From Planctomycetota bacterium (lineage in GTDB: Bacteria; Planctomycetota; Planctomycetia; Planctomycetales; Planctomycetaceae): a stretch of 38,439 nt of DNA. The notes beneath the pieces were generated by a model. It did not search any database. It was not told the DNA's origin and saw nothing but the letters and a program-made list of their open reading frames with translations. Both the position numbers and the translations under genes were made by a program. This document shows, piece by piece, positions 1-38,439 of this stretch (its first letter is position 1; each line of letters starts with the position of its first letter). The DNA is taken from NCBI GenBank assembly GCA_003696385.1, contig RFHO01000027.1, positions 1 through 38,439 on the forward strand, given 5' to 3'.

Positions 1-144
1 GCACGTCGTCTTGCCCGCGCCGTTGGGCCCCAGCAGCCCGAAGACCTCGCCAGGCGCCACCGAAAACGATACGTGATCCAGCGCCACGACGTGTCCGCGG
101 CGGAAGTCCGGGTAATGCTTGCAGATGTCGCACACCTGGATCAT
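1..144 (-). CDS. ABC transporter ATP-binding protein, N-terminal part only (truncated by window edge)
   Basis: Reverse-complement translation from ATG at 144: [48 protein letters not shown]. Contains Walker [10 protein letters not shown]. Not in the ORF track because it runs off the edge. Confidence 0.9.
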
Positions 145-353
145 GTGTCGTCCCCGACCGGACGAAGGCTGGCTCCCATGGCACGGCCGGCGCGTTCCCA
201 CGCGCTTCGACCGAAACCACCGCTCGCCGTGACCGGACCGCGGCACGCACGTGTCACACCTGAACGCGCTGCTGAACACGGCCCTTCGGGGAGTGGCTCA
301 CGGATATCTACCACCCCCGACTGCAGCCGCCCGCGCCGCCCGCGGCCACTCCA

Positions 354-1508
<1,155 letters not shown>

Positions 1509-1524
1509 GGTGTCACTCCTCCGG

Positions 1525-2304
1525 TCACAGCGGCACTTGTCCCGGAACGAGCGAGAATTCGCGAGCCAGGCGGAAAAACTCCTCCAGCCCCGCGCGCTCC
1601 CGGTCGCCCAGACGGAAATGCAGGAATTCGGTCAGGTACCGACGCACCAGCGATTCACTCAGCCCCATGCGAGCCGCTTCCCGCCGGGCGATTGCGGCAA
1701 CCCGCGCTTCGCCACGGCGACGAGCCTCTTCGAACGCCGACGTCCACCGGGCCGCAGCGGCTTGGGAAACGTCCGGAGAAGCCGCCCACACGGCGAACAC
1801 GAACGGAAGCCCCGTTTCCCGATACCACTCCTCGCCCAGATCCCAAACGCAGGCAAACGCCCCATCCAGAGGCCGCATGGCGCGGTCGCCGATCAACAGA
1901 ACGGCGTCACAGGACGAATCGTGCGGGAGCCCCTCCAGCGGAAGCGGCTGCAGCACCGGCCGCACCTCGTACCGCATCGCCAAAAGGATCTGCACCAACA
2001 GCGAACTGGTGCGAGAACCTTCATCCAGCGCCAGCGAGCGAATCTGCTGCGGAGGAACGCGGGAATACATCTTCACGCTCATCACCGGCCCCCGCGCGGC
2101 AACGCACGCGTCGGAGAGCACCTGGTACTCCGGATGCGTCAGACACACCACACTCGGAACCAGCGCTGCGGCCAGTGCTCCGCTTCCCAGACCGTCGGCC
2201 AGACGACTCGGGTAATCCAGCACCATTTCGTCCGGTACGAGCAGATCCGCAAGGTCTTCGATCAGCGGCTTGGAATTCAGGTAGCTGACCGCGCCGATCC
2301 GCAT
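1525..2304 (-). CDS. mqnA: Chorismate dehydratase (menaquinone biosynthesis)
   Basis: MRIGAVSYLNSKPLIEDL start and SVKMYSR...LALDEGSRTSS...LLIGDRAM motifs typical of the MqnA/MqnD family. Start chosen at the conserved MRIGAVSYLNS rather than the longest ORF start (2505). Confidence 0.88.
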   Translation of the reverse strand: MRIGAVSYLNSKPLIEDLADLLVPDEMVLDYPSRLADGLGSGALAAALVPSVVCLTHPEYQVLSDACVAARGPVMSVKMYSRVPPQQIRSLALDEGSRTSSLLVQILLAMRYEVRPVLQPLPLEGLPHDSSCDAVLLIGDRAMRPLDGAFACVWDLGEEWYRETGLPFVFAVWAASPDVSQAAAARWTSAFEEARRRGEARVAAIARREAARMGLSESLVRRYLTEFLHFRLGDRERAGLEEFFRLAREFSLVPGQVPL

Positions 2305-2746
2305 CGCACCGATTCCCTCGCATGCCGATTTGCCCGGATGCCGGTTGCGCCGTTCCATGCTCCCGCACCGGCAAAAGCGGGCTCGGTTCCCGCAATATCG
2401 CAGCCGGATCAGTGCAGTGTACCGATTCGATCGGGCGATCACAGCCGACCAAGCCAACCGAAGCGACGCGCACCGCTCGCCGGGTTTCCCGCCGCGGGTG
2501 CACATCGAACGTCCCGTTTCCCGCAGCCGACGTTTACTGCCGCAAGCATCGCCGAAGCGGCCTCCGATGCGGCCGCACCGGCCGACGGTTGCATGGAACG
2601 CTCACCGCCCGGCCGTTCCCTTCGCCGGTTCCATCGCATGATTTACGATGCGCGGCCGTTGTCGGTTGCGATCCGGCGTCCGACTTTCCGAGCGCCGGCA
2701 CCCGAATGGTCGCCGGCACGCGAGGAACACCGACGGGAGACGGCAG

Positions 2747-4060
2747 ATGGCCGAGACGCTCGGCATTGGAATCCTGGGATTGGGCACGGTCGGGGGAGGT
2801 GTCGCACGGCTGCTGACCGAGCACGCGGAGCGTCTCGAGCGGCGCAGTGGGCGGCGGTTGGAGATTCGGCGCGTCGCCGTCCGCGACGTGGAAAAACCGC
2901 GTTCGTTTTCGCTCAGTCGCAACCTGCTGACCGACGACCCCGGTCAGGTGGTCCGCGCCCCGGACGTCGACGTGGTCGTGGAGCTGATCGGCGGCATCGA
3001 ACCGGCCCGCACACTGATCATCGAAGCCCTGGACCACGGCAAGCACGTGGTGACGGCGAACAAGTCGCTGTTGTGTGAACACGGTCCCGAACTCTACGAG
3101 CGGGCGCGGCGGCGAGAACGTTGTATTGCGTTCGAAGCCGCGGTCGCCGGCGGCATTCCGATCATCGCAGCCGTCGGCCAGTCCATGGCCGCCAATCAGC
3201 TTCAGTCGATCGAAGCGATCCTCAACGGAACGAGCAACTTCATCCTGACCGAAATGCTCGCGCGACGGGCGTCGTACCGCGAAATCCTGGCGGAGGCCCA
3301 ACGGCTCGGATATGCCGAAGCCGATCCCACGATGGACATCGACGGCACCGATGCTGCACAGAAGCTGGTCCTGCTCGTCCAGCTCGCGTTCGGAACGCGG
3401 ATCACCCCGTCTCAGTTTCTCCGCCGCGGCATCGATACGCTCGAACTGGCCGACCTGCTGTACGCCGACGAAATGGGCTATCGCGTCAAGCTGCTGGCGG
3501 TAGCGCGGATCGTACGGGGACGGCTGGAAGTGCACGTTGAACCCACGTTGCTCCGCGCCGATCGCCCCATTGCCAAGGTCGACGGTGCGTTGAACATCAT
3601 CGCTCTTCGCGGCGATGCCGTCGGACCCACGTGGTTTTCCGGCCCCGGTGCCGGCGCACTGCCGACCGCGTCGGCTGTCGTCGCCGATCTGGTCGACATC
3701 GCCGTCGGGAGAGCCCAGCTGACTTTTCCGGTCCTCGACCTGTGGCGGCTCAACGGCGGCTACGAACTGCTCGATGCGGAACACATCGCCCGTCGCTACT
3801 ACCTGCGGTTCAACATCGAAGACCGCCCGGGCGTACTGGCCGAAATCGCCGCCATCCTCGGACGGCATCACATCAGCATCGCCTCGGTGATTCAACACGA
3901 AGCGCCGGAAATCGAAGACGCTGCGGCCACACCACCGCCCGTTCCCTTGGTGATCATGACTCACCGGACCACCGAAGGACAGATGCGGGCTGCGGAAGCC
4001 GAGCTGCAGCACCTTCCCGCCCTGCGTCCGCCGCACGTGCGAATGCCCGTTTCCGACTGA
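2747..4060 (+). CDS. hom: Homoserine dehydrogenase with C-terminal ACT domain
   Basis: N-terminal GILGLGTVGGGVARLL, VVTANKSLL, NGTSNFILTEM, AQRLGYAEADPTMDIDGTDAAQKL, and ACT-like RFNIEDRPGVLAEIAAILGRHHISIASVIQ. ATG at 2747 is preceded by GGGAGACGGCAG. Confidence 0.95.
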   Translation: MAETLGIGILGLGTVGGGVARLLTEHAERLERRSGRRLEIRRVAVRDVEKPRSFSLSRNLLTDDPGQVVRAPDVDVVVELIGGIEPARTLIIEALDHGKHVVTANKSLLCEHGPELYERARRRERCIAFEAAVAGGIPIIAAVGQSMAANQLQSIEAILNGTSNFILTEMLARRASYREILAEAQRLGYAEADPTMDIDGTDAAQKLVLLVQLAFGTRITPSQFLRRGIDTLELADLLYADEMGYRVKLLAVARIVRGRLEVHVEPTLLRADRPIAKVDGALNIIALRGDAVGPTWFSGPGAGALPTASAVVADLVDIAVGRAQLTFPVLDLWRLNGGYELLDAEHIARRYYLRFNIEDRPGVLAEIAAILGRHHISIASVIQHEAPEIEDAAATPPPVPLVIMTHRTTEGQMRAAEAELQHLPALRPPHVRMPVSD

Positions 4061-4266
4061 CCGCCTTCCGTCCTCACCTCGGCAGCCGGAACGCCGCCCA
4101 AAATGACGTTGTCATTCATCCGGCGAGCCGCCTATCATCCCCGCGCACTGGATGCCGCAGCGGCGCTCCGCGCGTCTTGGATCGATCTCCGGGGCCCGCA
4201 GGCCACCGGATCCCACAGCACGCCGTGGGCGCTCTCTCTCGAGCCGTATCGACGAAGGACCGTTGA

Positions 4267-5100
4267 ATGAGCTCGTCCTCCCGTTCGTCCGTACCCTCCT
4301 TTGCTTCGTTCGTCGTCGTGTTCGTGGCTCCGCTGGCGGTCGTATTCGGCCTCCCGCACCTGGTCACAGTTTCACCGAGCACCACGTACGGCCAGTTTGC
4401 AAAGCACGTCAAGCCTGCGGATCCCGTCGGCTGCTCTGCCGCGTTCCTGCCGCCGGAACGCTTCGCGCGACACCGTAGGACCTTGGAACTCGACGTCGCG
4501 GATCGTCGAGCGACCCAGCTCGACCGACGCAAGGACGTCACTGCGGAGCCACCTTCTGCCGCCGAACCATCGACCGGTCGGGGCGTGCTCCAGGCCTCGC
4601 CGCCGGCGAGAATCACTACTGCACAACCGGCCGAGTTGCCCTCACCGTCCCTCGTCCAGAACACACCGGAGCCCCCGCCGGTGCAACGTGTCTCGATGCA
4701 CACGCCGACGAAACGCCGGCTCGAGGCGGCGATCGTGCCTGTCGATCTCGCGCTGCAAGACCAGGGCGACACACCGCCACGCACCTCCCCTCGCCGCTAT
4801 CGGCGAACCGGAGTGAGCGCCACGCCCCTCGGGCTGCTCCCGCCCGCAAGCGAACTCTCGTGGCCCGACGCCGTTGCGGAACTCAAGCGGCTGGGCATCG
4901 AAGACTTTCACCTGGAACGCGGCCGGCATCCCGGTGCATTCGTCTTCTGGTGCCACTACACACCCCCGGATGAACCGCAGTCGAACTATCGCTTCCAGGC
5001 GGAGGCGTACCACCCGTTGCAGGCCGTCGCGCAGACGATCGCACAGATCCGTGCCGCCCACGAAAAGCGCGCCACGCCGACGCAACGCGCCCCTCGATGA
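4267..5100 (+). CDS. Hypothetical protein with N-terminal hydrophobic segment and low-complexity centre
   Basis: Continuous ORF; N-terminal FASFVVVFVAPLAVVFGLPHLV hydrophobic stretch; ordered-looking C-terminus (AVAELKRLGIEDFHLERGRHPGAFVFWCHYTPP). Confidence 0.6.
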   Translation: MSSSSRSSVPSFASFVVVFVAPLAVVFGLPHLVTVSPSTTYGQFAKHVKPADPVGCSAAFLPPERFARHRRTLELDVADRRATQLDRRKDVTAEPPSAAEPSTGRGVLQASPPARITTAQPAELPSPSLVQNTPEPPPVQRVSMHTPTKRRLEAAIVPVDLALQDQGDTPPRTSPRRYRRTGVSATPLGLLPPASELSWPDAVAELKRLGIEDFHLERGRHPGAFVFWCHYTPPDEPQSNYRFQAEAYHPLQAVAQTIAQIRAAHEKRATPTQRAPR

Positions 5101-5263
5101 CGCCCACGACCTCCAGTGGGAGAGCACCACGCAGGAGGCAATGCACGGCGTCACGTGCCCCACCGGTCGCGGTCGACGGCCCGTTCCGGCCGCGCATCGG
5201 CCTTCGCGTTTACTGCCGTTTCGGTATCCTTGCCCCGGCGTCCCAACCCCGAACGAGAACCGC

Positions 5264-6040
5264 ATGAGCCGTCGCACGGCGTCCCAGGTCACGCACCTTT
5301 CGCCATCACGCTCACCCGCTGCGGCCGCACCGCACCGGGCGTGGCCGTCGCTGGGTACTCCATCCGGCGTCCATCCTGGCAGGACGGTTCCGCACCCACT
5401 CTGCCAGATCGCAAACGCTGTCGAGTTTCGCCGCCTGATCCCGCTGCTGGTCGCGGCAAGACACCGCGACGACTACGACGACGCCCCGCAGACCGAACGC
5501 ACGCAGAAACTCGCCCGTCTGGAATCCGTGCTGTTCGTCGCCAACGCACCGTTGACGGCTCGCAAACTCGCCCAATTCGCCGCCCTCTCCGGTCCCGCGG
5601 AAGTCCATCGGCTCGTCGCAAAGCTGAACGAGGCCTATGACGCCGACGACACCGCATTTCGGGTCGAACTCGCGGGCGGTGGCTATCGACTGCGGACGCG
5701 ACCGCAGTACGCCTTCTGGCTCGACCAGATCCACCATCGCTCGGCGGCCGTCAAACTCTCGCCCCCGGCCATGGAAACACTGACCATCGTGGCCTACCGC
5801 CAGCCGATCACCCGGGCGGACGTCGAATCCATCCGTGGCGTGCAGTCGGCAGAGATGCTCAAACAGCTCATGGAACGCGGACTGGTCACCATCGTCGGCG
5901 AAGACGATTCGCTCGGACGCCCGTACCTGTACGGCACAACGCGTCGGTTCCTCGAGCTTTTCGGATTGCAGTCACTGGAGGACTTGCCCGACTACCACCG
6001 ACTGCGACGACCTGCCGGCGGTGAGCGACGGGCGGGCTGA
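5264..6040 (+). CDS. scpB: Segregation and condensation protein B
   Basis: ARLESVLFVANAPLTARKLAQ...GGGYRLRTRPQYAFWL...LSPPAMETLTIVAYRQPITRADVESIRGVQS...GRPYLYGTTRRFLELFGL is diagnostic of ScpB. Internal start MSRRT at 5264 assumed. Confidence 0.93.
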   Translation: MSRRTASQVTHLSPSRSPAAAAPHRAWPSLGTPSGVHPGRTVPHPLCQIANAVEFRRLIPLLVAARHRDDYDDAPQTERTQKLARLESVLFVANAPLTARKLAQFAALSGPAEVHRLVAKLNEAYDADDTAFRVELAGGGYRLRTRPQYAFWLDQIHHRSAAVKLSPPAMETLTIVAYRQPITRADVESIRGVQSAEMLKQLMERGLVTIVGEDDSLGRPYLYGTTRRFLELFGLQSLEDLPDYHRLRRPAGGERRAG

Positions 6041-6288
6041 CGGCCACCTGTGCGTCAATGCGGATTCCCCGGCGATGCTCCGGCCTTGGGCCCGTAACGG
6101 CGCTGTCCGACCCGCGCCGTGCCCGCCGACCGGCTCTCGGCAGTCGCCGAACGAGCGGGCCCACCGCGCCGACTCAGCCGTTCGGTACCTGTGCCCCCTC
6201 CGAAGCGACCACGTGCGACGCACATGCAACCCCCGCGGAACGAATCATCCGCGACGGGGCCGGCAACAACGACGCACCGCCGCCCCTC

Positions 6289-8676
6289 TCACTGCGTCGG
6301 CACCGCGCCGCCGCTGCGGGAAGGCGTCGGAGCTGCCGGACGGGATGCTTCCGCCAGCTTACGGCGAAGCATCTGCAGTTCCTCGTCGTAACGTCGAAGC
6401 TGCTGCGACATATCGGTGGCCGCCGACCCACCGGCCGGAGTCATCAGCCATGGAGGTGTCGGCGACAATTGACCGGGAACCGTCACCCCCGGGGGCAGCG
6501 TTACCTTCGTCACGCCACCTGCCGGCGAGGTCACCGGGCCGCCCGTGCCGTTCGGCCCGGCTCCCGTGGCGTTCGGCCCGACTGCCGCCGCACCCGGCGG
6601 CCCTGCGGTGGAGCCGAATGCACCAGCCTGCGTCCCCCACTGAGGCGGCTGGCCGATTGGAACACCAGCGCCTCCTGCGCCGTTCGTCGACGAGATGGAT
6701 GCACGACCGGATCGCTCCGCCCCGCCGACGGCGGTCGCCGGACGATACGGCTCACCACGCGGTGTCAGCAACGGCGCCCCGTCGGCGCTGGACGCCGGCA
6801 CCGGCCCCGGCGCAGTCGCTCGACCGCCGCTGCCCTGCGAAGCTCCGACGGCGGCGAAGTCTGCCGAAGCCGCCGAAGAGGCGACGTCAACTTGCCCCGA
6901 CATGGATCGCACTTCCGGGAATACCGGTCCCACCGTTCTCGATGGCTCATGCGCAGAAGCGCTCCACGGCGCCGCGCCGGGCACGCCCCCCGGCCCCGGT
7001 TCGAAAGCCCCGTTCATCGGGTCGTTGCCGGCACGCGGAGCGTTCACTGGCCCCGCGGCCGGAGTCGTCCCCAGCGGCGCACCGTCACTCACGCCGCCAG
7101 CGGAAGAACCGGTGACGAACATCGAGCCCGGTCCGGTCTGCAACGCCAACCGGGCCGCAGCCTCGACGGCCGAATCCGCGGCGCGTCCCATCGACGCCTC
7201 GCCGTGCCCGGGTACGTCCGCCGGCTGAGGCACCGACGAGCGTCCGTTGCGGCCAGCCGTGCCACGCACGGTATTCCCGGGAAAGCCGCCCCACGGAGCG
7301 ACAACCTGCCCGGACGGCGGACTGTAAGACGGAGGTGCGTTTCCGTACGCCGGCGAGACGGACGGCACCCGCCCCATCGCCGTGGGCGGCCGACTGGGCA
7401 AGCCGCCCGCGCCGTCCCAACCCCCATTGGCCGTGAACCCACCGAAACCCGTGCCCGATGCCGCTTCCGCCGGACCGGCTGGCCCCGACCACGCCGCGGG
7501 AGATGGCGTCACAGGTGCATCACCGCCCCATTGACCGAACGACGGAAGCTGCGGCGGAGACGACGGATCCGTCGCGCCCACCGCCGGCGCGGCAGCCCTC
7601 GGTACTCCCGACGCGCTCACAGCCGTCGCCCCGGCATGGCCCGGCCACGGTGGGGGTTCCACGACGTGCCGGCCACGCTCCTGCGCGAGACGACGTTCGA
7701 ACGCCTCGCGTTCCGCCCGTTCCCGGGCTCGGCGTGCTTCCACGGCCGCTCGCCGAGCCGCTTCCATTTCGGCATGCAGAGCCCGAACGGCCGGCGGCAA
7801 ATCGTTCCCGCCCGTGGGCTGCGTGCTTCGCGGTCCGCTGCCGTCCGGTGCCGGCCGCCCGGCATCACCGTTCAAGCCGGGTAAGCCCGTCGAAGTGCCT
7901 GCTTCCGTTCCTCCGGCCACGGACACACCGGTTCGGCCACCCAGCACGCGACGCAGCTTCTCGCGGGCCTCGGCGTCGGTGCCGACGACGCGGAACTGAG
8001 CCAGTGCCTCGTCGGCCCGCCCCTGCAGAGCATACAGCAGCCCCAGGTTGTTGCGGGCGGCCACGTGTTGCGGTGCCAACCGCACAGCCCGCTGCAGGAA
8101 GTGCTCCGCATCCCGGAACCGTTGCTGCTGGATCAGCGAATAGCCGTAATCACTCAACAGGTTGGGGTCGTCGGGCCGGTACAGGAGCGCGCGGAGATAG
8201 TGGTTTTCCGAACACGCGAAGTCCTGCAGCTTGTCGCAGACGATCGCCTGGCGGTGCTGCAGCACCGCGTTGTCGGGATCACGTTCGATGGCCGCCGCAT
8301 AGTTCTCTCGCGCCCGCCGCCATTGCTGCTGCGCCCGCGCGTGATCGCCGCGAGCCTCCGCGGCCAATGCCTGTGCAAACGCCTCTTGCGCAGCTCGCAC
8401 CGGATCGGCGCCGACAGCGGCGACTGCGGGCGACTGGCCTGAACGCCCGGACGACGCAAGTCCGGCTTTGGGAGACCGATCGCGGCCCGCGATCGGCGCA
8501 GACGACCCGCGGCGAGGCGTCTCGGACGGCTCGGCGGCGCTCGGCCGGTACTCCGGCAGCTCCGCCTGCCGGGTTCGAAACGTCCCACAGCCAGCCGCCG
8601 TGACCGCAACACACGTCGCGACGGCGCAAAGGGCGTTCGCCAAACGGCTCGCGCAGTGAAAACATGACCGGACCAT
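6289..8676 (-). CDS. TPR-containing putative lipoprotein with long Gly/Pro/Ser/Ala-rich C-terminal region
   Basis: Start at MVRSCFHCASRL; hydrophobic segment ending in TAAGC (lipobox-like). TPR units such as NYAAAIERDPDNAVLQHRQAIV, NHYLRALLYRPDDPNLLSDYGYSLI, EHFLQRAVRLAPQHVAARNNLGLLYALQG. Remainder is low complexity. Confidence 0.8.
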   Translation of the reverse strand: MVRSCFHCASRLANALCAVATCVAVTAAGCGTFRTRQAELPEYRPSAAEPSETPRRGSSAPIAGRDRSPKAGLASSGRSGQSPAVAAVGADPVRAAQEAFAQALAAEARGDHARAQQQWRRARENYAAAIERDPDNAVLQHRQAIVCDKLQDFACSENHYLRALLYRPDDPNLLSDYGYSLIQQQRFRDAEHFLQRAVRLAPQHVAARNNLGLLYALQGRADEALAQFRVVGTDAEAREKLRRVLGGRTGVSVAGGTEAGTSTGLPGLNGDAGRPAPDGSGPRSTQPTGGNDLPPAVRALHAEMEAARRAAVEARRARERAEREAFERRLAQERGRHVVEPPPWPGHAGATAVSASGVPRAAAPAVGATDPSSPPQLPSFGQWGGDAPVTPSPAAWSGPAGPAEAASGTGFGGFTANGGWDGAGGLPSRPPTAMGRVPSVSPAYGNAPPSYSPPSGQVVAPWGGFPGNTVRGTAGRNGRSSVPQPADVPGHGEASMGRAADSAVEAAARLALQTGPGSMFVTGSSAGGVSDGAPLGTTPAAGPVNAPRAGNDPMNGAFEPGPGGVPGAAPWSASAHEPSRTVGPVFPEVRSMSGQVDVASSAASADFAAVGASQGSGGRATAPGPVPASSADGAPLLTPRGEPYRPATAVGGAERSGRASISSTNGAGGAGVPIGQPPQWGTQAGAFGSTAGPPGAAAVGPNATGAGPNGTGGPVTSPAGGVTKVTLPPGVTVPGQLSPTPPWLMTPAGGSAATDMSQQLRRYDEELQMLRRKLAEASRPAAPTPSRSGGAVPTQ

Positions 8677-8912
8677 CCTTGGGTCTCCCAGCGCTTCCAT
8701 GCACGGCGGCTGCGTGAACCTCGCTCGTTGGCGAAGCGTCTTGGCCCGTACGGCCGGCAGACTATAGATCGTGAACGCTTGCGCTGTCGAGACGTGTTGC
8801 GGGAGAGCGACGAAGCGACGTCCCGCTGCGGTGCTGAAAACCCCCGCCGTCGGCTTGCCGGCCGCCCCGTCCGAGCGACCGACTGCCGACATGCACCGGC
8901 GTTCGTCCGCTG

Positions 8913-9494
8913 TCACGGTGGAGTGAGCCACTCATAGACGTCCGCGCTCGCCAGCGGCCGGCCGGCTCGATCCTTCTCCGAAAGCAATGGTTGGTCCTCC
9001 AAAGGCCAATCGATGCCGACCTCGGGACAGTTCCACAACAGCGTTCGCTCGTGTTCGGGGGCGTAATAGTCGGTGCACTTGTAGTAAAAGTCGGCCACCT
9101 CACTCAGTACCAGAAAGCCGTGGGCGAATCCCGCCGGAACGTACAGTTGCCGGGCATTCTCTTCGGACAGTTCCACTCCGACGTACCTTCCGAAGGTGGG
9201 AGATGGCCGTCGCAGATCGACTGCCACGTCGAAGACGCGTCCGCGGAGCACCTGCACGAGTTTTCCCTGCGGATTGCGGATCTGATAATGCAGACCGCGC
9301 AGCGTGCCCTTGACCGATCGGGAGAAATTGTCCTGCACAAACCGCTCACCGATTCCCGCCGCCGCGTACCGCGCGGCCTGATACAGCTCCATGAATGTCC
9401 CACGTGCGTCCCGGAACACCCGCGGTTCGATGATCAGCACATCTGGTATCGCCGTCGGCACCACGTTCATGGTAGTCTTCGGTTTCCTCTTCAC
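8913..9494 (-). CDS. rfbC: dTDP-4-dehydrorhamnose 3,5-epimerase
   Basis: RVFRDARGTFMELYQ, FVQDNFSRSVKGTLRGLHYQ, GKLVQVLRGRVFDVAVDLRRPSPTFG, LYVPAGFAHGFLVLSEVADFYYKCTDYYAPEHE are canonical RfbC motifs. Start could be 9494 or 9470. Confidence 0.95.
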   Translation of the reverse strand: MKRKPKTTMNVVPTAIPDVLIIEPRVFRDARGTFMELYQAARYAAAGIGERFVQDNFSRSVKGTLRGLHYQIRNPQGKLVQVLRGRVFDVAVDLRRPSPTFGRYVGVELSEENARQLYVPAGFAHGFLVLSEVADFYYKCTDYYAPEHERTLLWNCPEVGIDWPLEDQPLLSEKDRAGRPLASADVYEWLTPP

Positions 9495-9787
9495 CGGGTG
9501 GGTTCGGAACCGGCGGAAGCCTTCGACCTCCGGTTGAACGCCGCACAGCGTAGGCTAACACTTCTTCGGCCGACAATACCGCGTCCGCTGGGCCCCCACG
9601 ATGATCACGCGCGGGGTGACGAACCGGCCGGGCAGGTCGCGGCTGCCGAAGCACCGACCCACGACCGCGCGGCCCGGCCACCACCCGCGCCGGGCGTCAC
9701 CGCCGTGAGCCGTCGCGGCGTTCACCACATGGATCCTCCCGCAGGCTCCGCGGCCCCCTTCCACAACACCACGCCGAGGAGAAAGTC

Positions 9788-11044
9788 ATGCATCCGCCAA
9801 GGCGATCACGACCTCACACGGCGTGTCGATGGACCACGCGGCTGCTGACCATCGCGGCGCTCAGTGTGGCCGCCGGCTTCGCCGGTGGCGCGGCCCGTTC
9901 GGAATCCGACCGCTTCGTTCAGGCACGCCGCGAGATGGTGGAGCGTTACCTCATCCCCGAAGGCATCGACAACCGCCGCGTTCTTCAGGCCATGCTGAAG
10001 GTTCCGCGGCACCTGTTCGTACCCGTTCCGCACCGGCAGCGGGCGTACTTCGACATGGGTCTGCCGATCGGCTACGGTCAGACGATTTCCTCACCGTTCA
10101 TTGTCGCCTACATGACACAGGCCCTGGACCCGCAGCCAACGGACCGCGTGCTGGAAATCGGCACCGGCAGCGGATATCAGGCGGCCGTCCTGGCCGAACT
10201 GGTCGCCGAAGTCTATTCCGTGGAAATTGTCGAACCACTCGCCAAGTCCGCCGAACGGCGGCTGAAGGAACTCGGATACCGTAACGCTCACGTCAAGGCC
10301 GGGGACGGGTACCTCGGTTGGCCCGAACACGCTCCCTTCGACAAGATCATCGTCACCTGCTCTCCCGAAAGCGTCCCCCGCCCGCTGGTGGAACAACTCC
10401 GCGAGGGAGGCCGCATGATCATTCCACTGGGCACCCGCTATCAGCAGGTGTTCCATCTGCTGGAGAAGAAAAACGGGCGGTTGCAGGACAAGCAGTTGCT
10501 TCCCACGCTGTTCGTACCGATGACCGGACAGGCAGAAAAGCAGCGTCGCGTGCAGCCCGATCCGCTGCACCCTCGCCTCGTCAACGGAAGCTTCGAAAAC
10601 GATGCCAACGGCGACCGACATCCGGACGGATGGCACTACCAGCGGCAGATCGAACTCCGCAGCGGCGATGCCGCGGAAGGTGACCGCTACGTGCGCTTGC
10701 ACTGCGAAGATCCGCAACGCACGGCCCAACTGTTGCAGGGCTTCCCGGTCGACGGCCGACGGATCGGCCGACTCCGCATGCGTTTTTCCGCCCGCGTCGA
10801 CGGCTTCCGCTCCACACGGGGCAAGCCACAGGGCGGCGTCCTCGTCCTGTTTTACGACCGGATCCGCAAACCGGCCGGCGAGCTGGTTGCTCACTACTGG
10901 TTCGACACCGACGGCTGGGAACGCTTCAGCCGCAGCGTGTCCGTGCCCACCGCGACCCGCGAGGCGATCATCTGGATCGGGATCAAATCCGCCACCGGAA
11001 CGGTCGACCTGGACGCCATCTCCCTGGAACCGATTCCCCGCTGA
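9788..11044 (+). CDS. Protein-L-isoaspartate O-methyltransferase-like protein with signal peptide and C-terminal extension
   Basis: PCMT motifs VPRHLFVP, PIGYGQTISSPFIVAYMTQAL, VLEIGTGSGYQAAVLAEL, PFDKIIVTCSPESVP, GGRMIIPLG. N-terminal hydrophobic LLTIAALSVAAGFAGGAARS. About 160 aa C-terminal extension beginning VNGSFENDANGDRHPDGWHY. Confidence 0.9.
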   Translation: MHPPRRSRPHTACRWTTRLLTIAALSVAAGFAGGAARSESDRFVQARREMVERYLIPEGIDNRRVLQAMLKVPRHLFVPVPHRQRAYFDMGLPIGYGQTISSPFIVAYMTQALDPQPTDRVLEIGTGSGYQAAVLAELVAEVYSVEIVEPLAKSAERRLKELGYRNAHVKAGDGYLGWPEHAPFDKIIVTCSPESVPRPLVEQLREGGRMIIPLGTRYQQVFHLLEKKNGRLQDKQLLPTLFVPMTGQAEKQRRVQPDPLHPRLVNGSFENDANGDRHPDGWHYQRQIELRSGDAAEGDRYVRLHCEDPQRTAQLLQGFPVDGRRIGRLRMRFSARVDGFRSTRGKPQGGVLVLFYDRIRKPAGELVAHYWFDTDGWERFSRSVSVPTATREAIIWIGIKSATGTVDLDAISLEPIPR

Positions 11045-11277
11045 GCTGGACCGAGCGGCTACGCTGAAACTGCAACCTCCGGTCCGCCGCTGCCCGTTGT
11101 GCCGGCGGCCTTCGAACCCCCGGTATTGCGGCCGACCACCGGCTCGCCCGGCGAATCCGCACGTTGGACAGCCGCAGCCGTCCCGGCTAAACGTACACCT
11201 CGGTCCGTTTGTCGACTTCGCATCGCGCCGACTTGTGCCCACGTTCCTCGCAACGCCGAGTCATCAGGAGCCGCACC

Positions 11278-12093
11278 ATGCCTTCCTCGCTGCGAATGAA
11301 CGAGCTGTTCAGCGTCGACGGTCAGGTGGTCCTCGTCTCCGGCGGATCACGGGGCATCGGCAAAGCGATCGCGGCCGGATTCGCCCAGAACGGCGCGCAC
11401 GTGGTCGTGACGGGACGTGACGAACCGACCCTTCAGAAGACGGCCGCCGAACTCTCCGCGGAAGCGCCGCATCCGGTGTTGCCGCATGTGTGCGACGTGT
11501 CTCGGCTGGACGAAATCCACGCGACGGTCGACGCCGTACTCGATCGCTTCGATCGCATCGACACGCTGGTCAACGTCGCCGGAGTCAACCGCCGCAAACC
11601 CGCGCTGGACGTCACTCCCGAAGACTACGACTTCATTCTGGACATCAATCTCCGCGGAGCGTTCTTCATGGCCCAGGCCGTCGGCCGACACATGGTCGAG
11701 CGTCGCTCCGGCAGCCAGATCCACATCGCATCGCTGAACACGGACCGCCCCCTGGTCAATGTGCTGCCCTATGCGGCCAGCAAGGCGGGACTGGGACACA
11801 TGACGCGCGTCCTGGCCGCCGAATGGGGACCGGCCGGGGTCCGCGTCAATGCGCTCGCCCCCGGCTTCATCCTGACCGATCTGACACGCAAGCTCTGGTC
11901 GAACCAGCAGATGCTGCAGTGGGGCGAAACCAACACGCCGCTGCGCCGACTGGGCCGTCCGGAGGACATGGTCGGCACTGCCCTGTTCCTCGCATCCCCC
12001 GCCTCGGCGTTCCTGACCGGGCAGATCGTGTATGTCGACGGCGGATTCAATGCCGCTGTGATCTGGCCCATCCCCGAAGACGGCGGGATGTGA
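11278..12093 (+). CDS. SDR family oxidoreductase
   Basis: Rossmann VVLVSGGSRGIGKAIA, NVAGVNRRK, YAASKAGLGHMTRVLAAEWGPAGVRVNALAPGF, C-terminal FLTGQIVYVDGGF. Start chosen at MPSSLRMNELF. Confidence 0.93.
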   Translation: MPSSLRMNELFSVDGQVVLVSGGSRGIGKAIAAGFAQNGAHVVVTGRDEPTLQKTAAELSAEAPHPVLPHVCDVSRLDEIHATVDAVLDRFDRIDTLVNVAGVNRRKPALDVTPEDYDFILDINLRGAFFMAQAVGRHMVERRSGSQIHIASLNTDRPLVNVLPYAASKAGLGHMTRVLAAEWGPAGVRVNALAPGFILTDLTRKLWSNQQMLQWGETNTPLRRLGRPEDMVGTALFLASPASAFLTGQIVYVDGGFNAAVIWPIPEDGGM

Positions 12094-12210
12094 CCGCGCG
12101 TGCAATTCCGCAGCCGGAGTCGGCACGACGCCCGACGAGCCACAGCGCACGGCCGTGGCCAACCTGAAGCGCCGGAATCATCGCACCCCGCCCGGCCGCT
12201 GGCGCAAAGC

Positions 12211-12240
12211 GTAACACTGCAGCATCAGGGGCGCTATAAT
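12211..12240 (+). promoter_or_regulatory. Candidate sigma70-type promoter (GTAACA - 18 bp - TATAAT) upstream of the zinc-ribbon gene
   Basis: Perfect TATAAT at 12235-12240 in a GC-rich intergenic region; 4/6 -35 match GTAACA at 12211-12216 with 18 bp spacing; next + strand gene starts at 12441. Confidence 0.35.
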
Positions 12241-12440
12241 GCGTTGAACGGCGTCGCTCACCACAAGCACACTGCCGGCGCGACCAACATCGATTTGCGC
12301 GTCGCGGCGCATGGACCGCCGGACGGTCGAGGACGGATCCCACGGCGGTCCCTCGGCATCGACCGATGTCTTGCCGTGGGCCCTCCAGGCCGCCAACGTC
12401 ACACCTGGTTCCGCATGACCGCGTTAAGGATGCCCGCCTG

Positions 12441-14876
12441 ATGGCCTCACCACTGATCATCCCCTGTCCGAAATGCGGAAAACGGCTCAGACTGCGCGAT
12501 CCTCGATTGCTGGGCAAGAAGGCCAAGTGCCCGAAATGCGAGAACAAATTCCTCCTGCAAGCCCCGCAGCCCACCGGCGATCGCGACGAGGAGGAGGTCG
12601 AGCTGGAACTGGTGGAACCGCCGAAGGATACACCGGCGCGCGGGCCGTCCTTCGGCGCGGAACCTCCTGCTCCCGCCAATTCACCGCCGAACTTCCACGC
12701 GCCTTCAACGCCGTCCGTGCCCCCGTCGACCAGCCCTCAAACGGCTCCGACGGCCGCCGGCGGGTTTGTGCAAACACCGCAACCCGGTGGGGCTCCGCCG
12801 AGCTTCGCTCCGCCTCCACCCGCGGCCGGACCGCCCCCCGGAGCCATTCCGTCGACGGCACCCGTTCCGCCGGTTCCGCCCACTTCGCCGGCGGCACCAA
12901 CGGTCCCGGTTCCGCCCTCCTTCGCGCCCGGTGGCATGCCCGCACCAGCTGTTCCGCCGCCTCCGGCGTTTTCTGCCCAGCCGGAGGCACCGGCACCGGT
13001 GGCGCCACCATCCTTCGCGCCTCAGCTCAACGCCGCCCCCCCAGCAGCCCCGATCGCCGGCTCGCCGCCGGTGCCGCCCAACATCGACCCGAGTTCACCG
13101 TGGTACGATCCCGGCCTGACACGGCCCGACGGGCCGGTCATGACGGCCACCTCGCCGGCGGTCCCACCTCACGTGCGGCCGACGGCGGGGAATGGAGCAA
13201 ATACACGCTCGGCCTCCCGGCGCCGCAGGAAACGAAAGAATTGGCTTGGCTGGCTGGGGTTTGGTGCGAGCACGACCACCGCCGCGGCCGGCGAAGGCAT
13301 GTCCCGGCTGGCAGAGCTGAAACGGCGACGGCGCCGCAACCAACAGGTCGCCATCGTGGCCGGCGCGATTTCTGCTCTGCTCATGGGCGGGATCGCACTG
13401 ATGGTCGGCTCGCCGGAACCCCCGCGCGCCGACAAGGACAACGGCGAGCCACCGCGAACCGTGCAGGAAACCGTCGAGGCCAAGAACGCTTTCCGCGACG
13501 CCGCGCAGTGGGCCAAGGACAGCAGTCCCACGCACGGTCCGCCGATCGAGCTGACCATGATGCCCGCGGGTTGCCGGATCGTGGTCAATCTGCACCCCGC
13601 GGAATTGTGGCGTGAAGGCAGCCTTGGGCACGAATTCCGCTACTGCCTGGGGCCGCTCAGCCAATGGCTCGAACAACAGATCCTGCTGCTGACCAAATAC
13701 CACCCCCAAGAGATCGAGCGGCTGCAGATCGGCCTCATTCCGGGCCAGCGTGGCGTCCCGCCCCAGGTCGCCGCCGTCGTGCACCTGGTCAACCCGTTCG
13801 CCAGCAAGAGTCAGTTTTTGTTGAAGCTGCAGGCCCAACGCTCCGACGACTACGGATATCCGGTCTACCTGACTGCCGACCGCGTCTACCTCATCCGCGA
13901 CAACCGGACTTTCGCGATCGCCCCGCGACTGGCCGCCAGCGAGCTGGTGGAGTCGATGAACCAGTCCGCCATCACCAGCGTCGGTGTGCAGGAGCTGCTG
14001 CTGCACAGCGACCGCAACCGGCATGTGACCGTGGTCTTCGAACCGATCGATATCCGCAACTTCCAGGACGTCCTGTTCCCGGAAATCATGCGGCCATTCG
14101 TCAACCGCGTGCTCGACTGGATCAACGAAGAAGACGTGGAAGCCGTCCTCTGGAGTTTCCACCTCTCACCGGACCGCTTCTACCACGAAGTGCTGTTCCG
14201 CAATCGAAACATCATCCGCGAACACCGTCTCGCCCAGGTGATCGAACGGAAAGTTCAGCAGCTGCCGCATCAGATGCTGGAATACGTGCGCTACATGAAT
14301 CCTCCGCGGGCAGGTCGCCGACAGTTGATCGGTCGTTTCCCGGCCATGCTCAAGGTCGCCGCCATGGCCAGTCGCGTAGGAGTCGGCAGCCGCTTCGTCC
14401 AGCTCGTCACCGTACTGCATACCGACCGGGCCGCACCGAACCTCGCGCTGGCGGCTCTGCTGGCCTGGGATGAAGCCACTCGCACCGACTTCACCAAGCC
14501 GCCCACCACTGTCGCGTCGAACAACACCGGACCGCAGCGGCAGCCGGTCCGCGAGCGTCTGAAGAAACCGATCGACATCGAGTTCGTGCGGACTCCCCTG
14601 CAGGAGGCCTTCCAGTACATCGCCGACGAATGCAACGTCGGACTGCACATCGAAGGGGACGCGCTCAAGCTCGCCGGCATGACCAAGAACATGCCGCAAA
14701 CCTTCAAACTCGGAACGGCACCCGGCTGGCAGGGCATCAAAACCATCGTCGACCGATACAAGAACGAAGGGATGTGCATCGTCGTCGACGAGGCCAACGA
14801 CCGGTTCATCGTCACGACGGTCGACTTCGCCAAACAGAAGGGACAGCAGCCCGAACCACTGGAAAAGCTTCCCTGA
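12441..14876 (+). CDS. Putative membrane protein: N-terminal zinc ribbon, Pro-rich linker, single TM, extracytoplasmic region with C-terminal STN/secretin-like domain
   Basis: CPKCGKRLRLRDPRLLGKKAKCPKCENKF (two CPxC knuckles); about 200 aa Pro/Ala-rich region; TM-like VAIVAGAISALLMGGIALMVG; C-terminal IDIEFVRTPLQEAFQYIADECNVGLHIEGDALKLAGMTKNMPQTFKLGTAPGWQGIKTIVDRYKNEGMCIVVDEANDRFIVTTV. Confidence 0.8.
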   Translation: MASPLIIPCPKCGKRLRLRDPRLLGKKAKCPKCENKFLLQAPQPTGDRDEEEVELELVEPPKDTPARGPSFGAEPPAPANSPPNFHAPSTPSVPPSTSPQTAPTAAGGFVQTPQPGGAPPSFAPPPPAAGPPPGAIPSTAPVPPVPPTSPAAPTVPVPPSFAPGGMPAPAVPPPPAFSAQPEAPAPVAPPSFAPQLNAAPPAAPIAGSPPVPPNIDPSSPWYDPGLTRPDGPVMTATSPAVPPHVRPTAGNGANTRSASRRRRKRKNWLGWLGFGASTTTAAAGEGMSRLAELKRRRRRNQQVAIVAGAISALLMGGIALMVGSPEPPRADKDNGEPPRTVQETVEAKNAFRDAAQWAKDSSPTHGPPIELTMMPAGCRIVVNLHPAELWREGSLGHEFRYCLGPLSQWLEQQILLLTKYHPQEIERLQIGLIPGQRGVPPQVAAVVHLVNPFASKSQFLLKLQAQRSDDYGYPVYLTADRVYLIRDNRTFAIAPRLAASELVESMNQSAITSVGVQELLLHSDRNRHVTVVFEPIDIRNFQDVLFPEIMRPFVNRVLDWINEEDVEAVLWSFHLSPDRFYHEVLFRNRNIIREHRLAQVIERKVQQLPHQMLEYVRYMNPPRAGRRQLIGRFPAMLKVAAMASRVGVGSRFVQLVTVLHTDRAAPNLALAALLAWDEATRTDFTKPPTTVASNNTGPQRQPVRERLKKPIDIEFVRTPLQEAFQYIADECNVGLHIEGDALKLAGMTKNMPQTFKLGTAPGWQGIKTIVDRYKNEGMCIVVDEANDRFIVTTVDFAKQKGQQPEPLEKLP

Positions 14877-15206
14877 ACGGCACGGCGGTGATCGCCCGCC
14901 TGCGAACAGTTCCGGCGCTGCAGGTCCGTTCACCGATTCGACCTGCGATTCTCCGTCGAGCCGACTCCTCGACGCAGCACGCGCAAAGGGTGTCGTGCAC
15001 CCGCGCCGTTTGCCGATCATCACAACAGGCGGCTTTCCCATCACGCGGCGGTGCCGATACGACGCTGGTCCAGGTGACAACCGTCAGCCCCTCGCGCTGG
15101 CCATCAGCGCAGCACGAGCGCACGCACGCGAAACCAGACCAGAATGCTGATTCCGCTGGGAATCCAGCCGGCCCATCGACGAATCGGGCAACAACGGGAG
15201 CAACGC

Positions 15207-16367
15207 ATGGTCGATCGCACGCTGCACCACCGAACGGCGCTGTCGCAGACACACCGGAATACTGGCTGGGCCGCGGCGGCATTGCTCTTCGCCCTGGCCG
15301 CTCCGGCCGCAGGCCTGGCCCAATCACCTCGCAATGCGCACGCGGCCGATTCCGCACCGCGCCGCACCGAAGTCGTTCTGGAAATCGTCACCGATCGCCT
15401 GGGAAGCAACGTCGCCGCCCAGGAATGGGGACGGCTGATGCAGCGGTTCGGTTACGAGTTCCACATGAGGCGCTCTCCCCTGGCCGAAAAACCATCGCTG
15501 CGGGAGACGACCTTCGGTCGACTGCGCCGGGTCACGGTGCAGGGCCGCCTGGACACGCTTGGGCGGCTGATCATGCCCAATGGCAAAACCTACACGCTCC
15601 CCCGCGCCGACAAGCTGATCGACTGGCTCCGCGAACTCGAACTGTACGGCGCTCAAGGACGCCCCAAAAACGACGCCTCATTCGGGTTCACCAAGGCGCA
15701 GTTGAGCCGGATCGCCGCCGCGCTGGCCAACCCTGTCGCGACCGACCTGAGCGCAGAGACGCTGGCCGAGGCGCTGAAGAAGCTGCAGTTGTCCCCGAGC
15801 CTGCCGGTGGTCGTCGACTCGCGAGCGGCTGCCGCATGGCGTCAAGCCGGGGACACCAAGGTCGGGCAGTCGTTTCGTGGCATCGCGAAGGGAACCGCGC
15901 TGGCCGCCATGCTCGGCAACGTGGGATTGGCGTTTCGGCCGTGGCGTGAGCCCGACGGGCGGTTCGTTTTGCAGATCGTCCTGCCGGAACCGGACCGGGC
16001 CGTCTGGCCCATCGGACGGCCGGTGCAGGGTCTGCCCCGCGATGTCGCCCCGCAGCTCTACCAATTCATCGACGTCGAGCTGAACGACGTGCCGTTGCGG
16101 GACGTCCTCGATGCCGTGGCCCTCAAGACGGGCGTTCCGATCATCTACGATTTCGCCGCGATCGAAGAAGCCGGAGCGGACCTTTCCGAAAAAATCTCAT
16201 TCGGGCCGAAGCGAACGACCTGGAGCCTGTTCCTGAAGAGCGTCACCAACCCCCGCAAGCTCACGCGACTCTACAGGCTCGACGACGCCGGCCGGCCCTT
16301 CGTCCTGATCACCAGCATCCGCCGCGGCGTCATCGAACCCAGTCGAGCGGCACGGTCCCGCAAATGA
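15207..16367 (+). CDS. Secreted protein with C-terminal STN/secretin-N-like domain, function unknown
   Basis: Signal-like AAAALLFALAAPAAGLAQS; C-terminal DVELNDVPLRDVLDAVALKTGVPIIYDFAAIEEAGADLSEKISFGPKRTTWSLFLKSVTNPRKLTRLYRLDDAGRPFVLITS. Start at MVDRTL assumed. Confidence 0.72.
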   Translation: MVDRTLHHRTALSQTHRNTGWAAAALLFALAAPAAGLAQSPRNAHAADSAPRRTEVVLEIVTDRLGSNVAAQEWGRLMQRFGYEFHMRRSPLAEKPSLRETTFGRLRRVTVQGRLDTLGRLIMPNGKTYTLPRADKLIDWLRELELYGAQGRPKNDASFGFTKAQLSRIAAALANPVATDLSAETLAEALKKLQLSPSLPVVVDSRAAAAWRQAGDTKVGQSFRGIAKGTALAAMLGNVGLAFRPWREPDGRFVLQIVLPEPDRAVWPIGRPVQGLPRDVAPQLYQFIDVELNDVPLRDVLDAVALKTGVPIIYDFAAIEEAGADLSEKISFGPKRTTWSLFLKSVTNPRKLTRLYRLDDAGRPFVLITSIRRGVIEPSRAARSRK

Positions 16368-16431
16368 CGCGGCCCGTCGGTCGCGGTCGATTCCGCCGCA
16401 GTCCTCCGGGCCCGGCGAACGTCGACCGCGG

Positions 16432-19017
16432 TCAGTGCGCCACGGTGGTTCGCAGGACACTCGCGTCAGCCGCCCCCGGCGGCAACGGCCGCAGGTTTCC
16501 CGCCAGCGGTCCCGGCGGCGTCTGCAGAATCTGCCCGAGGCTCGATACCGATGCGGGAACAAGCTGGCACATCCAGTTCTGATTGATCAGGTCCCAACGG
16601 ACCGGCCATTCTTCGAGTACCCATCGGTACTGCGTATCGCCTCCGCCGTCCGGCGGCTCGGCGGGCACGTCCAGCCCGGCCGTGTAGCCGAAGGTCCCCC
16701 CCAGCGGAATCTGCACCTTGTCGGGAGGCACTCTGTTCACGGCCACCAACCGCCAACGGGGATACGGCAGAAAAACAAAGGCCTGAGCGAACGCCATCAC
16801 GTCGTTGGTCTGCTGCAGCGGATTTCGAAACAGCCGCCCGCCCAGGTCCCGACGGTGCCGCCGATACAGAACCGTCACCAGCTCGAAGTTCTGCTCCAGG
16901 TACGCTTTCAGGTCGATCTGCGTCCCCAGCAAATGCAGCACGGCGTCCCGCTGTTCCTCATTCAGCCGGCTGGCCATCGTGGACTGCTCCAACCCGAACA
17001 GCGTCTCTTCCACGTCCACTCCTTCCGCCGCGTGCCGGAGAACGAACACCATGTTCCGCTGCGGGTATTCATCGTGCAACAGCCGATCCAGCTGTCCGCA
17101 CGTGGCGATCCGCCAGAGGTGAAAGAACTGCGACATCCGGCCGCGGCGCTGAAAAACGCGCAGCAGTTCGAAATTCCACCGGTCGAGATAGAAACGGGCC
17201 AGCCCGTCGCGCTGCATGGTGGCACGCTGCAGATACACCGCCCCGTCCGGCAGAGCCGCCCAGTCGATTCCCGTCGGCTCCGGATCCACCACGGGCAACG
17301 AGCGGCCCATCGGATCCCGCTGGTCGTGCATCACCAGCGGAACACCGTCGGCCTGCCAGACGACCGCATGGACCGGCCCTCGCTCGGGTTCCCACATCGC
17401 ACCGGCGCGGTTCACCACGTATCGCTGGGCCGTCGCGCTCGCCACGTGCTGTGCCATCAGCGGCGTCAGTTCGAACAGGGCTCGTTGGAATTGCGGCAGC
17501 AATTCGTCGCGCAGAATGTACTCGAACACCGGCAACGACAAAGCGGAAGCCACCGCGTTCAACTCTCCGAACGCCGTGACCGCCTGTCGCTCCAGCGGCA
17601 CCTTCGTCAGAATCGCCGTCCCCAGCCGGCGAAACTTTTCGTACGGCGCCTGCTGCAGCCGCGTGCCCGCAACCCGCCAGGCCTCCAGAATGTCCGGAAC
17701 CAATTGTTCGGCGTTTCGATCGCGGGCTTCGCGCAGGAACGCCGTTACGGCGAACACATCCGCCGTCAGGTGGTTCGCGAACGCCGTGGCGTTCAAACCG
17801 CGTGCGATCACGGTCGCCGCGCTCCGGCACGCGGCATCCGCCGCGTTCTGCATCCGCACGCGGTCGTCGACGTGGGCGATCACGTTGACGATCATCACCA
17901 GCAGCGTCGCCAGCATCAGGATCACGAACACCGACAACAGAGTGATCCCGCCGGTCTGGTCCGTATGAACGCGCCACACCCACCGCCGCAACCGATCACG
18001 ATGCAGGTAAATGTTCAAGGCGATCCCCAGAACCAGTACGCCCAGACTTATCCACTGGGAAATCGTCAACGATGTCCCGAATCGCCCGGGCTCGTCGTTG
18101 CGAAGCCATTCCAGCCAGATCCGGGTCAGTGGATAGACCGTGATTGCGGTCGCAAACACCGCACCGCGGCGGACTTTCCAGCGGAACAGCCGGTCGGTCA
18201 GCCAGAACAGCACCAGAGCGTTCAGCGACGAATAAAGCTGCGTCGGATGCAGCGGCATCGTGGATTGCGCATCCGGGGCCAGCAACCCGCGGTAAACCAG
18301 CGCCCGGAACGGCACACTTCCCGCCGGGAACCGCACCCCCCACGGATACGAACACGGTGCCCCCCAGCAACAGCCGTTCAGGAAGCACCCCAGTCGGCCG
18401 AACGCCACGCCCAAAAACACAGACGGGATCAGCAGGTCGGCCGTGGCCAGCGGATCCAGACCACGGCGCCGGCAGAACCACAGATAGAACGCAATGCCGC
18501 TGATCAGGCCACCGTACAGAACCAGCCCCCCGTCCGGCAGGTTGACCACCGCGATCAGGTACTGTGCGACCCCCATTCCCGGACGGAACACCCGGTCGTG
18601 ATACTGGATCACGTAAAACAGCCGGGCCCCCGCAATACCCGCCAGCAACCCTGCAACCGCCAGGTCCCAGATGAAGTCATCACGCCACCCCGCCCATCGA
18701 GCCCGCCGTTGCGCGGTCCACGTTGCCACCACGAAGCCCACGAAAAGCATGAATCCGTAACCGAACACGGGGACCGACTCGACCGGCAGCAGTGGACCTG
18801 CCAGGCCCAGTATCGCCGCGGCGACCCACCACGGCCCCCCTGCCGACCACACCGCGTTCCACGATCGTTCCCTTTTCATCCACGTCCACGCCGCCCACAG
18901 CGCCCCGATCAGCACCAGCAGCATGGCCACGTAGCCCGCGCCGACGAGCAAAACGTCCGGCCGAACTTCCCATTCCAGCGGCCGGCGGAGCACGATCCTC
19001 AGCAACGTCTGGCGCAT
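16432..19017 (-). CDS. Fusion: N-terminal prolipoprotein diacylglyceryl transferase (Lgt)-like domain plus C-terminal TadE/TadG-like protein
   Basis: Lgt-like: VFGYGFMLFVGFVVATW, PDGGLVLYGGLISGI, VFLGVAFGRLGCFLNGCCWG, PLHPTQLYSSLNALVLFWL, LTRIWLEWLRNDEPG. Then TadE/G-like: DQTGGITLLSVFVILMLATLLVMIVNVIAHVDDRVRMQNAADAACRSAATVIARGLNATAFANHLTADVFAVTAFLREARDR. One uninterrupted 861 aa frame. Confidence 0.85.
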   Translation of the reverse strand: MRQTLLRIVLRRPLEWEVRPDVLLVGAGYVAMLLVLIGALWAAWTWMKRERSWNAVWSAGGPWWVAAAILGLAGPLLPVESVPVFGYGFMLFVGFVVATWTAQRRARWAGWRDDFIWDLAVAGLLAGIAGARLFYVIQYHDRVFRPGMGVAQYLIAVVNLPDGGLVLYGGLISGIAFYLWFCRRRGLDPLATADLLIPSVFLGVAFGRLGCFLNGCCWGAPCSYPWGVRFPAGSVPFRALVYRGLLAPDAQSTMPLHPTQLYSSLNALVLFWLTDRLFRWKVRRGAVFATAITVYPLTRIWLEWLRNDEPGRFGTSLTISQWISLGVLVLGIALNIYLHRDRLRRWVWRVHTDQTGGITLLSVFVILMLATLLVMIVNVIAHVDDRVRMQNAADAACRSAATVIARGLNATAFANHLTADVFAVTAFLREARDRNAEQLVPDILEAWRVAGTRLQQAPYEKFRRLGTAILTKVPLERQAVTAFGELNAVASALSLPVFEYILRDELLPQFQRALFELTPLMAQHVASATAQRYVVNRAGAMWEPERGPVHAVVWQADGVPLVMHDQRDPMGRSLPVVDPEPTGIDWAALPDGAVYLQRATMQRDGLARFYLDRWNFELLRVFQRRGRMSQFFHLWRIATCGQLDRLLHDEYPQRNMVFVLRHAAEGVDVEETLFGLEQSTMASRLNEEQRDAVLHLLGTQIDLKAYLEQNFELVTVLYRRHRRDLGGRLFRNPLQQTNDVMAFAQAFVFLPYPRWRLVAVNRVPPDKVQIPLGGTFGYTAGLDVPAEPPDGGGDTQYRWVLEEWPVRWDLINQNWMCQLVPASVSSLGQILQTPPGPLAGNLRPLPPGAADASVLRTTVAH

Positions 19018-19383
19018 GGCGGTCTCTCTGTCTTTCGCAGCTCACTAACGAATGGTTCAATTCGACCCATAATTTCCGAAGTTTCGCCGCTGCGACCCCT
19101 CACCGAACAACGACCGGCGATCGACCGTCCCCAGCCACGCCGCACGGCCTCACCAGCCGGCAAGTGCGGTACGCCGCGGCCCTCGTCGCAGACGCACCGC
19201 ACCAGGCCCACGGTCTGCTGTACAATGTGCGCGTGCCACACCGACGCAGCACGCGGTTGCCAATATGCACGGCCCACGGCCGGCACCTCACGCACTGCCG
19301 GCCGCCGGTCGGCGACCTTTCGCCGTCACACTCCGCCCGGCCGTTGCATTCTTGCGGCGCCGCGCTCGGAAAGCCAACCCCGC

Positions 19384-19818
19384 ATGGATCGCAACAGACG
19401 CACCACACTGCTGTATCTCAAGCTGGCCCTGTTGTGTGATCGTCGCCGTCAGTTGCCGTCCCGCGACCGCCTTCTGGTTTGCGCCGCGGACGCGGCATTG
19501 AATGCCGGCTGGCCCCAAGTGGCGGAAGGCTGCCGCGCGATCATCCTGCGTTCCAACCGCCACCACCTCCTGCGCCGCTGGCCGACGTTCCGCGACGCCG
19601 TGCTGTCCGCCGAATTCCGCCCGTTACTCGAACGCTGCCGCCGGTTCTGTCCGGTGGAACGGGCCGAATTCCTGCTGCAACGCCATCATGAAGAAGTCGA
19701 ACGGGCGCTCCGGTCCGTCACGTCGGCGGACGCTCCACCGCCCGCCGAAGCCGACCGGACCGGTCCCGACACGCCGGCCCTACGACAGGCCATGGCTGTC
19801 GTCTCGGCCCTGTCGTGA
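19384..19818 (+). CDS. Hypothetical protein (144 aa)
   Basis: In-frame ATG at 19384 inside the longer + frame ORF; sequence MDRNRRTTLLYLKLALLCDRRRQLPSRDRLLVCAADAALNAGWPQVAEGC looks protein-like and lies between flanking minus-strand genes. Confidence 0.55.
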   Translation: MDRNRRTTLLYLKLALLCDRRRQLPSRDRLLVCAADAALNAGWPQVAEGCRAIILRSNRHHLLRRWPTFRDAVLSAEFRPLLERCRRFCPVERAEFLLQRHHEEVERALRSVTSADAPPPAEADRTGPDTPALRQAMAVVSALS

Positions 19819-19851
19819 ATACGGCGTGCCGGCGCCGCCGACCGCGTAGTG

Positions 19852-20679
19852 TCATTCGCCGCGTCGCCGCAGCACGAATACCACGTCTTCGGTCCGCTCG
19901 TCGACCCGAACCGGCGTATCGATGTCGTAAGCGAAGTCATACGTGGCGACGGGTTCCCATTGCGGGACACGCGCAAGCAGCGTGCGGAACTGCTCCGCCG
20001 TGTACGTGAAGTACTCCATCTCGTCCTCGATCCGCATCCGCCCGGTCGGACGATAGACATCGACCGTCATGCCCAGCCTTTCGATCCGGCGGTGCGGATC
20101 GATCCCCTTGGACCACATGTACGAATTGACGACCAGTTGGCCGCGTCGAGCGGACCACGCCTCGTCCTGAATCCGCTCGCCCTGTGTGGGAATCAGGTGC
20201 AGCCCGATGACGTACAAGCCGCCCGGCCGCACGCAATCCGCCATGCATCGCAGATGGCCGGCCGCCGCCTCCTCGCCCAGCAGATGCCGAAAACTGTTGA
20301 TCGGATTGAACGCCGCATCCCATTGCCGCGGAGAGCGGAACCGCGTCATGTCCCCGACTCGAACGCTGGCCGGAAAGCCGTGCCGCTGCAGCCGCGCATT
20401 GCAATACGCCACGGCCGCCTCGTTCAGGTCGATGCCGCCGACGCTGTAACCCGCTTTGGCGAACCGGATCAGCAACCGCCCCGTTCCGCAGGCCGGCTCG
20501 AAAACGCTCCGCACCGCCCTGCCGCGCGGCAACGCCGCAAACCGCTCGAAACATGCCCTCAGGAAATGAAACTCGGCACGCCAGTCCGAACCGAACAGGA
20601 CGTCATAGTACTTCGGAAAGTCATAGATGCTGCCGCGAACGACGTCCCCGCCCCACCCGTCACTCATCGACCGTTCCAT
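19852..20679 (-). CDS. Class I SAM-dependent methyltransferase
   Basis: IYDFPKYYDVLFG, VFEPACGTGRLLIRFAKAGYSVGGIDLNEAAVAYC, WDAAFNPINSFRHLL, CVRPGGLYVIGLHL. Start at MERSMSDGWGG (20679) or MSDGWGG (20667). Confidence 0.88.
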   Translation of the reverse strand: MERSMSDGWGGDVVRGSIYDFPKYYDVLFGSDWRAEFHFLRACFERFAALPRGRAVRSVFEPACGTGRLLIRFAKAGYSVGGIDLNEAAVAYCNARLQRHGFPASVRVGDMTRFRSPRQWDAAFNPINSFRHLLGEEAAAGHLRCMADCVRPGGLYVIGLHLIPTQGERIQDEAWSARRGQLVVNSYMWSKGIDPHRRIERLGMTVDVYRPTGRMRIEDEMEYFTYTAEQFRTLLARVPQWEPVATYDFAYDIDTPVRVDERTEDVVFVLRRRGE

Positions 20680-20842
20680 CGTCTTCGACCACGCAACCGA
20701 ACGTGCGGACGCCTCCGTTCGAAACGCTTCACACACCGCCCCGCCGGTGCCGCCATCGGGCCACGAAAGCCTCCGGAAACCGCTCGTCCACCCGCTCCGA
20801 CCACTTCCGTCGACCGCCGAACCGCAACCTCACCGGGGCGAT

Positions 20843-20928
20843 TGGCCGAGGCGGGACTCGAACCCGCACGGGGATTTCTCCCCACCGGATTTTAAGTCCG
20901 GTGCGTCTGCCATTCCGCCACTCGGCCG
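20843..20928 (-). tRNA. tRNA-Leu (anticodon TAA)
   Basis: Reverse complement GGCCGAGTGGCGGAATGGCAGACGCACCGGACTTAAAATCCGGTGGGGAGAAATCCCCGTGCGGGTTCGAGTCCCGCCTCGGCCA: 7-bp acceptor stem (GGCCGAG/CTCGGCC), anticodon loop CTTAAAA with TAA, long variable arm, T-loop GGTTCGAGTCC. No encoded CCA. Confidence 0.96.
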
Positions 20929-21014
20929 TCCTCGGACCACGTCCTGACGCTTGGCGCGATGAAGCACCGCCGCAGGCGAGCACGGACGCCACCGTGCTCC
21001 CGGCCAAACGCCCG

Positions 21015-21815
21015 TCATTTCCGCTCGGCCGGCGGTCGGAAGAATCGCATCGACTGCAAAACCACCTCCCGTCGCCGCGCGATGCGTGAACCGAGCGTGA
21101 TCAGGTAGTTCCGCCAACCGGGCACGACGAACTGCTTCCGCCTCTCCATCGCCTTCAGCGCCGCCTTGACGACCTGCTGCGGTGTTTGTGCCGAATGCTT
21201 CTTCAACCAGTTCGGAACACCCGCGACCTCGAAGAACTCTGTCCGCGTCGTTCCGGGACAAAGGGCCGTCACCGTCACACCGCGGTCCCGGCATTCCGCC
21301 CACAGCGCCTCACTGAAGTGCAACACGTAGGCCTTCGTCGACGCATACACCGGCATGTAGGCAACCGGCTGGAACGCCGCCAACGACGCCACGTTGATGA
21401 CCGCTCCGTGCCGTCGTTGCAACATCGGCGGCAACAATCGGTACGTGAACTCGGTCAGCGCCGTCACGTTGACCTGAATGATATCGCGCATCCGCTGAAT
21501 GTCGGTTTCCTCGATCGTGCCCACGAAGCCGAATCCGGCGTTGTTCACCAGCAGTTCGACGTCGATCCCGCGAGCGGCCACTTCCTCGACGAGCCGTCGC
21601 GGTGCATCCGGGTCGGTCAGATCCGCCGTGACGATCTCACACCGCGTACCGTGCCGCGTATGCAGCTCCGACGCCAACGCCTCCAGCCGCTCCCGCCGCC
21701 GCGCCGTCAGGAACAGATGCATACCGCGGGCGGCCAGTACCCGTGCGAACTCCGCGCCGATACCCGACGACGCCCCTGTAATGAACGCCCAACGCTCGGC
21801 ATACTGGTCGATCAC
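21015..21815 (-). CDS. SDR family NAD(P)-dependent oxidoreductase
   Basis: [66 protein letters not shown]. Probable GTG start at 21815 ([18 protein letters not shown]); ORF-track ATG start is 21971. Confidence 0.9.
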
Positions 21816-22080
21816 GGTTGGTGCCTTCGATGTCTTCTCCAGGCAGCCGCACGGCGTTCCGCAGCGACCGCACAACCACAGCGACCGGTATCGCACAACA
21901 CACCGGCGCTTGACGAAACGTGCCCGAACGTGAGGTGGATCGTAGAGACGGCTTCGCCAAAATGAAAGCAATTGCGGCGTCCGACGACGCCCCCATTCAC
22001 GCGGCTAAACACCGGCTCCGCCGCGGTTTGAGTATCTCGTTTCGCACCACGACAATCGCCGTCCAATCAGTGGAGAAGCC

Positions 22081-22812
22081 ATGGAGCTGTCACGCTGTGT
22101 CCTGCCCCGTCGCTGGGTCCGTCGGCTGGATCGGCTCGCCATCGAGCAGTTCGGTGTGCCGGGCATCGTCCTCATGGAGAACGCCGGCCGCGGAGCGGCC
22201 GAGTGGCTCGCCGAACACGTCAAGCGCGGACCGGTCGTCATCTGCTGCGGCAAGGGAAACAACGGCGGCGACGGCCTGGTCATCGCCCGCCATCTGGACA
22301 ACCGTGGAATCGACGTTCACATCGCGCTGCTCGTTCCCGCCCAATCGCTCTCCGGCGATGCCGCCACCAATTGGAGCATCGTCCAACGCAGCAGGCTCGA
22401 CGCGGCATACTACGAGCTTGCCGACATCGCCCGTCGTGCGGCTTTTTCCGAACGCCTCACAGCCGCCGAATGGATCGTCGACGCTCTGCTGGGCACGGGG
22501 GCGCAAGGAGAGATTCGCGAACCGTACGCGACCGCGATCGAAGCCCTCGATGCGGCCGAGCGCCCTGTGTTGGCCGTCGATCTCCCCTCCGGCCTGGACT
22601 GCGACACCGGAGAACCGCTCGGGCCCTGTGTGCGGGCCACCCTCACCGCCACCTTCGCCGCCACCAAACCCGGACTGATCCGGGAATCGGCCCGCCAGTG
22701 GACCGGACGCCTCCGCGTGTTCGACATCGGCGCACCACGGGCAGCCTACCGCGTCCTGGCCGAAGAAATGCGCTCCGCCGGCGAACAACCTCCGCCGCTC
22801 GACGGCAACTGA
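22081..22812 (+). CDS. nnrE: NAD(P)H-hydrate epimerase (YjeF N-terminal domain)
   Basis: LDRLAIEQFGVPGIVLMENAGRGAAEWL, VVICCGKGNNGGDGLVIARHL, WIVDALLGTGAQGEIREPYA, VLAVDLPSGLDCDTGEPLG. Confidence 0.93.
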   Translation: MELSRCVLPRRWVRRLDRLAIEQFGVPGIVLMENAGRGAAEWLAEHVKRGPVVICCGKGNNGGDGLVIARHLDNRGIDVHIALLVPAQSLSGDAATNWSIVQRSRLDAAYYELADIARRAAFSERLTAAEWIVDALLGTGAQGEIREPYATAIEALDAAERPVLAVDLPSGLDCDTGEPLGPCVRATLTATFAATKPGLIRESARQWTGRLRVFDIGAPRAAYRVLAEEMRSAGEQPPPLDGN

Positions 22813-23070
22813 GTGAACCAATCCCCCGCGGTAAACCACAGCCCGAGCCGATCATTTCACCGGCCAACGGATACGCTGCGGCCGACCTCCGCGGCCACCC
22901 GCCGCCCCCTGTGGCGACCGATGTCGTCCCCCGCCGCGGGTGGCACGCAGGCAGGCGGCCCATGGCCTGACAGCGACGCTTGAGAACTCCGCGCGAATCG
23001 CACACCATGGCCACTCACACGTACATCTGCCACAACGGATCCGACCGGATCGCTCTGGGAGACAACCAAC

Positions 23071-24633
23071 ATGCGACACGATGCAACGCTGCGTTCCGTC
23101 TCGTCGGAAGCCCCACGTAGTCCGTCAGGGACCTTTCAGCGCCTGCTCGCAGCCGGTCCGCGGCCTCGTGCAATTCGCCTGCCTGCAGGGTTTGCGGCGG
23201 TCGTGCTGGCCGCAATCGCCGCGGCGATTTGCGGCTCCGCGGCCTGCGCCGCGACCGAACGTCCGCCCAACGTGGTGGTGATCTTCATCGACGACATGGG
23301 TTACGCCGACATCGGACCGTTCGGGGCCGAAGGCTACCAGACACCCAATATCGACCGGATGGCCCGCGAAGGGCGTGTATTCACGGACTTCGTCGTCTCT
23401 TCGGCGGTCTGCTCGGCGTCGCGTGCCGCTCTGATGACCGGCTGCTTCCACCGCCGCGTAGGCATCTCCGGAGCACTGGGGCCCGGGTCCCGGATCGGCA
23501 TCAATGCCGACGAAGTCACGCTGGCGGAGATCTGCAAGCAGAAGAACTACGCCACGGCAATCTTCGGGAAGTGGCACCTGGGGCATCACCCGAAGTTTCT
23601 GCCGCTGCAGCACGGCTTCGACGAGTACTTCGGCCTGCCGTATTCCAATGACATGTGGCCGTACCATCCGACCGCCGGGAAGCGCTTCCCGCGACTGCCG
23701 CTGATCGAAGGAAACCGGGTCATCGACCCCGAGGTGACCCCCGAAGAACAAACGCAGTTGACCACCTGGTACACCGAGCACGCGGTGGACTTCATTCGCC
23801 GCAACAAGGACCGACCGTTCTTCCTCTACGTGCCACACAGCATGGTGCACGTGCCGCTGTTCGTTTCCGACAAATTCAAGGGCAAGTCGCAGCGCGGTCT
23901 GTTCGGCGACGTGGTGATGGAAGTCGACTGGTCCGTGGGCCAGATCCTGGACACGATCCGCTCATTGAATCTCGAACGCCACACGCTGGTGATCTTTACC
24001 TCCGACAACGGCCCGTGGCTGTCGTACGGAGAGCACGCGGGATCGGCCAAGCCGCTGCGTGAGGGCAAGGGCACGTCGTTCGAAGGCGGTATCCGCGAGC
24101 CGACCGTGATGTGGTGGCCCGGACGAATCCCGGCCGGCACGAAGTGCACCGAACTCGCATCGACGATCGACATCCTGCCGACCGTGGCCGCACTGATCGG
24201 GGCACGCTTACCGGACCACAAAATCGACGGCAAAGACATTCGGCCGCTGATGTTCGGCGATCCGGGCGCCAAATCCCCTCACGAGGCAATCGTGACCTAC
24301 TATGCCGGTGGTCAGTTGCAGGCCATCCGGGACCGCCGATGGAAACTCTACTTTCCCCACACGTACCGGACGCTCGCCGGACGCCCCGGAGGCAAAGGGG
24401 GAAAGCCCGTGCCGTACTCCAAAGCGAAAATCGGACTCTCCCTGTTCGATCTGCACAACGACATCAGTGAAACGACGAACGTGATCGACAAGTACCCCGA
24501 GCAAGCCAGACGGCTGATGGCCCTCGCCGAGCGGTATCGCGACGAGCTCGGCGACACGCTCACCAAACGAAAAGGCAAGGCCATCCGCCCCGCCGGCCGG
24601 CTGATGCCCGGCGACGCCGAGCTGAAATGGTGA
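23071..24633 (+). CDS. Sulfatase family protein (FGly-type), exported
   Basis: [48 protein letters not shown] (C-x-A-x-R formylglycine motif); [17 protein letters not shown]-terminal hydrophobic segment. Confidence 0.95.
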
Positions 24634-24825
24634 ACCACGCCGCGCCGCCCCACAGCACCGGCTGCGCGTGACCGGTGCGGCCTGCCGGTGGCCCGGTTCG
24701 CCACCGGCGCTGAACGCCGGCCCGTGTCACCGAACTTCCGGCCATCGCGTCGCCGGAGTCGGTCGATCCGGAGTCACCGCATACCGTGCCAAGCGATCGC
24801 TTCCGTCCAGTCCGGCTGCTTGCGG

Positions 24826-26904
24826 TCACGGCGCGGCCCGAACGGAATCCACCGCCAGGACCGCCGTCAGATCGGCCAGCGCGGTGAAATACTCGTGAAG
24901 CACCTCGACTTCTGCAATCTGCGCTTGCGCCGCCTGTTGTTCCCGCAGATTGACCGCCAACAGGTCGCTGTTCCCCAGTTCGAACCGTCGACGTTCGACG
25001 TCCGCCAGCCGCTCCGCCAGCCGCCGCGCCTCACGGACCTGGTCGATCCGCCCCAGCGCGGCCCGCAGTCGTGCGTGCACCGCTTGCACTTCGGCCGCGA
25101 CCTTGTCGCTCATCATCGTGCGTTTGGCGAGCACCTGGCGGATCTTTGCCTCCGCGGCCGCCAGCTTGCCCCGAGCCTTGCGCCGCTGAACGGGCACCTC
25201 GAAGAACACCCCCGCCTCCAGTTCGAACGGCCGTTTGTCACGTTTGCTGGAAGCATGCGGACCAACGTCCTTGGCAGTCCTCACGGCCACTGACAGATCC
25301 GGCCGTGTCTCGTTCAGCGCCTGCCGTCGATCGATCTCCAGTTGCTCCCGCAGCGAGCCGAGAATCTGCAGCTCCGGTCGATTCTGCTGCGCGGTCCGCA
25401 AATGCTCATCCAGCCGATCGGTGATCGAATCGGTCACTTCGGGGAATTCCGGAATCTGGTCCGCAGTGGGCACGACCGGTCGCCCGTCGGCATCGCGGTA
25501 GTACAGAGACAGCTTCACTGCCGTTTCCTGCAACTTCCGGCGTTCCGCCAGCAATTTGGCCTCGCGGGAAGCGATCAGACGCTGGTTGTCGGCCAGCACG
25601 GGAGGATCGATCGCGCCGGTCTCCACTTTGCGGCGGATGCCCTCGTTCCGGTTCCGCGCCAATGCCAGCAATCTCTGCGAAATCCGCACGCGGCGCCCGG
25701 CCGCCACCCAGTCCCAGTATGCATAGCTGGCGTCCCGGACGAACCCGATCCGCTGCAGGCGGAATTCCGCCGCTGCGATCTGTCGCCCCAGATTCGTCTT
25801 CCACAGTTCGGCCCGTCGTGTGTCGATCCCCACGTTGCGCAGCAACGGAACGATGATTCCGCCGTTGAACTCGCCGCCTTCGTCGGTCAATCGCTCCAAG
25901 TACCACGGCTGGAAACTGCCGCGACCGATCCGGTAGCCGGCGAACACCGAACCGCCCCAATAGGTCGGCTGCTCCAGCCCCACTCGGTGCCGATACGTTT
26001 CGTAGAAACCCAGCGGACCGTTTTCCGACGCCGCCTTTACCTTCAAATCGAAGGCACCGTGGGCTGCCAGATGCTGCCCCTCCGCGATGTCGCGGAGTGC
26101 CCGCGCAGCATCCAGCAACGGGAACGCACGGTCCACCGATTCCAGGACAACATCCAGCTCCAATGGTTCGGCCCGCACGTGCGGGATATCCGCGCCGCCC
26201 GTCGGAGGGGATCTCGGCTGTTCCCCGGACCTCTGAAAAACCGCTGTCTCCGCCGCTTGCCCCCTGGACAACGGCGTTCCCGCGACGCCGATCCGGCTCC
26301 GGCGCGTGGGCCGCCAATCGGAAGCCGCCTCCAAGCGGTCCTCCTCCTGCGGGAACGATTGCTCGAGCGGATCGGTGGGCATCCGGCGGGTGTCTCGAAC
26401 CACCGCTTGTGCCACCGCGCTCGACGGCGACCGCGCCACAACGTGGGTCGCCATTTCCGCCACGGCAACTTCACGCCCGCCGATCACGGGCTCGGCCGAT
26501 GACCTGCGTGGAGTGCGGCCGCCGCGACCGGTCCGCGACGCCTCACGTGCGGCGCTTTGCATCTCGGTGACAGCATCGTCGGGGCGCACGGCGACGACCA
26601 TCGGATGCCGCACCTCGTCCGATCGAGTTTCCTCCCGTGCAGCGGTGTGGATCACGGTGCAGCCGGGAAGGGTCAACGACAGTAGCAGAAGACACAGCCG
26701 CAGGCACACGCTGAATCCCGCTTGGAGAGAAGACGACTCCGGGCGTGTCACAGCCGCCGGTTGAAGCAGCGCGACACCACTGCCCATCGGCGCACCCGGC
26801 GCCGGTCCGAACCGGCCCGGTCCAGCCGTCTTGATCATCAGAATCCGTACAGTTTCTCCAGCTTTTCCAAGCGGAATGTCTTTAACCGCCGGCGTCGCGT
26901 TCAC
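24826..26904 (-). CDS. TolC-family outer membrane efflux protein, putative lipoprotein with long N-terminal extension
   Basis: LCLLLLSLTLPGCTV lipobox; OEP-type helices (RRAELWKTNLGRQIAAAEFRLQRIGFVRDASYAYWDWVAAGRRV; RPELQILGSLREQLEIDRRQALNETRPDLSVAV; ADVERRRFELGNSDLLAVNLREQQAAQAQ). Stop-to-start gap of 12 bp after the HlyD gene. Confidence 0.88.
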   Translation of the reverse strand: MNATPAVKDIPLGKAGETVRILMIKTAGPGRFGPAPGAPMGSGVALLQPAAVTRPESSSLQAGFSVCLRLCLLLLSLTLPGCTVIHTAAREETRSDEVRHPMVVAVRPDDAVTEMQSAAREASRTGRGGRTPRRSSAEPVIGGREVAVAEMATHVVARSPSSAVAQAVVRDTRRMPTDPLEQSFPQEEDRLEAASDWRPTRRSRIGVAGTPLSRGQAAETAVFQRSGEQPRSPPTGGADIPHVRAEPLELDVVLESVDRAFPLLDAARALRDIAEGQHLAAHGAFDLKVKAASENGPLGFYETYRHRVGLEQPTYWGGSVFAGYRIGRGSFQPWYLERLTDEGGEFNGGIIVPLLRNVGIDTRRAELWKTNLGRQIAAAEFRLQRIGFVRDASYAYWDWVAAGRRVRISQRLLALARNRNEGIRRKVETGAIDPPVLADNQRLIASREAKLLAERRKLQETAVKLSLYYRDADGRPVVPTADQIPEFPEVTDSITDRLDEHLRTAQQNRPELQILGSLREQLEIDRRQALNETRPDLSVAVRTAKDVGPHASSKRDKRPFELEAGVFFEVPVQRRKARGKLAAAEAKIRQVLAKRTMMSDKVAAEVQAVHARLRAALGRIDQVREARRLAERLADVERRRFELGNSDLLAVNLREQQAAQAQIAEVEVLHEYFTALADLTAVLAVDSVRAAP

Positions 26905-26915
26905 TCAGCAGCCGG

Positions 26916-28361
26916 TCACTTTTTGCGCTTCGGCAACTTGGGAGTCTTGGAAGGCTGCTCGATTTTCACCGAAGGCGGAAACGCGTTGAAACGCCGCCAC
27001 AGCTCGAACCACAGCGGAACCTGATCCAGCAGCACCCATCCATTGGCCCGAACCCCCTGCCGCAGGTACCGGCTGCTGGGCCAGGGGCGATCGGTCGGAT
27101 CCGGCAGCACCAGCACGCGAAAGCGGCCGTTTCCGTCGTCAACCGGATCGACCGATACGACGCGTCCGCCGAACGTCCCCACGGCCACCGCCGGCCAGCC
27201 CGTGAATTGAATGGCCGGCCAGCCCTCGAACTGCAGACGGACGTGCCGCCCGGGGCTGACCAACGGCGCGTCGTTTCCATTCAGCCAGATCTGCACGGCA
27301 CGCTCTTCGGTATCCGGCACGACGGTACAGATCAGTTCACCTTCTTTGAGCAATCGACCGCCGAGGTTGGGTGTCACCTGGACCAGGATCCCATCGAATG
27401 GCGCAACGACGCGCTGCGTCTGCTGACGAGCCACTTTGGTCTGGATTTCCAGCAACTCCTTCTGCGCCTTGGACAGTTCAGTAGCCGCCTTGGCCGCATC
27501 CGCTTCGGCCTTGGCCACATCGCTGCGGGCCTTGCGCAGAAGCGCGGTCGCGTACTGGATGTCGATGTCGGCCTTGCGCACCTTCACGTCGCGATCGCGC
27601 CGCTTGCCTTCCAGATCGTTTTTCGCTGCATCGACGTAGGCTTCCGCCTTGGCCACCTTGGCGACCGCTTCCTTCCATTTCCGCTCGGCTTCCTGAAACT
27701 TCAGCTGCGATGCCAGCCCCTCGCGAAAAAGCTGCCGTTGCCGAACGTAGTCGGCTTCCAACTGCGCCAGTGCCGCCAACTGTTCCTGAAGAAACTGCTG
27801 TTCCGCCGCCAGCTTCTGCTCCGCAACGGCCACGGCGGCATCGGCCAGCGCCAGCGTCTGTTCCCGAACTTCCTGATAGGCCTGCAACTGCCGCTGGTAG
27901 GTCTGCACGATCGTATTCAGCGTCGCCACGTTCCGGTCCGCCGCTTCCACTTGCAGCCGTGCCGCCGCCACCTGGCGTTCCAACGCCGCCTCCTGCTCTT
28001 GCAGACGAACCAGGCGTTCCGGATCCAGGTCGCGGATTTCAACGATCAGCTCGCCCTGCGTGACCCGAGCGTTCTCGTAGATGTTCTTGCCCCACCGGAC
28101 GACGCGTCCTTTCACGGGCGACTCGATGGTCTGAGGGCGCAGCGTCGGGGTATACGCGATGACATTTCCGCTTCCCTTCACCGACTGCTGCCAGGGCGCA
28201 AACAGCATCATGATCGAAGTCAGCCCCAGCAACCACAGCAGCCACCGGGCGATGATCCGAACAATACGCGACGTCCGAGCCAGCCGCAGCGCCGGGAGAA
28301 CGAATTCTCCGTACGCCGTAGGCGACGCCATCGACCGCACTCGCAGTTCGTGTTCCGCCAT
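26916..28361 (-). CDS. HlyD-family membrane fusion / periplasmic adaptor protein
   Basis: Single N-terminal TM, SPVKGRVVRWGKNIYENARVTQGELIVEIRDLDPERLVRLQEQEAAL lipoyl-like half, long coiled coil, VVAPFDGILVQVTPNLGGRLLKEGELICTV second half. Confidence 0.92.
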   Translation of the reverse strand: MAEHELRVRSMASPTAYGEFVLPALRLARTSRIVRIIARWLLWLLGLTSIMMLFAPWQQSVKGSGNVIAYTPTLRPQTIESPVKGRVVRWGKNIYENARVTQGELIVEIRDLDPERLVRLQEQEAALERQVAAARLQVEAADRNVATLNTIVQTYQRQLQAYQEVREQTLALADAAVAVAEQKLAAEQQFLQEQLAALAQLEADYVRQRQLFREGLASQLKFQEAERKWKEAVAKVAKAEAYVDAAKNDLEGKRRDRDVKVRKADIDIQYATALLRKARSDVAKAEADAAKAATELSKAQKELLEIQTKVARQQTQRVVAPFDGILVQVTPNLGGRLLKEGELICTVVPDTEERAVQIWLNGNDAPLVSPGRHVRLQFEGWPAIQFTGWPAVAVGTFGGRVVSVDPVDDGNGRFRVLVLPDPTDRPWPSSRYLRQGVRANGWVLLDQVPLWFELWRRFNAFPPSVKIEQPSKTPKLPKRKK

Positions 28362-28682
28362 CGCGTCCGGATCCTGGAAGGCTCCGCCGAAGTCTGCTCA
28401 CCGGCCGCACCGTCGGCGCGCAATGCCGCCGTGCCGCGGCACCGGTCTCCGCCCGATTACCCCATCGACCGTTCCGGCAGGCCCTCTTGAACAACTCCGG
28501 CGGACCTCGGTGGCCGTCCGCGGAAATGACAACCGGCAGGGGATCGGCCGAAAAGCCTCATCACGCACGCTGCGGGCCATTGCCGGTCGTCCTCAAAGAA
28601 ACGCGACGCGGCGTCAAACCACCGCCACAGCAAAACGGATCGCCTCCGCCGCCGACGCCGCAACCGGCGGGCGCGGTACCGC

Positions 28683-30821
28683 TCAGCGGTCTGCCGCGGC
28701 GCCGTCGTGCACTCCGCGGTCGGCGGCGGTTGCCAGCTCGATCCGTCGATCGCAACGAGCCGCCAGCGACGAACGCCCCGTTACGACCACCATTGTCCAC
28801 GGGCGGCTTCTGTCCAGAAGGAAGTCCGCCACCGACTGCAGCACCTCGTCGGCCAATCCGTCCAGCGTCCCATCGATCAGCAACAGCCCCGGATTTCCGG
28901 CCACCGCGCGCGCGACGGTCAGCAGTCGGGCTTCGCTCTCCGAGAGCGGATCGCCGCCGCTGCTGAGCGGCGTTTCGAGCCCCTGGGGCAACAACAGCAC
29001 TTCTTCCAGCAGACGAACCCCTTGCAACGCCCAGCGCACCTGCTCCAGCGTCACGTCGCTGCGGCCCAGATGCACGTTCTCCGCCACCGTGCCGGCAAAC
29101 ACCTCCGGCCCCCGGGTCAGCGCGACGCGTCGCCGCAGCACATCCGGACGGCAATCGCGGGGATCGATCCCGTCCACAGTTGCGAACCCCGTTTCAGGTG
29201 CCCGTAAACCGAACAACACGTCCAACAGCAGGCTCTTGCCCGCCCCGCTCTTGCCCATCAGTGCGATCCGTTCGCCAGGCTGGATATCGAAGTCCACCGG
29301 ACAAAGTATGTGCAATCGATGCGGCCCCACGCACGAAAGGTTGCTGGCGCGAACGGCGGCCGGCCCCTCGGGAAAACCGTGCAGCAGCCCCCCCACCGTC
29401 TCGGTGGGAAGCCGCGTTATGTGACTGATCTTGTCCAACGACGCCACCAGGTCGTAAAAGCCTTCGAATTCTTTTCCCAGCTTCGTCAGGGCCCCCACGA
29501 TCATCGCCACGATCAGCTCGGCCGCCACCAGCTGCCCCAGCGTCAACTGGCCATGGATCACCAACCATCCCCCCAGAGCCAGCAACAACGTGCTGGAAAC
29601 CGCCTGAACCAGCAACGCCGCAATGATCTGCCGCATCAGGATGCGAAAATGCCCGAGCCGCGCGTCCAGGTAACCGAACACCAGCCGGTCCGTGCGGTCC
29701 AGCGCATATTCCAGTGCGCCGGCGAATTTGAACGAATGCAGGCAGCGGGCCAGATCCTCCAGCCACGCCGCCGTCTTGTATTTCCATTTCGACTCGCTGA
29801 TGCTCGTCGCCAGAGCGCCTCGCCCCAGCACGAACACGATCATCGCCAAAGCCGACAGCAGCGCCACGTCGAACGCCAGCAGCGTGGGATGGTAGAACGC
29901 CAACACCACCATCCCGACCACGATCGTCAGCACCAGCCCCAGACCGTCCAACAGCAACGACACGATCACCTTCTGCACGGTGACCACGTCGAAGAATCGG
30001 TTGGTCAACTCCGGGAGATACTCCTTCCCGAGGTGCTCACAATCCACACTCGGCAGACGAAAACTCAGATCCGCGGCCAGCCGCGCGAACAAGCGGCACT
30101 GGATCATTTCCAGCACGTACTTCTCCAACGCGATCAGCGCCCCCTGGAACGCCAGAAACGCAAACAGCATCAGCGCCAGAACCACCACCGGCTGAAAGAA
30201 TCGGCCGAAGGCCACCGTACTCACCAACGCTTCCACCGCGATCGGCGTCGCCAGTGTCAGCAACCCCGCGACCAGCGCATACACCAGCACGATCGCCACG
30301 TCCTGTTTCTCGGACAGCATCAAACGCCATACACGCTGTACCGGATCGCGATCGTACTCCGCATCACCGGCGAAACTCCGCTGAGCCGTGGCCGCATGCA
30401 GCAGCACACACCGGATCGGCTCGCCCCCAGGTACCAGATTTCGCAAAGCACGCAACGATACCGGTTGCGGATCCGTTGCCGCCGGATCGCTGCAAACCAG
30501 AACCCGCCGCCGGTGCAACCCCGCCGTGCACAGCCATTCCTGACGGTCGGGGAACCAGGTCAGCAGGCGTGCGCCGGCACTGGCCAACGTCTCCACTTCG
30601 GCCGCCGTGCAGTCGGTCACCCGACAGCGCAAGCCCAAGCTGCGAGCGGTTTCGGCCAGCCAACGCCACCAGTTCCCTTCGACTGCGCCGGGAAACGTCC
30701 GGATGGCTTCATCGAGCGCCTGACGAATCTCCGTCTGCTCGAATTTCAGATCCATCGAGGCCAACACGGCCTGCAGAGCGTGGACGGCCTCGTCGGTCCA
30801 GTGCACCGGTGGCTGGTTCAT
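28683..30821 (-). CDS. Type I secretion-like ABC transporter (TM + ATP-binding) with non-canonical nucleotide-binding domain
   Basis: Six-TM exporter core (DVAIVLVYALVAGLLTLATPIAVEALV...), Walker A MGKSGAGKS, but LSESE, LLLIDGTLDGL and VVVTGRSSL at the signature, Walker B/D-loop and H-loop positions. Start at MNQPPVHWTDEAV assumed. Confidence 0.9.
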   Translation of the reverse strand: MNQPPVHWTDEAVHALQAVLASMDLKFEQTEIRQALDEAIRTFPGAVEGNWWRWLAETARSLGLRCRVTDCTAAEVETLASAGARLLTWFPDRQEWLCTAGLHRRRVLVCSDPAATDPQPVSLRALRNLVPGGEPIRCVLLHAATAQRSFAGDAEYDRDPVQRVWRLMLSEKQDVAIVLVYALVAGLLTLATPIAVEALVSTVAFGRFFQPVVVLALMLFAFLAFQGALIALEKYVLEMIQCRLFARLAADLSFRLPSVDCEHLGKEYLPELTNRFFDVVTVQKVIVSLLLDGLGLVLTIVVGMVVLAFYHPTLLAFDVALLSALAMIVFVLGRGALATSISESKWKYKTAAWLEDLARCLHSFKFAGALEYALDRTDRLVFGYLDARLGHFRILMRQIIAALLVQAVSSTLLLALGGWLVIHGQLTLGQLVAAELIVAMIVGALTKLGKEFEGFYDLVASLDKISHITRLPTETVGGLLHGFPEGPAAVRASNLSCVGPHRLHILCPVDFDIQPGERIALMGKSGAGKSLLLDVLFGLRAPETGFATVDGIDPRDCRPDVLRRRVALTRGPEVFAGTVAENVHLGRSDVTLEQVRWALQGVRLLEEVLLLPQGLETPLSSGGDPLSESEARLLTVARAVAGNPGLLLIDGTLDGLADEVLQSVADFLLDRSRPWTMVVVTGRSSLAARCDRRIELATAADRGVHDGAAADR

Positions 30822-31094
30822 GGCCCAGAAGTGCGCGCGGTCCAAAAGGGTGAAGCGGACGAGGAAAGGCAGGTCATACGAAGCAGGCCGCACAGCCGCT
30901 CAACGTGTGGTCGGGCAGTATCGCCCCACCGGTCCGACGTGACAACACCGGTTCGCACCAGCCGTCCCACATCCAACGACGTCGCCACGGACGGCCCGTC
31001 GGGTTCTTCAGTGAGACGTCCCGTTCGCAAGCGGCGCACGGCGGGCCGATCGCCGCGCTCCCCGGATCCGGCGCCCGGCACCTCCGTCCCCACC

Positions 31095-32333
31095 TCACGG
31101 AATCAGAAAGAAACCACCACCGGTTTTCGCCGCGAGTTCCCGAAGCAGCGATCGCGCATCACGGTGCTCGAGCAGCTTGCGGTACTTCCCTGTCCCCAGC
31201 AGTCGGCGCGCCTCCGAAAGCCTGCCGGCATCGATCAACTCGTTCGCACGCCGCCATTCCGCCGGCAACTCCTCGTGAAACGCGAAGGTGTGGATCACGG
31301 TCCGCCCCGTCGGCAGCGCCGCCACCTCCTCCTGAACACGCCGCTGGAAACTGCCGTCGGTCAGGAAGAACACCGCGTCGGGCTTCAGCGACAGCGCCAG
31401 CCGGAGGGCCTCGGTCGGTTCCGTTCCCCCCTCTGCCCGCACCTGATGGACCCACGTCAGAAACCGCAGCTTGTTGCCGGTGGTGGCTGCTTGCATCGAG
31501 CGAGCCGGCATGGGAATCGGCTGCTGATTGAAAAAGACGATGAAAAACTCGTGTTCCGGCCCCATCGGCTGCAGCGACTTGACCAACTCCAGCTTCACGC
31601 GAATGAATCGTGTCTTGGCCGGCCCCGGATACGGATGATTCATGCTCTTGGAACAATCCAGCACATAGACGAAGCGCCGCCCCGCTGCCCTTCGACCAAA
31701 AAAACCGATCCCCGTCCCGTCGCCGTCCCCCGCACCATGCGCCGGTCCGACTTCTCCCCGCAGGTCGTCCCCGCTTGCCGCCAGCGAAGGCGACGCCGGG
31801 CCCACGTGTTCCAACCAATCCCACCGGCTGCCGCGGTGCGCCAGAACTTCCGCAACCCGGCGTTCCGCCGCCGCCAGATTCGGACGAACGTCCGGAACAG
31901 ACACAGAGACTCCCGCCCGCGACGAACCCGCACGGCTCGCCGACTTCCCGACCCCCTCCGACGAGTCGACCGTCCATCGCTCCGGCAACGGCGGCTGCAA
32001 CTCTGCGGCGGCCGCCCAGCGACTCGAAAGGTGGACCTCCCTTGCAGAACCTCCGCCGGTGAACGACCAGCAGGCCAAAGCGGCCAGCAAAATCCCGTGC
32101 AGCACCGTCGACACACAGACGGCAGCCGTCCAACGGCGATGAGAGGAAGACGGCCGCCCGGCATCGACTTCTGCCGCAGGTCGCTCGACCGGCGCCGTCG
32201 GTCGCTCGATGCCCGCGGCGTTCCGTGATCCGGCGATACGGTCGGCCGCACGGCGCAAACAATGTGGTCCCCGCCGGTCACCGCCTCCGGCGTGCGGCCG
32301 CCTCGCCCGACTCGAATGCCCCGTCCGGCTCAT
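31095..32333 (-). CDS. VWA-domain protein with N-terminal TM helix
   Basis: MIDAS-like [13 protein letters not shown] (DxSxS), [13 protein letters not shown] (T), [10 protein letters not shown] (D); TM-like [20 protein letters not shown]. Exact start uncertain. Confidence 0.82.
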
Positions 32334-32792
32334 GACCCGCTCGTCACCGCCTGTCCGATCGCGTCACACCGCGATCGGCCCACACGCTGGAAACCACACA
32401 CCAGAACTGAACACCGCCAACCGCGACGCCCGTCGCCCGGCGTGCATAGCCGCCCAACGCCCATTGTAGCCGCACCGCCTGTCCGGCATCACCAATGCCC
32501 GGCGCGCGTCCACAGAAAAGCCCACGTGAATGGCACCGGTGATGGTCATGTGGAGCGTGCGGAAAAACGCGGTTCGTCGGCGCGTCGGCCGGACCGGCCG
32601 CTTTGCTGCGGCACGGCGTCTCGTTTAGCATATGGCCTCTTACGGCCGACAGCCGACCTGCACGCCACGGCGTCGCGCGGCGATTTCGCCTGCGGTCGGA
32701 CTGTCGCGCCCAAGCATGGCCGCCCACTGTGGCCCGTCTTTTCCGTGCATGGTCCCACGCTTCAGCTAAAACCAAAGGACTTCGATCGATCC

Positions 32793-33929
<1,137 letters not shown>

Positions 33930-34056
33930 ACGCAGTGCCCGCACGAAGTTCGCCGTGCCCGCCACGGTCGGGCTCCCCACGAGTGCCGGGACGATCCGCG
34001 GTGCCGCGTGGCCGTGAGCCGTCCACGGTTTCCCACACCAGCCGAGGTGAACCGCG

Positions 34057-37000
34057 ATGACGACGCCCCGCCTTTCGCCGATCGCCCGCATCCCGCGGTG
34101 GCTGGGACTGCTCTGGGCCGTCCTGCCGGTGCTCGGCGTCACTCCCGATGCACTCGCCCAGCGAGGACTGACCGAAATCCCCGACCCCGACCCCGAGGTG
34201 GAACACCGCGCCCTGAAAACCGATCCCCGCTTCCGCATCGAGCTGTTCGCCGCCGAACCGCTGGTTCGCAAGCCCATCAACATGAACTGGGACGAACGCG
34301 GCCGGCTGTGGGTAGCCAGCAGCACCGTTTACCCCCACATCAAACCGGGACAGGAAGCCAACGATCGGATTTACGTGCTCGAAGACACCGACGGCGACGG
34401 CAAGGCCGACAAATCCACGGTGTTCGCCGAGAGCCTGCTGATCCCGACGCTGATCATTCCCGGTCACGGCGGCGCGTACGTCGGCAACTCCACCGAACTG
34501 CTGTTCCTCAAGGACACCAACGGCGACGGCCGGGCCGACCTGCGCAGGATCGTCCTCTCCGGATTCGGCACCGAAGACACGCACCACATCATCCACACCC
34601 CGCGATGGGGCCCCGATGGCCGGCTCTATTTCAACCAGTCGATCTACATCCACAGCCACGTCGAGACGCCGTTCGGACCGCGCCGCCTGGCCGGCGGAGG
34701 CGTGTGGCGGTTCCAGACCGATTCCTCCCGGTTGGAAGTCTTCTGCCGCGGCCTGGTCAATCCATGGGGCCATGCCTTCGACCGCTGGGGACAGTCCTTC
34801 CTCACCGACGGAGCGGGTAGCCAAGGCATCCACTACGCCTTCCCGGATGTGGCGTTCTTCACCGCCGTCGGCGTGACGCGGACGATGCCGGGACTGAATC
34901 CCGGCCAACCGAAACAGTGCGGACTCGAGTTTCTCTCCGGACGTCACATCCCCGCGGAACTCCGAGGGCATCTGGTCACCTGTGATTTCCGCGGCAACCG
35001 CATCAACCGCTTCGCCCTGGCCGACTCCGGCGCAGGATACATCTCCACACAGCAAAGCGATCTGGTGTGGACCGACCACGTGGCCTTCCGCCCGGTCGAC
35101 GTGAAGATGGGCCCCGACGGTGCGCTGTACATCGCCGACTGGTACAACCCGATCATCCAGCACGGCGAGGTCGACTTCCGCGATCCCCGCCGCGACCACG
35201 AACACGGACGCATCTGGCGGCTGACGGCGATTGGTCGCCCCACCTTGCCGAAGCGGCCATGGGATGCGGCATCCACTGCCGAACTGCTCGCCGCCCTCAC
35301 CGCCCCCGAACAATGGACCCGCGATCAGGCCCGGCGATTGCTCAGCGAGCGAGGCCCCGAGGCCGTCGTGCCCCAACTGGCGGCGTGGCTGCGTGACATC
35401 GCTCCGGACGACCCGGACCGTGAACACCACCGACTGGAAGCCCTGTGGCTGTATCAGGCGTGGGACCGCCCCAACTGGGACCTGCTGGAGCAGGTGCTGA
35501 AAAGCGAACGCGGCCAGGCCAGGGCCGCTGCGGTGCGCGTGTTGCGAGACTGGGCGGATCGCCACCCCGATCCACTGAGCATTCTGCGGCGCACGATCGG
35601 GGACGCGTACCCGCGCGTCCGGCTCGAGACGTTGCACGTGCTGCGACGGGTGCACACGGCGGATGCCGCCGCCCTTGCCTTAAGCGTGCTCGAGCACCCC
35701 ATGGACGACTTCCTCGATTACGCTCTTTGGTTCACCATTCGCGACCTGGCGGACGTGTGGCAACCGGCGATCGCCCGCAAACCCGATCTGTTCGGCGACG
35801 ACGTGGGCAGGTGGCTGTACGTGCTGTCGGCCGTTCCGGACCCGACGCTGACCGCCTTGCTGGCGGATCACTTCCGCAATGGCCGCGTTCCGAAGTCGCA
35901 CGAACGCGCCGCAATCGAGCGGCTGGCCTTGCTCGGCGGTCCTGCCGAACTGACGCTGATCTTCGAACGCGTCCTCACCGGAGACACGCCGCCAGACGTG
36001 CTGCGGGCTCTGGAGCGTCGCCCGGTGAATCCGGCTCCGCTCATCGAGCACCTCCGGCGACTGCTCGCTGGTCCACCGGAACAACGAATCGCTGCCGTGC
36101 GGCTCGCGGGATCCTGGAACGTCACCGCGTTGCTGGACGATCTCCGCGCACTGGCGGCCAATCCGGAAGCGCCCGCCGGCGTGCGTCGCGCCGCCGTCGC
36201 AGCGATCGGGCGTCTGAAAGGCGACGCCGCGAGACGGACACTGGAATCGCTCAGCGAACCGCCGCACCCGTTGCGTCTGCGATTGTGGGCAGCGAGCGCA
36301 TTGGCGGCGCACGACGTGAATTCGGCTGCCGACCGATTCGTCGAAGTGTGTGCGCAGATCCGGGTCGTTGCGACGGAGGACCAGGCCGAGGGCACCGAGG
36401 ACGCCGTACCGCAGGCAGAGGTTGCCGAAGCCTTCACCGCCTTCCTCCAACGCAAAGGCGGCGTGGCGGCACTGACACGGGCCCTCCAAGACCGGCGGAT
36501 CCCCGCCGCGGTGGCAAATATCGGTATCCGGCAGCTCTCCGGCGTCAAAGGAAACACGCGGTCGCTGACCGCCGCCCTGGAAAAGGCCGGCCGACTGCAA
36601 CCGATCCGCGCCGAACTGACGCCGCGGGAACTGCGCCGGCTGGCGTTCGAAGTCCGGCGCTATGGCAACCCCGCTCGCGGGGAAATGATCTTTCGCCGGG
36701 AAAAGCTGGCGTGTCTGAAATGCCACGCGATCGCCGGAGCGGGCGGGCAGGTCGGCCCCGACCTGCTCAGTATCGGAGCCAGCGCGCCGGTCGACTACAT
36801 CATCGAATCGCTGCTCAATCCGTCCAAAAAGATCAAAGAGGGCTATCACACCACGACGATCGCCACCACCGACGGCCAGGTCATCAACGGCCGGGTGATC
36901 CGCAAGACCGACACCGAAGTCGTCCTGCGGGATCAGAATGACAACGAAATCCGCGTGCCGCGCGACCAGATCGAAGCCGAACAGGTGAACCCGAAGTCGC

Positions 37001-37557
37001 TGATGCCCGACCGCCTGACCGCGGACTTGACGCACGACGAATTCATCGACCTGGTCGCGTTCCTCAGCAGCCTGGGGAAATCCGGCAGCGGCTTCGTCGT
37101 CCCCAACGAACGCTACGTCCGCCGGTGGGAGTACTGCGACCACAACGCCGCGGTGAACGACGCCATCCGCCATCACGGCCCGGATTATCCGGCACGTCCG
37201 GACGCCAAGCTCCCCTGGCGGCCAGTCTATGCCAAAGTCAACGGGGAACTCCCGCTACAGGGTATCCCGTTCCAGGGGAACATCGGCGGGCGGCACTACC
37301 AGTACCTGCGGTTCGCCGTCCGCGTGATTCAGCCCGGACCGTTCAAACTGGTCTTCAACGATCCGACGGGGTTGCGCATCTGGGTCGGAACCAGAGAAGT
37401 GCCCGCCGCGGAAGAAGTGCAGCTCGACCTGCCCCGCGGCACGCACACCGTGACCATCGCCAGCGAGAGCCGATTGCGCAACATGAAGCCGCTTCGCGTC
37501 GAAGTGCGGCACATCCGCGGATCGTCCGGGCAGGTCGAGCCGGTCAGCGGCAAATGA
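34057..37557 (+). CDS. PVC-type membrane-bound dehydrogenase with HEAT-like repeats and cytochrome c heme motif
   Basis: N-terminal PEVEHRALKTDPRFRIELFAAEPLVRKPINMNWDERGRLWVA; DTDGDGKADKSTVFAE repeats; HEAT-like middle; KLACLKCHAIAGAGGQVGPDLLSIG (CxxCH) and ESLLNPSKKIKEGYHTTTIATTDGQVINGRV typical of planctomycete cytochrome domains. Confidence 0.92.
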   Translation: MTTPRLSPIARIPRWLGLLWAVLPVLGVTPDALAQRGLTEIPDPDPEVEHRALKTDPRFRIELFAAEPLVRKPINMNWDERGRLWVASSTVYPHIKPGQEANDRIYVLEDTDGDGKADKSTVFAESLLIPTLIIPGHGGAYVGNSTELLFLKDTNGDGRADLRRIVLSGFGTEDTHHIIHTPRWGPDGRLYFNQSIYIHSHVETPFGPRRLAGGGVWRFQTDSSRLEVFCRGLVNPWGHAFDRWGQSFLTDGAGSQGIHYAFPDVAFFTAVGVTRTMPGLNPGQPKQCGLEFLSGRHIPAELRGHLVTCDFRGNRINRFALADSGAGYISTQQSDLVWTDHVAFRPVDVKMGPDGALYIADWYNPIIQHGEVDFRDPRRDHEHGRIWRLTAIGRPTLPKRPWDAASTAELLAALTAPEQWTRDQARRLLSERGPEAVVPQLAAWLRDIAPDDPDREHHRLEALWLYQAWDRPNWDLLEQVLKSERGQARAAAVRVLRDWADRHPDPLSILRRTIGDAYPRVRLETLHVLRRVHTADAAALALSVLEHPMDDFLDYALWFTIRDLADVWQPAIARKPDLFGDDVGRWLYVLSAVPDPTLTALLADHFRNGRVPKSHERAAIERLALLGGPAELTLIFERVLTGDTPPDVLRALERRPVNPAPLIEHLRRLLAGPPEQRIAAVRLAGSWNVTALLDDLRALAANPEAPAGVRRAAVAAIGRLKGDAARRTLESLSEPPHPLRLRLWAASALAAHDVNSAADRFVEVCAQIRVVATEDQAEGTEDAVPQAEVAEAFTAFLQRKGGVAALTRALQDRRIPAAVANIGIRQLSGVKGNTRSLTAALEKAGRLQPIRAELTPRELRRLAFEVRRYGNPARGEMIFRREKLACLKCHAIAGAGGQVGPDLLSIGASAPVDYIIESLLNPSKKIKEGYHTTTIATTDGQVINGRVIRKTDTEVVLRDQNDNEIRVPRDQIEAEQVNPKSLMPDRLTADLTHDEFIDLVAFLSSLGKSGSGFVVPNERYVRRWEYCDHNAAVNDAIRHHGPDYPARPDAKLPWRPVYAKVNGELPLQGIPFQGNIGGRHYQYLRFAVRVIQPGPFKLVFNDPTGLRIWVGTREVPAAEEVQLDLPRGTHTVTIASESRLRNMKPLRVEVRHIRGSSGQVEPVSGK

Positions 37558-37674
37558 CGCCTCGCCCATCCGGCCCTCCCGGAATCCCCACCGCATTCGG
37601 AGCGGACGCCGTCACCGCACGCGTCCCGTCCCGGACCCACCGAAGCCTGTGCGTCGCAGGGAGCTCACACGTCC

Positions 37675-38439
37675 ATGGCCAGTGTTCGACCGCCCTACCT
37701 GGTGGCGTTGATGCAGGAACTGATCGAAAAGGGACGCACCCTGGCGCCCGAACGGCGTGCGCGCCACCGCGACGTCATCCTGCAATCGCGCACACCTGAC
37801 GGCGGCTTCCGCGGCCGCGAGGGGCATTCCGACCTGTACTACACCAGCTTCGCGCTGCGCGGTCTGGTCACGGTCGGCGACACGGCCGGTTTCGACGAAA
37901 CCGCCTCGTTCCTTCGCACCCACGAGCCCTCGCAACTGTCGGTGGTCGACGTACTGAGCTGGTTGTCGTCCGCCGCCCTGCTGGAACTGGTCACAGGTGA
38001 GTCGATCGCCGAAGACACCGATGCGCTGGCGGCGCGGCTGACGGAACGTTTCGAGTCGCTCCGAACCCCTGAAGGCGGCTACGCGCGGACCCAAGGTGCG
38101 CAGGCCAGCACCTATCAGTCGTTCCTGGTCTGGCTCGCCTACCAACTGCTGGGACTGACCGTCCCGCACCCCACGCGGCTGTGCGACTTCTTTCTGGGCC
38201 GGCTCCGTGACGACGGCGGTTTCGCCGAATTCACGGTGATGAAAAGATCCGGAACCAACCCCACCGCTGCTGCCGTCGCCGTGCTCGCGCACCACGATGC
38301 CCTGACCACCGACGTCTGCGCCCGCGTGCGAGGCTTCCTGGAATCGGTGGCCGCGCCCGAAGGCGGCTTTCGGGCCAACAGCCGTGTCCCGATTGCCGAT
38401 GCCCTGTCGTCGTTCACGGGCTTTCTCACCGCCCGCAGC
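37675..38439 (+). CDS. Prenyltransferase/squalene-cyclase-like alpha-alpha repeat protein (truncated at right edge)
   Basis: ATG at 37675, open to window end for 255 codons: MASVRPPYLVALMQELIEKG...QSRTPDGGFRGREGHSDLYYTSFALRGLV...TPEGGYARTQGAQASTYQSFLVWLAYQL...DDGGFAEFTV...APEGGFRANS. Repeated xxGGF/Y units typical of prenyltransferase beta-subunit-like repeats. Absent from the ORF track because there is no stop. Confidence 0.82.
   Translation, partial: MASVRPPYLVALMQELIEKGRTLAPERRARHRDVILQSRTPDGGFRGREGHSDLYYTSFALRGLVTVGDTAGFDETASFLRTHEPSQLSVVDVLSWLSSAALLELVTGESIAEDTDALAARLTERFESLRTPEGGYARTQGAQASTYQSFLVWLAYQLLGLTVPHPTRLCDFFLGRLRDDGGFAEFTVMKRSGTNPTAAAVAVLAHHDALTTDVCARVRGFLESVAAPEGGFRANSRVPIADALSSFTGFLTARS

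Follow-up and report, generated by a model that had tools for sequence, protein, structure and literature searches.

The window, that is, the whole stretch of 38,439 nucleotides analysed here, has been found to encode an ABC exporter subunit (P0001) in which the nucleotide-binding domain (NBD) keeps its fold and has lost most of its catalytic motifs. The protein belongs to a family that spans at least six bacterial phyla and is discrete from the canonical exporters. In the explanation favoured by us, to which a probability of roughly 0.6 is given, P0001 is part of a tripartite exporter whose own NBD no longer hydrolyses ATP and serves as a structural gate. ATP hydrolysis is the defining property of ABC exporters, and to our knowledge degenerate sites are known almost only where they are paired with a live site. 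With these natural proteins it becomes testable whether an ABC exporter can work without ATP hydrolysis of its own, its membrane domain being coupled to a gradient.

Structure and motif state of the window protein

The P0001 frame is read without any internal stop; its start codon is uncertain, since the open frame continues upstream to an alternative GTG at 30893. The Pfam scan has identified ABC_membrane (PF00664, 2e-9, residues 176-445) and ABC_tran (PF00005, 1.1e-16, residues 508-650). The AlphaFold2 monomer, predicted from a 49-sequence family alignment, has a mean pLDDT of 85.9 and a pTM of 0.86, with pLDDT of 96-98 over most of the NBD, and the closest PDB fold found by Foldseek is HlyB of the HlyB/D complex (8dck, 7sgr). 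By Pfam, AlphaFold2 and Foldseek the architecture is that of a T1SS ABC protein, with an ABC_membrane transmembrane domain (TMD) fused to an NBD fold. The N-terminal 145 residues are folded in the model and the Foldseek match to HlyB/PCAT1 is full-length; column conservation reveals no conserved catalytic Cys in this domain, which is missing from some members (L029, L056).

According to PMC7756269, the hydrolytic site is made up of the Q-loop, the signature, the Walker B Glu and the H-loop, and function is blocked when the catalytic Glu of a canonical site is mutated. The original prediction had described an intact Walker A together with substitutions at these four positions, and all of its coordinates and motif letters were reproduced exactly by re-translation and exact placing (Table 1). 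P0001 thus lacks the canonical Q-loop, LSGGQ, Walker B Glu and switch His of T1SS ABC proteins. In a column alignment with 20 ABC exporters of related genomes, the same columns carry Gln (17/20), the Gly-Gly pair of the signature (18/20 and 20/20), Glu (20/20) and His (19/20). As the canonical letters fall in exactly these columns, the motifs are not misregistered. Misregistration, which had been named as a finding that would overturn the prediction, is ruled out by this alignment and by the AlphaFold2 model, where residues 628-641 form the signature helix and residues 646-650 the Walker B strand, both at pLDDT 96-98. Judged from these motifs, the ABC subunit is very probably hydrolysis-dead.

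Table 1. Positions of the exporter genes, domains and key residues in the window
Feature	Position	Strand	Basis
ABC exporter P0001, 712 aa, TMD and predicted hydrolysis-dead NBD	28683..30821	-	translation, Pfam scan, family alignment
N-terminal domain, residues 1-145, putatively C39-like from its position and the model	30387..30821	-	AlphaFold2, column conservation, Foldseek
Transmembrane domain, residues 157-475, most conserved part of the family	29397..30353	-	Pfam, alignment, column conservation
His311, between TM3 and TM4, kept in ~99% of the 128-member set; canonical exporters have Asp/Asn here	29889..29891	-	column conservation
Glu435, TM6, kept in ~98% of the family but not conserved among canonical exporters; candidate site of protonation	29517..29519	-	column conservation
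Nucleotide-binding domain, residues 490-697, with preserved fold and loss of catalytic motifs	28731..29354	-	Pfam, alignment, AlphaFold2
Walker A GKSGAGKS, intact	29232..29255	-	exact placing on translation
Q-loop position, Arg570 in place of Gln	29112..29114	-	placing and column alignment
Signature LSESE (residues 626-630) in place of LSGGQ	28932..28946	-	exact placing
Walker B LLLIDG with Asp650; Gly651 (GGG, 28869-28871) stands in place of the catalytic Glu	28869..28886	-	exact placing
Switch-His position, Gly682 (GGG), in VVVTGRSS (28767-28790)	28776..28778	-	exact placing
HlyD-type periplasmic adaptor, 481 aa	26916..28361	-	PF13437 1.1e-8, TIGR01843 4.7e-16, conserved neighbour
TolC-type outer membrane factor, 692 aa	24826..26904	-	PF02321 2e-24, conserved neighbour

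Gene neighbourhood

Genes for HlyD and TolC lie beside the ABC gene in all 47 loci that have room for them, the other 4 of the 51 loci ending at a contig edge, which bears out the expectation that these neighbours are always present. The ABC-HlyD-TolC trio also occurs in Pseudomonadota, Acidobacteriota, Verrucomicrobiota and Bacteroidota, and the gene order is retained by Pseudomonadota members that have no nucleotide motifs. Moreover, a natural ABC-HlyD fusion (L067:8956-12588, G052:C7) has been found as a single frame of 1211 aa, with ABC at 18-734 and HlyD at 785-1207, and this fusion supports a putative physical complex of the two proteins. The genome with the fusion carries a second, unfused copy as well.

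A dead subunit could be explained if it paired with a canonical ABC half-transporter encoded elsewhere, the dimer then having one dead and one live site. Such pairs have precedents in TmrAB, TM287/288 and MsRv1273c/72c, as given in PMC7756269 and PMC12038006, and the genome has other ABC_membrane genes. However, there is only one ABC gene in the HlyD-TolC operon and no canonical second half-transporter, and neither a second ABC exporter nor a canonical half-transporter recurs in the neighbourhoods examined across six phyla. Further, most genomes with a member of the family have no LssB/NHLM-type ABC at 1e-100. The catalytic ABC partner that the original prediction had allowed for was thus found in none of the neighbourhoods searched, and pairing of this kind is considered decidedly improbable. 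The exporter rather probably operates without any partner ATPase.

Neighbourhood clustering also gave no recurrent family of cargo or motor genes, and hence no secreted protein of the kind that belongs to a T1SS. A SecA-like substitute motor, an idea taken from PMC4452313, is regarded as unlikely, since that motor belongs to a different locus and no SecA-like cluster is present among the neighbour clusters read by eye. The putative VWA-domain gene at 31095-32333(-) was set aside as a part of the system, as it is found beside the window gene only and is not conserved in other neighbourhoods. This gene lies on the same strand directly upstream of the ABC gene, and its PF13519 match of 22.4 bits is below the cut-off of 27. 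Minority neighbours, named by eye, include a LysR-type regulator in 23 loci (e.g. L152:4153-5058) and an HDOD-like protein in 15. The sole tRNA of the window is a tRNA-Leu (TAA) at 20843-20927(-).

Extent and distinctness of the family

Homologues of P0001 were found in 36 of 59 related genomes, and the family profile detected members in 29 of 294 genomes across its own phylum. In the phyla of a verrucomicrobial, a methylococcal and an acidobacterial locus, members were detected in 3 of 195, 6 of 299 and 8 of 199 genomes, respectively. A GTDB contig scan gave at least 559 relatives, some of them in Verrucomicrobiota, Acidobacteriota, Myxococcota and Pseudomonadota, from which the 80 loci most like the query were kept, so that the tallies over-represent close relatives. 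Bacteroidota and Sphingomonadales members were added from plasmid records. Several of the family loci lie in fragmented MAGs whose species labels are questionable.

Against the family profile, full members reach about 640-1060 bits and the Pseudomonadota/Bacteroidota branch 376-422, whereas canonical exporters do not exceed 208. P0001 falls far short of the curated T1SS cut-offs (TIGR01846, 159.6 vs 725.55; TIGR03375, 154.9 vs 693.1). A dedicated model for the family was found neither in Pfam nor in NCBIfam, and a motor-dead, multi-phylum exporter family is absent from the libraries and literature searched; the family may carry a name elsewhere, for instance in InterPro, CDD, TCDB or subscription papers. 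Hence, the family is apparently undescribed so far, while the kind of machine, a tripartite exporter, is already known.

Loss of catalytic motifs across the family

The motif tally covered 128 members, of which 126 could be read at both the Glu and the His position. Both residues are kept in 8 of these 126, Glu alone in 21, His alone in one and neither in 96, and the substitution seen in the window protein is thus a loss common to a large family. LSGGQ is kept in three members of the 128-member tally, the Q-loop Gln in one and the full canonical set in none. The eight members with Glu and His are Isosphaeraceae/Gemmataceae-like and have LSxGQ-type signatures without the Q-loop Gln. Five Acidobacteriota members (L247, L249-L252) come nearest to the canonical state with GKS, LSRGQ, DE and His, and have Gly at the Q-loop Gln; they are possible living intermediates and could form live/dead comparison pairs. 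Judged by these motifs, the Isosphaeraceae/Gemmataceae clades and the five Acidobacteriota members could still hydrolyse ATP. Close homologues with canonical motifs, which would have pointed to local decay or sequencing error, did not appear, and partial sets are confined to scattered members. A few outlying clades keep Glu and His with LSxGQ.

The residues that replace Glu vary by lineage (Gly, Ser, Asp, Arg, Ala, Gln, Thr), and so do those at the switch His (Gly, Ser, Arg, Asn, Gln, Ala). Slow or non-canonical hydrolysis, with other residues substituting for the lost ones, could be argued from the members that keep Glu or His, by which the family may tolerate a lowered rate, and from the invariant Asp before the Glu; it is considered very improbable, as the replacing residues differ between the lineages and no common substitute is seen. 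By parsimony on a TMD-only tree, at least 9 changes of Glu, at least 4 of His and at least 11 of Walker A are required. The canonical outgroup branches are too long for this tree to be rooted and the motif losses to be ordered.

Walker A GK[ST] is present in 109 of 127 members and missing in 18, and all 126 readable members have the Walker B Asp. As most members keep both, ATP binding may still matter. It can accordingly be proposed that ATP bound at Walker A holds or opens the NBD dimer without being hydrolysed, and that the protein is a ligand-gated conduit or a regulator. The degenerate sites of TM287/288, MRP1 and CFTR are a precedent for such a device, and the Walker A of P0001 itself is perfect. 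On the other hand, Walker A has been altered on about 11 branches with the TMD and operon kept, it is absent in the Pseudomonadota branch, and LSGGQ and the Q-loop, the partner motifs that clamp ATP, are lost too. This proposal is regarded as rather unlikely. The repeated loss of Walker A makes the ATP binding entertained in the original prediction unlikely as an obligatory trait of the family as a whole, whereas individual members including P0001 may bind ATP. A role of the NBD as a gate, which had also been suggested, or as a structural element remains the favoured reading.

The loss is furthest advanced in five Pseudomonadota members, where Walker A, signature and Walker B are no longer recognisable; L242, for example, has TESSWIQRQ, PLLPAELL and VVILNQ at the motif positions. 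Five Pseudomonadota/Bacteroidota proteins were scanned with Pfam, and in four of them ABC_tran is undetected, whereas ABC_membrane is detected. In the monomer model of L244, with only 14 sequences behind it, the NBD-like fold is still seen, with pLDDT mostly 80-93, and the top PDB matches of the model are ABC exporters. The Pseudomonadota loci L241-L245, L265 and L269 are without any nucleotide motif, and several RefSeq records still describe such proteins as ABC transporter ATP-binding. Entries named 'ABC transporter ATP-binding protein', e.g. WP_169574853.1 and WP_004920602.1, are probably mis-described. One Pseudomonadota member lies directly downstream of a DUF2309 gene. The Pseudomonadota members also include SARO_RS19820 of Novosphingobium aromaticivorans DSM 12444, whose operon (SARO_RS19820-19810) is carried on pNL2.

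Selective constraint and conserved sites

The mean identity within the family is 57% for the TMD and 40% for the NBD, the TMD being higher in 1125 of 1128 pairs. In canonical exporters of related genomes the order is reversed (NBD 46%, TMD 23%; TMD higher in 0 of 105 pairs), although this comparison set mixes several families and a single genus is the fairer control. In the same five genomes of one genus, the NBD/TMD ratio of dN was 2.50 for the family, as against 1.06 and 1.54 for two canonical exporters. For 18 close pairs with dS below 2, the median dN/dS was 0.048 in the TMD and 0.095 in the NBD. An NBD value of about 0.1, above that of the TMD, means that the NBD has been kept under constraint, though under a relaxed one. 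In a single gene, lost catalytic motifs could in themselves be due to decay into a pseudogene or to sequencing error, but the same state is found in more than 100 genomes with intact frames and with this low NBD dN/dS; such an explanation is refuted for the family and its chance is negligible. The earlier view that the gene is not a pseudogene is thus upheld by the intact frame and by purifying selection on the gene family.

The conserved positions of the NBD are mostly structural (ARA637-639, Pro644, Asp650, Gly623 and Asn582). In the TMD, the conserved stretches ELxNRFF (271-277) and KYxxAAWLEELAR (347-359) match the coupling-helix regions. Conserved charged residues of the TMD are Glu435, His311, Lys347, Arg388 and His391; at most of these positions canonical exporters show no such conservation. 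Exceptions occur at two of these sites, with Trp in place of Glu435 in a few members and Ser or Asn in place of His311 in five Acidobacteriota members. Glu435 and His311 are candidate proton sites by their conservation.

Comparison with known systems

P0001 shares with the T1SS ABC proteins of the HlyB or LapB(LssB) kind the TMD-NBD half-transporter and the HlyD and TolC partners, and its N-domain may be C39-like as in these proteins; it differs from them in the lost NBD motifs and in having no conserved substrate gene adjoining. Its top NCBIfam match is to the NHLP export ABC1/ABC2 models (TIGR03796/TIGR03797), with 164.2 bits against a cut-off of 853.3 for TIGR03796, whereas planctomycete NHLM-type ABCs have the canonical Glu, His and SGGQ. 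The heterodimeric exporters TM287/288, TmrAB, BmrCD and MsRv1273c/72c have a degenerate Glu, signature and His as well. In contrast to these one-sided heterodimers, the only ABC gene of the present operon is the degenerate one, and a homodimer would therefore have two dead sites. One-sided degenerate sites are the only ones described in the available text of two reviews, one on tripartite and type I systems (PMC8277102) and one on degenerate sites (PMC7756269).

A SecA_DEAD/HlyD/Peptidase_M50/OEP locus of PVC and proteobacteria is described in the available text of Kamneva et al. 2015 (PMC4452313). It resembles the present operon in its HlyD and OEP genes, its overlapping phyla and its unusual energiser, but it is centred on a SecA-like protein, and that text reports no ABC gene. 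Further, a putative HlyBD2-OMP2 pump of Blastomonas fulva consists of hlyB (1659 bp), hlyD and omp, with its best match in Novosphingobium aromaticivorans (PMC9505733, available text). From this published description the pump probably belongs to the family reported here; the same text presents it as an ordinary ABC pump and, as far as it is available, does not mention the state of the NBD.

Possible mechanism

In the favoured explanation, with the NBD as a structural gate, two copies of the ABC subunit would pair with each other and dock as a homodimer onto HlyD and TolC, and the NBD dimer would act as a clamp or gate and not as a motor. Such a homodimer would not hydrolyse ATP, and transport would run without an ATPase of its own. 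The leading candidates for the drive would be proton coupling or the substrate's own gradient acting through the TMD, possibly by way of Glu435, His311, Lys347 and His391. Proton coupling as such is proposed only tentatively from the conserved residues. The wider proposal is equally speculative, namely that former ABC exporters of several phyla have become independent of ATP, with a pseudo-ATPase NBD clamp and with export through HlyD-TolC driven by proton-motive force or a substrate gradient via TMD residues specific to the family. ATP-independent transport has been claimed in the laboratory for isolated ABC membrane domains, and an ATP-independent family, if true, would be the natural counterpart of those claims.

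A second degenerate exporter in the same genome

A second, unrelated ABC exporter with a dead NBD (P0002) was observed in the same genome (G000 contig C471:10732-12714, L063/L270). It has no Walker A (SLEPLEARAVA), LDPGQ as signature, VEEP at Walker B and Gln at the switch His. No canonical exporter partner is present on the stretch of contig that was read (11.5 kb). Of 40 related genomes, 38 have homologues of P0002, and the seven that were aligned share its losses.
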